Of a stretch of 64,000 nucleotides of DNA, positions 1-64,000 are shown one piece after another. Origin of the DNA: Duganella sp. SG902 (lineage in GTDB: Bacteria; Pseudomonadota; Gammaproteobacteria; Burkholderiales; Burkholderiaceae_D); assembly GCF_013376005.1 (NCBI RefSeq), contig NZ_JABMJK010000004.1, positions 248,001 to 312,000 of the forward strand. Reading direction: 5' to 3'. The notes under the pieces are model-generated. The model was not told the origin of the DNA. It searched no databases and saw nothing but the letters and a program-made list of their open reading frames with translations. Positions within the stretch are counted from its first letter, which is position 1, and every line of letters begins with the position of its first letter. The position numbers were made by a program, and so were the translations under genes.

Positions 1-1
1 T

Positions 2-403
<402 letters not shown>

Positions 404-413
404 GGAGCTTTAC

Positions 414-1640
414 ATGAAAATTAATGGTGACCGCCTGTGGGCATCGCTGATGGAACTGGCGAAAATCGGCGCGACGGAAAAGGGCGGGGTCAAGCGCCTG
501 GCGCTGACCGATCTCGATAAGCAGGGCCGCGACCTGGTTGTCGGCTGGGGCAGGGAAGCCGGGATGTCGATCACCATCGACCAGATCGGCAACGTCTTCA
601 TGCGGCGCGACGGCACGAACAACGCGCTGCCGCCGGTGATGACCGGCAGCCATATCGACACCCAGCCGACCGGCGGCAAGTTCGACGGCAACTACGGCGT
701 GCTGGCCGGCCTTGAGGTGGTGCGCACGCTGAACGATCTCAAAATCAAGACCGAAGCGCCGATCGAAGTCGCCTTCTGGACCAATGAGGAAGGTTCGCGC
801 TTCGTGCCGGTGATGATGGGTTCCGGCGTATTCTGCGGCGCGTTCTCGCTGGAGACGGCCTACGCGGCGAAGGACGTGGAAGGCAAATCGGTCGGCGAAG
901 AGCTGGAGCGTATCGGCTACAAAGGCACGCAGGTGCCGGGCGACCATCCCATCGGCGCCTACTTTGAGACGCACATCGAACAAGGCCCGGTGCTGGAAGA
1001 CGCCGACAAGGTGATCGGCGTGGTGCCCGCCGTGATGGGCCTTTCCTGGTACGACTGCGTGGTCACCGGCATGGAAGCCCACGCCGGACCGACGCCGATG
1101 CATCTGCGTAAAGACGCGCTTCAGGTATCCACCCGCATCATGCAGGAGGTGGTGGCGATCGCCAACCGCTATCCACCATATGGCCGCGGCACGGTGGGCA
1201 TGGTGCAGGTGTTCCCGAACAGCCGCAACGTGATTCCGGGCGAGGTCAAATTCAGCATCGACCTGCGCAACGTGAACGATGAGCTGCTCAACACCATGCA
1301 CGAGGAGATGCTGGCCTTCATCGACAAGACGCGCGGCGAAACCGGCTTGAAGATCTCGATCGAGCGTGTGTCCTACTATCCGCCATGCCCGTTCCATCCG
1401 GAGTGCGTGGAGGCGGTGCGCAGCGCCACCGCCAAACTCGGATATTCGACCATGGACGTGGTCTCCGGCGCCGGCCACGACGCCATCTACGCGGCGTGGC
1501 TGGCGCCGGCCGGCATGATCTTCGTGCCGTGCAAGGATGGCATCAGCCACAATGAAATCGAGGACGCCAAGGCCGAACACCTGGAGGCTGGCTGCAACGT
1601 CCTGCTGCACGCCATGCTGGAGCGCGCAAAGGTGGTTTGA
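414..1640 (+). CDS. Zn-dependent beta-ureidopropionase / N-carbamoyl-amino acid hydrolase
   Basis: This is a 408-residue M20-family amidohydrolase of the HyuC/AmaB/allantoate amidohydrolase group. Visible metal-site motifs are GSHIDT with a following GGKFDGNYG, the acidic pair in WTNEEGSRF, HIEQGPVLE, and a C-terminal SGAGHDA. The lid-domain motif AHAGPTPM is also present. An AAGGAG ribosome binding site sits six bases before the ATG at 414. Next to dihydropyrimidinase it should hydrolyse N-carbamoyl-beta-alanine to beta-alanine, CO2 and ammonia. N-carbamoyl-L-amino acid hydrolase activity cannot be excluded from sequence. A related M20 domain occurs in the fused protein at 7803-9554. Confidence 0.88.
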   Translation: MKINGDRLWASLMELAKIGATEKGGVKRLALTDLDKQGRDLVVGWGREAGMSITIDQIGNVFMRRDGTNNALPPVMTGSHIDTQPTGGKFDGNYGVLAGLEVVRTLNDLKIKTEAPIEVAFWTNEEGSRFVPVMMGSGVFCGAFSLETAYAAKDVEGKSVGEELERIGYKGTQVPGDHPIGAYFETHIEQGPVLEDADKVIGVVPAVMGLSWYDCVVTGMEAHAGPTPMHLRKDALQVSTRIMQEVVAIANRYPPYGRGTVGMVQVFPNSRNVIPGEVKFSIDLRNVNDELLNTMHEEMLAFIDKTRGETGLKISIERVSYYPPCPFHPECVEAVRSATAKLGYSTMDVVSGAGHDAIYAAWLAPAGMIFVPCKDGISHNEIEDAKAEHLEAGCNVLLHAMLERAKVV

Positions 1641-1699
1641 CCGCGGCGAAGCTGTGGCGCATACTGGTTGCTCCCGACCAGTTCGCCATAGCTTTCACT

Positions 1700-3373
1700 A
1701 TGCAAGCACCTCAAAACAGCCAGGTCCACGCCCTGCAGGCGGCGGCGCTGACCGCCACGCTGGAGAGCATTTCGGACGCGGTCCTGATGCTGGGGCATGA
1801 CTGGGAAATCCGCTACATGAACGGCAACGCCGAACGCCTGACCAAGGTGCAGCGTGCCGACGTGCTGGGACGCTGCCTGTGGGACGTTTTTCCCGAGGCG
1901 ATCGGCGGCCCTTATTACCAGGCCTACCACAAGGCGGTGGAGACGAATACGCCGGTGACGTTCGAGGAGCACTACGCGCCCTTGGACCTGTGGACCGAGA
2001 TCCGCGCCTATCCATCCGAGGAAGGGCTGACGATTTATTTTCGCGACATCAGCGAGCGCAAGGCCACGGAGGCGTTGAGTCACCGCATGGCCTTTTACGA
2101 CAAGCTGACCGGCCTGCCGAATCGCCAGCTGCTGCTGGACCGCCTGTCGCACGCGATGGCGCTCAGCCAGCGCAGCGGGCGCCCCGGCGCGGTGCTATTC
2201 ATCGACCTCGATCACTTCAAGAGCATCAACGACACGCGCGGCCACGACAAGGGAGATCTGCTGCTGCAACAGGTCGCGGACCGCTTGAACGACGCGGTGC
2301 GCAGCTGCGATACGGTGGCACGCTTCGGCGGCGATGAATTCGTCGTGCTGCTGGAGGAAATTGGTGGCGATGCGGTCGCCGGCGCGCGCGAGAGCGTATC
2401 CAAACTGCTACAGGCGTTTCACGGGCCGTTCACCATCGACGGTATCGAGCATTACAGCACACCGAGCATCGGCGTGGCCCTGTTTGGCCGTGAGAAGGCC
2501 GGTACGGACGACATATTGAAGCGCGCGGACCTGGCCATGTATCAGGCCAAGGCGGCCGGCCGCAATGGCTTCGCCTTCTTCGATCCCGCGATGGAGGCAC
2601 GGGTGTCGGCGCGCGCGACGCTGGAGGCGGACTTGCGGCGCGCCGTGGCCAATCAGGAGTTCGAATTGCATTACCAGCCCCTGGCCAGCGTTGACGGTGA
2701 ACTGTCGGGCGTGGAGGCGCTGCTGCGCTGGCGCCATCCGCAGCGCGGGCTGGTCTCGCCGGCGGAGTTTATCCCCATCGCGGAGGAGACCAGCATGATC
2801 CTGCGGATCGGCGGCTGGGTGCTGGAGGAGGCTTGCGCCATGCTGGCACGTTGGGCCGGCGACGCCCGCACGGCCGGACTGGATATGTCGGTGAATGTCA
2901 GCATGGCCCAGTTCCACCGGCCGGATTTTGTCGAGCAGGTGCTGGCGGTTTTGCGGCAGACCGGCGCGCGGCCGGAGCGTTTGCGGCTGGAGCTCACCGA
3001 GAGCCTGCTGCTCAACGACCTGGAAGGGACGATCCAGAAGATGCAGCGCCTGCGTGCCGTCGGCGTGCGCTTCTCGGTGGACGATTTCGGCACCGGCTAT
3101 TCCTCGCTGTCCTATCTGCACCGCCTGCCGCTGTCGCAATTGAAGATCGACCGCTCCTTCATCTGGGACGCGTTGAAGGAAGGCCATGGCGCCGCCATCG
3201 TGCGCATGATCGTCGCGCTGGGCAGGACGATGGGCATGTCGGTGTTGGCCGAGGGCGTGGAAACGCCGGAGCAGCTGTCATTTGTGATGACCGAAGGCTG
3301 CCATTATTATCAGGGCTATTTGTACAGCAAACCGCTGCCGGAAGACCAATTGAACTCTTTTCTCTCTCATTGA
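1700..3373 (+). CDS. PAS-GGDEF-EAL cyclic-di-GMP signalling protein
   Basis: The 557-residue protein has a PAS domain (about residues 18-125, with WEIRYMNGNAE), a GGDEF domain (about 135-300) and an EAL domain (about 315-555). The GGDEF motif is intact at residues 210-214, and an inhibitory-site RxxD (RSCD) sits five residues before it. The EAL domain keeps EALLRW (from residue 339), DDFGTGYSSL, LKIDRSF and EGVET, so both cyclase and phosphodiesterase chemistry look possible. No membrane segment is evident, so it is probably cytoplasmic. I start at ATG 1700; a TTG at 1637 overlapping the previous stop would add 21 residues with no homology. The ligand of the PAS domain is unknown. Confidence 0.92.
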   Translation: MQAPQNSQVHALQAAALTATLESISDAVLMLGHDWEIRYMNGNAERLTKVQRADVLGRCLWDVFPEAIGGPYYQAYHKAVETNTPVTFEEHYAPLDLWTEIRAYPSEEGLTIYFRDISERKATEALSHRMAFYDKLTGLPNRQLLLDRLSHAMALSQRSGRPGAVLFIDLDHFKSINDTRGHDKGDLLLQQVADRLNDAVRSCDTVARFGGDEFVVLLEEIGGDAVAGARESVSKLLQAFHGPFTIDGIEHYSTPSIGVALFGREKAGTDDILKRADLAMYQAKAAGRNGFAFFDPAMEARVSARATLEADLRRAVANQEFELHYQPLASVDGELSGVEALLRWRHPQRGLVSPAEFIPIAEETSMILRIGGWVLEEACAMLARWAGDARTAGLDMSVNVSMAQFHRPDFVEQVLAVLRQTGARPERLRLELTESLLLNDLEGTIQKMQRLRAVGVRFSVDDFGTGYSSLSYLHRLPLSQLKIDRSFIWDALKEGHGAAIVRMIVALGRTMGMSVLAEGVETPEQLSFVMTEGCHYYQGYLYSKPLPEDQLNSFLSH

Positions 3374-3381
3374 AGGGCAGC

Positions 3382-4575
3382 ATGTTGAAATACGCATTGG
3401 TGATGTTATGTTTATTACCGACGACGGTGTTGGCATGGGATGATACGAATGCGCTGGCAGTAACTTGCAGCTACACGCATTATTCTTCATTTGATCATGA
3501 AGAGGCCACGATTGCATGGGGGCCAGAACGCAAAGGAGAAAAAGCGCATGTTCAAAAGTTCATGCGCGCTAAATCAGAAGAGAATACTCAAGTAATTGGT
3601 GAACGCGATACCGGTGATTGCATATTCCCTTCTGGACTTCAGGTTCGAATGAAAGTAGACGTAGGCACTGCCGGTCCGGGCATGTGTGGTGGTGATCCCG
3701 CAGCCACGATGTCCCTCTGGATTAATCGCCGCAAGGTGGCAACCGAGTGGTTTGCTGGCTACTGTAAAGAGGAAAAGGAACCGGCAGTCAGTTTCAAAAT
3801 ATTGGGCGCCAAGCATCTGCGTGTCGAAAAATGTCACGCGACATGGAAGAAGGACGATATACCTGAACTTTCGGTTTGCATCGATTTGCCTGATCTAAAA
3901 CGATACCCGATCGATGAATTGGAATATCCTTCGGCAGGGAGTAAGGCGCCGGTCGCTGGCGAGGTGGTTATCCGTTATGGCAAGAACGAGGTTTGCCGTG
4001 AGGTGAAAAATGCACTGCATAAGGAATTTACCGTATTTAACTACGGCGCTGACGCGCCCGGAAAATTGCAATGGTTTGAATGGCAGGACAACGAAGTGCG
4101 CGTAGCCAAGGATTTTCACGGTTATCAGGTCGGTATATTCGATTTGAACAACGACGGTAGGCTGGACAGGGTGTACGCGCAAAATTACTCGACGAATTAT
4201 ATGATTGGCAATCATCTGCTGGTTCAGTATGGGCAATCCAACACGAAATTAATAGTTCCGGATAACCCATTGGAACGTGCGGTCGCGCTGCCTTGTCATA
4301 TCGCGAATCAAAATGCGAGCCTTAATGGCTGTGCAGGTTTTGGCGAACGCAGTCCCGACTACGATTTAGCGATCCATGGAACCGGGGCCAAAGACCAGGC
4401 CGTATTCAGGGAGCGCTACACGAATTTAACGCCTTTCCGATTTCGTGGTGCTACCTATTTGGCGGTCACTGAAGGCTTGATTGGTAAAGATGGTTATGCT
4501 GGTGTGCTTAAGATACGGCCTGATGGAAGCGCCGAGAAGACCTGTCTCCTCGAAAAAATCCGATTCCATATGTGA
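3382..4575 (+). CDS. secreted hypothetical protein with a calcium-loop-like repeat
   Basis: I do not recognise this 397-residue protein. It starts with a clear signal peptide (a short basic start, a hydrophobic core, then TTVLA before WDD), so it is exported. Near residue 255 it carries FDLNNDGRLDRVY, a DxNxDGxxD loop like those in VCBS/FG-GAP or dockerin-type calcium-binding segments. Several cysteines suggest disulfides. The start ATG at 3382 lies 8 bases after the previous stop, and its own stop overlaps the next start. The gene is visibly richer in A and T than both neighbours and uses many A/T-ending codons, suggesting later acquisition. No function is proposed. Confidence 0.75.
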   Translation: MLKYALVMLCLLPTTVLAWDDTNALAVTCSYTHYSSFDHEEATIAWGPERKGEKAHVQKFMRAKSEENTQVIGERDTGDCIFPSGLQVRMKVDVGTAGPGMCGGDPAATMSLWINRRKVATEWFAGYCKEEKEPAVSFKILGAKHLRVEKCHATWKKDDIPELSVCIDLPDLKRYPIDELEYPSAGSKAPVAGEVVIRYGKNEVCREVKNALHKEFTVFNYGADAPGKLQWFEWQDNEVRVAKDFHGYQVGIFDLNNDGRLDRVYAQNYSTNYMIGNHLLVQYGQSNTKLIVPDNPLERAVALPCHIANQNASLNGCAGFGERSPDYDLAIHGTGAKDQAVFRERYTNLTPFRFRGATYLAVTEGLIGKDGYAGVLKIRPDGSAEKTCLLEKIRFHM

Positions 4576-5966
4576 TGAACCATATCGATCCTCACCAAGC
4601 TTATCTCGACGGGAATCATCGCATGGCCGCCGGCGACCTTGCCAGGGCCGAGGTTTGTTACCTGGAGACGCTGGCGCAGCAGCCCTGGCACGCGGCGGCA
4701 CGCGCCAATCTTGGATATCTGAAGGAGCAGCAGGGGGCTGTCGCGGAAGCCGAGTTCCACTATCGGCAGGCGATTGCGCTGATGCCGGATCACGCGCAGT
4801 TGCAGCAGAATCTGGGCGCGCTGCTGTTGCGGGAAAAGCGTTTCACGGAATCGGAAGCGGCGATGCGGACGGCGGTGGAACTGGCGCCTGACGAACCATC
4901 GGCGTGGAGTCAATTGGGCGTGCTGCTGGTGTGTACGCATCACGAAGATGAGGGCGAGGCATGCTACCGGCGCGCACTGACGCTGCAGCCGGAACATGCG
5001 CGGGCGCGCTTCAACCTCAGTTATCTGCTGCTGCGGCAGGCGCGCTTTGAGGAGGGCTGGCGCATGCTGGAGGCGCGCTGGCAGTTCGACCGTTTTCCGC
5101 TGTCTTTCGACTGCGCGTTCTGGGAGGGAGAGCCATTGGCCGGAAAATCCATCGTGATCGGGATGGAGGCCGGGCATGGCGATATGATCCACTTCTGCCG
5201 CTATGCTCCGCTGCTCAAGGCACGCGGTGCGGCGCGGGTGGATGTGGTGTGTCATCCGGGCTTGCGGCGCCTGTTCGCCACCTTGCCGGGCGTGGATCGT
5301 GTGCACGCCTTGGGCGAAGCGCTGCCCGCTGGCTGGGATTACTGGACACGCCCCATGCGCCTGCCGGGACTATTTGGGACGGCGCTGGACAGCATTCCGG
5401 CCGATGTGCCCTATCTGAGCGCGCAGCCGGATTTGGTTGGGCGCTGGCGTGAAGCGCTGCCGCGGAACGGTCTGCGGGTGGGCCTGGCCTGGCGCGGCAA
5501 CGCCAACTTCGAGAACGACGCGGACCGCTCGTTGCCGTCGCTGATGTCGCTCGCCCCATTGGCCGCCGCGCCTGTGCATTTCATCAGTTTGCAAAAGGGC
5601 GTGGGCGAGGAAGAGGCGCTGTTGCCGCCGACGGGGATGGAGCTGCATCCCATCGGGCCGCAACTGGCCGACTTCGCGGACACCGCCGCCGTCATCGCTA
5701 ATCTCGACCTGGTGATCAGCGTGGATACGGCGGTGGCCCACCTGGCTGGCGCCATGGGCAAGCCTTGCTGGCTGCTGCTGCCCGACTATCGCTGCGACTG
5801 GCGATGGATGACGGAGCGCGACGACACGCCTTGGTATCCATCCATGCGCCTGTTTCGGCAGCCGCGCGATGGCGGCTGGTCTCCCGTCGTCGCGCAAGTG
5901 GCGGCCGCGCTGCTCAGCCTCGGAAGTAGTGCCGCGCCAGATCATCGATCAGATTCGGCCCGGTAG
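4575..5966 (+). CDS. TPR protein with glycosyltransferase-like C-terminal domain
   Basis: The first ~170 residues form four to five tetratricopeptide repeats (for example AEFHYRQAIALMPDHAQLQQ). The remaining ~290 residues resemble the GT9/GT41-like domain often found behind TPRs in proteobacteria, with GLAWRGN, FISLQKG and a conserved end segment LVISVDTAVAHLAGAMGKP. Such proteins are usually annotated as TPR-containing glycosyltransferases; acceptor and donor cannot be told from sequence. The ATG at 4575 overlaps the previous TGA by one base, indicating translational coupling to the secreted protein. An upstream in-frame GTG at 4572 is less likely. The last 53 bases overlap the convergent SDR gene. 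Confidence 0.78.
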   Translation: MNHIDPHQAYLDGNHRMAAGDLARAEVCYLETLAQQPWHAAARANLGYLKEQQGAVAEAEFHYRQAIALMPDHAQLQQNLGALLLREKRFTESEAAMRTAVELAPDEPSAWSQLGVLLVCTHHEDEGEACYRRALTLQPEHARARFNLSYLLLRQARFEEGWRMLEARWQFDRFPLSFDCAFWEGEPLAGKSIVIGMEAGHGDMIHFCRYAPLLKARGAARVDVVCHPGLRRLFATLPGVDRVHALGEALPAGWDYWTRPMRLPGLFGTALDSIPADVPYLSAQPDLVGRWREALPRNGLRVGLAWRGNANFENDADRSLPSLMSLAPLAAAPVHFISLQKGVGEEEALLPPTGMELHPIGPQLADFADTAAVIANLDLVISVDTAVAHLAGAMGKPCWLLLPDYRCDWRWMTERDDTPWYPSMRLFRQPRDGGWSPVVAQVAAALLSLGSSAAPDHRSDSAR

Positions 5967-6807
5967 GCGTCCAACCCAGCTGTTGCCGCGTTAGCGCGCT
6001 GGACGCCGGGCAGTCGGCGGCGAAGAAGCGGCCCAGGAAGCCAAAGTGTTCTGGCGCTTCCGCCGCCGATATGCTGACCACCGGCAGATTCAATCCTGTG
6101 CCGATGGTGGCCGCGATCTCGCGCGTGGCGACGCCTTGTTCGGCGATGGCGTGATACCGCTTGCCTGCCGCACCATGTTCCAGCACCAGCCGGTACAGGC
6201 GCGCGGCGTCGAAGCGATGCACTGCCGGCCAGCGGTTTTCGCCGTCGCCGATATAGGCTGACACACCCTTGGCGCGGGCGATATCGACCAGGCGCGGCGC
6301 AAAGCCGTAATCGCCATCGCCGTGCACGGAAGGCGGCAGGCGCACCAGCGACGAGCGCACGCCGCGCGCGGCCAATGCCAGCGTCAGTTCCTCCGACGCT
6401 GTGCGGTGCTGCGCCGGGCCGCCGAGATCGGGGCCGTCATCCTCCGTGCCGACCACGCCGTGCCTGAGCAGGGCGCTGCCGGAGGTGGTGATCAACGGTT
6501 TGCCGGTGCCGGCCAGCGCGTCACCCATGGCGGCGATGGCGGAGCGGTCGGTTTCGCCGGCGGCGTTGAAGTCCTTGAAGTCGTGAATGAAGGCGGTGTG
6601 GATCACGCCATCGCAGGCGCGCGCGCCCGCCGCCATGCTTTCGGTGTCCGACAAATCGCCGCGATGTACCGGGACGCCGCGACGGGCCAGCAGCTCCGCG
6701 CCCTCCGCGCTGCGCGCCAGTCCCAACACCTCGTGGCCAGCGTCCAGCAATTCAGTGATGACGGCCGAACCCACCCAGCCGGTGGCGCCTGTAACGAATA
6801 CTCTCAT
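5914..6807 (-). CDS. NAD(P)-dependent SDR-family epimerase/dehydrogenase
   Basis: This 297-residue extended-SDR protein begins with a Rossmann dinucleotide motif (VTGATGWVGSAV, i.e. TGxxGxxG). It resembles the NAD-dependent epimerase/dehydratase family members that reduce small carbonyl compounds. The start is chosen at 6807, where an AAGGAG lies six bases upstream; the ATG at 6813 directly abuts that site. It is divergent from an AraC-family regulator at 6904, a common pairing that suggests the regulator controls it. The canonical YxxxK is not obvious in the usual place, so catalytic competence is unclear. The substrate is unknown. Confidence 0.8.
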   Translation of the reverse strand: MRVFVTGATGWVGSAVITELLDAGHEVLGLARSAEGAELLARRGVPVHRGDLSDTESMAAGARACDGVIHTAFIHDFKDFNAAGETDRSAIAAMGDALAGTGKPLITTSGSALLRHGVVGTEDDGPDLGGPAQHRTASEELTLALAARGVRSSLVRLPPSVHGDGDYGFAPRLVDIARAKGVSAYIGDGENRWPAVHRFDAARLYRLVLEHGAAGKRYHAIAEQGVATREIAATIGTGLNLPVVSISAAEAPEHFGFLGRFFAADCPASSALTRQQLGWTPTGPNLIDDLARHYFRG

Positions 6808-6903
6808 GTCCATCTCCTTGTTCAGATGGGAGCATGATAGTGGCCAGCGGTCGGACGATCCATGCTGTAGAATCCGTATTTTCTTCGTGATCGTCCGAAT
6901 GCC

Positions 6904-7815
6904 ATGGATCCTTTATCCGACGTCCTGTCCCTGCTCAAGCCGCGCAGCTACGTTGCGGGCGGCTTCGACGTGGGCGGCGAATGGGCGCTGCAGTTTCACC
7001 AGCACGAAGGCATCAAGTGCTACGCCATCGTCGCCGGCGAATGCTGGCTGGCGGTGGATGGCGTGGAACAGCCGGTGCACCTGAGGACCGGCGATTGCTT
7101 TTTGCTGCCACGCGGGCGTCCGTTCCGTCTCGCCAGCGATCTGTCCCTGCCGAGCGTCAACGCGCTGGAGGTGCTGCGGCAGCGGCGTCTGGGCGGCATC
7201 GGCATCATCAACGATGGCGGCGGCTGTCTGCTGGTTGGCGGCCATTTTGTCTTCAATGGCAAGCACACGGGCATACTGCTGGAGGCGCTGCCGCCCATCG
7301 CGCATGTGCACAAGGAGTCGGACCGCGAGACCCTGCGCTGGTCCCTGCAACGCCTGGCCACGGAACTGCGCGAACAGCGGCCCGGCCACACCCTGATCGC
7401 CCAGCACATGGCGCACATGATGCTGGTGCAGGCGCTGCGGCTGGTGCTGGCGGAAGAAGAGGGCGGCGGGATAGGCTGGCTGTATGCGCTGGCCCATCCG
7501 CAAATCGGCGGCGCCATCGGCGCGCTGCATGCCGATCCCGCGCGGCGCTGGACGCTGGAGACGTTGGCGCGGCATGTGGGCATGTCGCGCTCCACGCTGG
7601 CGCTGAGATTCAAGCAGACCGTGGGCACGTCGCCGATGGAATACCTGACGCGCTGGCGCATGCTGCTGGCGGGTGACCGCCTGGTGCATTCCAGCCAGGC
7701 GGTGTCCGTGATTTCGCAACAACTGGGCTACGAGTCCGACAGCGCCTTCAGCACCGCGTTCAAACGCGTGATGGGCTGCTCGCCGCGCCAGTACGTGCGC
7801 GATCAGTCTTTGTAA
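6904..7815 (+). CDS. AraC-family transcriptional regulator with cupin sensor domain
   Basis: The 303-residue protein has an N-terminal cupin_6-type sensor domain (about residues 8-190; GECWLAVDGVEQPVHLRTGD is typical). A C-terminal AraC double helix-turn-helix covers about 205-300, with LARHVGMSRSTLALRFK and GYESDSAFSTAFKRVMGCSPRQY. It is divergent from the SDR gene across a 96-base gap, so it likely activates that gene. Its 3' end overlaps the convergent UraD-AllC gene by 13 bases. The inducer is unknown. Confidence 0.9.
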   Translation: MDPLSDVLSLLKPRSYVAGGFDVGGEWALQFHQHEGIKCYAIVAGECWLAVDGVEQPVHLRTGDCFLLPRGRPFRLASDLSLPSVNALEVLRQRRLGGIGIINDGGGCLLVGGHFVFNGKHTGILLEALPPIAHVHKESDRETLRWSLQRLATELREQRPGHTLIAQHMAHMMLVQALRLVLAEEEGGGIGWLYALAHPQIGGAIGALHADPARRWTLETLARHVGMSRSTLALRFKQTVGTSPMEYLTRWRMLLAGDRLVHSSQAVSVISQQLGYESDSAFSTAFKRVMGCSPRQYVRDQSL

Positions 7816-9554
7816 TTGCGCAGGAAGTCCAGCAGCACGCGGGCGGCGATGTCGGCGTCGTCGGCCGTCATGGTCTCCAGCGGATTGTGGCTGATGCCGC
7901 CGTTGCCGCAGCGCGTGAACAGCATGGCGACGTCGGTGATGGCGGCCATCGCCATGGCGTCATGGCCCGCGCCGGACAGCAGGTCGAAGCGTGGCAGGCC
8001 GGCGCGCTCGATGGCGTCGCCGAACTGCCGCATCAGGCGCGGCGCGCATGGCGCGGCGCTGGCGTCGACGATCTTCTGCACGCTGTATTCGATCTGCCGG
8101 CGCGCGCAGATGGCGGCGATGCCGTCCAACACATCCTTCACCGCCGCCAGGCGCACCGTATCGTCGGCGGCGCGGATGTCCAGCGACAGCCTGCATGCGC
8201 CGGGAATCACGTTGACCGAGCCACCCGGCACCTGCAACTGGCCGACCGTGCCGACCAGCGAAGGCGCCTGCGCGCAGCGCCGCTCGACCAGTAGCACGAT
8301 TTCCGCCGCCGCCGCCGCCGCATCCTTGCGCATGCTCATGGGCGTGGTGCCGGCGTGGCTGGCCAGTCCGGTCAGCTCGACCAGATAGCGCGAGCTGCCG
8401 GCGATAGCTGTGACCACGCCCAGCGCCAGGTCGCGTTCCAGCAGCACCGGGCCTTGTTCGATATGGACCTCCACGAAGCCCAGCAAGCCGGCCGGATCGC
8501 GCGCGATCGCGGGGATGCGCGCCACGTCATGGCCGGCGGCCAGCAACGCGTCACGCATGCTGACGCCATCGGCGTCGGTCTGGTCCAGCAGCGACAGGTC
8601 GAAGCGGCCGGTTACCGCCGTGCTGCCGAGGAAAGTGCTCTTGAAGCGCACGCCTTCTTCCTCCGCGAAGCCGACGACCTCAAAGTGGAACGGCAGTTTC
8701 TCGCCGCGCTGGTGCAAGTGGCGCACCAGGGCGATCGGCAGCAGGATGCCGAGACGGCCGTCGTACTTGCCACCGTTGCGCACGGTGTCGTAGTGGGAGC
8801 CGGTCATCAGCGTTTTTGCGTCCGGCGCGTCCGAGCGGTAGACGCCGACCACGTTGCCGACCGCGTCGATGTGGGCTTCCATGCCGGCGGCGCGCATCCA
8901 TTCGAGCAGTTGCGCGGCAGTCTGGCGGTGCGCCGGCGTCATGTAGGCGCAGGTGAGTGCGCCGTCGGTGTCATCGCTCCACGCGGCCAGTTCCTCGCTC
9001 CATTGCATGATGGCCGGGCCGAATTCCAGCCGCACCGACAGCAGGTCGTTCAGGCGGATTTCCGCGATGCGCTTGATCTGGCGGAGGCATTCCGCGATTT
9101 CGTCGGCGCGCTGGTTCTTCAACCGGCGCGTGAAGGTGGCGATGATGTTTTGGCGCGTGAGCCCTTGTCCGGTCGGGCCTTTGACGGCGAGGATGAAGGG
9201 AAAACCGAATTTGGCGTTGTAGTCCGCGTTGAGCTGGTGCAGCGTCGCGAATTCCTCCGCGCTGCAAAGGTGCAGGCCGGACTTTGCTTGCTCATTGGTC
9301 GATTCGGCCGTCAACTGGCCGGCGACGGCGGCCTTGCCCGCCAGTTCCGGGTGGGCGCGGATCAGGCCAAGTTGCTCATCCAGCGTGGCGGCGCTGACCA
9401 CGGACTGCAAGGCCAGCTTAAGCGCGGTCTCGTTGGCGAAGGGACGCTGTGCGGCGGCGCGCTCCGGTATCCACGGCGAGTGCTCGTAGATGCCGCGCAG
9501 GCGGTCGACGAAGGTGGCGGTATCGCAGCTATTGAGGTCGGAGAGTGTGGTCAT
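7803..9554 (-). CDS. uraD-allC: fused OHCU decarboxylase - allantoate amidohydrolase
   Basis: One 583-residue chain joins two purine-degradation enzymes. Residues 1-172 are an OHCU decarboxylase (UraD), with catalytic His68 in RAHPELAGK, then STNEQAKSGL and YNAKFGFPFILAVKG. Residues ~175-583 are an M20 allantoate amidohydrolase, with GSHYDT (His254), GGKYDG (Asp265), AEEEGVRF, HIEQGPVLLE, ASHAGTTPM and SGAGHDA. The first half converts OHCU to S-allantoin; the second hydrolyses allantoate, two steps later. The start at 9554 follows GGGAG by five bases; in-frame ATGs at 9557 and 9569 are alternatives. No stop or frameshift lies between the halves, so the fusion is real. It sits beside LysR and puuD. 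Confidence 0.93.
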   Translation of the reverse strand: MTTLSDLNSCDTATFVDRLRGIYEHSPWIPERAAAQRPFANETALKLALQSVVSAATLDEQLGLIRAHPELAGKAAVAGQLTAESTNEQAKSGLHLCSAEEFATLHQLNADYNAKFGFPFILAVKGPTGQGLTRQNIIATFTRRLKNQRADEIAECLRQIKRIAEIRLNDLLSVRLEFGPAIMQWSEELAAWSDDTDGALTCAYMTPAHRQTAAQLLEWMRAAGMEAHIDAVGNVVGVYRSDAPDAKTLMTGSHYDTVRNGGKYDGRLGILLPIALVRHLHQRGEKLPFHFEVVGFAEEEGVRFKSTFLGSTAVTGRFDLSLLDQTDADGVSMRDALLAAGHDVARIPAIARDPAGLLGFVEVHIEQGPVLLERDLALGVVTAIAGSSRYLVELTGLASHAGTTPMSMRKDAAAAAAEIVLLVERRCAQAPSLVGTVGQLQVPGGSVNVIPGACRLSLDIRAADDTVRLAAVKDVLDGIAAICARRQIEYSVQKIVDASAAPCAPRLMRQFGDAIERAGLPRFDLLSGAGHDAMAMAAITDVAMLFTRCGNGGISHNPLETMTADDADIAARVLLDFLRNYKD

Positions 9555-9626
9555 CATAGCTCCCATCATAACGCGCCCGCGCCGCCGCGATATATGCGGT
9601 ATGGCCTAGGGTGTATAAGACTGCGC

Positions 9627-10565
9627 CTATTTCTGCGCCAGCGCCTTGGCGGCGGCGGCCACCTGGTCGCGTAGCCACTTGTGTTCCGGCGCCTGATGCA
9701 CGCGCTCGTGCCACAACTGATAGAAGCGCATCGGCGGGAACTTCACCGGCACCGCATAGGTTTTCAGCGGCATCTGCTTTTCGTAGTGGCGTACGAACTG
9801 GCTGCCGGTGGTCAGCACCAGGTCGGTCTGCGCCAGCATGTTCGGGATCAGGCCGAAGTAGGCCGATTCCACCATCACGTTGCGCTGCAGGCCCTGGCGC
9901 TCCAGGTAGTCGTCGATCACGCCATGGTAGCCGGGCAGGATCTGGGTCGGCGCCACGTGCGGCAGCGTGAGGTAGTCGTCCATCGTCATCTTGTCGCTGG
10001 CGGTGCGCAGCGCATACGGGCAGTCGGCGCGCATCACGCAGATGATGGGGTCCTCGAACAGCTTGGACATGTGGAGGTGCTCGGGCGGCTCGTCCCAGTT
10101 GGCGATGACCAGGTCCATGTCGCCATCCGACAGCAGGCGCACGTAGTCCACGCCCGGCCCGAGGCCGTGGATTTTCACGCGGCTGTTGGGCGAACCACGG
10201 CGCAGCAGCGCAACGAGATTCGGCAGGAACTGGCTGTCCAGGTAATCCGGTGCCGCCACGTGGAACGTGCGCGCTTCCTCCTGTGGCACGAAAGGTGCCT
10301 TCTTCAGGAACAGGTTCTCGGTTTCGTCCAGGATGCGCTTTGCTGGTGCAAGCAGGCTTTCTCCATGCTGGGTCGGCACCATGCCGCGCGCGCCGCGCAC
10401 CAAAAGTGGATCGCCGGTCAGCTCGCGCAGCTTGCGCAGCGAGGCCGAGATCGAGGGCTGCGGTTGATTCAGCTTGAGGGCGACGCGGGAGACGTTTTTC
10501 TCGACCAGCAGCAGGTAGAGAATACGGATCAGGTGGAGGTCCAGGTGTTGCGGCAAAGCGGACAT
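9627..10565 (-). CDS. LysR-family regulator, probably of urate catabolism
   Basis: The 312-residue protein has an N-terminal winged helix (about 8-65, ILYLLLVEKNVSRVALKLN then QPSISASLRKLRELTGD) and a LysR substrate-binding domain (about 95-300). It is divergent from puuD and directly upstream of uraD-allC, which is the usual place for a pathway-specific LysR. The inducer is likely urate or a breakdown product, but nothing in the sequence proves it. The intergenic stretch 10566-10682 holds the probable shared operator. Confidence 0.9.
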   Translation of the reverse strand: MSALPQHLDLHLIRILYLLLVEKNVSRVALKLNQPQPSISASLRKLRELTGDPLLVRGARGMVPTQHGESLLAPAKRILDETENLFLKKAPFVPQEEARTFHVAAPDYLDSQFLPNLVALLRRGSPNSRVKIHGLGPGVDYVRLLSDGDMDLVIANWDEPPEHLHMSKLFEDPIICVMRADCPYALRTASDKMTMDDYLTLPHVAPTQILPGYHGVIDDYLERQGLQRNVMVESAYFGLIPNMLAQTDLVLTTGSQFVRHYEKQMPLKTYAVPVKFPPMRFYQLWHERVHQAPEHKWLRDQVAAAAKALAQK

Positions 10566-10682
10566 GAGAGCGATTGTTTTATACGGGATTGAATATGTCT
10601 AATATACTCCAATGTTCATGTGGCAGGAATCAAATCCGTTTATCTTCTGTAAATTAGCCACATCTTTGACCTAGCAAACTAC
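10566..10682. promoter_or_regulatory. divergent promoter region between LysR gene and puuD
   Basis: This 117-base gap is AT-rich compared with its flanks and holds several TA-rich steps (TTATACGGG, AATATGTCTAATATA) compatible with T-N11-A LysR sites. I cannot pick out one convincing -35/-10 pair. Its role is inferred from the divergent layout. Confidence 0.35.
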
Positions 10683-11891
10683 ATGGAATACCTGATCCCG
10701 TATGGCCTCGAATGGGCCAACCTCCTCGTGCGCTGGCTGCACATCATCACAGGCATCGCCTGGATCGGCGCCTCGTTCTATTTTGTGTGGCTGGATAATT
10801 CGATCCGTCCGCCGGCGCCGGGATCGGAGCTGGCGAAGAAGGGCGTGTCGGGCGAGCTGTGGGCGGTGCATGGCGGCGGCTTCTATAACCCGCAAAAATA
10901 CCTGGTGGCGCCGGCCGAGCTGCCGAAGGAGCTGCACTGGTTTAAATGGGAGGCTTATTCCACCTGGCTGTCCGGCATCGCGCTGCTGACCATCGCCTAC
11001 TACTTCAACGCGCAAGCGATGATGATCGATAAATCGGTGGCGGATCTGAGCAGCCTGCAAGCGGTCGGCATCGGCGTCGGCACGCTGGTTGTCGGCTGGA
11101 CGGTGTACGACCTGCTGTGCCGCTCCCCGCTGGGCAAGCACGATGCGGCGTTCGGCGTGGTGATCTTCGCGCTGATCACCGCCGCCGCGTATGGGCTTAC
11201 CCATGTGCTGAGCGGCCGCGCCGCCTACATCCACGTGGGCGCCTTGATCGGCACCATCATGGTCGGCAATGTGCTGATGCTGATCATTCCCGGCCAGCGC
11301 AAGATGGTGGAGGCCATGTCGGCCGGGCGCATGCCGGACCCGGTGCACGGCCAGAAGGCCAAGCAGCGCAGCGTCCACAATAACTACTTCACGCTGCCGG
11401 TGCTGTTCATCATGATCAGCAACCATTACGCGATGACTTACCGGAACGAGCACGCGTGGCTGGTGCTGGCCTTCATCATGGCCGCCGGCGTGTTCATTCG
11501 CCACTTCTTCAACCTGCGCCACAAGGGCCGCGTGGAATTGCGCTATCCGGCCATCGGCGTGGCGCTGCTGGCCGCCGTGGCGGTGGCGATCGCGCCGGCC
11601 AAGCCGGTGGCGACAGCGCCCGCGGCCGATCCGGCGGCGGCATTCGCCAAGGTGAAAGCGGTGATCGACGCGCGCTGCCTGGCCTGCCACGCCGCGCATC
11701 CAACCCAGCCTGGCTTCGCGGCGGCGCCGCTGGGCGTGGCCTTCGACACGGCGGACCAGGTCCACCAGAACGCCGAGAAAATCTACAAGCAGGTGGTGCA
11801 GACCAAGGCCATGCCGCTGGCTAACCTGACCAATATGACCGAGGCCGAGCGCGCGCAGATCGCCGCCTGGTACGAATCCGGCGCAAAATGA
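10683..11891 (+). CDS. puuD: membrane urate hydroxylase PuuD with C-terminal cytochrome c domain
   Basis: The 402-residue protein matches PuuD, the membrane urate oxidase of proteobacteria. About eight hydrophobic segments start with WANLLVRWLHIITGIAWIGA, and the PuuD signature region VWLDNSIRPP follows. After the last membrane segment (about residue 300) an Ala/Pro-rich linker leads to a c-type heme domain with CLACH at residues 332-336, facing the periplasm and passing electrons to the respiratory chain. It converts urate to 5-hydroxyisourate without making H2O2. The start ATG lacks a strong Shine-Dalgarno. It is followed 10 bases later by an M20 peptidase gene, probably in one operon. Confidence 0.94.
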   Translation: MEYLIPYGLEWANLLVRWLHIITGIAWIGASFYFVWLDNSIRPPAPGSELAKKGVSGELWAVHGGGFYNPQKYLVAPAELPKELHWFKWEAYSTWLSGIALLTIAYYFNAQAMMIDKSVADLSSLQAVGIGVGTLVVGWTVYDLLCRSPLGKHDAAFGVVIFALITAAAYGLTHVLSGRAAYIHVGALIGTIMVGNVLMLIIPGQRKMVEAMSAGRMPDPVHGQKAKQRSVHNNYFTLPVLFIMISNHYAMTYRNEHAWLVLAFIMAAGVFIRHFFNLRHKGRVELRYPAIGVALLAAVAVAIAPAKPVATAPAADPAAAFAKVKAVIDARCLACHAAHPTQPGFAAAPLGVAFDTADQVHQNAEKIYKQVVQTKAMPLANLTNMTEAERAQIAAWYESGAK

Positions 11892-11901
11892 AGGAACAGA
11901 A

Positions 11902-13134
11902 ATGAGCACAGTAAAAGTACAACTGGCGCAATGGATCGACGAGCACTTCGACGAGGAAGTCGGCGTGCTGCAGCAACTGCTGCGCGTGCCCACCGATACC
12001 CCGCCCGGCAACAACGCGCCGCATGCGGACGTGGTGGCCGACCTGGTGCAAGGCTACGGCTGGACCGCCGAGAAGCACGCCGTGCCAGAGCGGACGGTGC
12101 GCGATTACGGCATGGAGAGCATCACCAACCTGATCGTGCGCCGTCCTTACGCGGCGGGCGGTCCGACGGTTGCGCTCAACGCGCACGGCGACGTGGTGCC
12201 GCCGGGCGACAACTGGACCTATCCGCCTTACGGCGGCGTGGTCGATAACGGTTTTATCTACGGCCGCGCGGCGGCGGTATCGAAGTGCGACTTCGCCACC
12301 TACATTTTCGCGGTGCGCGCGCTGGAGGCGCTGGGCGTGCCGCTCAAGGGCGGACTGGAACTGCACTTCACCTATGACGAGGAATTTGGCGGCCTGCTCG
12401 GGCCGGGCTGGCTGCTGGAGCAAAAGCTGACCAAGCCGGATTATGTGATCGCGGCGGGCTTCAGCTACAACATCGTCACCGCGCACAACGCCTGTCTGCA
12501 GCTGGAGATCACGGTGCACGGCAAGTCGGGACACGGCGCCATGCCGGAGACCGGCCACGACGCCTTGCAGGCGGCCACGCGCATCCTGAACGCGATCTAC
12601 GGCCAGCTGCCGGAACTGAAAAAGATTAAATCCAGGATCGCCGGCATCGATTCTCCAACCATGCTGGTGGGCCGCATCGACGGCGGCACCAACACCAACG
12701 TGGTGCCGGGTAAAGTGGTCATGAAAATGGACCGCCGCATGATACCGGAAGAGGATCCGGTGGAGGTGGAAGCGCAGGTGCGGGCGCTGATCGAGGACGC
12801 GGTGCGGGGTGTGCCCGGCATCACGCTGGAAATCAGGCGCCTGTTGCTGTCGCACGCGCTGCGCGAGCGTCCCGGCACCGAGAAGCTGGTCGCCAGCATT
12901 CAGCAGAACGCCCAGACCTTCATCGGCGAGACGATCCCGGCGCAAGGCACGCCGCTGTATGCGGACGCGCGCCTGTACGGCGAGCATGGCATCCCGGCGG
13001 TGCTGTACGGCGCCGGCCCGCGCACCGTGCCCGAGTCCAACGCCAAGAAGGCCGATGAACGCCTTAACCTGGAAGATCTGCGCAAGGCGACGAAGGTGGT
13101 AGCATGCACCTTGTTCGACTTCCTTGGAGCGTGA
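11902..13134 (+). CDS. M20-family metallohydrolase
   Basis: This 410-residue dinuclear-zinc hydrolase has the M20 ligands NAHGDVVPPGDNW, the acidic pair in FTYDEEFGG, and the dimerisation-domain motif VHGKSGHGAMPETG. The segment after the first ligands reads GRAAAVSKCDFATY. It belongs to the ArgE/DapE-like branch, not the carbamoyl-hydrolase branch of the two other M20 proteins here. The location between puuD and a thioesterase gene suggests a part in nucleobase or amino-acid salvage, but the substrate is unknown. A GAAGGAA ribosome binding site lies upstream. Confidence 0.85.
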   Translation: MSTVKVQLAQWIDEHFDEEVGVLQQLLRVPTDTPPGNNAPHADVVADLVQGYGWTAEKHAVPERTVRDYGMESITNLIVRRPYAAGGPTVALNAHGDVVPPGDNWTYPPYGGVVDNGFIYGRAAAVSKCDFATYIFAVRALEALGVPLKGGLELHFTYDEEFGGLLGPGWLLEQKLTKPDYVIAAGFSYNIVTAHNACLQLEITVHGKSGHGAMPETGHDALQAATRILNAIYGQLPELKKIKSRIAGIDSPTMLVGRIDGGTNTNVVPGKVVMKMDRRMIPEEDPVEVEAQVRALIEDAVRGVPGITLEIRRLLLSHALRERPGTEKLVASIQQNAQTFIGETIPAQGTPLYADARLYGEHGIPAVLYGAGPRTVPESNAKKADERLNLEDLRKATKVVACTLFDFLGA

Positions 13135-13135
13135 C

Positions 13136-13585
13136 ATGTTCTCGAAAAAGCTGATGGCCGGCTGGGGCGATATGGACTTCAACAGCCATATGCGCAATAC
13201 CGCGTTTCTCGATAAAGCCGGCGACGTGCGCATGCTGTTCCTGTCCGAGCATGGCTTCCCCATGAGTGAATTCATGCGCCTGAATATCGGCCCGGTGGTG
13301 ATGAAGGACGAAATCGGCTACGTCAAGGAAGTGCTGCTGCTGGAGGAAATCACTGTCACCCTGTCGCTGGCCGGACTGGCGGAAGACGGCAGCCGCTGGA
13401 TCCTGCGCTCGGACATCATCCGCCCGGACGGCAAGCTGGCCGCGCGCGTGAACAGCACCGGCGGCTGGCTGGACCTGGGCGCGCGCAAGCTGATCGCGCC
13501 GCCGCCGGCATTGATGGCGACCTGGCAGATACTGGAAAAGACCGACGACTTCCAGCAGCTGCCGTCCAGCGTCAAGGTGAAGTAA
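13136..13585 (+). CDS. hot-dog fold acyl-CoA thioesterase-like protein
   Basis: The 149-residue protein contains WGDMDFNSHMRNTAFLD, the N-terminal signature of 4-hydroxybenzoyl-CoA thioesterase/YbgC-type hot-dog proteins, where the Asp is catalytic. The ATG at 13136 follows the previous stop by one base and has GGAG six bases upstream, so it is co-translated with the M20 gene. Substrate unknown. Its 3' end overlaps the convergent binding-protein gene by 14 bases. Confidence 0.83.
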   Translation: MFSKKLMAGWGDMDFNSHMRNTAFLDKAGDVRMLFLSEHGFPMSEFMRLNIGPVVMKDEIGYVKEVLLLEEITVTLSLAGLAEDGSRWILRSDIIRPDGKLAARVNSTGGWLDLGARKLIAPPPALMATWQILEKTDDFQQLPSSVKVK

Positions 13586-14309
13586 AGTACTTTTTCTGCA
13601 GCCTGGCCTTGAGGCCCTGCGCATTCAGCCGCCTGACCGCTTCCGTGATGGATGGCGCCAGCGCGGCGTAGTCCTTGCCGAGGTAGATGTAGAGATGGAG
13701 CTCGTCCAGCGGCCGGCTGAGGCTTCCCTGTGGCAGCAGCGCCCTGGAATCGGGGCCGAGGGCGCCGTCGTCGAACACGCAAGCCTGATCGCGCCCGTTC
13801 AGCACCATCTGCAAGCAGGCCTGCACGGTTTGCACATCATGCGCTTGTACGCCCGGCTGCAAGGCCTCCAGTTTTTTCTGATAGTAGTAGACTCCGCGCT
13901 GGTAGCTGACGGTGCGCGCCCTGGCTGGCAGCGCATGCCAGCTGCTGACCTGCGGCTGGCCGGCCCGCGTGAACGCATAGCTGCGCAGCGTGATGAAGGA
14001 CTCTTCCACGCGCCGGTATTCCGGGTGTTTGTCGTGGTATTCGCGCACCCGTCCCAGTTCGCCGACAATGCTGCCGTCGGCCAGCATGGCGGCGCCGCGC
14101 CGGCCGGGCAGGCTTTGCAACTGGCAGCGCTGACGGATCTCGGCGCACAGGGATTGCAGATACTCGTTGTTGTAGGCGTAGGCGAAGGAGCTGGGATCGT
14201 GGGTGGTGCCGAAGATCAGTGTGTCTGGGCCCTGCGCCAGGACCGGGGCCGGTCCGGGCAGTGCAAGGGCAAAGGCTAGGGCCAACAATATGCGCCGCCG
14301 CTGGGGCAT
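13572..14309 (-). CDS. periplasmic substrate-binding (SBP_bac_3-like) protein
   Basis: The 245-residue protein has a signal peptide (basic MPQRRR, hydrophobic stretch, cleavage after PVLA) and a fold-level resemblance to solute-binding proteins of family 3 (polar amino acids). The end VRRLNAQGLKARLQKKYF is typical of that family. There is no permease or ATPase beside it, so it is an orphan binding or sensing protein. The ligand is unknown. It is divergent from pqiA. Confidence 0.75.
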   Translation of the reverse strand: MPQRRRILLALAFALALPGPAPVLAQGPDTLIFGTTHDPSSFAYAYNNEYLQSLCAEIRQRCQLQSLPGRRGAAMLADGSIVGELGRVREYHDKHPEYRRVEESFITLRSYAFTRAGQPQVSSWHALPARARTVSYQRGVYYYQKKLEALQPGVQAHDVQTVQACLQMVLNGRDQACVFDDGALGPDSRALLPQGSLSRPLDELHLYIYLGKDYAALAPSITEAVRRLNAQGLKARLQKKYFTSP

Positions 14310-14368
14310 AGGCTGTCTCCTGGTTGAAATCGTGCTCCATGATAGCCGAACCGGCTTTGCCGTATTAT

Positions 14369-15667
14369 ATGGCTCATTCCCGCTATAACGGTCACCCTGT
14401 GCATCGATACGACTTAATCAGCTGCCACGATTGCGGCGTGTTGCATCAACGCCGCCCGCTGCGCCCGCGCGAAAAGGCGCGCTGCGTGCGTTGCCGCTCG
14501 GTCCTGTATCGCGGCATCCATTCCGACGCCAGCCGCATGGCCGCCATCACGCTGGCGGCGGTGTTCACCTTCCTGATCGCGCAGTTTTTCCCCATCGTCG
14601 AGCTGGAGGTGGGCGGTTACAGCAGCAGCGCCACGCTGTTGGGCGCCATCCGTGTGCTGTGGATGGAAAAGATGCAGCTGGTGGCGGCGACCGTGTTCGT
14701 GTTCACCATCCTGCTGCCGGCGGTGGAACTGGGCTCGCTGTTGTACGTGACCCTGTCCTTGCGTGGCGGCCAGCGGCCGCCTGGCTTTGATCATCTGCTG
14801 CGCGCGGTCGGCCTGGCGCGGCGTTGGGGCATGACCGAGGTGCTGATGATCGGCATCCTGATTACGATCGTGAAGATGACCAGCCTCGCACAGGTGGTGG
14901 TCCAACCCGGCCTGTTCGCCTTCGGCGCGCTGACGCTGATGCTGGCGGTGGTGGTGTCGTTCGATCCGAAGATATTGTGGAATATCGGCGAACACCTGCC
15001 CGGACCGCGCCGCGTGGCGCAAAAGACCTTTCATTATGCGGCGCTGGCCAAGGGCGCGCCGCTGCTGGCCTGCCACAGCTGCGGACTGGTGGAGTCGCTC
15101 AGGTACACGGTGCGGCACCAGTACTGCGCCCGTTGTGGCGCGCGCCTGCATCGCCGCCATCCTGACAGTGTCGGGCGCACCTGGGCGTTCCTGCTGGCGG
15201 CGGCCATTCTGTATATCCCGGCCAACCTGCTGCCGGTGATGTACACGCACTCGCTGTTCGGCAAGGAGGACGACACCATCATCAGCGGCGTGGTCTACTT
15301 CTGGACCAGCGGTTCGCCGGCGCTGGCGGCGATCATTTTCATTGCCAGCATCGTGGTGCCGGTGCTGAAGCTGGCGGCGCTGGCCCTGCTGGCGTGGACC
15401 GCGCAGCGGCGCTCGCGCTGGCGGCCGATGCAGCGCACGGTGTTGTATCGCATCGTGGAGTTTGTCGGCCGCTGGTCGATGCTCGATATTTTCGTCATCA
15501 CGCTGACGGTGGCGCTGGTGCGCTTCCAGTCGCTGGCGGTGATCACGGCCGGTCCCGGCGCGCTGGCGTTTTGCGCGGTGGTGGTGCTGACCATGATCGC
15601 GTCTATGCAATTCGATCCCCGCCTGATCTGGGATCCCATCGATACACATGGAGAGAAGCATGTCTGA
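14369..15667 (+). CDS. pqiA: intermembrane transport protein PqiA (two-domain)
   Basis: The 432-residue inner-membrane protein has two PqiA repeats, each a small zinc-ribbon followed by four membrane helices. The first ribbon uses Cys19, Cys22, Cys39 and Cys42 (CHDCG ... CVRC); the second reads CHSCG ... YCARCG. PqiA is the membrane partner of the MCE protein PqiB in lipid transport between the two membranes. I start at ATG 14369; an upstream TTG at 14324 and a GTG at 14399 are alternatives. Its stop overlaps the pqiB start by eight bases. Confidence 0.92.
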   Translation: MAHSRYNGHPVHRYDLISCHDCGVLHQRRPLRPREKARCVRCRSVLYRGIHSDASRMAAITLAAVFTFLIAQFFPIVELEVGGYSSSATLLGAIRVLWMEKMQLVAATVFVFTILLPAVELGSLLYVTLSLRGGQRPPGFDHLLRAVGLARRWGMTEVLMIGILITIVKMTSLAQVVVQPGLFAFGALTLMLAVVVSFDPKILWNIGEHLPGPRRVAQKTFHYAALAKGAPLLACHSCGLVESLRYTVRHQYCARCGARLHRRHPDSVGRTWAFLLAAAILYIPANLLPVMYTHSLFGKEDDTIISGVVYFWTSGSPALAAIIFIASIVVPVLKLAALALLAWTAQRRSRWRPMQRTVLYRIVEFVGRWSMLDIFVITLTVALVRFQSLAVITAGPGALAFCAVVVLTMIASMQFDPRLIWDPIDTHGEKHV

Positions 15668-17282
15668 AAACGAGAGCGGCGCTCCGCCGCTACCGGAGCC
15701 GAACGTGGAAAAAGCCAGCCGCTGGCTGCCGTCGCTGGTGTGGCTGATTCCCCTGCTGGCGGCGGTGATCGGCCTGACGCTGGTGGTCAAGTCGGTGCTG
15801 GATCAGGGACCGACTGTGGTCGTCAGCTTCCGCAGCGCGGATGGACTGGAACCGGGCAAGACCAAGGTGAAATACAAGGACGTGGACATAGGCCTGGTGC
15901 GCTCCATCTCGCTGGCCAAGGATTTGTCGCGCGTGCTGGTCACCATCGACATGAGCAAGGAGGCCAAGCGCTTCACGGCGGCCGATACGCGCTTCTGGGT
16001 GGTCAAGCCGCGTATCGGAGCGAGCGGGGTGTCGGGCCTGAACACGCTGCTGTCCGGCTCCTACATCGGGGTTGACGCGGGCAAGTCGGAAGAGACCAGG
16101 ACCGATTTCACGGGCCTGGAGAAGCCGCCGCAGGTGACCCGCGACGAGAAAGGCACGATCTATACGCTGCACAGCGACACGCTGGGTTCCCTCGATGTAG
16201 GTTCGCCGATTTTTTATCGCCGCATACAGGTGGGGCAGGTCACCGGGTTCGATCTGGAGGATAAGGGGCGCGGTGTGCGGATCTCGGTGTTTGTCAGCGC
16301 GCCGTATGACCAGTACGTGGGCAAGAACACGCGCTGGTGGCATGCCAGCGGGGTCGATGCGCGCTTCGACTCCAGCGGCTTCAAGCTGAACACGCAGTCG
16401 CTGGCGGCCTTGCTGGTGGGCGGGATCGCGTTTGAATCGGTGAGTGGGCAGAAGCCCGCCTCAGTGGCGCCGGCGGGCGCCGAGTTCGCGCTGGCGGCCG
16501 ATCAGAGCAGCGCGATGCGCGAGCCGGATGGCGTGCCGATCACCACTGTGCTGTATTTCGACCAGTCCCTGCGCGGCTTGTCGGCCGGGGCGCCGGTTGA
16601 TTTCCGCGGCATCGTGATGGGCGAGGTGCGCTCGGTCGGCGTGGAGTTTGATCCGGTGAAGAAGAACTTCCGCATGCCGGTGACGGTGGACATGTATCCG
16701 GCGCGCCTGGGCCGCAGCTTTGCCCAGACCATCGCCAACGATCAGGAACGCAATGCGGGGCCACAGTTGCTGGAACGCCTGGTGGCGCGCGGCTTGCGCG
16801 GACAGCTGCGGACGGGGAATCTGCTGACCGGCCAGTTGTACGTGGCGCTGGACTTCTTCCCGAACGCGGCGCCGGCCAAGGTGGACCTGTCGGCGGAAGT
16901 ACCGGAGGTGCCGACGGTGCCAAACAGCCTGGATGAATTGCAGACGCAGATTTCCAGCATCGCGCGCAAGCTGGACAAAGTGCCGTTCGATGAAATCGGC
17001 AGGAATCTGCGTGACACCTTGAAGAGCGCCGATGTGTTGATGAAGCAGCTGGACGCGCAGGTGGTGCCGGAGATGAAAGGCACACTGGCCGCCGCGCGCA
17101 AGACCTTCAACGAGGCGGACCAGCTGTTGCAGAAAGACTCGCCGGTGCAGTCGGATCTGCGCGAGGCATTGCAGCAGTTGACGCAGACCTTGCAGTCGTT
17201 GAATGCGCTGTCGGATTATCTGGAGCGTCACCCGGAATCGCTGATACGTGGCAAGCAGGAGAAAAAAGGAGAGCGGAAATGA
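15660..17282 (+). CDS. pqiB: intermembrane transport protein PqiB (MCE domains)
   Basis: The 540-residue protein has one N-terminal membrane anchor (about residues 22-47, LPSLVWLIPLLAAVIGLTLV) and then three MCE/MlaD domains at about 50-145, 165-270 and 290-400. A C-terminal coiled-coil helix (about 425-525) in E. coli PqiB forms a needle across the periplasm. The family uses stacked MCE hexamers as a lipid channel. The start at 15660 overlaps the pqiA stop. The length agrees with E. coli PqiB (about 546). Confidence 0.93.
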   Translation: MSENESGAPPLPEPNVEKASRWLPSLVWLIPLLAAVIGLTLVVKSVLDQGPTVVVSFRSADGLEPGKTKVKYKDVDIGLVRSISLAKDLSRVLVTIDMSKEAKRFTAADTRFWVVKPRIGASGVSGLNTLLSGSYIGVDAGKSEETRTDFTGLEKPPQVTRDEKGTIYTLHSDTLGSLDVGSPIFYRRIQVGQVTGFDLEDKGRGVRISVFVSAPYDQYVGKNTRWWHASGVDARFDSSGFKLNTQSLAALLVGGIAFESVSGQKPASVAPAGAEFALAADQSSAMREPDGVPITTVLYFDQSLRGLSAGAPVDFRGIVMGEVRSVGVEFDPVKKNFRMPVTVDMYPARLGRSFAQTIANDQERNAGPQLLERLVARGLRGQLRTGNLLTGQLYVALDFFPNAAPAKVDLSAEVPEVPTVPNSLDELQTQISSIARKLDKVPFDEIGRNLRDTLKSADVLMKQLDAQVVPEMKGTLAAARKTFNEADQLLQKDSPVQSDLREALQQLTQTLQSLNALSDYLERHPESLIRGKQEKKGERK

Positions 17283-17923
17283 TGCGTGATCGTGTGGGCC
17301 TGCGAGGTGGCGCGGTGTGGTGGACGATGGTGGCGCTGGCCGCGCTGAGCGGGTGCGCGAGCGCGCCGCCAGAGCGCTTCTATAGCCTCAGCGCGGGGAT
17401 GGGCGGCCCGGCGGCCGCGGCCGGCGAGACGGCGAAGACCACGCAGGCGGCGCCGGCGTACTACATCGAGCTGCCGGCGGTGACGGTGCCGCAGCAGGTG
17501 GCGCGCAACCAGCTGGTGGTCACCACCGGTGCGGGGCGGGTGGATCTGCTGGAGCAGGAGCGCTGGGTTTCGCCGCCGGCGGCGGAGATCGGTCAAGCCC
17601 TGTCGCTGACCATTTCCGGAGAGCTGGGCACCATCGACGTGTTCCGCACGCCCACGCCGGACAAGGCGCCGGTCTACCGCATCAGCGCCAACGTGCAGCG
17701 CTTTGAGTCCGCGCCGGGACAGTACGCCTTGATTGACGTGGTGTGGAGCGTGCGCCTGGTCGGCGGCACGCACGTGCTGACCTGCCGCAGCCTGGCGCAG
17801 GAGACGGTGGGCGCCGGCTACGACGAGTTGGTGGCCGGCCATCGCCGCGCCGTGGTGCGCATCGGCGCGGATATCTCCAGGGCCGTGCGCGGGCTGGCGG
17901 CGGGCGCACAGCCTTCTTGCTAG
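17279..17923 (+). CDS. pqiC: outer-membrane lipoprotein PqiC
   Basis: The 214-residue protein has a lipoprotein signal with lipobox LSGC (Cys26) and the ABC-type transport auxiliary (PqiC/YmbA) domain. It tethers PqiB to the outer membrane. It overlaps the pqiB stop by four bases (ATGA), completing the pqiABC operon. It ends tail-to-tail with the DUF971 gene, sharing four bases (CTAG). Confidence 0.9.
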   Translation: MMRDRVGLRGGAVWWTMVALAALSGCASAPPERFYSLSAGMGGPAAAAGETAKTTQAAPAYYIELPAVTVPQQVARNQLVVTTGAGRVDLLEQERWVSPPAAEIGQALSLTISGELGTIDVFRTPTPDKAPVYRISANVQRFESAPGQYALIDVVWSVRLVGGTHVLTCRSLAQETVGAGYDELVAGHRRAVVRIGADISRAVRGLAAGAQPSC

Positions 17924-18219
17924 GCCAGTTCGCGCAGGTACGGCCACGGATAGATGCCGCGTTCGTGGCCATCGCTGAAGACCAGCTGTACGCCGTAGAC
18001 ACCGATCTGGCGGATATCGTCTATGCGCACGTCGGCGCCCGGCGCGGTTGGGGCGAGTTGCATGGCGCCGGTCAGCAGACGGTTGGATTGGCACACGGTG
18101 CATTTGCACTGCGCGCGCAACGTGGCGTGCGGCAGTTGCTGCGCCGAGCCGTCATCCCAGACGATATCCAGCACACGGCTCTGGCGGTTGTTGACGATTT
18201 CCCGCGGATAGTCGCTCAT
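17920..18219 (-). CDS. DUF971 (GBBH-like N-terminal) domain protein
   Basis: The 99-residue protein is a stand-alone DUF971 domain: RLL/DIVWDDG start, LRAQCKCTVC with closely spaced cysteines, and a terminal YGVQLVFSDGHERGIYPWPYL. DUF971 is also found at the C terminus of Mrp/ApbC iron-sulfur carriers and at the N terminus of gamma-butyrobetaine hydroxylases, where it binds metal. It is the last gene of the eight-gene operon and overlaps the HEAT gene by four bases. A role in maturing the ferredoxin or flavoprotein is inference only. Confidence 0.88.
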   Translation of the reverse strand: MSDYPREIVNNRQSRVLDIVWDDGSAQQLPHATLRAQCKCTVCQSNRLLTGAMQLAPTAPGADVRIDDIRQIGVYGVQLVFSDGHERGIYPWPYLRELA

Positions 18220-19229
18220 CGTTGCGCCCCCTGGATCTGTGTGAGCGCGAGGCGCGCGGATTTGCGGACTTCGGGATCGCTGTCATCGGCGGCCACGGTC
18301 AGCGTGGGGATGGCGGCGGCGTCGCCCAATTCGCCCAGCGCCAATGCGGATTCCTTGCGCAGGTTGCTGATGGAGTGGGAAAGCGCGGCCATCAGCGCTT
18401 CCAGTGCCGGCGCGTGGCGCAGGCGCCCCAGACTGCGGGCGGCGCGCAGGCGCACCTGCCAGTAGGCGTCCTCCAGGGAAGCGATCAGCGCGGCGCCGGC
18501 CTGCTGCGCGCCGGCCGGGGACAGGGCGAGTTTACCGAGGGTGGTCGCGGCTTCCTCGCGAACCTGCCAGGCGCTGTCGCGCAGGCCGTCAAGCAGTGCG
18601 GCGAGGGCGGACCAGGCGTGGCCGCCGCCGGCGCCGTCCGGCGGGCCGCTGGTGGCGTAGCCGAGGGCGCCGACCGCCGCGCGGCGGACGTCGGCGTCGG
18701 CGTCGTGGCTCACGAGACGGGTGAGGGCGGGCAGGGCTTCCGGCTGTTTCAGGTAGCCAAGCACGGCGACGGCCTCGCGGCGAACGCCGGCGTCGGTGTC
18801 GTTCAGCGCCGCCAGCGCCGGTGCGTAGCTGCCGGGCGCGCGCAGCTCGCGCACCGCTCGCAGCACGGCGATCCGCACGAAGGCATCCCGATGCGCCGCA
18901 TGCGGCAGCAGCACGGCCGCCGATGCCGGCTGCTTCAACTCACTCAGCGTGTGCGCCGCCGCTTCCCGCACCTCGTCATCCTCGTCGGTCAGCAGCGTGA
19001 CCAGTCCCGCCACGCCTTCCAGGCTTTCGAACGCCTCCAGCGCCCGCGCGGCTTCGGCGCGCACGGCGGCGTCGGCGTCCCGCAGCGCGGCGACCAACAA
19101 AGGCGCGTGTTCATCGCCGTCGCGGTCCGCGAGATCGAGAACGGCGATACGGCGCACCGCGCCATCCGCATGCTGCAAGCGTTCCCGGAACGCGGCCAAT
19201 TCGGCATCTTCTTCAAAAATAGTGCTCAT
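18216..19229 (-). CDS. HEAT-repeat protein of the AprA-like/ABC operon
   Basis: The 337-residue protein consists almost wholly of HEAT repeats (about eight, ~31 residues each, for example DADAAVRAEAARALEAFES and DDEVREAAAHTLSELKQP). There is no signal peptide, so it is cytoplasmic. HEAT solenoids hold protein partners; phycobilisome-lyase-like HEAT proteins are relatives. The start at 19229 (MSTIFEE) is seven bases after the ATPase stop. Its conserved place in this operon suggests a scaffold or assembly factor for the flavoprotein/ferredoxin pair, which is inference. Confidence 0.88.
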   Translation of the reverse strand: MSTIFEEDAELAAFRERLQHADGAVRRIAVLDLADRDGDEHAPLLVAALRDADAAVRAEAARALEAFESLEGVAGLVTLLTDEDDEVREAAAHTLSELKQPASAAVLLPHAAHRDAFVRIAVLRAVRELRAPGSYAPALAALNDTDAGVRREAVAVLGYLKQPEALPALTRLVSHDADADVRRAAVGALGYATSGPPDGAGGGHAWSALAALLDGLRDSAWQVREEAATTLGKLALSPAGAQQAGAALIASLEDAYWQVRLRAARSLGRLRHAPALEALMAALSHSISNLRKESALALGELGDAAAIPTLTVAADDSDPEVRKSARLALTQIQGAQR

Positions 19230-19236
19230 GCTTTCC

Positions 19237-20085
19237 TTAAATGGCAAATTGCAGTTGACGCGCCGGGTCGGCGCCCAGCGGCGACAAACGCTCCAACGGC
19301 AGCTCGGCGTTGGCCGGGTGCAGCAGTTGCAGGCAGCGCCGCTTGAGCGCCGTGAACCGCGCCGACGTGACCAGCGTTTCGTCGCGCGGCCGAGCGAAGT
19401 CCACCTTGATTTCTTCAATAATCCGTCCTGGCCGGGGGCTCATCACCAGGATCCGGTCGGCCAGGAACAGCGCCTCGTCGATATCGTGCGTGATGAAGAC
19501 GATGGTGGTGCGGATCTTAGCCCACAGCTGCAGCAGCAACTGTTGCATCATCAACCGCGTCTGCGCATCGAGCGCGCCGAACGGCTCGTCCATCAGCATC
19601 ACGCGTGGATGATTGATCAGCACCCGCGCGATCTCCACCCGCTGCTTCATGCCGCCCGACAGCTGCGCCGGATAATGCTCGGCGAAGTCCTGCAGGCCAA
19701 CCATCGCCAGCAACTCCGCCGCGCGGCGGCGGCGTTCCGTGCGGCCGACGCCCTGCATCTTCAACCCGAACGCCACGTTGTCAATCACGCGCCGCCACGG
19801 GAACAGCGTGTGATGCTGGAACACCAGCCCGCGCTCCGCGTGCGGGCCATCCACCGTTACACCGTCCACCGTGATGCCGCCCTTGCTCGGCCGCAGATGC
19901 CCGGCCAATGCGCCCAGCAGCGTCGACTTGCCGCAGCCGGAAGGGCCGAGCAGGCAAACGAATTCGCCCGGCGCCACGTTCAGCGAGACATCCTGCACCG
20001 CCTCGAACGCCTGCGCGCCCGCGCCAACCCGCAACGACAGCTTGTCAATCGCGATACGGCCATAAGCCTGGTTCACGTCCCTCAT
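19237..20085 (-). CDS. TauB/SsuB-type ABC transporter ATP-binding protein
   Basis: The 282-residue ATPase has Walker A LLGPSGCGKST, Q-loop VFQHHTLFPW, signature LSGGMKQRVEIAR, Walker B VMLMDEPFGALD and switch ITHDIDEA. It belongs to the nitrate/sulfonate/taurine importer class. The start at 20085 overlaps the permease stop (ATGA). It energises import of the ligand bound by the protein at 20907-22325. Confidence 0.93.
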   Translation of the reverse strand: MRDVNQAYGRIAIDKLSLRVGAGAQAFEAVQDVSLNVAPGEFVCLLGPSGCGKSTLLGALAGHLRPSKGGITVDGVTVDGPHAERGLVFQHHTLFPWRRVIDNVAFGLKMQGVGRTERRRRAAELLAMVGLQDFAEHYPAQLSGGMKQRVEIARVLINHPRVMLMDEPFGALDAQTRLMMQQLLLQLWAKIRTTIVFITHDIDEALFLADRILVMSPRPGRIIEEIKVDFARPRDETLVTSARFTALKRRCLQLLHPANAELPLERLSPLGADPARQLQFAI

Positions 20086-20894
20086 GCCTTGTCCTCCTGT
20101 TGATGCCACGGCATCAGCGCCTGGCCGCCGCGCTTTACCAGCGCGCTGCTGCCCATGCCCAGCGCACCGATCACCAGCATGCCGACCACGATATCGGCGT
20201 AGTTCTGAATCGTGTACGACGCCCACGTGTAGTAGCCGATGCCGAACTGACCGGAAATCATCTCCGCCGTCACGAGGCAGAACCACGCCGTGCCCATGCC
20301 GATCGACAGACCGGTGACGATGCTGGGCGCGGCGCCCGGCAGCACCACCTCAAGAAAAATCGCCCAGGAGCCGCCGCCCAGGCTGCGCGCCGACGCGATC
20401 AGGCGCGGGTCGATCTGCTCCACGCCATGCACGGTGTTCAGCAGGATCGGGAACAGCGCGCCGGTGAAGGTGATGAAGATCATCGACATCTCCGACGACG
20501 GGAACATCAGGATCGCCAGCGGAATCCACGCCACCGCCGGTATCGGGCGCAGCATCTCCAGCGGCGGCATCAGCACGTCCTCCCAGCGCTTCCAGCGGCC
20601 GATGCCCAGCCCCAGCACGATGCCGATCACCGCCGCCACCGTGAAGCCGCTGAACACGCGCCACAGGCTGGCTTGCAGGTGCTCCCCCAGCTTGGGCGAG
20701 TGCAGCAAGGCCCATGCGGCTTGCGCCACCTCGCTTGGCGGCGGCACGTTCTGGAACGTCAGCAGGCCGAGGTTGAGATGGCTACCGGACGCCCACTGCC
20801 ACGCCAGCATGCAAACCGCCAGCGAGGCCAGACGCAGGCCCCAACGCAGCGCCTCGCCCGGGACCAGCTGACGAGTGATAGGATTTGCGCTCAT
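20082..20894 (-). CDS. TauC/SsuC-type ABC transporter permease
   Basis: The 270-residue inner-membrane protein has six predicted helices and the EAA-type loop around ARSLGGGSWAIFLEVVLPGAAP. It groups with NitT/TauT permeases. Two starts are possible, 20900 and 20894; AAGGA lies nine bases before the latter and only three before the former. It follows the binding-protein gene by 12 bases. Confidence 0.91.
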   Translation of the reverse strand: MSANPITRQLVPGEALRWGLRLASLAVCMLAWQWASGSHLNLGLLTFQNVPPPSEVAQAAWALLHSPKLGEHLQASLWRVFSGFTVAAVIGIVLGLGIGRWKRWEDVLMPPLEMLRPIPAVAWIPLAILMFPSSEMSMIFITFTGALFPILLNTVHGVEQIDPRLIASARSLGGGSWAIFLEVVLPGAAPSIVTGLSIGMGTAWFCLVTAEMISGQFGIGYYTWASYTIQNYADIVVGMLVIGALGMGSSALVKRGGQALMPWHQQEDKA

Positions 20895-20906
20895 CGGCAT
20901 GCGTCC

Positions 20907-22325
20907 TTATTTGCTGGCCAGCTTCTGGTCCGCGCCGGCCGAGAGGGCGGCGGCGTAGCTGATGGCGGTGCCGCCGCGCTGCTTGGCCCATGCGTCGGCG
21001 GATGCTTTCGACAGGAAGGCGCTGGTCTCGCCTTTCGCCGTGACGAACCAGGCGTCGTAGGCGAACAGTTTCAGGCCGCTGTTGCGATCATGCGCATACA
21101 CCACGCGGATTTTCTTGCCATCCTTTTCAAGCTTGCGCACGGCGGCGAACGCCGCTTCGGCGGTGGCATAGTGGCGTACCAGCGGCTCGTCCGCGACCCA
21201 CACTTGCGTCAGGCGCGAGAAATCGGTGATCGGCTTGCCGGTGCTGGCATCCTTGGCCACCAGCGGGCGGCGGCTGTAGTTTTTCAGGCTGGCGTCGTAA
21301 TCGAGGTTGGCCTGCTTGAAGGCGGCCCGGATGTAGGTATCGTCAATGAACTCGTTGACGTCGAGGTCATTGTCGGTGCGCTTCATCAGGCGCAGCGTCT
21401 CGATCGAGGTTTTGACAGCCTGGCGATACTCGGGCTTCCAGGTAAAGTCGCGCGTCTGCAGGCCGAGAGGACCATGGAACAGATAATCGACTTCCGCCTC
21501 GATGCCGGTCACCTTGGCGATCAACTCACTGTATTTTTCCGGCTCGGCGGCGATGATGCGGTCGGCCTCGATCGCGGCGCGCAGGAAGGCGGTCACGATC
21601 TCCGGATACTTCTTCGCATAGTCCGCGTCCACCAGGCTGCCGTGCAGGGTCGGCGCCTGCGCTTGCGAACCGTCGTAGATCTTGCGGGCGAAGCCACGAT
21701 GGGGGAACAGCTCCGCGAACGGCACGAAGTCGGCGTGCGCCTCGATCTTGTTGGCCTGCAGCGCGGAGCCGGCCACTTCCGGCGCCTGCGTCACCACCGT
21801 GATGTCCTTGTCCAGCTCCCAGCCCTGCGCCTTGATGGCGCGCAGCAGCATGCCGTGGGCGGTGGAGGCGAAGGGCACCGAGATGGTCTTGCCCTTCAAC
21901 TCCGCCAGCGACTGCACCGGCGAAGCTTTCGGCACCACGATGCCGTTGCCGCTGCCTTGCACGCTGCCCGACAATACCGTGATGAACAGGCTTTTCTTGC
22001 CAGCCTTGGCGAAGGCCGCGCCGTTGAAGGAGCCGGGGAAGTCGGCCATCGAGCCGATATCCAGCTTGCCGGCCACCATCTCATTGGTCAGCGGCGCGCC
22101 GGACGTGAAGTTCTTCCATTGGATATCGTACTGCACGTCCTTGTACTTGCCGTCGTGCGGCAGATATTTTTCCAGCAGCTTCAGTTCGCGGATCAGCAGG
22201 CCGCCGGTGGCGCAGTTGATGGTGGTGTCCTGCGTGCCGATAGCGACGCGGATGGTTTCAGCATGGGCCGCGCCGAAGGTCAGGGCGGTCGCCAGCAGGA
22301 CTAACAGTTTGTTTTGCAGAGCCAT
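20907..22325 (-). CDS. NitT/TauT-type substrate-binding protein with NosL-like C-terminal domain
   Basis: The 472-residue exported protein has a signal peptide (cleavage near GAAHA) and a NitT/TauT binding domain (about 25-385) with INCATGGLLIRE and KLDIGSMADFPGSFNG. It is about 130 residues longer than usual SsuA/TauA proteins. The tail (about 390-465) reads VYAHDRNSGLKLFAYDAW, then FLSKASADAWAKQRGGT, a NosL-type pattern in which copper-site Met and Cys are not visible. The start at 22325 has GGAG seven bases before it. The ligand is unknown; a sulfonate, taurine-like or other organic anion is plausible from the family. Confidence 0.86.
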   Translation of the reverse strand: MALQNKLLVLLATALTFGAAHAETIRVAIGTQDTTINCATGGLLIRELKLLEKYLPHDGKYKDVQYDIQWKNFTSGAPLTNEMVAGKLDIGSMADFPGSFNGAAFAKAGKKSLFITVLSGSVQGSGNGIVVPKASPVQSLAELKGKTISVPFASTAHGMLLRAIKAQGWELDKDITVVTQAPEVAGSALQANKIEAHADFVPFAELFPHRGFARKIYDGSQAQAPTLHGSLVDADYAKKYPEIVTAFLRAAIEADRIIAAEPEKYSELIAKVTGIEAEVDYLFHGPLGLQTRDFTWKPEYRQAVKTSIETLRLMKRTDNDLDVNEFIDDTYIRAAFKQANLDYDASLKNYSRRPLVAKDASTGKPITDFSRLTQVWVADEPLVRHYATAEAAFAAVRKLEKDGKKIRVVYAHDRNSGLKLFAYDAWFVTAKGETSAFLSKASADAWAKQRGGTAISYAAALSAGADQKLASK

Positions 22326-22339
22326 AGTGAATCTCCAAT

Positions 22340-22573
22340 TCATCGTAGTAGATAGGGGATATCGACCGTTACCGCGCCGGTCGGGCAGTCTTTTTCGCAG
22401 GGCATGCAGTACCAGCATTCGTCAAACTTCATGTAGGCCTTGCCTTTGCTGAAATCGATGGCCAGCACGTCGAGCGGGCAGACGTCGACACAGACGGTGC
22501 AGCCTTTGTCGGCGATGCACAGCGCGTCGTTGACGCGCACCGGCACGCTGCTGGGGGTATGGGCGATGGGCAT
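22340..22573 (-). CDS. AprB-like 2x[4Fe-4S] ferredoxin
   Basis: The 77-residue ferredoxin has two clusters: Cys19, Cys25, Cys28, Cys32 (CIADKGCTVCVDVCP, with five residues between the first two cysteines) and Cys53, Cys56, Cys59, Cys63 (CWYCMPCEKDCP). The atypical first motif and the CWxC second motif resemble the beta subunit of adenylylsulfate reductase, though the AprB C-terminal tail is missing. It lies 11 bases after the flavoprotein gene and probably passes electrons to or from it. Confidence 0.9.
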   Translation of the reverse strand: MPIAHTPSSVPVRVNDALCIADKGCTVCVDVCPLDVLAIDFSKGKAYMKFDECWYCMPCEKDCPTGAVTVDIPYLLR

Positions 22574-22584
22574 GGCGTTCTCCT

Positions 22585-24306
22585 TTATGCAGCCTCGCGC
22601 ACGATGCGCAGATGCTGGTAAGCTTGTTTCTCTTCTTCGTCGAGGGCGATGATGTAAGGCTCGAGCGGGCGCTTGAAGCACTGCATTTCGCCGTCGATCT
22701 TCTTCACCTGCACGTGGCACAGCCAGTCGGCGTCGTTGCGCCGAGGGTGATCGACGCGGTTGTGGTAAAGGCCCCAGCGGCTCTCCGTGCGGTACAGCGA
22801 AGCGCGCGCCGCCATCTCGGCGCAATCGCGGATGAAGTGGACTTCCATCGCCCGCATCAATTCGTGTGGATTGGTGGCCGACAGGCGGTCGAGATCATTG
22901 CGGATCGCCTCGAAGCGGCTCAAGCCGATTTCCATCTTGCGCGTGACCTTGGGCGGTTGCAGGTAATCGTTCACCATGCGGCGCAACTTGTATTCCACCT
23001 GCGATGGCGGCAGACCATCCGGTCGGTTCAAGGGAGCCCATACGCGTGCGCGCTCGGTTTCCACCTGCGCCTCATCCAGCTCCGGCAAGGCGATGGCGGC
23101 ACAGCGTTCGGCGGCTGCTTCCCCGGCCAGCTTGCCGTAGACGAAGGCACCCAGCATGTAGTTGTGCGGCACGCAGGCCAGGTCGCCGGCCGCGTACAGA
23201 CCCGGCACTGTGGTCTCGGCGCGCTCGTTGACCCACACGCCGGATGCCGAATGGCCGCTGCACAAGCCGATCTCCGAGATGTGCATCTCCACCATCTGCT
23301 GGCGGTAGTCGGTGCCACGCCCCGCATGGAAGCGTCCGCGGCTCGGACGTTCGTTGGTGTGCAAAATGGTCTCGATGGTGCTGATGGTTTCTTCCGCCAG
23401 GTGGTCCAGCTTGAGGAACACCGGGCCGTTGCCGCCCTGGAGTTCGTTGTAAAACTCCTGCATCATCTGGCCGCTCCAGTAGTCGCACTCGATGAAGCGT
23501 TCGCCCTTGTTATTGGTGGTGAAGCCGCCGAACGGGCCGGTGACGTAGGCGCACGCGGGGCCGTTGTAGTCCTTGATCAGTGGGTTGATCTGGAAGCACT
23601 CGATGCCCGACAGTTCGGCGCCGGCGTGATACGCCATGCTGTAGCCGTCGCCGGCGTTGGTCGGGTTCTCGTAGGTGCCGAACAGGTAGCCGGAAGCGGG
23701 CAGGCCGAGACGGCCGGCGGCGCCGGTGGCCAGCACCACCGTCTTGGCGCGGATCACGTGGAAGTCGCTGGTGCGGCAATCGAAGGCCATGGCGCCGGCG
23801 ATGCTGCCGTCGTCCGCCAGCAGCAGGCGCGTGGCGACCAGGCGGTTGGTGATCTCGACGCGCTGGCGTTTCAGGCGGCGGTACAGCACCTTCTTGATAT
23901 CGTGGCCTTCCGGCATGGGCAGCACGTAGGTGCCCATGTGGTGCACCTTGCGCATGGCGTAGTCGCCGGTTTCGTCCTTTTCAAACTTCACGCCCCAGCG
24001 ATCCAGTTCCTCGATCATGGCGTAGCTGTTCTCGGCGTAGGCCATCACCGTTTTCTGGTTGACGATGCCGTCGTTGGCGGTGGTGATCTCCTTCACGTAC
24101 TGCTCGGGCGTGGCGAAGCCGGGGACGATGGCGTTGTTCAGGCCATCCATGCCCATGGAGATGGCGCCGCTGCGTTTGACGTTGGCTTTCTCCAGCAGTA
24201 GAACGCGCAGCTGCGGATTAGCTTCCTTGGCCTTGGCGGCGGCCATCGGGCCGGCGGTGCCGCCGCCGATCACCAGCACGTCGACGGTCTGGGTGTGGGT
24301 TTGCAT
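22585..24306 (-). CDS. AprA-like FAD oxidoreductase (fumarate reductase/SdhA superfamily)
   Basis: The 573-residue flavoprotein begins with the FAD-binding motif DVLVIGGGTAGPMAAA (residues 9-24). It carries the internal FAD segment VVLATGAAGRLGLP and a C-terminal LYAAGDLACVPHNYMLGAF. These match the adenylylsulfate reductase alpha/fumarate reductase superfamily, and the AprB-like ferredoxin next door supports the AprA side. There is no signal peptide or SdhA-type His for covalent FAD that I can place. True APS reductase (dissimilatory sulfur oxidation) is unlikely without sat, qmo or dsr genes in view. More likely it oxidises or reduces the compound taken up by the operon's transporter. Start 24306 is 10 bases after the GntR stop. 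Confidence 0.85.
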   Translation of the reverse strand: MQTHTQTVDVLVIGGGTAGPMAAAKAKEANPQLRVLLLEKANVKRSGAISMGMDGLNNAIVPGFATPEQYVKEITTANDGIVNQKTVMAYAENSYAMIEELDRWGVKFEKDETGDYAMRKVHHMGTYVLPMPEGHDIKKVLYRRLKRQRVEITNRLVATRLLLADDGSIAGAMAFDCRTSDFHVIRAKTVVLATGAAGRLGLPASGYLFGTYENPTNAGDGYSMAYHAGAELSGIECFQINPLIKDYNGPACAYVTGPFGGFTTNNKGERFIECDYWSGQMMQEFYNELQGGNGPVFLKLDHLAEETISTIETILHTNERPSRGRFHAGRGTDYRQQMVEMHISEIGLCSGHSASGVWVNERAETTVPGLYAAGDLACVPHNYMLGAFVYGKLAGEAAAERCAAIALPELDEAQVETERARVWAPLNRPDGLPPSQVEYKLRRMVNDYLQPPKVTRKMEIGLSRFEAIRNDLDRLSATNPHELMRAMEVHFIRDCAEMAARASLYRTESRWGLYHNRVDHPRRNDADWLCHVQVKKIDGEMQCFKRPLEPYIIALDEEEKQAYQHLRIVREAA

Positions 24307-24316
24307 GCGAGTCTCC

Positions 24317-25060
24317 TCAAGGACGACGGTTGATTTGCAGGCGGTACTGGAAAGCGTCGCCGCGGAAGTAGAGGTATTCGAAATCGAGCGGTGCGCCATC
24401 GGCGCGGTGGGTCAGCCGCTCTATGCGCAGCACGGCGCTGCCCTGCTGAACGCGCAGGGCGTGGGCCAGTGTTTCGTCGGCCAGGATGGCGTCGACTTGC
24501 AGGTCGGCGCGGCCGAGCGCGATGCCGTAGTCGTTTTCCAGGATCAGGAAAATGTCGCGCGTGGCCAGGTCCTCGCGCGCCAGGCGTTCGCCGATGTCCT
24601 GCGCGAGATAGGTCACTTCCAGCGACACCGGCTCGCGGTTCAGGTGGCGGATGCGCTTGATCTCGGTGACCTCGGCGCCGACGGCTACCTGCAACTGCTG
24701 CGCCACATGGGGAGTGGCGGCGATGGCCTTGTGGCTGGTGACCTGGTTGTAGATCTCATAGCCCATGCGGCTCATGGCCTCGCCGAAGCCCTCGAGCTGG
24801 GTCAATTGCTGGAAGGCCTTGGGCTTGGCGACGAAGGTGCCTTTGCCGGGGATCTTGAAGATCACGCCTTCCTTTTGCAGATCGCTCAGCGCCTGCCGCA
24901 CGGTGATGCGGCTGACACCGAAAATGGTGCTCAACTCGCTCTCGGCGGGCAGTTTGGCGTGGGCGGGGTAGGTGCCGTCGAGGATACGCTCGCGCAGGTT
25001 TTCCTTCACCTGCGTGTACAGCGGCACCGGGGACAGCTCAACAGTACGGAAAGTAGTCAT
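24317..25060 (-). CDS. GntR-family (HutC/UTRA) repressor of the AprA-like operon
   Basis: The 247-residue protein has a GntR winged helix (about 10-75: LPAESELSTIFGVSRITVRQ) and a UTRA ligand domain (about 90-240). It is the first gene of the operon. I start at ATG 25060, because the upstream ATG at 25081 lies inside a perfect palindrome (25079-25102) and has no ribosome binding site. The palindrome then lies just upstream, implying autoregulation of the whole operon. The ligand is unknown, presumably the imported compound. Confidence 0.9.
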   Translation of the reverse strand: MTTFRTVELSPVPLYTQVKENLRERILDGTYPAHAKLPAESELSTIFGVSRITVRQALSDLQKEGVIFKIPGKGTFVAKPKAFQQLTQLEGFGEAMSRMGYEIYNQVTSHKAIAATPHVAQQLQVAVGAEVTEIKRIRHLNREPVSLEVTYLAQDIGERLAREDLATRDIFLILENDYGIALGRADLQVDAILADETLAHALRVQQGSAVLRIERLTHRADGAPLDFEYLYFRGDAFQYRLQINRRP

Positions 25061-25078
25061 GGCTTCACTCTTGTTTGC

Positions 25079-25102
25079 CATAACCTGTCATAACAGGTTA
25101 TG
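25079..25102. promoter_or_regulatory. perfect inverted repeat, probable GntR operator
   Basis: Ten-base arms CATAACCTGT and ACAGGTTATG flank a four-base centre (CATA). The GT-N4-AC core fits HutC-type GntR sites. It lies 19 bases upstream of the chosen GntR start and would block the promoter of the eight-gene operon when occupied. Confidence 0.75.
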
Positions 25103-25249
25103 AACTATCGAATGAAGCCAAGTCTAGCGAGGGGCTTAATTTTTTGGAACGAATGAAATTGCGCAAGCTTATGCGAAAAGTTTAGCTTCGAGGTCTGTCT
25201 TTGCGTTCGCGCAATACCTCTTGGCCATATGGACGCTTAGATTGGCCCG

Positions 25250-26296
25250 ATGCCCAACCCCGCCCCGCCAGCGCGCTATGATCTGCCGTGGAAAGCCGCA
25301 CTAACGCAGGCTTTCCGCGCTTTCATGTCGTTCTTTTTCCCCGAACTCTGCACCCAGATCGACTGGTCGAAACGGCCCCGCTTCCGTGACAAGGAGTTGG
25401 CCAGCATGGGGTTCGGTGACGCACCGGATGTTGTGGTGGCTGACAAGCTGGTCGAGGTTTTCTTGCGCGATAGTGGTGAACCGATGCTGATCCATGTGGA
25501 GGTCCAGGCGCAACAGGATGCTTCACTGGCGCGGCGCATCGTTGTCTATAACTTCCGTATCTCAGACGAATACAAGCGGCCGGCGACGAGTTTGGTGCTG
25601 CTCGCGGACGACGATCCCAATTGGCGGCCGCATGTCTTTCAAAAAAAGGATTTGGGAATGACGGTGGATGTATCCTTTCCCATCGCGAAGCTGTTGGATG
25701 ACGTGGGTAGGGAGGACGCCTTGCTGGCGTCGCGCAATCCGTTCGCGCTGCTTAAGCTAGCTCATTTGCGCACACGGCAGGCCTGTCACGACGCGGATAA
25801 GCTCTATGCCGCCAAATGGGAACTGACGATCTTATTGTATCAACGTGGCGGGAGTAAAAGGCGCATACTTGTTTTTTTCAGAGTGATTAATTGGATGATA
25901 GCTTTGCCTGAGCTTTATCAGGAACGCTATTGGCGCGCTATTCGCTTGTGGGAAAAGGAGCGCAACATGGAATGGATCAGCCCGTTGGAGCAGTCGTTTA
26001 TTGACAAAGGATGGCGGAAGGGTATGAAAGAAGGCCTCAAGACTGGCAGGGAAGAAGGCTTGGAGCAAGGCGTGAAAAAGGGCTTGGAACAAGGACTGGA
26101 ACAAGGACTGGAACAGGGGCTTGAGCAGGGGCGTACCGAGGGCGCGGCGGTGTTGCTTGAACGGCTACTGACGCGGCGCTTCGGGCCGTTGCCGAAGGCC
26201 GTCAGGAACAAGCTGGCCAAGGCCAGTCTTGAACAGCTCACCGCCTGGAGCGACGCACTGCCCGAAGCGCGGTCGCTCAAGCAGGCGTTGGAATAA
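25250..26296 (+). CDS. Rpn-family PD-(D/E)XK nuclease / putative transposase-like protein
   Basis: The 348-residue protein matches the Rpn/YhgA-like family: PDVVVADKLVEVFLRD and LIHVEVQAQQD form the PD-(D/E)XK core (about residues 60-90). A DUF4351-like tail (about 298-345, LLTRRFGPLP) follows. Between them a low-complexity linker has four exact LEQG units in tandem plus looser copies. E. coli Rpn proteins are DNA endonucleases that stimulate RecA-independent recombination, and variable repeats in the linker are known in this family. It sits alone and is not next to other mobile genes. Confidence 0.88.
   Translation: MPNPAPPARYDLPWKAALTQAFRAFMSFFFPELCTQIDWSKRPRFRDKELASMGFGDAPDVVVADKLVEVFLRDSGEPMLIHVEVQAQQDASLARRIVVYNFRISDEYKRPATSLVLLADDDPNWRPHVFQKKDLGMTVDVSFPIAKLLDDVGREDALLASRNPFALLKLAHLRTRQACHDADKLYAAKWELTILLYQRGGSKRRILVFFRVINWMIALPELYQERYWRAIRLWEKERNMEWISPLEQSFIDKGWRKGMKEGLKTGREEGLEQGVKKGLEQGLEQGLEQGLEQGRTEGAAVLLERLLTRRFGPLPKAVRNKLAKASLEQLTAWSDALPEARSLKQALE
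26084..26131 (+). repeat. 12-bp tandem repeat (four units) inside the Rpn-like gene
   Basis: Four in-frame units of the type CTGGAACAAGGA encode LEQG-LEQG-LEQG-LEQG. Units 1-2 are almost identical and 3-4 differ at a few third positions. Unit gain or loss would keep the frame and change linker length. Confidence 0.9.
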
Positions 26297-26299
26297 GGC

Positions 26300-27211
26300 T
26301 CAGGCGATAGCCTGCATGGCGGCGGCGATCCTCCCGCGCAGCCAGATGTTGGCCGGATCGGCGTCGACGTTGGCGTGCCAGTACAGGTAGACATCCAGCG
26401 AGGGCATGTCCAGCGGCACCGGCAGGATCTGGTTGTTGAACTGCTGGTTGACGATGCGGGCCAGCCGTTCGGGCATGGTCAGGGCCAGGTCGGTTTCGCT
26501 CACCACGCGGCAGGCGGCGAAGTAGTGCTGGCAGCGCAGCCGGACGCGGCGTTGCAGGCCTAGGCGGCTCAGTTCCACGTCTTCCAGGCCCGGCCCGCGC
26601 CGGCGGGAACTGGTCTGGACATGCTCCAGTTGCAGATAGGTCTCCAGCGTCAGCTTGCGCCGCTTCACCAGCGGATGGCCGCGCCGTAACAGCACCACGG
26701 TTTTGTCGCCCGCCAGCTGCGCGCGGCGGATATCGTTCGACAGCGGTAGCAGGATGTCGATCGCCGCGTCCAGCGTGCCGGCCGCCAGTTCGCCCTCCAG
26801 TTCGCGGCGGCTGACCTGCGCGGTGTTCAGCGTGGCCAACGGCGCCTCGCGCGCGATGCCGGCCATCAATGGCGGCAGCACGCTCGCCTCCAGCACGTCG
26901 CGCACCGCCAGCGAGAAACTCCGCTCGCTGCTGCCGGCGTCGAAGCGCGCCGCGCCGCTCAGGGTCACTTCAAAGCCGCGCAGCGCGCGCCGCACCGGTT
27001 CGATGATGGAACGGGCCAGCGGCGTGGCGACCATCACATGGCCCTGGCGTTCAAACAACGGATCGTCAAACAGCTGCCGCAAGCGGTTGAGCGCGTGGCT
27101 GATGGCTGGCTGCGTCAGATTCATCTTCTGGCTGGCGCGCGTGATGCTGCCCTCGGTGTAGATTGCGTCCAGCACGATGAATAGGTTGAGATCAACTTTT
27201 GATATATGCAT
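26300..27211 (-). CDS. LysR-family transcriptional regulator (NodD/NahR-like)
   Basis: The 303-residue protein starts with the NodD-type helix-turn-helix (LNLFIVLDAIYTEGSITRAS, then LTQPAISHALNRLRQLFDDP) and has a LysR effector domain. It is divergent from a histidine phosphatase/acyl-CoA dehydrogenase pair, which it probably controls. It ends three bases from the Rpn-like gene, tail to tail. Confidence 0.9.
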   Translation of the reverse strand: MHISKVDLNLFIVLDAIYTEGSITRASQKMNLTQPAISHALNRLRQLFDDPLFERQGHVMVATPLARSIIEPVRRALRGFEVTLSGAARFDAGSSERSFSLAVRDVLEASVLPPLMAGIAREAPLATLNTAQVSRRELEGELAAGTLDAAIDILLPLSNDIRRAQLAGDKTVVLLRRGHPLVKRRKLTLETYLQLEHVQTSSRRRGPGLEDVELSRLGLQRRVRLRCQHYFAACRVVSETDLALTMPERLARIVNQQFNNQILPVPLDMPSLDVYLYWHANVDADPANIWLRGRIAAAMQAIA

Positions 27212-27284
27212 GGTATTTATTCAGATGAATTAATTCTATTCATTTGATGAATTATAGGGTAGCCGCTAAGCTAGCGGCTGATCC

Positions 27285-27375
27285 GTCATTCCGGCGGAAT
27301 CGGATGGTCCGCCGATGCGGTTCATGTTGAGTTGAACGCGTACGTTCTATGGATTCCGGCCTTCGCCGGAATGAC
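27285..27375. repeat. REP/MITE-like inverted repeat element
   Basis: A 12-base terminal inverted repeat (GTCATTCCGGCG at 27285-27296, CGCCGGAATGAC at 27364-27375) bounds a ~91-base unit. The right end also forms a hairpin ATTCCGGC-CTTC-GCCGGAAT (27353-27372). The GTCATTCC/GGAATGAC ends are of the type found in dispersed extragenic repeats of many proteobacteria. It lies in the LysR/phosphatase intergenic region. A partial look-alike (TCGTCATTCCCGCG) is at about 32121-32134. Confidence 0.6.
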
Positions 27376-27399
27376 CGGCGGAGTTTTACAGGGAGGGGT

Positions 27400-28104
27400 A
27401 TGGGACAAATCTTGCTGGTGCGCCACGGACAAGCATCGTTCGGCGCCGCCAATTACGATCAACTGTCGGAATTGGGCTATGAGCAGGCGCGCTTGCTGGG
27501 GCAGTGGTATGCCAACAGCCGCCAGCCCTTCCACAAGGTGGTCACGGGCGGCATGGCGCGTCACCGGCAAACCGCCGACACCTGTCTGGCCGAGCTGCCC
27601 AAACCGCTGCTGGCGGAAACCGAGTGGATCACCGATCAAGACTTTGCCGAATTCGACCACCACGAAGTGCTGCTGCGCCATTGCCCGGAATACGCCGACG
27701 CCATCGCCTTCAAGGCGCTGCTGGCCAATCACGTCGACCCGTCGCGCGCGCTGGAGCACCTGTTCCGCGCCGCCATGCAGCGCTGGATGAGCGGCTGGCA
27801 CGACAGCGACTACGCCGAAACCTGGCCCGACTTCCGCCGCCGCTGCGTACGCGCGCTGGAGCGGCTGGATACCGACAGCAGCAAGCAAACCACCATCGTG
27901 TTCACCTCCGGCGGCGTGATCGCCACGCTGATGCAGCACCTGCTGGGCCTGCAGGACTACCAGGTCATGGAACTGAACTGGACGCTGGCCAATTGCGCCG
28001 TCACCAAGCTGCTGCAGCGCCCCGGCCAGTTCACGCTGAGCTACCTGAATAACTACGCGCACCTGGAATGGCTGGGCCAGCCGGGCAGCGTCACTTACCG
28101 ATAA
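27400..28104 (+). CDS. histidine phosphatase (phosphoglycerate mutase-like) family protein
   Basis: The 234-residue protein opens with [10 protein letters not shown], the RHG motif of the histidine phosphatase superfamily, and keeps the second-site [13 protein letters not shown] region. The start at 27400 is preceded by GGGAGGGG. It is 13 bases upstream of an acyl-CoA dehydrogenase gene, a pairing often seen in beta- and gammaproteobacteria with unknown joint function. The substrate cannot be named. Confidence 0.87.
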
Positions 28105-28117
28105 CAGGAGACACACA

Positions 28118-29332
<1,215 letters not shown>

Positions 29333-29359
29333 CCCTGCTGGGTTTAAGGTAATCGTTTT

Positions 29360-29382
29360 CCGCGCACTTGTTGCGCGGTTTT
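29360..29382 (+). terminator. Rho-independent terminator after the acyl-CoA dehydrogenase gene
   Basis: CCGCGCA and TGCGCGG pair around the loop CTTGT and are followed by TTTT. Confidence 0.75.
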
Positions 29383-29392
29383 CCTACATGTG

Positions 29393-29421
29393 TTGACTTC
29401 CAAGGCTCTCTGATTTAATCT
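29393..29421 (+). promoter_or_regulatory. possible sigma-70 promoter of the TonB receptor gene
   Basis: TTGACT (29393-29398) and a weak TAATCT (29416-29421) are 17 bases apart. The operator-like repeat at 29435-29450 lies just downstream. Confidence 0.45.
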
Positions 29422-29434
29422 TGCTCGTCACTTA

Positions 29435-29450
29435 AGTTAAACGATTAACT
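29435..29450. promoter_or_regulatory. inverted repeat upstream of the TonB receptor
   Basis: AGTTAA and TTAACT flank ACGA. It sits between the probable promoter and the start codon, where a repressor would act. No regulator gene lies next to it. Confidence 0.5.
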
Positions 29451-29471
29451 AAAACTACAACGGAGACGACC

Positions 29472-31973
29472 ATGATAAAAACCATCCACCTGACGCCGAT
29501 GGCTGCGGCGCTCGGCCTGGCCTTGCTGTCCATGAATGCGCAGGCCCAACAGGAGGAATCGGCCACCAAACCCGGCACCCTGGAGACTGTAGTCGTTACG
29601 GCGAATAAACGCGTCGAAAAATTGGAAAGCGTTCCAATGGCGATTTCGGTGATGAGCGAGCAGGAAATCCAGCGCACCAATATCCGCGAGATCGAGGACG
29701 TGGTGGCCATGATGCCGTCGCTGACGCTGAATTCCGGCACCACCGCCGCCAACAACGCCATCTTCATGCGCGGCATCGGCACCGTGTCGGTCGGCATCGG
29801 CGTCGAGTCGGACGTGGCCGTCATCATCGACGACATTCCGATCGCCACCCAGTTCCAGGCCTTCAAGGACCTGGCCGACGTGTCGCGCATCGAGGTGCTG
29901 AAGGGGCCGCAGAGCACGCTGTTCGGCAAGTCGGCGGTGGCCGGCGCGGTCAACATCGTCACCAAGCCGATCTCCGGCCCGATGGTGTACCGCGCCAGCA
30001 CCTACCTCACCAACGACAATGAATGGCGCGTCAACGCCTCGGCCGGCGGCCAGCTGGACGAGCACTTCGCCATGCGCCTGTACGCCGGCAAGACGCGCAT
30101 GCCGGGCAACTTCCACAACCTGACCGACGGCAAGGACGTCAACGGCTCGGGCGGCAAGACCTTCATGGCCAAGCTGCAGTGGAACCCGATCGACAGCGTG
30201 CAGGTCGATCTGACCCCGCGCTACAACTACCAGGAAAACTCGCGCGGCGTGACCGCCGTCAATGGCTTCTTCCTGCGCACCGGCTCGGCCGCCGCCGGCA
30301 CCCTGGTGTCGACCCCGATCGGCCTCGATGGCGTCTACCTGAACGGCAATCCGCAGCTGCCCGCCTCGCAGCTGATGGCCGGCATCAACGTCAACGATCC
30401 GGGCAACCGCAACGTGCGCCGCGACTTCCCGACCGGCCTGATCTCCAGCGACCGCGGCGTCGGCCTGAAGGTGGCGTGGACCTTGCCGAACGATGCCACG
30501 CTGATGTCGATCACCTCGTGGAGCAAATACCTGGCCAACGACTTCCGCGACCAGGACTTCACCGACCTGCCGACCATCGCGGCGGCAGGTTCGACCGTGC
30601 CGACCATCGGCAATTACCAGTTCGGCACCTACGACATCCGCTCCAAGACGCAGGAGATCCGCTACGTCTCGCCGGACGCGGGCAGCTTCAAATACGTGGC
30701 CGGATTGTGGCTGGCGCATAACGAGATCTACCGCCACTTCATCCGCGGCTACTGCGTGGCGCCGATGACCTGCAACGCCAACTCGCCGTCGAGCCCGACC
30801 AACTACTACACCGACATCTACAACACCAACAAGGCCATCTTCGGCCAGGCCTCGTGGGAATTCCTGCCGACCTGGACGCTGACCGCCGGCGTGCGCTTCA
30901 ACCAGGAAATCTCGGGCTACCACTACAAGCGCAACTTCTACACCGACCAGCTGGACGAGGCGTCGTTCAAGCCGGGGCCGGTGGGCGTGGACCAGTTCCA
31001 AAGCTACGGCAACAGCGATCCGGCCACCACCGGCAAGCTCAGCCTGCAGAAGCAGCTCACGCCGGACTGGATGGTGTACACCCAGGTCTCGACCGGCTAC
31101 AAGGGCGAGGCGTACGACGTGACCTCGGGCCTGAAGGCGGCGGCGGCGTTCCCGGTCAAGCCGGAGACCAGCCAGAGCTTCGAGATCGGCACCAAGGCCA
31201 ATCTGTTCAACAACCGCATGTCGGTGGCGGCCACGTATTACAACTCGGACTTCTTCGGCTACCAGCAGAACGTCACCTATGTGCTGCCGAACGATCCGAC
31301 CATCTACAGCCAGCTGAATTCGATTCCGCACATCCGCACCCACGGTTTCGAGATCGACGCCAACGCGCTGGTGGCCAACAACCTGACCGTGAACGCGGCG
31401 CTGGCCTTCACCCTGCCTACCATCGAGAAGTGGGCCAACGGTCCGTGCTACAGCGATCCGACCAACGTGGCGGTGAACGGCACCAAGCTGGCCGCCAACG
31501 GCTCGATCGCCGGCCAGAACACGGCCTGCTTCCCGATCACGCCGGGCTCGACCACCGGCGTGCAGAACCTCGACCACTCGGTGTTCCCCGGCACGCCGAA
31601 AATCAAGGCCAACATCGGCGCCAACTACGACTTTTCGATTCCGGCCATGCCGTTCAAGGGCTTCGTCAACGCCAACGTGCGTTATCAAAGCGACTACCTT
31701 ACCAACATCAACAACGACCCGAACGCGCGCAACAAGGCCTATAGCATCACCGACCTGGGCTTCGGCATCCGCGCGCCGAACGACAGCTACAAGCTGAGTT
31801 TCCGCGTCAACAACCTGTTCGACCGCTTCTACATCCCGAACGCCAACGCCAGCGGCCCGTCGTCGTTCCGCGCCGGCCCGACCGCGACCTCGCCACAGGT
31901 CACGGCCAACAGCTGGGTGCCGCCGCGCGACGTATTCCGTTATTTCAGCGTCAAGCTGGACGTGAAGTTTTGA
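29472..31973 (+). CDS. TonB-dependent outer-membrane receptor
   Basis: The 833-residue protein has a signal peptide (cleavage after NAQA), a TonB box (ETVVVTA), a plug domain (about 45-165, VEVLKGPQSTLFGKSAVAGAVNI region) and a beta-barrel ending in the aromatic FSVKLDVKF. It takes up a large or scarce ligand using TonB energy. It stands alone between two terminators, with no transporter or regulator beside it, so the ligand is open. The long barrel resembles receptors of the carbohydrate/aromatic type rather than classical siderophore receptors, but this is weak. Confidence 0.92.
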   Translation: MIKTIHLTPMAAALGLALLSMNAQAQQEESATKPGTLETVVVTANKRVEKLESVPMAISVMSEQEIQRTNIREIEDVVAMMPSLTLNSGTTAANNAIFMRGIGTVSVGIGVESDVAVIIDDIPIATQFQAFKDLADVSRIEVLKGPQSTLFGKSAVAGAVNIVTKPISGPMVYRASTYLTNDNEWRVNASAGGQLDEHFAMRLYAGKTRMPGNFHNLTDGKDVNGSGGKTFMAKLQWNPIDSVQVDLTPRYNYQENSRGVTAVNGFFLRTGSAAAGTLVSTPIGLDGVYLNGNPQLPASQLMAGINVNDPGNRNVRRDFPTGLISSDRGVGLKVAWTLPNDATLMSITSWSKYLANDFRDQDFTDLPTIAAAGSTVPTIGNYQFGTYDIRSKTQEIRYVSPDAGSFKYVAGLWLAHNEIYRHFIRGYCVAPMTCNANSPSSPTNYYTDIYNTNKAIFGQASWEFLPTWTLTAGVRFNQEISGYHYKRNFYTDQLDEASFKPGPVGVDQFQSYGNSDPATTGKLSLQKQLTPDWMVYTQVSTGYKGEAYDVTSGLKAAAAFPVKPETSQSFEIGTKANLFNNRMSVAATYYNSDFFGYQQNVTYVLPNDPTIYSQLNSIPHIRTHGFEIDANALVANNLTVNAALAFTLPTIEKWANGPCYSDPTNVAVNGTKLAANGSIAGQNTACFPITPGSTTGVQNLDHSVFPGTPKIKANIGANYDFSIPAMPFKGFVNANVRYQSDYLTNINNDPNARNKAYSITDLGFGIRAPNDSYKLSFRVNNLFDRFYIPNANASGPSSFRAGPTATSPQVTANSWVPPRDVFRYFSVKLDVKF

Positions 31974-32083
31974 GTGATATGCGCCGTGTGAATCTCTGGC
32001 ATCAGAAAGATAAATTGGATTAATAGTCGAGTAAGGCGCATCATTCACCTGTCTCCTCTATTCTCCTCCAAGGAAATAGATTT

Positions 32084-32112
32084 AGCCCGCTCCCTGAGCG
32101 GGCTTTTTTTTT
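32084..32112 (+). terminator. strong Rho-independent terminator after the TonB receptor gene
   Basis: AGCCCGCTC and GAGCGGGCT form a nine-pair stem with a three-base loop, followed by eight T. Confidence 0.92.
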
Positions 32113-32148
32113 GTTAAGGGTCGTCATTCCCGCGCAGAGTAGGGTAAA

Positions 32149-32170
32149 CTGTATGCGCATACAGTATAAT
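32149..32170 (+). promoter_or_regulatory. LexA (SOS) box overlapping the polB promoter
   Basis: CTGTATGCGCATACAG (32149-32164) is a perfect match to the CTGT-N8-ACAG LexA consensus and fully palindromic. It is followed at once by a perfect -10 box TATAAT (32165-32170). The -35 region is poor. Bound LexA would cover the promoter. Confidence 0.88.
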
Positions 32171-32176
32171 TCCGCT

Positions 32177-34546
32177 ATGACGCATACCGCACATACCGGC
32201 TTCATCCTGACCCGTCACTGGCGCGACACGCCCGGTGGGACGGAGATCGACTTTTGGCTGGCGACCGACGCCGGCCCGAAGAAGGTGCGGCTGACCGGGC
32301 AGACCTCGGTCGCCTTCGCCGAGGCCTCGCTGCGCGGCGTCATCGAAGCGCAGATCGCGGCCGATGCCGGCATCGAACTGCGCGAGCTGCAACTCAAGAC
32401 CTTTCAACAGCAGCCGGTGGTGGGCGTCTACGCGTCGCGCTACAAGCAGCTGACGGCGCTGGAGCGCAGCCTGCGCGACCACGGCGTCAAGCTGTACGAG
32501 GCGGACATCCGCCCGCCCGAGCGCTACCTGATGGAACGGTTCATCACCGCCACCGTGCAGACCGAGGGCGGCCACGATAGCGGCGCCGTCATCCACAACT
32601 GCAAGCTCAAGCCTGCGCCGGACTACCGGCCCACATTGCGCATGGTGTCGCTGGACATTGAAACCAGCGCCTTCGAAGAGTTGTATTCGATCGCGCTGGA
32701 AGGTTGCGGCCAGCGCCAGGTCTACATGCTGGGCGCTGCGCCGGCCGAGCCGCCGGCGGTGGACTTCGACCTCGAATACTGCGCCACCCCGCGCCAGCTG
32801 ATCGAACGCCTGAACGCCTGGATGGCGCGCCACGATCCGGACGTGGTGATCGGCTGGAACGTGGTGCAGTTCGACCTGCGCGTGCTGCAAAAGAACGCCG
32901 ACAAGCACAAGGTGCCGCTGGCGTTCGGGCGCGAGGGCAGGGCCATCGAATGGCGCGAGCATCCGGGCAAGCAGGGCTATCTGTTCGCGCCGGTGCCGGG
33001 CCGCATCATCCTCGACGGCATCGACGCGCTGAAATCGGCCTCGTGGCTGTTCCCCTCGTACAGCCTGCAAAACGTGGCGCAATCCATGCTGGGCGAGGGC
33101 AAGGACATCGGCGACGACTACGACAAGATGGCGGAAATCGAACGCCGCTTCCACCAGGACAAGCCGGCGCTGGCGCTGTACAACCTGAAGGATTGCGAGC
33201 TGGTCACGCGCATCTTCGAGAAGGCCAACCTGCTGGCCTTCATGATCGAGCGCGCCACCGTGACGGGCCTGGCGGCCGACCATCTGGGCGGCTCGATCGC
33301 CGCCTTCAGCCACCACTATCTGCCGCGCATGCACCGCGAGGGCTATGTCGCGCCCAACGTCGGCGACATTCACGGCGGCGCCTCGCCAGGCGGCTTCGTC
33401 ATCGATTCCAAGCCTGGCCTGTATGACTCGGTGGTGGTGCTGGACTACAAGAGCCTGTACCCGTCCATCATCCGCACCTTCCTGGTCGACCCGGTTGGCC
33501 TGGTCGAGGGCGAGATCGCCACCGACAAGGCCGGCGTGGTGGAGGGCGTGAACGGCACCGTGTTCTCGCGCGAGAAGCACTGCCTGCCGGCCATCACCAC
33601 CGAAATCTGGAAACAGCGCGACGCCGCCAAGCGCGCCAAGAACGAGCCGCTCTCGACCGCGCTCAAGCTGCTGATGAATTCCTTCTGCGGCGTGCTGGGC
33701 GCGAGCGAATGCCGCTTCTTCAATCCGCGCCTGGTGTCCTCGGTCACGCTGCGCGGCCACCAGATGCTGAAGCAGACGCGCGAGCTGGTGGAGGCCAAAG
33801 GTTACGACGTCATCTACGGCGACACTGACTCCATCTTCATCTGGCTGAAAAAGGAGTATCCGAACGAGCAGGCGCTGGCCATCGGCGCGGAGCTGGCGGA
33901 CTACATCAACAACTGGTGGCGCACCATGCTGAAGGAAAAGCACGGCCTGGAATGCCACCTCGAAATCGAGTTCGACACCCACTACCAGAAATTCTTCATG
34001 CCGACCATACGCGGCACCGACATGGGCAGCAAGAAGCGCTACGCCGGCCTGACCATCAACAGCAAGGGCGAGGAGGAGGTCATCTATCGCGGGCTGGAAG
34101 TGGCGCGCAGCGACTGGACGCCGCTGGCGCAGCAGTTCCAGCAAGGGCTGTTCACGCGCATCTTCAAGGACGAGCCCTACCAGGAGTACGTGCGCGAGTA
34201 TGCGCAGAAAACCATGTCCGGCGCCTACGACGACCTGCTGGTGTACCGCAAGCGCCTGCGCCAGCCGCTGGACGAATACAAGGTCAACGTGCCGCCGCAA
34301 GTGCGCGCCGCGCGTCTGGCCGATGAGTACAATCAGTCGCAACGCCGGCCGCTGCGTTACCAGAACGGTGGCTGGATCAGCTACGTGATGACCACCGGCG
34401 GACCGGAGCCGCTGGAAGTCATGCGTTCCAACATCGACTACGAGCATTACCTGACCAAGCAACTGCAGCCGATCGCCGATTCCATCCTGCTGCCGATGAA
34501 CGACAGCTTTACCAGCCTGACCACGGCGCAAGCCAGTCTTTTTTAA
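32177..34546 (+). CDS. polB: DNA polymerase II (family B)
   Basis: The 789-residue polymerase has exonuclease motifs (SLDIETS near residue 160, a second acidic site in VVQFDLRVL, YNLKDCELV) and polymerase motifs DYKSLYPSII (about 423-432), KLLMNSFCGVLG and YGDTDSIF (about 547-554). The length equals E. coli Pol II. It serves in SOS-linked repair and restart, which agrees with the LexA box upstream. The ATG at 32177 lies only six bases after the TATAAT box, so the message may be leaderless; an in-frame ATG at 32153 lies inside the LexA box and would precede transcription start. Confidence 0.95.
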   Translation: MTHTAHTGFILTRHWRDTPGGTEIDFWLATDAGPKKVRLTGQTSVAFAEASLRGVIEAQIAADAGIELRELQLKTFQQQPVVGVYASRYKQLTALERSLRDHGVKLYEADIRPPERYLMERFITATVQTEGGHDSGAVIHNCKLKPAPDYRPTLRMVSLDIETSAFEELYSIALEGCGQRQVYMLGAAPAEPPAVDFDLEYCATPRQLIERLNAWMARHDPDVVIGWNVVQFDLRVLQKNADKHKVPLAFGREGRAIEWREHPGKQGYLFAPVPGRIILDGIDALKSASWLFPSYSLQNVAQSMLGEGKDIGDDYDKMAEIERRFHQDKPALALYNLKDCELVTRIFEKANLLAFMIERATVTGLAADHLGGSIAAFSHHYLPRMHREGYVAPNVGDIHGGASPGGFVIDSKPGLYDSVVVLDYKSLYPSIIRTFLVDPVGLVEGEIATDKAGVVEGVNGTVFSREKHCLPAITTEIWKQRDAAKRAKNEPLSTALKLLMNSFCGVLGASECRFFNPRLVSSVTLRGHQMLKQTRELVEAKGYDVIYGDTDSIFIWLKKEYPNEQALAIGAELADYINNWWRTMLKEKHGLECHLEIEFDTHYQKFFMPTIRGTDMGSKKRYAGLTINSKGEEEVIYRGLEVARSDWTPLAQQFQQGLFTRIFKDEPYQEYVREYAQKTMSGAYDDLLVYRKRLRQPLDEYKVNVPPQVRAARLADEYNQSQRRPLRYQNGGWISYVMTTGGPEPLEVMRSNIDYEHYLTKQLQPIADSILLPMNDSFTSLTTAQASLF

Positions 34547-34570
34547 AGCAATTTAACCCAAGGAGACCGC

Positions 34571-35353
34571 ATGAACGAGTTCAAGAAGCTGCACGACGGC
34601 AGCAAGCTGCTGCACCTGCCCAACGCCTGGGACGCCGGCAGCGCGCGCCTGTTTGAAAGTCTTGGCGCGGCGGCCATCGCCACCACCAGCGCCGGCGTGG
34701 CGTGGGCGCAGGGCTACGCGGACAACGACCACCTGCCGGTCGACAACGCCGTGGCAGTGGCTGCCAACATCGCCCGTGTGCTGACGGTGCCGCTATCGGT
34801 GGACTTTGAAAATGGCTACTCGTCCGAACCGCTGCAAGTGGCGCGCAACGTGCTGCGCCTGATCGAGGCCGGCGTATCCGGCATCAACCTGGAGGACGGC
34901 AACGACGCGCCGGCGCTGCTGGCTGAGAAGATCAGCGCGATCCGCCAGCAGGGCCGCTACATCTTCATCAACACCCGCACCGACGTCTACTTGCGCGGCC
35001 TGGCGCCGGAAGGCGAGCGCGTGGCGGAAGTGCTGAAGCGCGCCGCACTGTACAAGGAAGCGGGCGCCGACAGCCTGTTCGTGCCCGGCATCTGCAAGGT
35101 GGACGAGATCAAGGCAGTGGTGGCGGGCGCGGGCTTGCCGGTCAACGTCATGGACTGGCCGGGCCTGCCATCGGCCGATGAGTTGCACAAGCTCGGTGTG
35201 GCGCGCCTGAGCGCCGGCTCCGGCATCCCGCAAGCGCTGTGGGCGGTGGCCGCAGAGATGGCCAAAGGCTTCCTCGCCACCGGCAACGCCGGCCCACTGA
35301 TCGCCCAGGCCATGCCATACGGCGACCTGCAAGCGCTGTTCATCAAGCGCTAG
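34571..35353 (+). CDS. isocitrate lyase / PEP mutase family protein
   Basis: The 260-residue TIM-barrel protein contains LPNAWDAGSARLFE, PLSVDFENGYS and GVSGINLEDG, typical of the PEP mutase/isocitrate lyase superfamily. The loop carrying the KKCGH catalytic Cys of true lyases is not seen, so exact chemistry (C-C or P-C bond cleavage) is unknown. It follows polB by 24 bases and may be cotranscribed. Confidence 0.85.
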   Translation: MNEFKKLHDGSKLLHLPNAWDAGSARLFESLGAAAIATTSAGVAWAQGYADNDHLPVDNAVAVAANIARVLTVPLSVDFENGYSSEPLQVARNVLRLIEAGVSGINLEDGNDAPALLAEKISAIRQQGRYIFINTRTDVYLRGLAPEGERVAEVLKRAALYKEAGADSLFVPGICKVDEIKAVVAGAGLPVNVMDWPGLPSADELHKLGVARLSAGSGIPQALWAVAAEMAKGFLATGNAGPLIAQAMPYGDLQALFIKR

Positions 35354-35366
35354 GCAAGTGATAGAG

Positions 35367-36620
35367 ATGGATAGGGACGCGATCACGCGCGAGCTTGTCG
35401 CCGAGATCTGCAACGCTGATTCTGTTGCTGAGGTCATGGCGGTGTATGGCCAATGCTGGCCGTTAATCAGCGACTATAAATTCGTCTTCGCTGCTGAAAA
35501 GGGGGCCAGCCTCGGCTTTGCTGTAAATCGTGCATTCGGGGCGGGCGCCGCAGTACGCAGTGTATTTTCGTCTGAACGCGTATTTGTGCTCGATCCCGAT
35601 ACCTTCAGCGAGATGAAGGCCCGCCAGGGGCCGGTTTCCTATCCTGTTGATTTCTCGATCTCGCTCGATACACAGGCCATGAGCTATCTGGAGCCCTACA
35701 TCAAAGGGCTTCCAAATAACAAAATTCCGGACGACTTTAAGGAGGTGTTTGAGTTCATTGCAAGGGATGAGGTCAACGTAGACCCACTTCCTTACATTAA
35801 TGAGAATCGCTTCAACCTTGGTGACGCAAAAGCGGCAGACCGAATTTTCGCCAAACTGAAGGCGTACGAGACGCTTCGCACCTTGGACAAGGAATGGCTG
35901 AAGGTGAATGGACAAGCCCGTTCGGTGTTGACCGCTGGCGAGCTCGATTCGCGTGCCTTGAAGCTGATTTCGGATATGTACGAGGAACGGCACAATCATG
36001 CAGCGCTGGACGGATTGCGTACCCGACATCAGTACATGTACATTTGCCTGATGAAAATGGCCTTGATTCAACTATATTCCGCTGGCCGAAGCGTAACCGA
36101 GAAGGTTATAGACTTTCTCGCATTTTGTGACGGCGAACTCGCCACCATATTTGCACGTGAGACAGTCATTGCGCGGGCGTACTTTGAACGAGGTCAGGAT
36201 CTTAGTTTCTTTGGAAAAATTCAGAAGGGCCGAAATGATCTGCCCAAGCAACTGAGTAACATGGCCTGGGATCTCCTGCACATACGTCATCTTGAAGAAG
36301 CAATGACACTGAATATTAACCGGGAGGCACGCTATTTCTTCACCGCGTTTCTGACCTTCGATAAGCGCCTGATAGAAATCATGGACTTGTACCCGTTGCG
36401 TTCGCTAGGCTATAAAGCGGGGGGAGGCGAGTTGCTTCCTGTGTACCAGGGCGACTGGTTTGAGGCAGTCGTGTCATCGGACCGGAGCGCGGAAGTGCGT
36501 GAGCGATTTTATTCGCATGAGGCGCGGGCGTCACGGAACACCCGGCGGGACGCGGCTAAGGCCAGTCTTTTGCATATAGCAACTGGTCTGGAAGCTGAAT
36601 TGGCTGCCGTGCGCGGTTAG
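35367..36620 (+). CDS. hypothetical protein, AT-richer, unknown family
   Basis: I do not recognise this 417-residue protein. It has no signal peptide or membrane helix, and is mixed alpha with acidic patches. Two segments (VDFSISLDTQAMSYL near residue 100 and AFLTFDKRLIEIM near 330) recall the conserved Asp positions of PIN-like nucleases, but the match is weak. Codon choice is more A/T-rich than in polB and the surrounding genes, consistent with horizontal gain. An upstream GTG at 35358 is an alternative start. Confidence 0.6.
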   Translation: MDRDAITRELVAEICNADSVAEVMAVYGQCWPLISDYKFVFAAEKGASLGFAVNRAFGAGAAVRSVFSSERVFVLDPDTFSEMKARQGPVSYPVDFSISLDTQAMSYLEPYIKGLPNNKIPDDFKEVFEFIARDEVNVDPLPYINENRFNLGDAKAADRIFAKLKAYETLRTLDKEWLKVNGQARSVLTAGELDSRALKLISDMYEERHNHAALDGLRTRHQYMYICLMKMALIQLYSAGRSVTEKVIDFLAFCDGELATIFARETVIARAYFERGQDLSFFGKIQKGRNDLPKQLSNMAWDLLHIRHLEEAMTLNINREARYFFTAFLTFDKRLIEIMDLYPLRSLGYKAGGGELLPVYQGDWFEAVVSSDRSAEVRERFYSHEARASRNTRRDAAKASLLHIATGLEAELAAVRG

Positions 36621-36684
36621 TTGTCGAACAGACCTTGGGGCTTTGCGCGCTTAGGCTGGCGCTATCGTTGATCAGGAGAGCATC

Positions 36685-36912
36685 ATGCCCACAGGAGCCA
36701 GCCCGAAACGGGAGCGCGAATATCAGAAGTTGGAGCGCAAGTTCAAGAAGGAAGGGCGGTACGCCGGCCGCGAGGAGGAGGTGGCGGCCCGTATCGTCAA
36801 CAAGCAACGCAGCGAGGCCGGCGAAACCAAACGGCGCCACAAGGCGCCGGCCCGTTCGGCTTCGCGGCGCAAGAGCCGCAAGCATCACGCCACGCGCCGC
36901 GCCGGGCGCTAG
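36685..36912 (+). CDS. small basic protein (plasmid-stabilisation-like annotation)
   Basis: The 75-residue protein is very basic, with a conserved front half (SPKREREYQKLERKFKKEGR, then EEEVAARIVNKQR) and a Lys/Arg/His-rich tail. Proteins with this front half occur widely in proteobacteria under the name plasmid stabilisation protein, without proven function. It may bind nucleic acid. A GGAG lies upstream of the ATG. Confidence 0.72.
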   Translation: MPTGASPKREREYQKLERKFKKEGRYAGREEEVAARIVNKQRSEAGETKRRHKAPARSASRRKSRKHHATRRAGR

Positions 36913-36942
36913 CGATGCCGGGCGCTGGTGTAAGATGCACCA

Positions 36943-37731
36943 ATGTCCGAGCAAGTATTCCATCTCTCCACGCCGTACGGCCGGCTGCACGCGCGCAGCT
37001 GGACGCCTGCCGATGCTGGCGCGGCGGGCGGCGCGCCGATCGTTCTGTTCCACGATTCGCTGGGCTGTGTGGCGCTGTGGCGCGATTTCCCCGCCGCGCT
37101 GGCCGAGGCCACCGGCCGCAAGGTCATCGCCTACGACCGCTTTGGCTTCGGCCAGTCCGCGCCGCATCCGGGCGGCTGGTCGATCCACTTCATTGAAGAC
37201 GAGGCGCGCCGGTACTTTCCCTTGCTGCGCCAGGCGCTTGACATCGGCCGCTTCGTCGCTTTCGGCTACAGCGTGGGCGGCGGCATGGCCGCCAGTTGCG
37301 CCTCGCTCTACGCCGATGATTGCGAAGCGCTCATCACCATGTCGTCGCAGGCGCAAGTGGACCGTGGCATTGTCGAGGGCCTGCGTCAGGCACAAGCGGC
37401 TTTCGCGCAACCGGGCCAGCTGGAACGCCTCGCCAAATACCACGGCGACAAGGCCGCATGGGTGCTGCACGCATGGCTGGACACCTGGCTCTCCGCCGGC
37501 TTTGCCGGCTGGCGCATCGAACAAAGCGCGCCGCACGTCCGCTGTCCGCTGCTGGCGCTGCACGGCGACCGCGATGAATACGGCTCGCTCGAGCACCCGC
37601 GCCACATCGCCAAACTGACCGGGGGCCCATCCCAGGTCGTGATCCTGTCCAACTGCCACCACTCGCCGCAGCGCGAATACCCCGAACTGGTGCTCGACGC
37701 CGTCCGGCGTTTCCTCAATCAGGTGAACTGA
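36943..37731 (+). CDS. alpha/beta hydrolase
   Basis: The 262-residue protein has the alpha/beta-hydrolase core: oxyanion region LFHDSLG, nucleophile elbow GYSVGG (Ser), and HGDRDEYG with a following His in NCHHSP. Substrate unknown. It overlaps the convergent Lrp-type gene by 13 bases. Confidence 0.88.
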   Translation: MSEQVFHLSTPYGRLHARSWTPADAGAAGGAPIVLFHDSLGCVALWRDFPAALAEATGRKVIAYDRFGFGQSAPHPGGWSIHFIEDEARRYFPLLRQALDIGRFVAFGYSVGGGMAASCASLYADDCEALITMSSQAQVDRGIVEGLRQAQAAFAQPGQLERLAKYHGDKAAWVLHAWLDTWLSAGFAGWRIEQSAPHVRCPLLALHGDRDEYGSLEHPRHIAKLTGGPSQVVILSNCHHSPQREYPELVLDAVRRFLNQVN

Positions 37732-38231
37732 ACGCGCTTGCGCGTCTCGGTCGGCTGCATCACGTGATCGAGCGGCAGCTCGTGCGTGTGCTTGATCTTG
37801 CGCAGCGTGACGGTGGACTTCATCTGCGCCACGCCCGGAATGCGCAGGATCTTCTCGGTCATGAACCTCGACAGCGACGCCAGGTCCGGCGCCACCACGC
37901 GCAGGTGGTAGTCGGCGCGGCCGGCCAGCGTGTAGCACTCGGTCACCTCCGGCAGCTCCGCCACCTCTTTTTCGAAACGCTCGCTGGCGGAGGGGCTGTG
38001 GTGGTCCAGCGTCACCTCGGTGAACGCCATCACATCCAGCCCGACCGCCACCGGATCGATGATGGCCGCGTAGTGATCGATCACGCCGCCGTCCTGCAAA
38101 CGCTGCACGCGCCGGCTGACCTGCGAGGTGGACAAATGGATCTTGTTGCCGAGGGCGCTGTTGGTGGCCTGGCCGTCGCGCTGGAGCTCGGTCAGCAGCT
38201 GCAAATCGAACTTGTCGATGGTGGTGATCAT
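37719..38231 (-). CDS. Lrp/AsnC-family regulator
   Basis: The 170-residue protein has an N-terminal helix-turn-helix (LQLLTELQRDGQATNSALGN, then STSQVSRRVQRL) and a C-terminal RAM effector domain (about 75-150). It is divergent from the tyrB-phhB-phhA-hpd operon. With an Lrp-like palindrome in between, it is the likely phenylalanine/tyrosine-responsive regulator. The start is set at 38231; an upstream in-frame extension has no homology. Confidence 0.92.
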   Translation of the reverse strand: MITTIDKFDLQLLTELQRDGQATNSALGNKIHLSTSQVSRRVQRLQDGGVIDHYAAIIDPVAVGLDVMAFTEVTLDHHSPSASERFEKEVAELPEVTECYTLAGRADYHLRVVAPDLASLSRFMTEKILRIPGVAQMKSTVTLRKIKHTHELPLDHVMQPTETRKRVQFT

Positions 38232-38258
38232 TTTGTGCGCCTCGCAATGGATATCTGA

Positions 38259-38278
38259 ATAATTTGTGCGCAAATTAT
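38259..38278. promoter_or_regulatory. palindromic operator between Lrp gene and tyrB
   Basis: ATAATTTG and CAAATTAT flank TGCG, an AT-rich palindrome of Lrp type. It sits 28 bases upstream of the Lrp-type start and 85 bases from tyrB. Confidence 0.65.
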
Positions 38279-38362
38279 ACAAAACTCCGTTAATTGCGGT
38301 TACTTTTCCCGGCTTTTGAGGTTTAAGCTCTCCATGTTTTCATCATAAAAACAGGAGACGAA

Positions 38363-39550
38363 ATGTTTCAGCATATTGAAGCATTCGCGGGGGACCCCAT
38401 CCTCACGCTCAACGAGCAATTCGCCGCCGACCCGCGGCCGGCGAAAATCAACCTGAGCATTGGCGTGTATCTGAACGACGAGCAGCGCATCCCGCTGATG
38501 GGCGCCGTCGCCGCCGCCGAGAAGCATCTGGCCCAGTCCATCCATCCGCATCCCTATCTGCCGATGGCCGGCTCGCCGGCCTACCGCGAGCAATCGCGCA
38601 AGCTGGTGTTCGGCGATGCGCGGGCCGAACGCATCGCCACCATCCAGACGCTGGGCGGCTCGGGCGCGCTGAAAGTCGGCGCCGATTTCCTCAAGGCCTG
38701 GTTCCCGCAAGCGCGCGTGTGGGTCAGCGACCCGACCTGGGACAACCACAAGGGCATCTTTGGCGGCGCCGGTTTCGAGGTGGCGGCCTATCCCTACTAT
38801 TCGCCTGCAAGCCACGGCGTGGCGTTCGACGCCATGCTGGCCGCGCTGCGCGCGCTGCCGGCCGGCGACATCGTGGTGCTGCACGCCTGCTGCCACAACC
38901 CGACCGGCGCCGACCTCGACCAGCAGCAATGGCGCGAGCTGGCGCTGGTGGTCCAGGAGCGCGGCCTGCTGCCGTTCTTCGACATCGCCTACCAGGGCTT
39001 CGGCGAGGGCATCGATGACGACGCATTTGCGATCCGCCACTTTGCGGAGCAGAATATCCCTCTGCTGGTCGCCAGTTCCTATTCCAAGAATTTCGCCATC
39101 TACGGCGAGCGTTGCGGCGCGCTGCACGTCACCTGCAAGGACGCCGGCGAAACCGCCAAGGTGCTGGGCCAACTGCAATCGGCCGTGCGCAAGAACTACT
39201 CCAGCCCGCCGGGCTACGGCGCGCGCGTGATCAGCACCGTGCTGCAGGACGCGCAGTTGCGCGCCCAGTGGGAGCAGGAACTGACCGCCATGCGCGTGCG
39301 CATGAAGCACATTCGCGGCGCGCTGCACGCCGAACTGCAGGCGCGCCTGCCGGGCGGCGATTTTGAATACCTGCGCGTGCAGCGGGGCATGTTCAGCTAC
39401 ACCGGCCTGCCGGTGGAGCAAATCCGCAAGCTGCGCGATGAACATGGCGTGTACCTGATCGATTCCGGCCGCATGTGTCTCGCGGCCCTGAGCAACGCGG
39501 GCGTGGCGCCGGTGGCGCAGGCCATGGTTCAAGTCATGACGGAGAAGTGA
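38363..39550 (+). CDS. tyrB: aromatic amino acid aminotransferase
   Basis: The 395-residue class-I aminotransferase of the AspC/TyrB branch has the PLP lysine in [15 protein letters not shown], the NPTG motif in CHNPTGAD and the terminal Arg in SGRMCLAAL. As first gene of the operon it should turn tyrosine into 4-hydroxyphenylpyruvate, the Hpd substrate. A purine-rich ribosome binding site (AGGAGAC) precedes the ATG. Confidence 0.93.
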
Positions 39551-39551
39551 T

Positions 39552-39848
39552 ATGGAAAAAATCGACCTCACCAAGGTGCCGGTGCCGCAAGGCTGGTCGC
39601 TGGCCGCCGACCAGCTGTCCATCAGCCGCGAGTTCGTGTTCGCCGGCTTCGTGGAGGCCTTCGCCTTCATGACCGCCGTCGCGCTGGCGGCGGAAAAGCG
39701 CAACCACCATCCCGAGTGGAGCAACGTCTACAACAAGGTGCGCGTCACCTGGACCACCCACGACGCGGGCGGCCTGACGCACAGGGACATCGACATGGCG
39801 CAGTTCTGCGACAGCGCCGCGAAAGGACACGCTCATGCATCTGTCTGA
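39552..39848 (+). CDS. phhB: pterin-4a-carbinolamine dehydratase
   Basis: The 98-residue protein has the family core [18 protein letters not shown] and a second [17 protein letters not shown]. It regenerates the tetrahydropterin cofactor of PhhA. It starts one base after tyrB and overlaps phhA by 14 bases, so the three are coupled. Confidence 0.94.
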
Positions 39849-40689
39849 CCTGCCGCCGGGCCAGCGCGACGACTGGACCATCGACCAGCAATGGGAGCAG
39901 TACACGCCGGCGCAGCACGCGGTCTGGAAGACGCTGTTCGAGCGCCAGAGCAAGCTGCTGGAGGGCCGCGCCTGCGACGAATTCCTGGCCGGCATGCGCG
40001 CGCTGCCGATCGCCCCCGACAAAATCCCCGACTTCCGCCAACTGAGCGAAGTGCTGATGCGCCACACCGGCTGGCAGGTGGTGGCGGTGCCGGGCCTGGT
40101 GCCGGACGAGGTGTTCTTCGAACACCTGGCCAACCGCCGTTTCCCGGCCGGCCAGTTCATCCGCGGCGCCGACCAGCTGGACTACCTGCAGGAACCGGAC
40201 GTGTTCCACGACGTGTTCGGCCACGTTCCGCTGCTGATGAACCCCATCATCGCCGACTACATCCAGGCCTACGGCGTGGGCGGCCTGCGCGCGAAGGAGA
40301 AGGGCGTGCTGGACCTGCTGGCGCGCGTCTACTGGTACACCGTGGAATTTGGCCTGGTGCAGCAGAAGGACGGCCTGCGCCTGTACGGCGCCGGCATCGT
40401 CTCCTCGTACACCGAGTCGCTGTTCGCGCTGGACGACGCCTCGCCCAACCGCGTGCGCTTCGACCTGGCGCGCGTGATGCAGACCGATTACCGCATCGAC
40501 GACTTCCAGGAAACCTATTTCGTCATCCGCGATCTCGACGAGTTGCTGCAACTGGCGCACACCGATTTCGACCCGTTGTACGCGCAAGTGCGGCACAAGC
40601 CGGTGCTCGAGCCGGGCACGATCCTGCCCGAGGACGCGCTGGTCACGCGCGGCACCGGCGGCTATCACAACTTTAAAAAGGAAAAATAA
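39835..40689 (+). CDS. phhA: phenylalanine 4-monooxygenase
   Basis: The 284-residue protein is a bacterial-type monomeric aromatic amino acid hydroxylase. Iron ligands are His125 and His130 ([12 protein letters not shown]) and Glu171 (YWYTVEFG). It converts phenylalanine to tyrosine using tetrahydropterin and O2. No regulatory ACT domain is present, as usual for bacteria. Confidence 0.96.
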
Positions 40690-40690
40690 C

Positions 40691-41776
40691 ATGGCAGACT
40701 TGTTCGACAACCCAATGGGCCTAATGGGCTTTGAATTCGTGGAATTCGCCTCGCCGGTGCCGGGCGTGCTGGAGACGGTGTTCGCCCAGCTGGGCTTCAC
40801 CAAGGTGGCCAACCACCGTTCCAAGAACGTGCAGCTGTACCGCCAGGGCGGCATCAACTTCATCATCAACAACGAGCCGCACAGCCCGGCCGCCTACTTC
40901 GCGGCCGAGCACGGCCCGTCGGCTTGCGGCATGGCCTTCCGCGTGCGCAATTCGCACCAGGCCTACGCCCGCGCGCTGGAGCTGGGCGCGCAAGCGATGG
41001 ACATGCAGACCGGCGTGATGGAACTGCGCCTGCCGGCCATCAAGGGCATCGGCGGCGCGCCGCTGTACCTGATCGACCGCTTCGAGGACGGCGCCTCCAT
41101 CTACGATATCGACTTCGAGTTCATCGAAGGCGTGGAGCGCCATCCGGCCGGCCACGGCCTGCAGATCATCGACCACCTGACCCACAACGTCTACCGTGGC
41201 CGCATGAGCTACTGGGCCTCGTTCTACGAGCGCCTGTTCAACTTCAAGGAAATCCGCTACTTCGACATCAAGGGCGAGTACACCGGCCTGACCTCGCGCG
41301 CAATGACTGCGCCGGACGGCATGATCCGCATCCCGCTGAACGAGGAGGGCAAGGCCGGCGGCGGCCAGATCGAGGAGTTCCTGATGAAGTTCAACGGCGA
41401 GGGCATCCAGCACATCGCGCTGCTGACCGACGACCTGATCGGCACCGTCGACAAGCTGCGCGCGGCCGGCGTGCCGCTGATGAGCGCACCGCCCGCCACC
41501 TACTACGAAATGCTCGACAGCCGCGTGCCGGGCCACGGCGAAAACGCCGCCGAGCTGCAGGCGCGCGGCCTGTTGCTGGACGGCTCGGTGGTGGATGGCA
41601 AGCCGCGCCTGTTGCTGCAGATCTTCTCGGAAACCCAGCTGGGTCCGGTGTTCTTCGAATTCATCCAGCGCAAGGGCGACGATGGCTTCGGCGAGGGCAA
41701 CTTCAAGGCGCTGTTCGAGTCCATCGAGCGTGACCAGCTGCGCCGTGGCGTGATTCAGGACACGGCGTCCGCCTGA
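40691..41776 (+). CDS. hpd: 4-hydroxyphenylpyruvate dioxygenase
   Basis: The 361-residue vicinal-oxygen-chelate enzyme keeps its iron ligands: His near 161 (DHLTHNV), His near 240 (IQHIAL) and Glu near 322 ([17 protein letters not shown]). It makes homogentisate from 4-hydroxyphenylpyruvate. The later genes hmgA, maiA and fahA are not in the window. It starts one base after phhA and ends before a hairpin. Confidence 0.96.
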
Positions 41777-41809
41777 TAGGCGCCTTCGCGGGCGGATGCC
41801 CAGGCCGGA

Positions 41810-41844
41810 CAGGCGCGGCAGCGGCGGAAGTGCTGCCGCGCCTG
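41810..41844. terminator. long GC-rich hairpin between convergent hpd and fadL-like genes
   Basis: CAGGCGCGGCAG and CTGCCGCGCCTG pair perfectly across an 11-base loop. There is no T tract, but the place between two convergent genes suggests a bidirectional stop or RNA-end stabiliser. Confidence 0.55.
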
Positions 41845-41858
41845 CTGATGCCGCAGGC

Positions 41859-43271
41859 TCAGAACTTGTAGGTGTACGCCACGCTCACCAGCTGCATGTG
41901 GGTTTGCCAGGTCCCGCGCGTCAGTTCGCCGTTGCCGGTGCAGCCGCTCATCAGCGGAGAGCAGCTGTTTTTGTAGCTGCCCTCGGCGTCGTGGAAGCGC
42001 AGGTAGGAATACGCGAGGTCGAGCGAGGCGTTGCTGTCCAGCTTCCAGTTGGCGCCGAACGAGAACTGCGTGCGCGCCTCGTCCGGCAGGGCGGGGTGGC
42101 GCAGGGTATTGCCGGCCACCGGCGACTGGTCGTAGGCCACGCCGCCGCGCAGCGCCAGTTTTTCATTCAGCTGGTAGCTGGTGCCCAGCGAGAAGCGCCA
42201 GGTGTTTTTCCAGTTCTGCTGTATCACCTCGTCGCCCTGCACCGTGCCGGGGAACTGGATGTTCAGGTTCCGCAGGCGCGAGTTGCGGGTCCAGCTGGCG
42301 TCGCCCATCACTGCCCACTGGCGGTCGATCTGGTGGAAACCGTTGATCGAGAACGTCTCCGGCGTGCGCACGTCCAGCAGCACGGCGGAATTGGCCCTGC
42401 CCGAGTTGGCGGCGATGATCCGGTTGACGATCGGATCGGTGGTGACGGTGAAGTCCCACAGCGCGCCGCCGCGCATCTTGTGCGACACCGATGAACGGTA
42501 GGCCAGGCCGAAGCGCGTGTCCGGATTGAGCTGGAACAGGTAGCCCAGATTCCAGCCATAGCCCCAATCCTGGCCTTCCATCGAACCGTGGCCATCCTGG
42601 ACGCTGGACAGCACCGCCGGATTGCCGCCGGCCGCGATGACGCCGCGCAGCAGGGCGGCGCCGTTGGGCGAGCCGGCCAGTGCCGCGAGCGAACCGGGCA
42701 CATCGACGCCCTGGCCCAGCTTGGCCTTCATGAACTGCGCGCTGACGCCGAAGCCAAAGGCATGCTGCTCATTGAGCTTGAAGCCGAGCGAGGGATTCAG
42801 GTTGATCGACTCCAGCTTCACGTTGGTGAGCGCGTAGCGGCCCGACCAGTTGTTGTCGTAATCCAGCTTGGTCCCGTAGGGGACGAACAGGCCGACGCCG
42901 GCGGTCCAGCGCTGGTCGATACGCTTGCTGAAATACAGGGACGGCGCGGCCACCATGTCGGGGACGTAGCTGTCCTGCGTGGTCAGGCCGCCCGAGCCGG
43001 TGCCGGTGAAGCGCCGCGAGCCGCCGTCGGTGAACGTGGAGTGCGGCATGACGACCGTCACGCCGCCGGTGATCTGCGTCCCCTCCAGGCGGGTCAGGCC
43101 GGCCGGGTTGGCGTAGATGGTGGACGCGTCCAGCGCCTCGGCGCCGTTGGCGTCGGCGGTGCTCTGGGCAGAGACGCTTTGCGAGCCGAAGCGGTAGCCG
43201 GAGGCGTGAGCTGGCAGCGATGCGGCGGCCAGCGTGGTGGCGACGGCGATGGCAAGGAATTTTGGTTTCAA
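41859..43271 (-). CDS. OmpP1/FadL-family outer-membrane transporter
   Basis: The 470-residue beta-barrel has a signal peptide (cleavage after PAHA), the FadL start GYRFGSQSVSAQSTADANGA (N-terminal hatch) and SSTIYANPAGL-like motif (DASTIYANPAGLTRL), and a C-terminal aromatic residue (AYTYKF). It lets long-chain fatty acids or other hydrophobic compounds through the outer membrane. The start codon is TTG at 43271, supported by GGAG eight bases before it. It follows a lipoprotein hydrolase gene by 43 bases on the same strand. Confidence 0.9.
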   Translation of the reverse strand: MKPKFLAIAVATTLAAASLPAHASGYRFGSQSVSAQSTADANGAEALDASTIYANPAGLTRLEGTQITGGVTVVMPHSTFTDGGSRRFTGTGSGGLTTQDSYVPDMVAAPSLYFSKRIDQRWTAGVGLFVPYGTKLDYDNNWSGRYALTNVKLESINLNPSLGFKLNEQHAFGFGVSAQFMKAKLGQGVDVPGSLAALAGSPNGAALLRGVIAAGGNPAVLSSVQDGHGSMEGQDWGYGWNLGYLFQLNPDTRFGLAYRSSVSHKMRGGALWDFTVTTDPIVNRIIAANSGRANSAVLLDVRTPETFSINGFHQIDRQWAVMGDASWTRNSRLRNLNIQFPGTVQGDEVIQQNWKNTWRFSLGTSYQLNEKLALRGGVAYDQSPVAGNTLRHPALPDEARTQFSFGANWKLDSNASLDLAYSYLRFHDAEGSYKNSCSPLMSGCTGNGELTRGTWQTHMQLVSVAYTYKF

Positions 43272-43314
43272 GTTGTAGTCTCCGGATTTATTTGGATATT
43301 GTGACCATGGTTAT

Positions 43315-44226
43315 TCATGGTCGCTTCAGTACGATGCTGGCGACCTCGTCGGGTTTCTCCAACGCGGTGAAATGCCCCGATTTTTCCAGCACGATTAATT
43401 TGGCGTTGGGAATGGCTTGGCGGTTGCGCTCACGTTCTTGCGCATTGGACCAGTCCTCGTCGCCGTAGACCAGGGTGGTGGGGACGGTGACGCGCTGATA
43501 CAGCGCCCGGGCCTCCACCCAGCTCGTCCAGTTTTTAAATACTGAATATTCGACCTTGCGGTAACCGTCGCGGTAACCGGTGCGGGAAAATTCGGTCAGC
43601 AGCGCCGGCGGCAGCCGGGATGGGTCATGGAAGCCGCCGTTCAGCACCGACGCGGTGACGAATCGCGGCTCGAAGGTGTGACTGCCAAACAAGTTGAACA
43701 AGCCGATCATCCAGCCACTCTCGCTGCGGCGGATGCCGCCGCCGAAGTCCTCGCCGTAGTCGTAGGGATTCAGCGCGATCACCCGGCTGACCCGGTCCGG
43801 CAGTTCGGTCGAAACCGTCAACGCCAGGACGCCGCCGATGGATTCGCCGACGAGGGTGACATTCTTCAAGTCCTGCTTGACGATGAATTGGGCGACCGCC
43901 TTGCGCAAAAACGCTTCCGTATATTCCACCTGCGGCAAGCTCGACTGGCCGTGGCCCGGCAGATCCAGTGCGTACACCTGATATTGCCCCTGTAGCGCGG
44001 GCGCCAACTTCTCGAAATAGTCGAGCTGCGTGCGTATCGTGTGCAGCAGGATTAAAGGTGGGCCGTCGCCTGCGCGGGTATAGCGCATGGTGACACCTTC
44101 GTCCAGTTGCGTGTAGCGCGGCGCGTCCTTGCTCCATCGGGACGTGTATTCGCCTTGGCTGGTCACTGCGCAGCCACTGAGAACGAACGCGGCTAGAGCG
44201 CAGAGCATTACCGATATTGTTTTCAT
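43315..44226 (-). CDS. lipoprotein alpha/beta hydrolase
   Basis: The 303-residue hydrolase has a lipobox signal (AAFVLSGC, Cys19), so it is membrane anchored. The catalytic core has LLHTIR, nucleophile GESIGG, Asp in VYGDEDW and His in KSGHFTALEKP. The start at 44226 has AGGA upstream; earlier ATGs are less likely. With the FadL-like gene downstream it could release fatty acids at the cell surface for uptake, which is inference. Confidence 0.86.
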   Translation of the reverse strand: MKTISVMLCALAAFVLSGCAVTSQGEYTSRWSKDAPRYTQLDEGVTMRYTRAGDGPPLILLHTIRTQLDYFEKLAPALQGQYQVYALDLPGHGQSSLPQVEYTEAFLRKAVAQFIVKQDLKNVTLVGESIGGVLALTVSTELPDRVSRVIALNPYDYGEDFGGGIRRSESGWMIGLFNLFGSHTFEPRFVTASVLNGGFHDPSRLPPALLTEFSRTGYRDGYRKVEYSVFKNWTSWVEARALYQRVTVPTTLVYGDEDWSNAQERERNRQAIPNAKLIVLEKSGHFTALEKPDEVASIVLKRP

Positions 44227-44359
44227 AAGTTCCTGCATGAAAGTCACATAAGTCTCATTTTGATTCAAGTGACCAAATTCGTCAACGGTCACTTTTCGGA
44301 ATATTCCTCATCCGCCGGTTGATACGGTCGCGCTTTTGCGGTAGCATCGGGTGAGTTGT

Positions 44360-44371
44360 GTTATCGATAAC
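44360..44371. promoter_or_regulatory. palindromic operator upstream of GH59 gene
   Basis: GTTATCGATAAC is a perfect 12-base palindrome with a central CG, as in many LacI-family sites. It lies 14 bases before the start codon. No LacI gene is in the window. Confidence 0.5.
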
Positions 44372-44385
44372 TATATTCTGGGGAC

Positions 44386-46575
44386 ATGATGCAAAGATTC
44401 GTTCGCACCGTTGTGGGTGCCTCTGTGCTGGCCTTGTGCGCCGGCGTGGCCGTATCCGGCACTGAAACAGCCGGCCCGCAAAGCATTCAGTTGAAGGGGG
44501 ACGCCGGCGGGCCGCGTTTCGATGGCATCGGCGTGGTCGATGGCGGCGGCGCCACCTCGGTCCTGCTGAAGGATTATCCCGAACCGCAACGCAGCCAGAT
44601 CCTGGACTTCATGTACAAGCCGAAGTTCGGCGCCTCCATTAGCGCCTTGCTGGTGGAAATCCCCGGCGATGGCAACTCGACGCAAGGCTCGATGCCCAGC
44701 CACATGCACACGCGGGACGACCTGAACTACACCCGTGGCTACACCTGGTGGGTGATGCGGGAAGCCAAGCGGCGCAACCCGGCGCTCTCACTGGACGGCA
44801 CCGCGTGGAGCGCTCCGGGCTGGATCGGCGACAACGGCCAGCGCTTCCCCCATGGCCCGGGCGGCGAACGGGAATTCTTCACGCCGGACGGCGCCGACTA
44901 TTACGTCAGCTGGCTGCAGGGGCTGCGCAAGGTCTACGGCCTGGAGTTCGACGCCATCGGCAGCCGCAATGAAAAAGGCGTGAGCTACGACTTCGTGAAA
45001 GCGCTGCGCGCCAAGCTCGACGCGGGCGGTTTTAGCAAGGTAAGGATCCACAGTTTCGACAACTGGCCTGATGATTCGAAATACGATTTCGTGAAAGACA
45101 TGGCGACCGACGCCGCGCTGCGCGATTCGATCGACATCATCAGCGCGCACGTCAACGTGCTGGACAAGTCGCGCGTGCCGCCAGACGTGCGCGCGGCGGC
45201 CGGCAAGATGGGCAAGCCCTTGTGGAACACCGAGGGGCATGTGTACATCGCCGGCTATGACGGCGCGATCGGCGTGGTGCGCGCCTTCAACGAGAACTAC
45301 ATCCACAACGGCATCACCAAGATCGTCAACTGGTACGGCATCGCCGGCCTGTACACCACCGAGCCGTATCCTGGCGACAAGGAATCCGCCATCCGCGCCA
45401 ACTGGCCGTGGAGCGGCCATTACCGCCTGAATCCGCACGTCTGGGCGTACGCGCACTACGGCCAGTTCACGGAGGTCGGCTGGACCTACCTGAACGGCGG
45501 CAGCGGCGAGCTTGCCGGCGGCGGTTCGTTCGTCACGCTCAAATCGCCGGGCAAGGACTATAGCGTCATCATCGAAACGCGCGAGGCCAAAGGGCCGCAG
45601 CAGATACGCCTTGAAGTCGGCGGTGGCTTGTCGACGCAGGACGTGGCCGTTTGGCAGACCACTGCGCAGGAGCAGTTCGTGCGGCTGGCCGATATCGCGC
45701 CGCGGCAGGGCGTGCTGACGTTGACGCTGGAGCCGAACGCCATCTATTCGCTGACCACCACGCGGGGCCAGCAAAAAGGCGCGTTCCCGGACGTGCCCGC
45801 GCAACAGGCCTTCCCGTTCCCGTACCGGGAAACGTTCGAGCAGTACGCGCGTCCTGAAGAGTGGGGCCATTTGCCGCGCTACTTCGCCGACATCGGCGGC
45901 GCGTTCGAGCTGGCCTCCTGCCCTGGCAAACCAGGAAAATGCCTGCGCCAGGCCGTCCCCGTGCCGTCGCATTCCTGGGCGCCGGACTGGAATCCCTACA
46001 CCATCATCGGCGACGACCAGTGGTCGGACTACGAGGTCAGCGCGGACATCTATCTCAACCCCGGCGAGGTGGCGGGTGTGATGGGCCGCATCAATCACGT
46101 CGGCACCGGTTATGGCTTCATCCCCAAGGGCTACGTCCTGCAACTGAACAGCGCTGGCGAGCTTGAGCTGACGGTCGTGCGCGGCAAGGTGGACAAGAAA
46201 GCGCTGGTGGGCGACGCCGAGCAGCAGGCGCTGATCAAGGCCGAGAACGACGCCAACGAAGGCGGCGAGAAGGTGCTGGCCACCGCGCGCGTGCCAGGCA
46301 TCACGCCCAAGCGCTGGCACAACCTGAAGCTGCGCTTCAAGGGCGACCAGATGACCGGCTTCATCGACGGCAAGCAGGTGGTCACCGCAAAGGATGGCTT
46401 GTACGCGCGTGGGATGGCCGGCGTGATCGCCGGCGCGGACACGAAAAAGGTCAGCATGCCGTATTACGACAACGTGACGATCAACCAGGTCAACGGCCCC
46501 GTGCCGAAGGACTCGAAGCCGAAGCCGGGGCAGGGGCCGATCTACCGCAAGGTCACGGGCGCGGCAGCTTCCTGA
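44386..46575 (+). CDS. secreted GH59 galactosylceramidase-like glycosidase
   Basis: The 729-residue exported protein matches glycoside hydrolase family 59 (galactocerebrosidase). It has a TIM barrel with FDGIGVVDGGGATS at the start, acid/base Glu196 in IGSRNEKG and nucleophile Glu283 in WNTEGH. A beta-sandwich follows, then a C-terminal lectin-like domain (about 490-710). The family removes beta-galactose from galactosylceramide; bacterial members are less studied and may act on other beta-galactosides. A second ATG follows the first. A hydrophobic signal peptide is clear. Confidence 0.9.
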   Translation: MMQRFVRTVVGASVLALCAGVAVSGTETAGPQSIQLKGDAGGPRFDGIGVVDGGGATSVLLKDYPEPQRSQILDFMYKPKFGASISALLVEIPGDGNSTQGSMPSHMHTRDDLNYTRGYTWWVMREAKRRNPALSLDGTAWSAPGWIGDNGQRFPHGPGGEREFFTPDGADYYVSWLQGLRKVYGLEFDAIGSRNEKGVSYDFVKALRAKLDAGGFSKVRIHSFDNWPDDSKYDFVKDMATDAALRDSIDIISAHVNVLDKSRVPPDVRAAAGKMGKPLWNTEGHVYIAGYDGAIGVVRAFNENYIHNGITKIVNWYGIAGLYTTEPYPGDKESAIRANWPWSGHYRLNPHVWAYAHYGQFTEVGWTYLNGGSGELAGGGSFVTLKSPGKDYSVIIETREAKGPQQIRLEVGGGLSTQDVAVWQTTAQEQFVRLADIAPRQGVLTLTLEPNAIYSLTTTRGQQKGAFPDVPAQQAFPFPYRETFEQYARPEEWGHLPRYFADIGGAFELASCPGKPGKCLRQAVPVPSHSWAPDWNPYTIIGDDQWSDYEVSADIYLNPGEVAGVMGRINHVGTGYGFIPKGYVLQLNSAGELELTVVRGKVDKKALVGDAEQQALIKAENDANEGGEKVLATARVPGITPKRWHNLKLRFKGDQMTGFIDGKQVVTAKDGLYARGMAGVIAGADTKKVSMPYYDNVTINQVNGPVPKDSKPKPGQGPIYRKVTGAAAS

Positions 46576-46960
46576 AGATCGCCGACATGGTGGCCGCGTC
46601 CAGCGCCTCCATGTCGATCAGTTTCAGTGACTTCACCATGGACAGCGTGCTGGTCTTGTAGTGTTGAAAGTGAGGCGTCTGGAGGTGCGCCTCATAGGCC
46701 TGGCGGTTGGCGTAAATCTCCAGAATCCTGAACTCGGTATCGTCGTCGCGCTGATACATGGGGAAGATGGCGATCACGCCCGGCTCCAGTCTCACCGATG
46801 CCGCCGCTTCCTCGTGTAGGATTTCCATGTACTGCTTAAGGTGCGCCCGATGCACCTGGATTTCTGAAATACGGACCATCATTTCCTCATTTTGCGCGTG
46901 GCTCATGGCGGAGATCAGTAAGAGACAGGCTGGCAAGCCCCAGGCAAGTAAACGCTTCAT
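46553..46960 (-). CDS. exported antibiotic-biosynthesis-monooxygenase (ABM) domain protein
   Basis: The 135-residue protein has a signal peptide (cleavage after MSHA) and one ABM/quinol monooxygenase domain (VRISEIQVHRAHLKQYMEIL, then MYQRDDDTEFRILEIYANRQ). Most ABM proteins are cytoplasmic, so export is unusual. It overlaps the amidohydrolase stop by four bases and the GH59 gene end by 23. It is the last gene of a five-gene operon. Confidence 0.83.
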   Translation of the reverse strand: MKRLLAWGLPACLLLISAMSHAQNEEMMVRISEIQVHRAHLKQYMEILHEEAAASVRLEPGVIAIFPMYQRDDDTEFRILEIYANRQAYEAHLQTPHFQHYKTSTLSMVKSLKLIDMEALDAATMSAIFRKLPRP

Positions 46961-47988
46961 AATCCCAGCAGCCGTTCCGCGTTGCCATGGGCTACCAGCG
47001 CCTTGTCGGCCGCGCTGACCGGCAAGCCGTCTAGGAAGGCGCGCGCGCCGTCCAGGCTCTGGTAGGGGTAGTCGATGGAATACAGAATGCGGTCCGCCCC
47101 CATCAAGGCGTGGATGAACTGGAAGTGCGGCAGCGTCAGCATGCCGCTGGGCGAGACATGGACGTGTTCGCGGTAAGTCTGCACGATGGGACGACGCAGG
47201 CCGGAAGCCTCCTGTGGGATCGCGTCCTCCAGCCGCTGCAGGAAGAATGGCACCATCCCGCCCCAATGGCCGCTGATGACTTGCAGCCGGGGATAGCGGT
47301 CGAACAGGCCCGCCAGCATCATGCGCACGACCTGCACGCCAGCCTCGTTGTGCCAGCCCCAGCCGAACATGGCCAGCCGCGCGCTCAGCTCCTTGTCGAA
47401 GCCGCCGTAGTAAGGCGCTTGCACCGCCGGCAGCGGCAGGCCGGGATGCACGTACAAAGGCACGCCCAGCGCGTCGAAGGCCGCCAGCACAGGGGCGTGG
47501 CGCGGATCATCCAGGAAGGTGTCGCCCGGGCGTCCGTTGATGAGCGCGCCCTTGAGCCCCAGCACCTGGACGGCCCGCTCCAGTTCGCGCGCGGCGGCCT
47601 CGGGCGCTTGCCAGGGCAGCGCGGCGAAGCCGCCGAAGCGCGTCGGATGGGCTTGCGCCGCCTGCGCCAGCCTGTCATTGGCGGCGCGGCACAGGTCGAT
47701 CGCCCGCGCGGCCGGCAGCAGCTGCGCAAAGCCGCCATAGGACAGCACCTGCATGTCGATGCCGGCCGCGTCCATGTCGGCCAGGCGGCTCGCGCCCATG
47801 TCCAGCGCCTTGCGGGCGGACTCGGCCGGCGCCAGCACGTGCGGACGGCTGGTGTCGGCCACACGCTGGCCATCGATCACGCGGCTGCCCCAGTCGGACA
47901 GGTAGGGCGCCTCGGCCCGCAGCAGGGGCTGGGTGGCCGCGCCGGTGGCGGCGTCGAGCACATGTTCTTCCACGCAGATCAGTTTCAC
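46957..47988 (-). CDS. amidohydrolase-2 (ACMSD-like) family protein
   Basis: The 343-residue metal-dependent hydrolase/decarboxylase resembles ACMSD and gamma-resorcylate decarboxylase: an N-terminal VEEHV in place of the usual HxH, YVHPGLP, ISGHWGG, and Asp in LYSIDYPYQ. These ligands suit decarboxylation or hydrolysis of an aromatic acid. It is 28 bases after the DJ-1/PfpI gene. Confidence 0.85.
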   Translation of the reverse strand: MKLICVEEHVLDAATGAATQPLLRAEAPYLSDWGSRVIDGQRVADTSRPHVLAPAESARKALDMGASRLADMDAAGIDMQVLSYGGFAQLLPAARAIDLCRAANDRLAQAAQAHPTRFGGFAALPWQAPEAAARELERAVQVLGLKGALINGRPGDTFLDDPRHAPVLAAFDALGVPLYVHPGLPLPAVQAPYYGGFDKELSARLAMFGWGWHNEAGVQVVRMMLAGLFDRYPRLQVISGHWGGMVPFFLQRLEDAIPQEASGLRRPIVQTYREHVHVSPSGMLTLPHFQFIHALMGADRILYSIDYPYQSLDGARAFLDGLPVSAADKALVAHGNAERLLGL

Positions 47989-48016
47989 GGTGCCGCCTTT
48001 CCGGTCGCGTTGCCGG

Positions 48017-48712
48017 TCAGGCCAGCAGGGCGTCGCGCAGCGCTTCGCCCAGGCGGGCGGCGGACTGTGGATTCTGTCCGGTGATCAGGCGGCCGTCGAC
48101 CACCACGTTGTCGGCCCAGTTGGCGGCGTTCTGGTGCAGCGCGCCGCGCGCGATCAGCGTGGACGCCAGCAGGAACGGCACCACGTTGGTGGACTGCACT
48201 TCCTCCTCCTCGTCATTGGTGAAGGCCGCCAGCTTTTTGCCGGCCACCAGCAGGCTGCCGTCGGCGCGGCGGGCGTTGACCAGCGCGGCCGGGCCGTGGC
48301 ACACCGCCGAGACGATGCCGCCGGCGGCGTCGATCTCGCGGATCGCCTTTTGCGCGGCCGCATTGTCGGGGAAGTCCCACATGGTGCCGTGGCCGCCGGC
48401 GAAGAAGATGGCCGAATAGCGCGCCGGATCGACATCGTCCAGCGGCAGCGTGTGCGAGATGGCGTGGCGGAAGTCGGCATCGGCCCAGTAGTGGGCGATG
48501 ACAGGATCGTTCATGTCCTCCAGTCCGTCCAGCGGAGCGTCCCCGCCCAGCGGCGAGGCGAATTCAACGCGGATGCCGGCCGCGTGCAGCTTTTCCAGCG
48601 GGTGGGTCACCTCGGCCAGGTTGTAGCCGGTGGGGATGCCGGTCGCTCCCTTGACCGCGTTGCTGGAGACGACGAAGAGGACGGGCTTGAGTTCAGAGGC
48701 TTGCTTGGGCAT
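48017..48712 (-). CDS. DJ-1/PfpI-family (Hsp31-like) protein
   Basis: The 231-residue protein has the nucleophile-elbow cysteine in AVCHGPAALV and upstream Glu in FFAGGHGTMWDFP context, matching Hsp31/YajL-type glyoxalase III or chaperones. It probably detoxifies reactive carbonyls such as methylglyoxal. It is third in the five-gene operon. Confidence 0.88.
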   Translation of the reverse strand: MPKQASELKPVLFVVSSNAVKGATGIPTGYNLAEVTHPLEKLHAAGIRVEFASPLGGDAPLDGLEDMNDPVIAHYWADADFRHAISHTLPLDDVDPARYSAIFFAGGHGTMWDFPDNAAAQKAIREIDAAGGIVSAVCHGPAALVNARRADGSLLVAGKKLAAFTNDEEEEVQSTNVVPFLLASTLIARGALHQNAANWADNVVVDGRLITGQNPQSAARLGEALRDALLA

Positions 48713-48739
48713 GTTTCATATTCCTTCGAAAAAAGAGGG

Positions 48740-49651
48740 TTACAGCTGGCCGAAGAAGGCCGCCAGCCGCGCCACCGCCTGATCGACATAGGCTGGCGTG
48801 TCGTACAGCGCCATGTGGGTGGCGCCGTCGATGATCAGCAATTCTTTCGGCCCGGTGGCCAGCGCGTGAGCCCGCTCGCTGAATACCTTGGTGTCGGCCT
48901 CGCTGCCGGCGACCAGCAGCAGTGGCTGGGTCAGCAGCATCGGCAGCAGGTGGAAGGTGGAGAAGGCGTACATCTTGTCCAGGCTGGTCATCAGGAAACG
49001 CCCCTTGGAGTTCGGATGCTGGCCGCGGGGCGTGCGGTAGTAGTCGTATCCTTCGCGCAGCATGGTGGGCGTATTCCTGTCGATGTCTTCCGGGCGTTCC
49101 GGAACGAAGGGCGCATAGACCGGCGCGGCGCCCCGTGCCTGCGCGGTGCGTTGCGCCGCCGCCGCTTCCAGCGTCCGGATCACGTCGGCGGCGGAGACGG
49201 GCTGGCCGAACATGCTTCGGGCCGCCTCGCCCATCGGCGTCGCGGAGACGCCGGCCACGGCCTTGAAGCGCCGCTCGGTCTGCGCCACCGCCAGCGCGTA
49301 GCCGCCGCCGGCGCACACGCCGAACACGCCCATGCGCTGGTCCGCCACATAAGGCAAGGTGGTGAGAAAATCGGCGGCGCAGCGGGCGTCCTCCACGCGC
49401 GTCGACGGATCCTCCAGCAGGCGTGGCTCGCCGCCGCTGGCCCCTTGGTAGGAGGAGTCATACACCAGCACCACGAAACCGTGGGCGGCCAGCCGCCTGG
49501 CGTACAGGCCGATGGTTTGTTCCTTCACGCCGCCGGCGGGATGAATCCCCACCAGCGCCGGATATTGCCGGTCTTCGCGGAAGTCGGGCGGGAGGTGGAG
49601 ATGCGCCGCGATCTCCACCGCTTTGTTGGCAAATGTGACGGCCTTGATCAT
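48740..49651 (-). CDS. dienelactone-hydrolase-like alpha/beta hydrolase
   Basis: The 303-residue protein has an alpha/beta fold with nucleophile motif GVCAGG (Cys in the serine place, as in dienelactone hydrolase), LVAGSEADTK and a terminal His in DGATHMALYD. The cysteine and the muconolactone-isomerase-like gene beside it suggest an aromatic ring-cleavage or lactone substrate. Start 49651 is 14 bases after the preceding gene; an upstream ATG at 49732 would extend into it. Confidence 0.85.
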   Translation of the reverse strand: MIKAVTFANKAVEIAAHLHLPPDFREDRQYPALVGIHPAGGVKEQTIGLYARRLAAHGFVVLVYDSSYQGASGGEPRLLEDPSTRVEDARCAADFLTTLPYVADQRMGVFGVCAGGGYALAVAQTERRFKAVAGVSATPMGEAARSMFGQPVSAADVIRTLEAAAAQRTAQARGAAPVYAPFVPERPEDIDRNTPTMLREGYDYYRTPRGQHPNSKGRFLMTSLDKMYAFSTFHLLPMLLTQPLLLVAGSEADTKVFSERAHALATGPKELLIIDGATHMALYDTPAYVDQAVARLAAFFGQL

Positions 49652-49665
49652 GGCGGGCCTCCGTG

Positions 49666-49965
49666 TCAGCCGTTGGTGGTGGCGAACAGGCTCTCCCAGT
49701 TCAGGAAAGGCCCCAGCGGAATCACTTCCCAACCGATCAAGCCGGCTTTGGCGAGCGGGAACTCCGCCAGCGCCTGTTTGGCGGCGTCCACCGATTCGGC
49801 CTCGGCGATGATGGCCACGCCCGGACGGTCTTGCCGGAAATAGATGTCGCGCACGAGGCCGTTCTTGTACAGCTGCCAGCCATGGCGGGCTTCGGCGATC
49901 AGGTGCGGTTGGTATTGCTCCATGGTGGCGCCGGGCGCGGGGATGTCGAGGCAGAGCAGTTTCAT
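49666..49965 (-). CDS. muconolactone-isomerase/YciI-like small protein
   Basis: The 99-residue protein has the ferredoxin-like alpha/beta fold of muconolactone isomerase-type proteins (MKLLCLDIPAPGATMEQYQP, ending GWEVIPLGPFLNWESLF). Catalytic residues are not certain. It leads a five-gene operon divergent from a LysR gene. Confidence 0.8.
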   Translation of the reverse strand: MKLLCLDIPAPGATMEQYQPHLIAEARHGWQLYKNGLVRDIYFRQDRPGVAIIAEAESVDAAKQALAEFPLAKAGLIGWEVIPLGPFLNWESLFATTNG

Positions 49966-50088
49966 GATGGGTTCCTTGCTTAAGTCAGCGATTAAAAAGA
50001 GATGCCGTTGTCGCCCAAAATTCACCTTTGGGCACGTCACGGATATGTTAAAGTAGAAAAATACTACGCAATGTAGAAAGATATTCCC

Positions 50089-51042
50089 ATGTCGGAAGAC
50101 TCAAATTCGCCAATGTTTCGCGGCGCCAGCATGCCGGGCATCCAGGAAAGGTTCGACGGCGTCACCGTGTTCGTGGAGGCGGTAAGGCTGGGCAGCTTCG
50201 CGCGCGCGGCCGAACACCTCGGCTTGACGCGCTCGGCGGTCGGCAAATCCATGGCACGGCTGGAGGCGCGGCTGGGCACGCGCCTGTTCCATCGCACCAC
50301 GCGCGCGCAAAGCCTGACCGACGACGGCCAGATCTACTATGAGCATTGCCTGCGGGCCCAGGCGGAGCTGCAAGCGGCCGAGGCGCAGATGGCGTCCGGC
50401 CGCCACGAGGTGGCGGGGCGCCTGCGCGTGTCCATGCCGGTGCTGTTTGGCCGCCGCTGCGTCGCCCCCATCCTGCTGGAGCTGGCGCGGCAGCATCCGT
50501 CGCTGGAGCTGAGCCTGAGTTTCAGCGACCGACCGGTCGACGTGCTGGCTGAAGGCTTCGACCTCGCCATCCGCTGCGGCGTGCTGGGCGCCGAAAGCGA
50601 GGGGCTGCGCGCGCGCAAGCTGGCGGTGCTGCGCAAGAAAGTGTGCGCCGCGCCGGCTTACCTCGCCGCGCATGGGGAGCCGCGCGGCAGCGCCGAGCTG
50701 GCGGCGCACAGCATCCTGATCTATCGCCGGGCCGACCGTATCAACACCTGGCAGCTGCCCGACGCCAGCGGCCGCATCACCGACCTGCCGCTGGCCTCCC
50801 GCTTGCAGCTCGACGACCTGGAGGCGATCGCCGATGCCGCCGTCGCCGGGCTGGGATTGGCGTGGCTGCCTGAATGGCTGGTGCGCGAGCGCTTGCGGAG
50901 CGGGGCGCTGGTCAGCGTCATGGACGACCAGCCCGGCGCCAGCATGGATTGCCACGCCTTGTGGCCGGCGGCGTCGCATGTGCCCTTGCGCCTCAGGCTC
51001 GCGGTCGATGCGCTGGTGGCGCGGCTGCCCGCGCTGGCCTGA
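50089..51042 (+). CDS. LysR-family regulator of the divergent catabolic operon
   Basis: The 317-residue protein has a LysR helix-turn-helix (FVEAVRLGSFARAAEHLG, then TRSAVGKSMARLEARLGTRL) and an effector domain of the PBP2_CrgA type. It is divergent from the operon starting at 49965. Repeats GTAGAAA in the gap (about 50052-50080) and the AGTA...TACT dyad are plausible LysR sites. Confidence 0.9.
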   Translation: MSEDSNSPMFRGASMPGIQERFDGVTVFVEAVRLGSFARAAEHLGLTRSAVGKSMARLEARLGTRLFHRTTRAQSLTDDGQIYYEHCLRAQAELQAAEAQMASGRHEVAGRLRVSMPVLFGRRCVAPILLELARQHPSLELSLSFSDRPVDVLAEGFDLAIRCGVLGAESEGLRARKLAVLRKKVCAAPAYLAAHGEPRGSAELAAHSILIYRRADRINTWQLPDASGRITDLPLASRLQLDDLEAIADAAVAGLGLAWLPEWLVRERLRSGALVSVMDDQPGASMDCHALWPAASHVPLRLRLAVDALVARLPALA

Positions 51043-51055
51043 GGTGGCGGCCGGA

Positions 51056-52162
51056 TCACCGTGGTAGAAACGGATAGTCAATGTAGCCCACCGCGTCGTC
51101 GGGACCGGGCTGATAGAAGCTCGGATAGTCCGGCGTGTTCAGTGGCGCGCCACGCCGCAGGCGCTCCGGCAGGTCGGGGTTGGCGAGGAAGGGCACGCCA
51201 TACGCGATCAGATCGGCCTGGCCCGCCTTGATGGCGGCTTCGCCCAATGGCGCGTCATAGCCGCCGTTGAGCATAATCGCGCCTGAAAACACCCGGCGCA
51301 AATGCGGCGCGACGGGTTCCACTGTGGCGGGCAATTTTTCCTCCCCCGCGACCGGCTCGGCCACGTGCAGATAGGCGATACCCAGCTTGTCCAGCTGCGC
51401 CGCCAGATAGGTGAACGTGGCCACCGGATCGCTGTCGTGCATGCCGTGCAGCGTGAGGTTGGGGCCAACGCGATAGCCGACGCGGCGCGCGCCCAGCACC
51501 GCCGCGACGGCGGCGGCCACCTCCAGCGGCAGGCGCGCGCGATTAGGAATGCTGCCGCCGTATTGATCGGTGCGGATGTTGGAGCCGTCGCGCAGGAACT
51601 GATCGAGCAGATAACCCGAGCTGCCGTGTATTTCGACGCCGTCGAAGCCCGCGAGGTCGGCGTTGCGCGCCGCCGCCCGGAATTGGTCGACGATATCCGG
51701 CATCTCATCGGTTCTCAGCGCGCGCGGCACGCCGACCGGCACCCGCCGGCCGCCCGCGATGAAGACGTCGCCCACGCCCTTCAGCGCCGACGGGGCGACC
51801 GGCAGCTCGCCGCCATGAAACTCCGGATGCGAGATGCGGCCCACGTGCCAGAGCTGGGCAAAAATCACCCCGCCGGCTTGGTGCACCGCATCGGTGACAC
51901 GGCGCCACGCGGCAATCTGGTCGGCGCTGTGGATGCCCGGCGTGCGGATATAACCGACGCCCTGCTGGCTGACCTGGGTCGCCTCCGAGATGATGAGGCC
52001 GGCGCTGGCGCGCTGTGCGTAGTAGGTCGGCGCCAGCGGGTGCGCGAGGTTGCCTTCCACCGCGCGGCTGCGTGTCATGGGCGCCATGACCATGCGGTTC
52101 CTGAGCGACAGCTCGCCCAGTTGGTAAGGAGAGAAAAGGTGGTTTAAATCGGTGTTTGCCAT
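51056..52162 (-). CDS. Old Yellow Enzyme family alkene reductase
   Basis: The 368-residue FMN enzyme matches OYE/NemA: MAPMTRSRA, QLWHVGRISHPEF, EIHGSSGYLLDQFLRDGSN, RTDQYGGSIPNRARL and GYDAPLGEAA near the end. The His/Asn(His) pair that binds the substrate carbonyl is His then Ser here (HGSS), a mild departure. It reduces activated C=C bonds with NAD(P)H. The divergent HxlR regulator likely responds to the same electrophiles. Confidence 0.93.
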   Translation of the reverse strand: MANTDLNHLFSPYQLGELSLRNRMVMAPMTRSRAVEGNLAHPLAPTYYAQRASAGLIISEATQVSQQGVGYIRTPGIHSADQIAAWRRVTDAVHQAGGVIFAQLWHVGRISHPEFHGGELPVAPSALKGVGDVFIAGGRRVPVGVPRALRTDEMPDIVDQFRAAARNADLAGFDGVEIHGSSGYLLDQFLRDGSNIRTDQYGGSIPNRARLPLEVAAAVAAVLGARRVGYRVGPNLTLHGMHDSDPVATFTYLAAQLDKLGIAYLHVAEPVAGEEKLPATVEPVAPHLRRVFSGAIMLNGGYDAPLGEAAIKAGQADLIAYGVPFLANPDLPERLRRGAPLNTPDYPSFYQPGPDDAVGYIDYPFLPR

Positions 52163-52194
52163 CTTGATCCAATTGCGCTGAGGTGAATGGGGAT

Positions 52195-52208
52195 ATTGCG
52201 TCAGCAAT
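52195..52208. promoter_or_regulatory. inverted repeat between alkene reductase and HxlR genes
   Basis: ATTGC and GCAAT flank GTCA. Placed between divergent starts (gap 52163-52256), it is a candidate HxlR operator. Confidence 0.4.
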
Positions 52209-52256
52209 CGCGTGTATTATTGCCAGCGCTCCAAACCACCACAAGAAGGCACATTC

Positions 52257-52694
52257 ATGTCACCTGGTCACATTCCACAGCCGCTGCCTTGCACCGAGTT
52301 CACGCGCGAATTGCTGAGCCGTGTCGGCGATAAATGGAGCATCTTGATCGTTGTCCATCTGGAGCAGGGGCCGTTGCGATTCAACGAACTGAAGCGTAGC
52401 ATCGGCGGCATATCGCAGCGCATGCTGACGTTGACGCTGAAGAGCCTGGAGAAGGACGGGTTGGTATCGCGTACGGTGTTTCCCACCATCCCGCCAAGCG
52501 TCAGCTATGAGCTAACCGAACTGGGACGGACCTTGATGCAGCCGATGATGGCCTTGGTCCTGTGGTCGAAGAATTATCAGGCGGAGGTGGAGGCGGCCAG
52601 GGCGCGCTATGAGGAAAAGCAGGCCGACGCGGTGAGCGTCGGACCGGACGGCATGCTATCGACGGCGACGGGTTTGATCAGGCGGATGAAATAA
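52257..52694 (+). CDS. HxlR-family transcriptional regulator
   Basis: The 145-residue winged-helix protein has the HxlR features VGDKWSILIVVHLEQGPLRF, ELKRSIGGISQRMLTLTLK and YELTELG. HxlR proteins often sense quinones or aldehydes and sit beside reductases. The only cysteine in the conserved N-terminal place (PCTEF) may be the sensor. AAGAAGG precedes the start. Confidence 0.92.
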   Translation: MSPGHIPQPLPCTEFTRELLSRVGDKWSILIVVHLEQGPLRFNELKRSIGGISQRMLTLTLKSLEKDGLVSRTVFPTIPPSVSYELTELGRTLMQPMMALVLWSKNYQAEVEAARARYEEKQADAVSVGPDGMLSTATGLIRRMK

Positions 52695-52726
52695 ATCCAC
52701 CCGGTTGCCGAGTGGATTTGAAATAC

Positions 52727-54067
52727 TTAGTTGCTGCGAGCCTCTTCATCGATTTTTGAGTTCGCGGCAGTGTCACGCATGAACCAGCACACAATCAGTG
52801 TGCAGCCGATGACCGCCGTGACGTACCAATAGAAGCCGCTCTCCAGATTCATCGACTTGAACCACAGCCCGAGGTACTCGGCCGTTCCGCCAAACAAGGA
52901 CACGGCAACGGCATATGGGACGCCAACGCCGGTGGCGCGTATGTTCGCCGGGAACAACTCCGCCTTCACCAAGGCGTTGATGGATGTGTAGCCGGAAACG
53001 ATAACCCAGGCGCAGGCGATGAGCGCGAACGCTTCCCAAGGGCCGCTGGCATGGCGGATCGCGGTCATCAAAGGCACTGTGAACACCGTCCCCAGCACCG
53101 CGAAGCCCAACAGCAAAGGCCGGCGGCCGATACGGTCGGACAGCGCGCCGTACAGCGGCTGCAGGCACATGGCAAACAGCAGCGAGGCCGCCGACACAGC
53201 GGTGGTTTGCGCATCGGTGAGCCCCACCGACAGCCTCAGGAACTTTTGCATGTAGACGGTGTACACATAAAAGGCCAGAGTGCCGCCCATGGTCAGACCG
53301 ATCACCAGCAACACTTCCTTAGGATGCTTGGCCAGTTGTTTGATGCCGCCCATCGGCTTGGCTTTCTTGCGGGCGGCCTCGAACGACTGCGTCTCCGGCA
53401 TATCGTGACGCATCATCAATGCCACCAAGGCGAGCATGGCGCCGATGACGAACGGGATGCGCCATCCCCAGGCGCGCAGCTGCTGGTCATCGAGGAAGAA
53501 CTTTTGCAAAGCCAGCAGGAGGACCAGGGCGAGCAGTTGGCCGCCAATCAACGTCACATACTGGAAGCTGGCGTAAAAGCCGCGTCGTTTGGAATCGGCC
53601 ATTTCCGACAGATAGGTGGCGCTTGCCCCGTACTCGCCGCCCAGGCTGAGCCCTTGCAGCAAACGGGCCAGCAGCAGAATGCAGGGGGAGACGATGCCTG
53701 CGCTGGCGTAGGTCGGCGCGCAGGCGATCATCAGGGAGCCCACGCACATCAGGAGGACGGAAGCCATGAGTGCGACCTTGCGGCCATGGCGGTCGCCGAT
53801 ATGGCCGAACAGGATACCGCCGATCGGCCGCACGAAAAAGCCCAGCGCGAAGATGCCGGCCGTCGACATCATCTGGGCGGTGGCGTCCTGCGCGGGAAAG
53901 AATGAGCTGGCGAAGTACAGCGCGAAGGCCGCATAGCAGTAGAAGTCGAACCATTCGACCAGATTGCCGGCCGAACCGACGAAGATCGCCTTCAGCCGTG
54001 CGCCCGAGATACGCTCGGTGCTGGCCGGCAGTGTGCCGCCGGCCACCTTGCTTGCGAAAGTATGCAT
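52727..54067 (-). CDS. MFS transporter, metabolite:H+ symporter (MHS) family
   Basis: The 446-residue protein has 12 predicted helices and MHS signatures GHIGDRHGRK and LQGLSLGGEYG, close to alpha-ketoglutarate and dicarboxylate permeases (KgtP/PcaT). It is divergent from a DctB-like kinase and FixJ-like regulator, so uptake of an organic acid under their control is likely. GAGGAGA precedes the start. Confidence 0.92.
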   Translation of the reverse strand: MHTFASKVAGGTLPASTERISGARLKAIFVGSAGNLVEWFDFYCYAAFALYFASSFFPAQDATAQMMSTAGIFALGFFVRPIGGILFGHIGDRHGRKVALMASVLLMCVGSLMIACAPTYASAGIVSPCILLLARLLQGLSLGGEYGASATYLSEMADSKRRGFYASFQYVTLIGGQLLALVLLLALQKFFLDDQQLRAWGWRIPFVIGAMLALVALMMRHDMPETQSFEAARKKAKPMGGIKQLAKHPKEVLLVIGLTMGGTLAFYVYTVYMQKFLRLSVGLTDAQTTAVSAASLLFAMCLQPLYGALSDRIGRRPLLLGFAVLGTVFTVPLMTAIRHASGPWEAFALIACAWVIVSGYTSINALVKAELFPANIRATGVGVPYAVAVSLFGGTAEYLGLWFKSMNLESGFYWYVTAVIGCTLIVCWFMRDTAANSKIDEEARSN

Positions 54068-54145
54068 GATGTGTCTCCTCTAGTAAGTGAGCCTATTGTC
54101 GTCATCAAACTTGAGCGAGGCATCCGCAACTTCGGCGTTCGTCCC

Positions 54146-54161
54146 TCCGTAGAAATACGGA
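54146..54161. promoter_or_regulatory. inverted repeat upstream of the MHS transporter
   Basis: TCCGTA and TACGGA flank GAAA. It lies 79 bases upstream of the transporter start, the position expected for a NarL/FixJ-class activator site. Confidence 0.55.
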
Positions 54162-54223
54162 CGTAATTCCAGGCGGGATATGCAACTGTGATAATCTGCC
54201 GACTAGACTTTTTACTCATTGAA

Positions 54224-56353
54224 ATGCCAATCTGGTTCAATCGACATCGAATGCTCCGCCTGCTTGCCGGCGTGGGAGCGGTTGTCTTGATCATCGCCTC
54301 GGGGAAATGGGCCGAGCAATTTGAACTGGAAGTCAAAACCAGCGCGCTGCGCCAAGCCGCCTCCGCGCAGGTGCTGGGGTTGCGGGGCATGGTGGAGAAG
54401 CATGATTTTCTACCCTATGCCGCCGCGCGCCATCCTGATGTGCAGGATTTGCTGCGCTCCCCGCAGGACCGCGCCATCCAGCAGCGCGTCAATGCCTACC
54501 TCGCCGATATGCGGGAAACGACGGGCGCCTCCGCGCTTTTCCTGATCGACCTCAAAGGATTGACGCTGGCCGCCAGCAACTGGAACCTCGCCACGAGCTT
54601 CGTCGGCAAGTCCTATCACCGCCGGCCGTATTTCGAAGATGCGCTCAGTGGAAAGCGGGGACTGTTCTACGGTCTCGGCTTGACCACCGGTGAATCCGGC
54701 TTGTTCATCGCCGAGCCAGTGCGGGCCCTTGGCAGCGTCATTGGCGTGGTGGTCGTCAAGATCAGCCTGGAGCCACTCCAACGCGCCTGGATGCGCGGCG
54801 GCGAGCCAGTGGTGTTGCGCGATAGTCGCGGTATCGTGTTCCTGAGCGCCGTGCCGGAATGGATGTTTCACAGCATGCATCCCGTATCCCCCGTTGACGA
54901 GCGCTGGATCGTTGAACATGCGCAGTATGGTGCGCGGCAGCGCTTCGACGTTTTGCCGTGGGAAACCGAGACACCGCGCGGCATGGATAGTTTTGTCTTG
55001 CGCACCAAGGTCAATGGCAAGCGCGCAAACTTGCTCGCGCTGGACACGCCGCTGCCCGAGCTGGGATGGACGCTGACCGTCACCTCCGACATGAAAGAGG
55101 TGGTTCAGGCGCGTCAGGCGGCGTTTGCATTGACCGCGCTTGCGGTCGCGCTGGCGCTGGTGGGCATTATGTACTGGCGATTGCGCGAGAAGCGTTTCAA
55201 GGAACAGCAATCGGCACGTGTCGAACTGGAGCGCCGCGTGGAAGAGCGCACCCGTGATCTTCAGGAAGCGCACGCCTTCCAGAAGGCCATGGAGGATTCC
55301 CTGAGCGTCGGCATGCGGGCGCGCGATCCGGAGGGGCGCATCATCTATGTCAATCCAGCGCTCTGTGCCATGGTTGGTTATAGCGCGGAAGAACTGCTGG
55401 GGTGCAGCCCTCCGTATCCCTACTGGCATCCGGACGATCTGGAGAAACAGGCGCGCGAAAGCGACGCCGCGTTGCAGGGGCGTGCCGCGCCGCACGGCTT
55501 CGAGTCGCGCATCCGCCACAAGGATGGCCATGATGTGATTACGATGGTCTACACGGCGCCGCTGGTCGATGCGCAAGGACTGCACCGCGGCTGGATGAGT
55601 TCCGTGGTCGACATCACCGCGCAGAAAAAAGCGGAATCGCGGCAGCGCGAGCAGGAGCTACGGCTCCAGCTGAGCGCACGGTTGGCCAGCGTGGGCGAGA
55701 TGGCGTCCACGCTGGCGCATGAACTCAATCAACCGTTGATGGCGCTGTCAAACTTCGCCATGGCGGCGAGGGCCCTTGCGGCGCAGGGACCGTCCGATAT
55801 GCTATCCGGTGCGCTCGATGAGATCGTCGAGCAGTCGAAACGTGCCAGTGACATCGTCAAACGGGTACGTGGCTTCATCAAGCCGCAACGCGCGCTGTAC
55901 GAAAAAGTGCCGATCGCAACCATCATCTCCCATACGGAAGCGCAGCTGCGGCCGGAACAACAACGCCATGGCATCAGCCTGCGGGTGACGCTGGGCGACG
56001 ATGGCGCCTTAGTGCAGGGGGATCGTGTGCTGCTCGAGCAATTGCTGCTCAATTTGGTTCACAACGCCATCCAAGCCGTGCAGGACCTGCCGACGCAGCA
56101 ACGGTGTATTGAGCTGACCAGCGCGCGCATCGAGCACGCCGTACGCATCACGGTTGCCGACCATGGGCCGGGCATACCGGCCGAACATCTGGATCAAGTG
56201 TTCACGCCTTTCTACACCAGCAAGGCGGATGGTCTGGGACTCGGGTTGAGCATTTGTCGTACCATCGCCGAGGCGCACGGCGGGGCCATCACCGTCGAAA
56301 ACCGTTCGGCCGGCGGCGCGTCCTTTTCTTTAACGCTACCAACCGTACCATGA
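54224..56353 (+). CDS. DctB-like sensor histidine kinase with PAS domain
   Basis: The 709-residue kinase has a membrane segment near residues 12-28, a periplasmic double-Cache (DctB-type) sensor (about 30-295) and a second membrane segment (about 303-322). A PAS domain (about 365-475), the HisKA motif ASTLAHELNQPLMAL, N-box NLVHNAIQAV and G-boxes DHGPGIP and GLGLGLSI follow. It should sense an external carboxylate. Its stop overlaps the regulator start (ATGA). Start 54224 was chosen over an upstream GTG-type extension without homology. Confidence 0.92.
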   Translation: MPIWFNRHRMLRLLAGVGAVVLIIASGKWAEQFELEVKTSALRQAASAQVLGLRGMVEKHDFLPYAAARHPDVQDLLRSPQDRAIQQRVNAYLADMRETTGASALFLIDLKGLTLAASNWNLATSFVGKSYHRRPYFEDALSGKRGLFYGLGLTTGESGLFIAEPVRALGSVIGVVVVKISLEPLQRAWMRGGEPVVLRDSRGIVFLSAVPEWMFHSMHPVSPVDERWIVEHAQYGARQRFDVLPWETETPRGMDSFVLRTKVNGKRANLLALDTPLPELGWTLTVTSDMKEVVQARQAAFALTALAVALALVGIMYWRLREKRFKEQQSARVELERRVEERTRDLQEAHAFQKAMEDSLSVGMRARDPEGRIIYVNPALCAMVGYSAEELLGCSPPYPYWHPDDLEKQARESDAALQGRAAPHGFESRIRHKDGHDVITMVYTAPLVDAQGLHRGWMSSVVDITAQKKAESRQREQELRLQLSARLASVGEMASTLAHELNQPLMALSNFAMAARALAAQGPSDMLSGALDEIVEQSKRASDIVKRVRGFIKPQRALYEKVPIATIISHTEAQLRPEQQRHGISLRVTLGDDGALVQGDRVLLEQLLLNLVHNAIQAVQDLPTQQRCIELTSARIEHAVRITVADHGPGIPAEHLDQVFTPFYTSKADGLGLGLSICRTIAEAHGGAITVENRSAGGASFSLTLPTVP

Positions 56354-56949
56354 AAGACATACCTCTTACGCTCTACGTCGTCGACGATGATGAAGCGCTG
56401 CGCCGCTCGCTGCTGTTGCTGCTGTTTTCACAGGGGCTCGCGGTGCAGGCCTTCGACTCCGGCGAGGCTTTTCTCGACGCCATCGACATGCGCCAACCGG
56501 GCTGTGTGATTCTCGACTTAAGGATGGGCGGGATGAGCGGCTTGGCCGTCTACGAGCGTTTGCTGGTTGAACACAGTCCGCTCGTCACATTATTCCTGTC
56601 GGCCCACGGCGACATCCCGACGGCCCTTGAGGCCGTGCGGCGCGGCGCCTACGACTGGGTGGAAAAGCCGGACACGCAGCAGTTGCTGGACAAGCTTCCA
56701 TCCGCGATCACGCTGGCGCGCTCGCGGGCGCAAGCGCTATGGCAGTGGGCCCAACTGACGCCGCGCGAGCGCGAGGTGGCGCGGCTGGTCGCGCTTGGTC
56801 AGCAAAACAAGGAGATCGCGAGAGCGCTGGTGCCGCCGTGTGGTCCACGCTCCGTGGAGACCCATCGAGCTAACATCTTCAGCAAACTTCAATGCGCCAA
56901 CGACAATGAGCTTGGGCGGTGGTTATCAGCCCATCCGTGGCTCGACTGA
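56350..56949 (+). CDS. FixJ-like response regulator (REC-LuxR), altered helix-turn-helix
   Basis: The 199-residue regulator has a receiver domain with acidic pocket VDDDE, phospho-Asp56 (VILDLRMGG) and Lys106 (WVEKPD). A LuxR-type helix-turn-helix follows (about 135-195: LTPREREVARLVALGQQNKEIARAL, split here as LTPREREVARL and NKEIARAL). The turn between the two DNA-binding helices reads VPPCGPRSVETHR where GISPRTVEVHR is usual, about two residues longer. It probably activates the MHS transporter at 52727-54067. Confidence 0.88.
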   Translation: MKDIPLTLYVVDDDEALRRSLLLLLFSQGLAVQAFDSGEAFLDAIDMRQPGCVILDLRMGGMSGLAVYERLLVEHSPLVTLFLSAHGDIPTALEAVRRGAYDWVEKPDTQQLLDKLPSAITLARSRAQALWQWAQLTPREREVARLVALGQQNKEIARALVPPCGPRSVETHRANIFSKLQCANDNELGRWLSAHPWLD

Positions 56950-56969
56950 TTTAGCTAGTTGGTGCATTC

Positions 56970-56997
56970 TGATCGGGGCTAGCGAATTCGATACCCG
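56970..56997. other. degenerate att-like sequence resembling the tRNA-Pro 3' end
   Basis: Aligned without gaps to 62903-62930 (CCA end and T arm of tRNA-Pro), 20 of 28 positions match, 18 of the first 22. Shared blocks are TCGGGGC and ATTCGA. Orientation is the same. It marks the point where base composition changes, so it may be the distal attachment site of the element. Confidence 0.5.
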
Positions 56998-57158
56998 TCG
57001 CCATCATGGTTATGACTTGTGCTCACCGAGTTGCCGATTGCCGGGGCAAAGTGTGGCAGTTCTGGCCCATTTGCCATCCTTAGTAGTTGTTCATGTAAAG
57101 GATGGTGCGCTTTGGTTGATAAAAAATTAACAATAAAATGACTGCGTAGAGTTGTAAG

Positions 57159-57175
57159 TGTCGGCTCAACCGACA
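57159..57175. repeat. inverted repeat upstream of the ParA-like gene
   Basis: TGTCGG and CCGACA flank CTCAA. Possible operator or a weak hairpin; role unknown. Confidence 0.45.
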
Positions 57176-57361
57176 TTTAGTCACAACCTACTTTTGCGCT
57201 TCCACGCGGCACATCATCTCGTTCGCCTGTGATTGAGGAGTGAATTGGTCTTTTCGCGGCAGAGGCGGAATGTTTCTTCAACACATTGAACCACTACTCA
57301 ACGCCGAGTGATATAGTTGTAGTATTTCTGAAGCCTAACAACAATCACTGTAGAGAACAAT

Positions 57362-58396
57362 ATGTCATCCTATGCTTTTTGGAATAATAAGGGCGGAGTT
57401 GGTAAAAGCTTCTTGTGTTTCGCTGCTGCTTGCGAGTATGCACATCAGAATCCCGAAATTGATGTAGTCGTGATAGATCTTTGCCCACAGGCAAACACAT
57501 CGGAAATGATCCTCGGAGGCCAACCAGATGGTGCAAAGACCATCAAAAAGTTTTTAAAAACCGGAGCTGATCGTATAAGTGTAGGTGGTTATTTAGAGCA
57601 ACGACTAAATTCTCCTTTTCAGCAAATCGAAGACGCGGAACGATACACAATTCAAGCTTCGGAATATAACGAAAAGATTCCTGGAAATCTTTCACTTGTT
57701 TGCGGAGATAACTTAGTTGAAGTTTTAGGCGAAGCGGTTCGTCAAACTGCGCAGCTTGTGGTTCCGGTCACCGCATGGAAGAAAGTTATTAGCTGGATTA
57801 AAGATTTACAGGATTCTATACGAGAGACCCGCGATAACGATTGTGTATTCTTTATCGACTGTAATCCGAGTTTTGCAATTTATACTCAGCTTGCAATCGC
57901 TGCGGCCGATAATCTTGTAATCCCGTTCACTGCTGATGAAAGTTCGCGACGAGGAATTGAAAATATTATCGCACTGCTTTACGGGCAAGGTGACGAATAT
58001 ATCGCGTCATTTGCTCGGTTGAGTTTCTTCAAGAGAGCGAAAGAAGAAGGAATAGCTCTTCCTCGACTGCACACGTTTATATCAAATCGCGTAACGTTAT
58101 TTGATGGGGAACCTAGTAAAGCTTTTCAAGCTGCGCATAAAGCTATCAAGTCGACTATTGAAAGTATTTTTAAGAAACATCGTACAGTATTTGCTTACCC
58201 TAAAGTTGCGGTGAGCGACAGATTTGTGGATTTCCCGGATTATCACGGTGTTTCAATCGTTGTGTCACTTACAGGGACGCCTATTCACAAACTAAAGGCT
58301 GGACCGAAAATCATCAATGGGGAGCGCATTCAGGTAAATATCGGGTCGCTACAGAGCTATAAGCAAGCACTTGCAACTCTAGTTGAATTCCTTTAA
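57362..58396 (+). CDS. ParA-family (deviant Walker) ATPase, partner of HEPN protein
   Basis: The 344-residue protein has a deviant Walker A NNKGGVGKS (residues 8-16), VVVIDLCPQANTS with Asp39, and FIDCNPSF followed by AADNLVIPFTADESSRRG, all typical of ParA/MinD ATPases. It lacks a ParB partner and instead is coupled to a HEPN gene by a TAATG stop-start overlap. Its C-terminal third (about 240-344) is not obviously ParA-like. AT-rich codon use sets it apart from the chromosome. Plausible roles are sensor or switch for the HEPN effector, or antitoxin; both are inference. Confidence 0.85.
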   Translation: MSSYAFWNNKGGVGKSFLCFAAACEYAHQNPEIDVVVIDLCPQANTSEMILGGQPDGAKTIKKFLKTGADRISVGGYLEQRLNSPFQQIEDAERYTIQASEYNEKIPGNLSLVCGDNLVEVLGEAVRQTAQLVVPVTAWKKVISWIKDLQDSIRETRDNDCVFFIDCNPSFAIYTQLAIAAADNLVIPFTADESSRRGIENIIALLYGQGDEYIASFARLSFFKRAKEEGIALPRLHTFISNRVTLFDGEPSKAFQAAHKAIKSTIESIFKKHRTVFAYPKVAVSDRFVDFPDYHGVSIVVSLTGTPIHKLKAGPKIINGERIQVNIGSLQSYKQALATLVEFL

Positions 58397-59007
58397 TGGT
58401 TTCCCCTGCAAAAGTAAAATTTGACGCTCTACTGCAACGTTCCGAAGCTTTATGCAAAGTTGCAGGAACGTTAAAGAAAAAGGTCGATCAGACTTCCAAA
58501 AGTGTATTGTTGCATGCTGCACTTGCCAGTCAAGTTGCTGCTTGGGAGGTTTACATAAAAAACTTAGCTGCGGAATATTTTGTGGCAATAGGGAAACCTA
58601 CGGATGCAAGTTTTTCAGCCATACACGCATTGCTTCAATTGAGGATGAAGGCGGCTGCAAAAAAGCTAAACACTCCCAATAGTGAGCATTGCCGAGATTT
58701 TTTATACACCTTTAGCGGATTTGATCCTTGGCCAAGCTGGGCAGGAGCGAAATTTGATAAGACCATCTTTAGCAATTCTTTGCATAGTCGAAATCGACTT
58801 GACGAGATTTTTCTCGTGCGCCATAGCTTCGCCCACGGATTCACCATGCCCGCCCACACTTGGAATACCAATGCTTCGGGAGCCGCGCATCTCGACTGCA
58901 AAAAAGTCAGCAGTTGTGCCAAGTTTTTTTCTGATCTGTGTCTCCGAACAGATAGCGCCTTTGCTACTTACATTGCAGCACAGCATGGAATTAGTAAGCC
59001 TTGGTAA
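58396..59007 (+). CDS. HEPN-domain (RiboL-PSP-like) putative ribonuclease
   Basis: The 203-residue all-alpha protein carries the HEPN ribonuclease signature Rx4H as Arg142-His147 in FLVRHSFAHGF. It resembles the RiboL-PSP-HEPN family, with a long first helix containing AWEVYIKNLAAEYF. HEPN proteins of this kind are toxins or abortive-infection effectors that cut RNA. It starts on the last base of the ParA-like stop (TAATG), so the two proteins are made together. No nucleotidyltransferase (MNT) antitoxin is nearby, which is the usual HEPN partner. Confidence 0.78.
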   Translation: MVSPAKVKFDALLQRSEALCKVAGTLKKKVDQTSKSVLLHAALASQVAAWEVYIKNLAAEYFVAIGKPTDASFSAIHALLQLRMKAAAKKLNTPNSEHCRDFLYTFSGFDPWPSWAGAKFDKTIFSNSLHSRNRLDEIFLVRHSFAHGFTMPAHTWNTNASGAAHLDCKKVSSCAKFFSDLCLRTDSAFATYIAAQHGISKPW

Positions 59008-59374
59008 ACCGCGAGTCGTTGTGAGTGACTCGCAACGATTCTTCGATAATTTTCCGCATTGACCACGCTTGCATCTAATCTGCCCCAGCTTGGCGTTGCA
59101 ATTCTGCTGTCAATAGACAGAAGATCGGCGTGGTTGGACATTATGCGATTCGATGCTGGCTATAGTGACCAATTCCTTCTTTGATAGGTCACTAATGTGT
59201 TGCCATAAAATTACGCGCGGACTTTGGTGTCGCTCCTGCTACTATCACGAGCAGTCAGCCATTCTTTGAACGCAATAAGTGTTGACATGCCGATACGTTT
59301 GCCCCCACCATTGGCTAAAGTAGATGCTTCTTTTGCAATCGATGCGCTCATGTCGCTAGTCATAGGAAAACCAT
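59008..59374. other. intergenic gap between HEPN and OLD-like genes
   Basis: These 367 bases hold no gene I can support. A perfect inverted repeat is at 59163-59194 and an isolated TTGACA at 59282-59287 without a good -10. The gap makes separate transcription of the OLD-like gene likely. Confidence 0.55.
59163..59194. repeat. perfect 8-base inverted repeat with 16-base spacer
   Basis: TAGTGACC and GGTCACTA are separated by 16 bases. It could be an operator for the downstream gene or a remnant end; no T tract follows. Confidence 0.6.
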
Positions 59375-61234
59375 ATGCCTGTAATCTCATCGTTTACTAT
59401 AAAAAACTTCAAAGGAATTGAGAAGATTCAAATAGAGCTTTCCGATCGGGTCAAATGTCCGGTAATGACGTTGATCGGACTGAATGAAAGTGGCAAAACG
59501 ACGATTTTAGAGGCGCTATCTCACTTTGTCAGCGGTGATAAGGCCGTGGCTAGCCTGTTCGAAGGGATACATACCAAGTCGACAGGTGCCGGACTTATTC
59601 CTGTTAACAAAAAAGCTGCGTTTACATCCACCATTGAAATTTCCGCTAGAGTCACGCTAGATAATAACGATTTAAAAAAAGCTCGGTCTTTGGCTAGAGA
59701 TCATAAAAAAGAGATTGATGAAGAAGCATTAAAGCAAGAGTTTGTTGTTTTAAAGTCGTTTGCATTTGAAGACAGTGTGCTAAAAAAGAGCACTAATATT
59801 TGGACGGTAAAAATTGCCACAAAAGCCAAGGGTAATAGTAAGGCAAAGCAATTACCCGATAGTGATCCGCTGTGGAAGGAGTTAGTAACGCAAATGTCTT
59901 CAGACTTGCCTCAAATCAACTATTTCCCAACCTTTTTGGTTGATATGCCAAATAAAATCTATTTGCGCGAATACGAAAAAGAACCTTCCGTTAATAGGTA
60001 TTATAGGCATGTTTTCCAAGATATTCTGGATTCTTTGGGTGAGGGAATATCGTTAGAGAAGCATGTGTGCAATCGAATAGATAACTTCAAAGAATCGGAA
60101 AATAACCCAAGTTGGTTTTCAATTCTTTACGGAAGCCCTATTAAGCCGCAGATCGACTCTGTTTTTCAAAAAATCTCTAACGCCGTAACAAAAGAAGTTC
60201 TAGGTAGTTGGCAGCGGGTATTTCAGCGCCCAATCTCTGCGAAGAGCATCATTGTAGAGTGGAACATAGATATAGAAAAAGGAAACCTCCCGTATGCGGC
60301 ATTTTATGTGTCGGATGGTGAATCTCGTTACGCTATCAGCGAACGTTCATTAGGATTTCGCTGGTTCTTTTCATTCCTCCTTTTTACCGCATTTAAGCAG
60401 AGTCACGAAAGAAAAACTATCTTCATATTTGATGAGCCTGCCGCAAATTTGCATGCTAAAGCTCAAGCTGAGTTACTTACAAGTTTTGAGAGAATTGCGT
60501 CGGATGGGAATCTTGTTGTTTATTCTACGCACAGCCATCATATGATAGAACCCAAATGGTTAAGTGGGGCATATATCGTTGAAAATACTGCGCTAGACTA
60601 TGATGCTGGTGATAGTTTTGGATTGAGCTCGAAACCGACAAACATAAAAATAACCAAATATCGTGATTTTGTTTCTCAATATCCGTCTAGATCATCATAT
60701 TTTCAGCCCGTAATTGAAAAACTTGAGTACGTAAATCCTTCATTGATTGGGGCCGCTCCTTTTGTCATCGTCGAAGGCATAAGTGATTACTTTGCTTTGA
60801 GATTGGCTGAATTGGTGTCGAGGTTCAAGTATGATTTTAGTCTAATTCCTGGTTCCGGGGCGGGGTCATCAGCTCCATTGGTAAGTCTTTTGATGGGGCG
60901 CGGGGAGAAATTTTTAATAGTGCTAGACGATGACAAGGCAGGGAGGAAAGAGCAAAAGCGTTATACTGAGGAATGGTTCTTAAACGAGTCAGAGGTTTTT
61001 ACCTTAGCTTTTATTGATAAGAAATTTGAAGGACTTCAACTTGAAGGTTTGATTAGTTCTTCTATTATTGAAAAGGTATCGAGAAAGCACGGCGGCGATA
61101 ATCCGAGCAAAAAGCAGATTGGCTGGTACCTGGCTGAGGCTTGTGCTGATGCGAAAATACGTGAAGAGTTAAAGAGTGAGGATTTTACGGATTTGTTGTA
61201 CATACTGGATTTTATTCAAAATAAAATTAATTAG
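59375..61234 (+). CDS. OLD-family ATPase/TOPRIM nuclease (stand-alone, GajA-like)
   Basis: The 619-residue protein has an ABC/RecF-like ATPase: Walker A GLNESGKTT (35-43), signature-like SERSLGF, Walker B IFIFDEPAANLH (about 349-360) and STHSHHMI. A C-terminal TOPRIM domain follows, with Glu near 466 (VIVEGISDYFALR) and LIVLDDDKAG (about 513-522). Such OLD proteins are nicking nucleases in phage defence (P2 OLD, Gabija GajA). No UvrD-like GajB or other partner follows, so it is a class 1-like single-gene form or acts with the ParA-HEPN pair. AGGA lies seven bases before the start. AT-rich. Confidence 0.88.
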   Translation: MPVISSFTIKNFKGIEKIQIELSDRVKCPVMTLIGLNESGKTTILEALSHFVSGDKAVASLFEGIHTKSTGAGLIPVNKKAAFTSTIEISARVTLDNNDLKKARSLARDHKKEIDEEALKQEFVVLKSFAFEDSVLKKSTNIWTVKIATKAKGNSKAKQLPDSDPLWKELVTQMSSDLPQINYFPTFLVDMPNKIYLREYEKEPSVNRYYRHVFQDILDSLGEGISLEKHVCNRIDNFKESENNPSWFSILYGSPIKPQIDSVFQKISNAVTKEVLGSWQRVFQRPISAKSIIVEWNIDIEKGNLPYAAFYVSDGESRYAISERSLGFRWFFSFLLFTAFKQSHERKTIFIFDEPAANLHAKAQAELLTSFERIASDGNLVVYSTHSHHMIEPKWLSGAYIVENTALDYDAGDSFGLSSKPTNIKITKYRDFVSQYPSRSSYFQPVIEKLEYVNPSLIGAAPFVIVEGISDYFALRLAELVSRFKYDFSLIPGSGAGSSAPLVSLLMGRGEKFLIVLDDDKAGRKEQKRYTEEWFLNESEVFTLAFIDKKFEGLQLEGLISSSIIEKVSRKHGGDNPSKKQIGWYLAEACADAKIREELKSEDFTDLLYILDFIQNKIN

Positions 61235-61423
61235 GCGCATTTTTTATATTTGAATATTCTTTTATGTTGGGCATATCGAGGCTGCAAATGAGAGTTGATA
61301 ATCGCTGTTTAAGCCTCCTATATGGATTTTTCGCAAGCAAAGGAAATAGCGAAATTCTTACATTTCCTGCTAGTCCATTAAAATAAAGGATTTTCTATAA
61401 AGTCACTTTTCGGCTGATTTATT

Positions 61424-61466
61424 AAACCAAAGGTTGCATCCTCCAGTGCATTAAATCCTTTGGTTT
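61424..61466. terminator. bidirectional hairpin between OLD-like gene and integrase
   Basis: AAACCAAAGG and CCTTTGGTTT pair over a 23-base loop. TTTT follows on the plus strand and TTTAAT on the minus strand, so it may stop transcription from both convergent genes. The rest of the 61235-61468 gap is AT-rich without a gene. Confidence 0.6.
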
Positions 61467-61468
61467 TC

Positions 61469-62755
61469 TTATATGGCACAGGCAAAACGCTCACCGAAAA
61501 AGAACTTAAGCGGATCCTTGCTTTCATTGCAACTAAACGGCATGCTGGCGTAGAAGCGTTCGATCATCTCGTCAGAAGTACGCGCATTGCGGGCAAGCGT
61601 CAGCACGTCGATCTTATCTCCTTCCAGAAGCCGGTGCATGATGCAGGTATGACGCAGGCTGTAGATCGTACGTTCCTCGCCGCGAGGAACGGTCTTGAAG
61701 CCCAGATCGTCAAGCAGATAGTTGAATTGCTGCTGTAGACGCCGCAATGCAGTGTCGCGATTGGCGTGCTCTGGCATGAAGACGTAGTCGTCAGGCTCGG
61801 CTTGTTCCGACTCGGCGCGGTCAGCTTTCAGTTCTTCATACACGTGTACTGTCTGCTCCATAGCGACGATAGGATAGTCGTGCTTCTTGCTTTCAGGCAG
61901 AGACAGGCGCTGATACGTATTATCGCCCCGGATGACTTCAACATGCTTGTGTTGCATGTTCTTAATGTCGATCGGGCGGATAAAGCTGTTTGCGACGAAT
62001 TCGATCATGCGCGGCAGTTCCGCCGTAAACTTCAAGCTGCGAATGACAGTGCCTTGGTCTTGGTCGGACTTTGGTGCAGCGCGGATAATAACGTCCTCAT
62101 GCCCGATGAATTGTCTTGCGCGTGCCAGAAGCTCGGCGTATTCCTCGGCGGTGAACCAGCCGCGAGGTTCGTCCTGTTTGGGGATATTGGGGAACTAGGG
62201 GATCGACTTGAGCAGGTCGCGATTTTGTGCATGATCGAGGATCTTGCGGATCGGGCCGAGATAGCGCTGGATCGATGAGCCGGACAGGCTTACACCGACC
62301 TTATCAACAAACTTTTGCAGGCGCTCATAGTTGATATCCGCGATGTTTAGTTCGCGAAACTCCGGCAGCACTTTACCGTCAAGGAAGTGCTGATCGTTCT
62401 GATGCGCTTCGGCCGAGATTTCTTTGCGCGTTACGCGAGCGGCCTGTGCCTGCATAACGCTTCTGACGCAAGCATCAAAACGGGTGTTTTTGATGACTGC
62501 AACGCCGTTGTGCTTGTTGATCATCAACTGCTCGTAAAACGAAATCGCAGCCTTGATGGCTTCGCGCTTCTCCGTTTGTCCGGTGCTGCGTTTGATGGTG
62601 GACTTGCCATCGAAGAAGCGGACTTGCCAGAACGAGCTAGCTGCCATCAGATAGATCTTCAGTTTGTCGGGGTAGCCCTTGATGGATTCGAGCGTGTCAG
62701 GGATTGGTGCGGTACGTGATGGATGTGGAGTAGGGGATTGCTTTGCAGACGTCAT
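61469..62755 (-). pseudogene. tyrosine-type integrase interrupted by an in-frame amber codon
   Basis: One continuous frame on the minus strand encodes a phage-type integrase of about 428 residues, broken only by TAG at 62195-62197 (complement of CTA). Upstream lie a DNA-arm/SAM-like core-binding domain (FWQVRFFDGKSTIKRSTG; LQKFVDKVGVSLSGSSIQRY). Downstream lies the catalytic domain with box I Arg (NSFIRPIDIKN), LRHT-x3-HR (YSLRHTCIMHR) and Tyr in MIERFYAS. Both halves stay well conserved, so the stop is recent, read through, or a sequence error. It lies beside tRNA-Pro, the usual place for the integrase of a tRNA-targeting element. Start is set at 62755. Confidence 0.85.
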
Positions 62756-62832
62756 TCTTGTTCTTATTGGTCTTGTGCTAGGCCTTGCCGCGCCGGAATA
62801 TAACAATACCCAAGCCAGTCATCTAACTGTTG

Positions 62833-62856
62833 TACTGCAGAGGATAATGTAGTACT
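62833..62856. repeat. imperfect inverted repeat between integrase and tRNA-Pro
   Basis: GTACTGCA and TGTAGTAC (one mismatch) flank eight bases. Placed between the integrase start and the attachment site, it may be an integrase arm site or operator. Confidence 0.4.
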
Positions 62857-62881
62857 CGACCGCCTGCAATATTTCTTTAAG

Positions 62882-62897
62882 GCCCGTACTTACGGGC
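62882..62897 (-). terminator. hairpin just downstream of tRNA-Pro
   Basis: GCCCGT and ACGGGC flank ACTT. It lies five bases past the CCA end of the minus-strand tRNA and could end its transcript, though there is no clear T tract. Confidence 0.45.
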
Positions 62898-62902
62898 TTA
62901 AA

Positions 62903-62979
62903 TGGTCGGGGCGAGAGGATTCGAACCTCCGATCTCTACGTCCCGAACGTAGCGCTTTACCGGACTAAGCTACGCCCCG
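62903..62979 (-). tRNA. tRNA-Pro (anticodon CGG)
   Basis: The minus strand folds as a tRNA: acceptor CGGGGCG with CGCCCCG, anticodon stem CTACG/CGTAG around loop TTCGGGA (anticodon CGG at 62943-62945, reads CCG), and T arm GGAGG-TTCGAAT-CCTCT. The 3' CCA is encoded at 62903-62905. Its 3' end faces the AT-rich element, as expected for an attachment site. Confidence 0.96.
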
Positions 62980-63033
62980 ACAATGATGCTAATTACATCA
63001 GATTTTCCCGCGTTTTTCAACTGTGGGCAAAAT

Positions 63034-64000
63034 TTACTCGTCGGCCGGGTAGCGCACGCCGATCTGGGCGCGGATGGTGTCGAGCAGTTGCATCAGATCC
63101 AGCGACTCGTCCAGCGTCATGCCCGGGCTCTCCAGCAGGCCCTCGCGCAGGCAGCGGCCGGCTTCGATGGCTTCGTGCACGTAGCCGTTGCCGAGGTAGG
63201 GCGTGGCCACGGTGCGGGTGACGCCGCTGGTCAGCTTCACCGTCAGCGTTTGCGACAGGTGGAACATGCCCTCCATGCGCACGCTGCCCAGCGAGCCGGA
63301 CACGGTCAGCTCGGACGGCGTGCGCGCGCGCAGCGAGCAGCTGTTGATCGACATGGCGCCGCCCCGGTGCTTCATGGTGAAGCCGGTGGTCATGTCGACA
63401 CCGGCCTCGCTGAGGATGGCTTGCGCCTGCACCGATTCCACCGGCCCCAGCAGCGCGCACGCGATCGACAGCGGATAGATGCCCAGGTCGAGCAGCGCGC
63501 CGCCGCCCAGCTCGCGCTTGTTGACGCGGTTTTCCGGATCGGTGGTGGCCACGAAGCTGAGGTCGGCGTGCACGGAGTTGACCACGCCGATCTCGCCGGA
63601 CGCGATGATGCGCTTCACTTCGGCCAGTGCCGGCATGTAGCGCGTCCACATGGCTTCCATCAGGAACAGCTTGCGCCGCCGCGCCTCCGCCACCACCTGC
63701 TGCGCTTCGCGCAGGTTGATGGTGAACGGTTTCTCGCACAGCACGGCCTTGCCGGCCCGTAGTGCCAGCAGCGTGTTCTCGGCGTGCATCGGGTGCGGCG
63801 TGCCGATGTAGATGATGTCCACGCCCGGCGCGGCGGCCAGTGCCTCGTACGAGCCGTAGACGGCCGGCTGGCCGAAGTCGCCGGCGAAGGCAGCCGCGCT
63901 GTCGACGTTGCGCGAGCCGACGGCCGCCAGCACGGCGTCCGGCGTGTCCTTCAGCGCGTTGGCGAAGTCGCGCGCGATGCGGCCGGTGCCGAGGATGCCC
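63034..64000 (-). CDS. Gfo/Idh/MocA family NAD(P)-dependent oxidoreductase (5' end beyond window)
   Basis: The frame enters from the right edge with GILGTGRIARDFA, the dinucleotide-binding GxGxxA/G motif. It shows YIGTPHPMHAENTLLALRAG, the CEKPF motif and a C-terminal GFO_IDH_MocA domain (GGGALLDLGIYPLS). About 322 residues are visible and only a few N-terminal ones are missing. These enzymes oxidise or reduce sugars, inositols or diols; resemblance to dihydrodiol/xylose dehydrogenases is notable. It lies outside the integrated element, with normal high G+C. Confidence 0.9.
   Translation of the reverse strand, partial: GILGTGRIARDFANALKDTPDAVLAAVGSRNVDSAAAFAGDFGQPAVYGSYEALAAAPGVDIIYIGTPHPMHAENTLLALRAGKAVLCEKPFTINLREAQQVVAEARRRKLFLMEAMWTRYMPALAEVKRIIASGEIGVVNSVHADLSFVATTDPENRVNKRELGGGALLDLGIYPLSIACALLGPVESVQAQAILSEAGVDMTTGFTMKHRGGAMSINSCSLRARTPSELTVSGSLGSVRMEGMFHLSQTLTVKLTSGVTRTVATPYLGNGYVHEAIEAGRCLREGLLESPGMTLDESLDLMQLLDTIRAQIGVRYPADE

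Follow-up and report, generated by a model that had tools for sequence, protein, structure and literature searches.

In E. coli, the MdaB–YgiN quinone redox pair places an ABM-fold quinol monooxygenase, the cytosolic YgiN, beside a quinone reductase. The nemRA–gloA system, in the sections of PMC5297802 used here, is a regulator-linked set of carbonyl- and quinone-detoxifying enzymes governed by the TetR-type NemR and including glyoxalase I. The locus described here lies in Duganella sp. SG902, within a window of 64,000 nucleotides (contig NZ_JABMJK010000004.1, positions 248,001 to 312,000; coordinates below are those of the window), and contains five genes, here called A to E, next to a LysR-type regulator. 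It resembles nemRA–gloA as a regulator-linked enzyme set of this kind, and an old yellow enzyme (OYE) gene adjoins its LysR gene; it differs in that the regulator is of the LysR type (PF00126, PF03466), that an Hsp31-type protein (C) is found instead of glyoxalase I, and that the OYE gene (51056–52168, − strand) lies beyond the LysR gene, outside the gene run, and those sections of PMC5297802 name no counterpart of A, D or E. The likeness to MdaB–YgiN is that quinone-reductase-like and ABM genes occur together in several related loci, but the ABM protein E has a predicted signal peptide and the gene run in the window is without a quinone reductase. Open-access searches, judged from titles and the starts of abstracts, returned no description of the cluster.

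Layout of the gene run and its regulator

Genes A to E form a same-strand run (46553–49965, − strand) in which all five reading frames are open, and the layout proposed in the initial annotation, five genes with a divergent LysR gene, is borne out: the intergenic distances A/B, B/C, C/D and D/E are 14, 27, 28 and −4 bases, the start of E overlaps the stop of D (ATGA), and 123 bases separate A, the first gene of the run, from the LysR gene (50089–51042, + strand), for whose product the best NCBIfam match is YafC-like, under that model's cut-off. Upstream motif conservation points to a candidate operator of two TTTCTACWTT repeats (50049–50079, − strand), which is conserved in Duganella sp. BJB480 and partly in Collimonas and occurs once in the 6.8-Mb genome, allowing up to 3 mismatches. 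A sigma-70 scan of 46400–52400 gave zero promoter-like sites, and the 2 terminator-like sites in that interval, both on the + strand, compare with an average of 3.5, that is more, in shuffled sequences, a result that speaks neither for nor against a single transcript. Just past the LysR gene lies an OYE/HxlR pair, which is not a member of the A–E run.

The products of genes A to E

Gene A (49666–49965, − strand), which belongs to the core of the cluster, encodes a 99-aa protein of predicted muconolactone-isomerase/YciI fold, and it is by this modelled fold, not by sequence alone, that we place it. Among the matches listed for the structure model, the top ones are the folds of chloromuconolactone isomerase (ClcF, Z 12.3), of TftG, a chloro-hydroxyhydroquinone enzyme (Z 11.2), and of HI0828, which we take to be YciI, but identity is 14–23% and A scores under both Pfam gathering cut-offs (YCII, PF03795, 17.3 against 24 bits; MIase, PF02426, 16.3 against 26.7), so that the earlier label 'isomerase-like' is sustained for the fold and not beyond it. 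YCII matches 26 of the 33 aligned A sequences at E values up to 1, phmmer with the A sequence gave chance matches only, and the best match of a profile search, TftG, has an E value of 0.031, not significant by itself. The invariant E25 may be the counterpart of ClcF Glu27, judging from the profile offset and a PDB title.

Gene B (48740–49651, − strand), an optional member, encodes a YcjY/PA2218-type alpha/beta hydrolase. The protein exceeds the gathering cut-off for Dienelactone hydrolase (PF01738; 40.3 against 21 bits), a family with a Cys-His-Asp triad, and has C113 at the nucleophile place, in keeping with its first description as a Cys-hydrolase; C113 and H279 are invariant across 7 aligned sequences. 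A lead from PA2206, taken up since B resembles PA2218, was dropped: the part of PMC3557286 covered by a term search mentions neither PA2218 nor quinone.

Gene C (48017–48712, − strand; core) was rightly called DJ-1/PfpI (DJ-1_PfpI, 58.8 against 26.6 bits). Its product is matched at 3.9e-26 by the glyoxalase III structure 4lru, presumably from Candida, and E34, C138 and H139 are each kept in at least 35 of 36 aligned sequences. Glu, Cys and His are the active-site residues of Hsp31 in the sections of PMC5297802 used here, and by this site C is of the type of E. coli Hsp31 (HchA) and glutathione-independent glyoxalase III, with the corresponding activity predicted from sequence; it differs from these in that its closest solved relative, 4p5p, is a ThiJ/PfpI-family protein of no stated activity.

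Gene D (46957–47988, − strand; core; GTG start) encodes a decarboxylase-like amidohydrolase of the cog2159 type (Amidohydro_2, 126.8 against 26.4 bits). It had been described as ACMSD-like, which is correct for the superfamily and not for its nearest kin, since 5-carboxyvanillate decarboxylase (E 1.8e-49) and gamma-resorcylate decarboxylase (E 6.5e-46) are closer than the best ACMSD (E 1.9e-21). Like these decarboxylases, D keeps the metal ligands, the catalytic His and the carboxylate-binding Arg: E7, H9 and D306 are present in 77 of 77 aligned sequences and H181 in 76, corresponding to the Glu, His, His and Asp ligands of gamma-RSD/LigW-type enzymes (as given in part of PMC5601192), and H241 and R252, present in all 77, correspond to the carboxylate-binding His and Arg (as given in part of PMC6305744). 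Three loci with a stop inside D (L082, L106 and L111) and one in which the contig end cuts D (L129) were left out of this count and of the D tree. The exception is position 244, the equivalent of Glu221 in a proposed Asp-His-Glu triad, which is Glu in the other 76 of the 77 sequences and Gly in the window. The substitution may weaken the protein of the window, whose predicted activity is in doubt because the triad Glu is replaced; G244 may also be a sequencing error. That D might be a pseudogene was considered on account of E244G and set aside: against Duganella sp. BJB480 its dN/dS is 0.174, beside values of 0.157 (C), 0.193 (LysR) and 0.234 (A), and D therefore still looks constrained.

Gene E (46553–46960, − strand), also optional, encodes an ABM-family protein (PF03992; 56.5 against 23.1 bits) whose N-terminus, MKRLLAWGLPACLLLISAMSHAQ, reads by eye and with a crude script as a typical Sec signal peptide, which agrees with the export predicted at first. 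The accompanying remark that export of an ABM protein is unusual does not hold within the cluster, where 26 of 36 ABM genes in the module loci (weak ABM matches included) are scored as exported by this script, which over-calls; a putatively exported ABM protein is thus a habit of the cluster. It also picks out 10 of the 38 C, 7 of the 24 SDR and 1 of the 6 YCII-type proteins, mostly probably falsely, but none of the 33 A. Apparently exported ABM, CMD and DUF1330 proteins form a variable company of the core, and certain Pasteurellaceae, as well as a Rahnella and one unclassified proteobacterium, have copies of flavodoxin-like proteins or aldo-keto reductases with leaders, several of these Tat-like.

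Spread of the core and its neighbours

The core, LysR with A, C and D, is found in members of the Beta-, Gamma- and Alphaproteobacteria, and since A, C and D stay together across three classes their grouping exceeds chance. A set not conserved together, which the initial annotation gave as a refutation, is contradicted by the core; it is partly the case for B, found within 5 kb of D in 5 of 42 module loci, and for this E. In the D tree, all 36 sequences that have C nearby, 31 of them with A too, fall inside one 42-member clade, and the 35 sequences outside it have neither A nor C near D; mapped on the tree, proximity of both A and C to D requires at least 5 changes, so the core has not been retained everywhere in its D clade. 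Moreover, A and D occur together in only 5 of 195 genomes of the family and 1 of 12 of the genus, which argues that the system is dispensable, and A was found in a 369-genome sample of the class only in the window's own genome, which makes the cluster rare and patchy and no general trait. From this patchy spread we infer movement between species; the core is also present on an Enterobacter plasmid, and because the one plasmid copy inspected was typed as non-mobilizable, such movement is deduced rather than observed.

Loci were collected through D, so that modules without D were by design not captured, and gene calling in the compared loci was home-made. Two D-less modules were met by chance, one reading KefF-A-B-AKR (L041) and the other ADH-B-CMD-E-DUF1330 (L044). 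Four loci of the D clade with no A or C nearby (L069, L076, L097 and L126) were placed by hand among the 42 module loci, and two on long branches inside the same clade, likewise lacking A and C (L127 and L108), were counted among 39 other loci.

Within 5 kb of D, the module loci hold C in 38, ABM in 33 (3 of these matches, in L059, L067 and L126, being under 50 bits), LysR in 33, A in 32, SDR in 19, AKR in 15, CMD in 13, KefF-like genes in 12, and WrbA-like and QOR genes in 11 each. The same distance in the 39 other loci contains zero A, C, ABM, CMD, KefF, WrbA or QOR genes, with LysR in 10, SDR in 4, AKR in 2 and ADH in 1. The split is partly defined by A and C, and the other families are independent of that definition; for ABM the contrast has p 8e-15, uncorrected for kinship. 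When the range is widened to 7 kb, 28 of 42 module loci and 3 of 39 others have a quinone-reductase-type gene. Such a gene is missing from 14 module loci, and 12 are without SDR, AKR or ADH; around the window's own D, the same 7 kb contain no quinone-reductase-type (WrbA/KefF/QOR) gene and no SDR, AKR or ADH. By NCBIfam matches under the curated cut-offs, the AKR is nearest the methylglyoxal reductase YdjG, the ADH is nearest the aldehyde reductase Ahr, and the quinone-reductase-like partners are of three kinds; CMD partners match PcaC models, also under cut-off. Rare neighbours, seen in 2–3 loci and partly annotated, include a histidine kinase, RNase R, an MFS transporter, a HEAT-repeat protein and a molybdopterin aldehyde-oxidase-type protein, among others.

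Proposed function and alternatives

Considering these partners, we lean, with modest confidence and from sequence comparison, towards a LysR-controlled, patchy, mix-and-match cluster that disposes of electrophiles, likeliest quinones and alpha-oxo or unsaturated aldehydes, whether produced by the cell itself or by plants and competitors. The removal of reactive carbonyls proposed in the initial annotation fits the Hsp31-type C, the YdjG-like AKR, the Ahr-like ADH and the three quinone-reductase-like kinds; the breakdown of an aromatic compound, proposed alongside it, is weakened, since neither the 16 families mapped nor those recurring neighbours that were annotated (clusters of 2–3 loci being partly annotated) include a ring-cleaving or ring-hydroxylating oxygenase, and because of this absence of a ring-cleaving enzyme we prefer inducible electrophile disposal to a growth pathway. 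LysR would sense an electrophile or its product and switch on A–E, presumably as one transcript, from the TTTCTAC repeats; C may hydrate alpha-oxoaldehydes to hydroxy acids without a cofactor, or repair adducts; D might take the carboxyl group off a hydroxy-aromatic or quinoid acid, A might isomerise or dehalogenate the resulting lactone or hydroxyquinone by ClcF/TftG-like chemistry, and the cysteine of B could open a lactone or ester; and E would act on (hydro)quinones in the periplasm, ahead of their entry. Many other genomes carry quinone- and carbonyl-reductase-like genes within or next to the corresponding run. Weighing against the reading are the missing reductase-type genes around the window's D, the module loci that likewise lack them, the E244G change, the low frequency of A and D in family and genus, and the incomplete retention of the core in its clade.

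The families concerned are broad, and relatives of A, B, D and CMD also serve aromatic catabolism. One alternative is that the cluster catabolises an aromatic acid or a (chloro)hydroquinone, in which case D would decarboxylate, A isomerise or dechlorinate, B hydrolyse a dienelactone-like product and C clear stray carbonyls. The resemblance of the A fold to ClcF, TftG and muconolactone isomerase, the DLH-type B with its Cys, the LigW/gamma-RSD-like D and the PcaC-like CMD partners would all suit it, but with the oxygenases missing as stated, and with reductases and small leader-bearing proteins as the commonest partners, we regard it as unlikely. We consider quite improbable a defence against reactive chlorine and other oxidants (HOCl, HOSCN, chlorinated aromatics, chloramine products) parallel to the Rcl and NemR systems: relatives occur in Aggregatibacter, Lautropia and Rodentibacter, which inhabit mouths or mucosa, but many carriers are soil or plant bacteria. 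Counting for it, in the sections of the two sources used here, NemR also senses chlorine species (PMC5297802) and RclX is given the role of a putative peroxiredoxin (PMC7464077). Leader-bearing CMD-family and ABM proteins, moreover, recur in the cluster. That ABM, SDR, cyclase-like and hydrolase genes beside a regulator serve to tailor a natural product of quinone type, in whose clusters ABM and SDR families are common, is very improbable, as the annotated recurring neighbours include no synthase or carrier-protein gene (2 loci have an MFS transporter gene near D) and the core has differing neighbours across three classes and on a plasmid.

Returning to electrophile disposal, we tentatively raise, as a possible though doubtful extension built on predicted leaders, a defence in two compartments, with A, C, D and reductases in the cytoplasm and exported ABM, CMD and DUF1330 proteins and some leader-bearing reductases in the periplasm. 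If true, quinones and carbonyls would be trapped before they enter the cell, and the working of nicotinamide- or flavin-type enzymes in the periplasm would become a testable question. If the disposal of electrophiles is the right reading, the cluster would be a conserved stress cluster of three proteobacterial classes that has gone unnamed because its gene labels are vague; one function would link orphan families, namely a muconolactone-isomerase-like protein, leader-bearing ABM, CMD and DUF1330 proteins and a decarboxylase-like amidohydrolase, and quinones and carbonyls would be met by a line of defence in the periplasm.

The gene run and its conserved core

The run comprises five minus-strand genes (46553–49965) in the transcription order A, B, C, D, E: A (49666–49965; 99 aa; borderline Pfam match to YCII/MIase), B (48740–49651; 303 aa; DLH-type alpha/beta hydrolase), C (48017–48712; 231 aa; DJ-1/PfpI), D (46957–47988; 343 aa; Amidohydro_2) and E (46553–46960; 135 aa; ABM). 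Consecutive genes are spaced by 14, 27 and 28 bases and then by a 4-base ATGA overlap, and a LysR gene (50089–51042, plus strand) diverges from A across 123 bases, bearing out the five-gene layout with divergent LysR of the initial annotation. The 3' end of E overlaps by 23 bases (46553–46575) that of a convergent 729-aa reading frame (44386–46575).

The expectation that the set is kept together held for A, C and D, mostly with LysR, but only in part for B and E, which are optional. D-like genes (E ≤1e-40) occur in 20 of the 195 genomes of the family, and in only one of the 12 of the genus; A is found in seven family genomes and E in eight. Five family genomes hold both A and D (G000, G028, G061, G117 and G175), and in the four besides the window's own the two are adjacent, with C. 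From a search of GTDB contigs with the D alignment, 80 named loci were taken (the best 80 of 86) and mapped with profiles; among the loci listed, A, C and D are clustered in Duganella, Collimonas, Pelomonas, Rhizobacter, Paraburkholderia, Pseudomonas, Xanthomonas and Paracoccus, and also in Brucella grignonensis, Serratia, Rahnella, Rouxiella, Pantoea, Rodentibacter and Aggregatibacter. Other genes may intervene, A lies on the opposite strand in two loci (L060 and L062), and a LysR gene accompanies the grouping in most mapped loci. The Paracoccus module (L072) has a tandem pair of A genes (454–1111). In a midpoint-rooted tree of 77 D proteins, a single group of 42 (support 98/98) takes in every one of the 31 rows having both A and C, all five with C only and six with neither; the 35 rows outside lack both, and the A-and-C label requires at least five changes.

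An AlphaFold2 model of A (built from 33 orthologues; mean pLDDT 92) matches chloromuconolactone isomerase ClcF (Z 12.3), then HI0828 of Haemophilus, a YciI protein (Z 11.5), and TftG (Z 11.2), against Z of about 8 for unrelated structures; residues invariant in the 33 rows include E25, R39, Y42, R44 and D46. The nearest solved structures to B are YcjY and PA2218, and C113 and H279 are unchanged in all seven rows. C best matches ThiJ/PfpI-type proteins and glutathione-independent glyoxalase III, and E34, C138 and H139, each retained in at least 35 of 36 rows, are the same Glu, Cys and His as the Hsp31 active-site residues given in PMC5297802.

Variable partners and predicted export

Partners within 5 kb of D were counted in 42 module loci (those with core genes near D, four more being added by hand from their position in the D tree) and 39 other D loci, the GTDB loci being the best 80 of 86; since the rows share kinship, p values are indicative only. 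ABM genes occur in 33/42 module loci (three under 50 bits) versus 0/39 others, SDR genes in 19/42 versus 4/39, AKR in 15/42 versus 2/39 and ADH in 5/42 versus 1/39. CMD (13/42), KefF-like (12/42), WrbA-like (11/42), QOR (11/42), DUF1330 (9/42), WYL regulator (8/42) and B (5/42) genes are each found in 0/39 others, 10 of which have LysR near D. The names KefF-like, WrbA-like, QOR, YdjG-like and Ahr-like denote best NCBIfam matches, all under curated cut-offs.

A long form of the cluster is borne by the Enterobacter mori plasmid NZ_CP119171.1 (L133; 214 kb, typed non-mobilizable), where RefSeq gives hypothetical protein, type 1 glutamine amidotransferase domain protein, AKR, amidohydrolase and NAD(P)H oxidoreductase, followed by AKR, DUF1330, NAD(P)H oxidoreductase, ABM and CMD; D matches also lie on five other plasmid records. 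In the window, as in two Pelomonas loci, A and C flank B; in Paracoccus L072 its flanking genes are C and D. Duganella sp. BJB480, the nearest relative, lacks B and has an SDR gene in E's place. Two variant clusters are without C and D: LysR / KefF-A-B-AKR (L041, ~7282–11400) and ADH-B-CMD-ABM-DUF1330 (L044, ~6063–10300).

E has the ABM fold, and its closest relatives lie in two other family genomes (61% identity, aligned from E residue 3 on, with the start and predicted leader in common), then in a Neisseria module (51%); the Pelomonas modules carry a different ABM gene (37–38%), beyond LysR. This points to probable repeated recruitment of ABM genes to the cluster, a pattern that favours a functional link.

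In the module loci, a crude signal-peptide script flagged as putatively exported 26/36 ABM, 22/25 CMD, 8/11 DUF1330, 0/33 A, 10/38 C and 7/24 SDR proteins; it over-calls, given that C and SDR genes are flagged too, and many predicted ABM leaders are clear by eye. The ABM proteins of Enterobacterales and Pasteurellaceae, of one Xanthomonas (L061) and of L086 have two such domains. Four loci add flavodoxin-like or AKR copies that bear predicted leaders, several of them twin-arginine. Those of flavodoxin fold with twin-arginine leaders lie in or beside modules (L075 16479–17099, L097 13643–14254 and, assigned by profile only, L086 11112–11870); the AKRs have a Tat-like predicted leader (L091 8474–9421) or a Sec-like one (L097 14265–15311, split in two reading frames).

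Protein D and codon 244

The best match of D is 3nur, an amidohydrolase from Staphylococcus without stated function, followed by 5-carboxyvanillate and gamma-resorcylate decarboxylases. The window's D has E7, H9, H181, D306, H241 and R252, each retained in 76 or 77 of 77 rows. For gamma-resorcylate decarboxylase, PMC5601192 names Glu8, His10, His164 and Asp287 as metal ligands and has His218 and Glu221 activating Asp287; PMC6305744 gives counterparts of His218, Arg229 and Asp287 as the carboxylate-holding residues of iso-orotate decarboxylase. Position 244, equated with Glu221 from the motif GHWG(G/E) versus GHMGE in the alignment with 5-carboxyvanillate decarboxylase, is G in the window and E in the other 76 of 77 rows; its codon (47257–47259) is GGG versus GAG in Duganella sp. 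BJB480, one base apart. Between these two strains D has a dN/dS of 0.174 and, judged from sequence, is still under constraint. With the family ligands kept and G244 in the window, decarboxylation of a hydroxylated acid is probably the chemistry of the family, and the window's copy may be altered in activity.

Control region and the favoured role

The A–LysR gap contains TTTCTACATTG and TTTCTACTTTA, a spaced pair with a single occurrence in the window and none in 100 shuffles; allowing up to three mismatches, its 31-base form has one site in the whole genome (6.8 Mb). The repeat block is retained in Duganella sp. BJB480 and partly in two Collimonas, where a WrbA-like gene is the first after it. 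Being unique in the genome and kept in relatives, the motif pair suggests a dedicated local regulator. A scan of 46400–52400 found no sigma-70 consensus. Directly past LysR (51056–52694) lie a NemA-like old yellow enzyme gene and, divergent from it, a gene for an HxlR-family regulator with a Cys close to its N-terminus (PCTEF), as in quinone-sensing relatives; among the 81 mapped loci (GTDB best 80 of 86) the pair occurs together in the window only.

The window's own run is without quinone or carbonyl reductases, the old yellow enzyme and HxlR-type regulator adjoining LysR instead. An open-access literature search found no published account of the cluster, and the substrate conversion by each enzyme is what we infer. 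The nemRA–gloA system is alike in kind, as an electrophile operon, but differs in gene content, regulator and predicted exported partners. The usual companions of the core are quinone- and carbonyl-reductase-like genes and the Hsp31-type protein, and the recurring neighbours that were annotated include no ring-cleaving oxygenase. Of the earlier proposal, aromatic or quinone breakdown with carbonyl removal, these observations fit the carbonyl part and make the aromatic part weaker; on the same grounds we favour, over growth on an aromatic, the view that the cluster would serve the inducible disposal of electrophiles.
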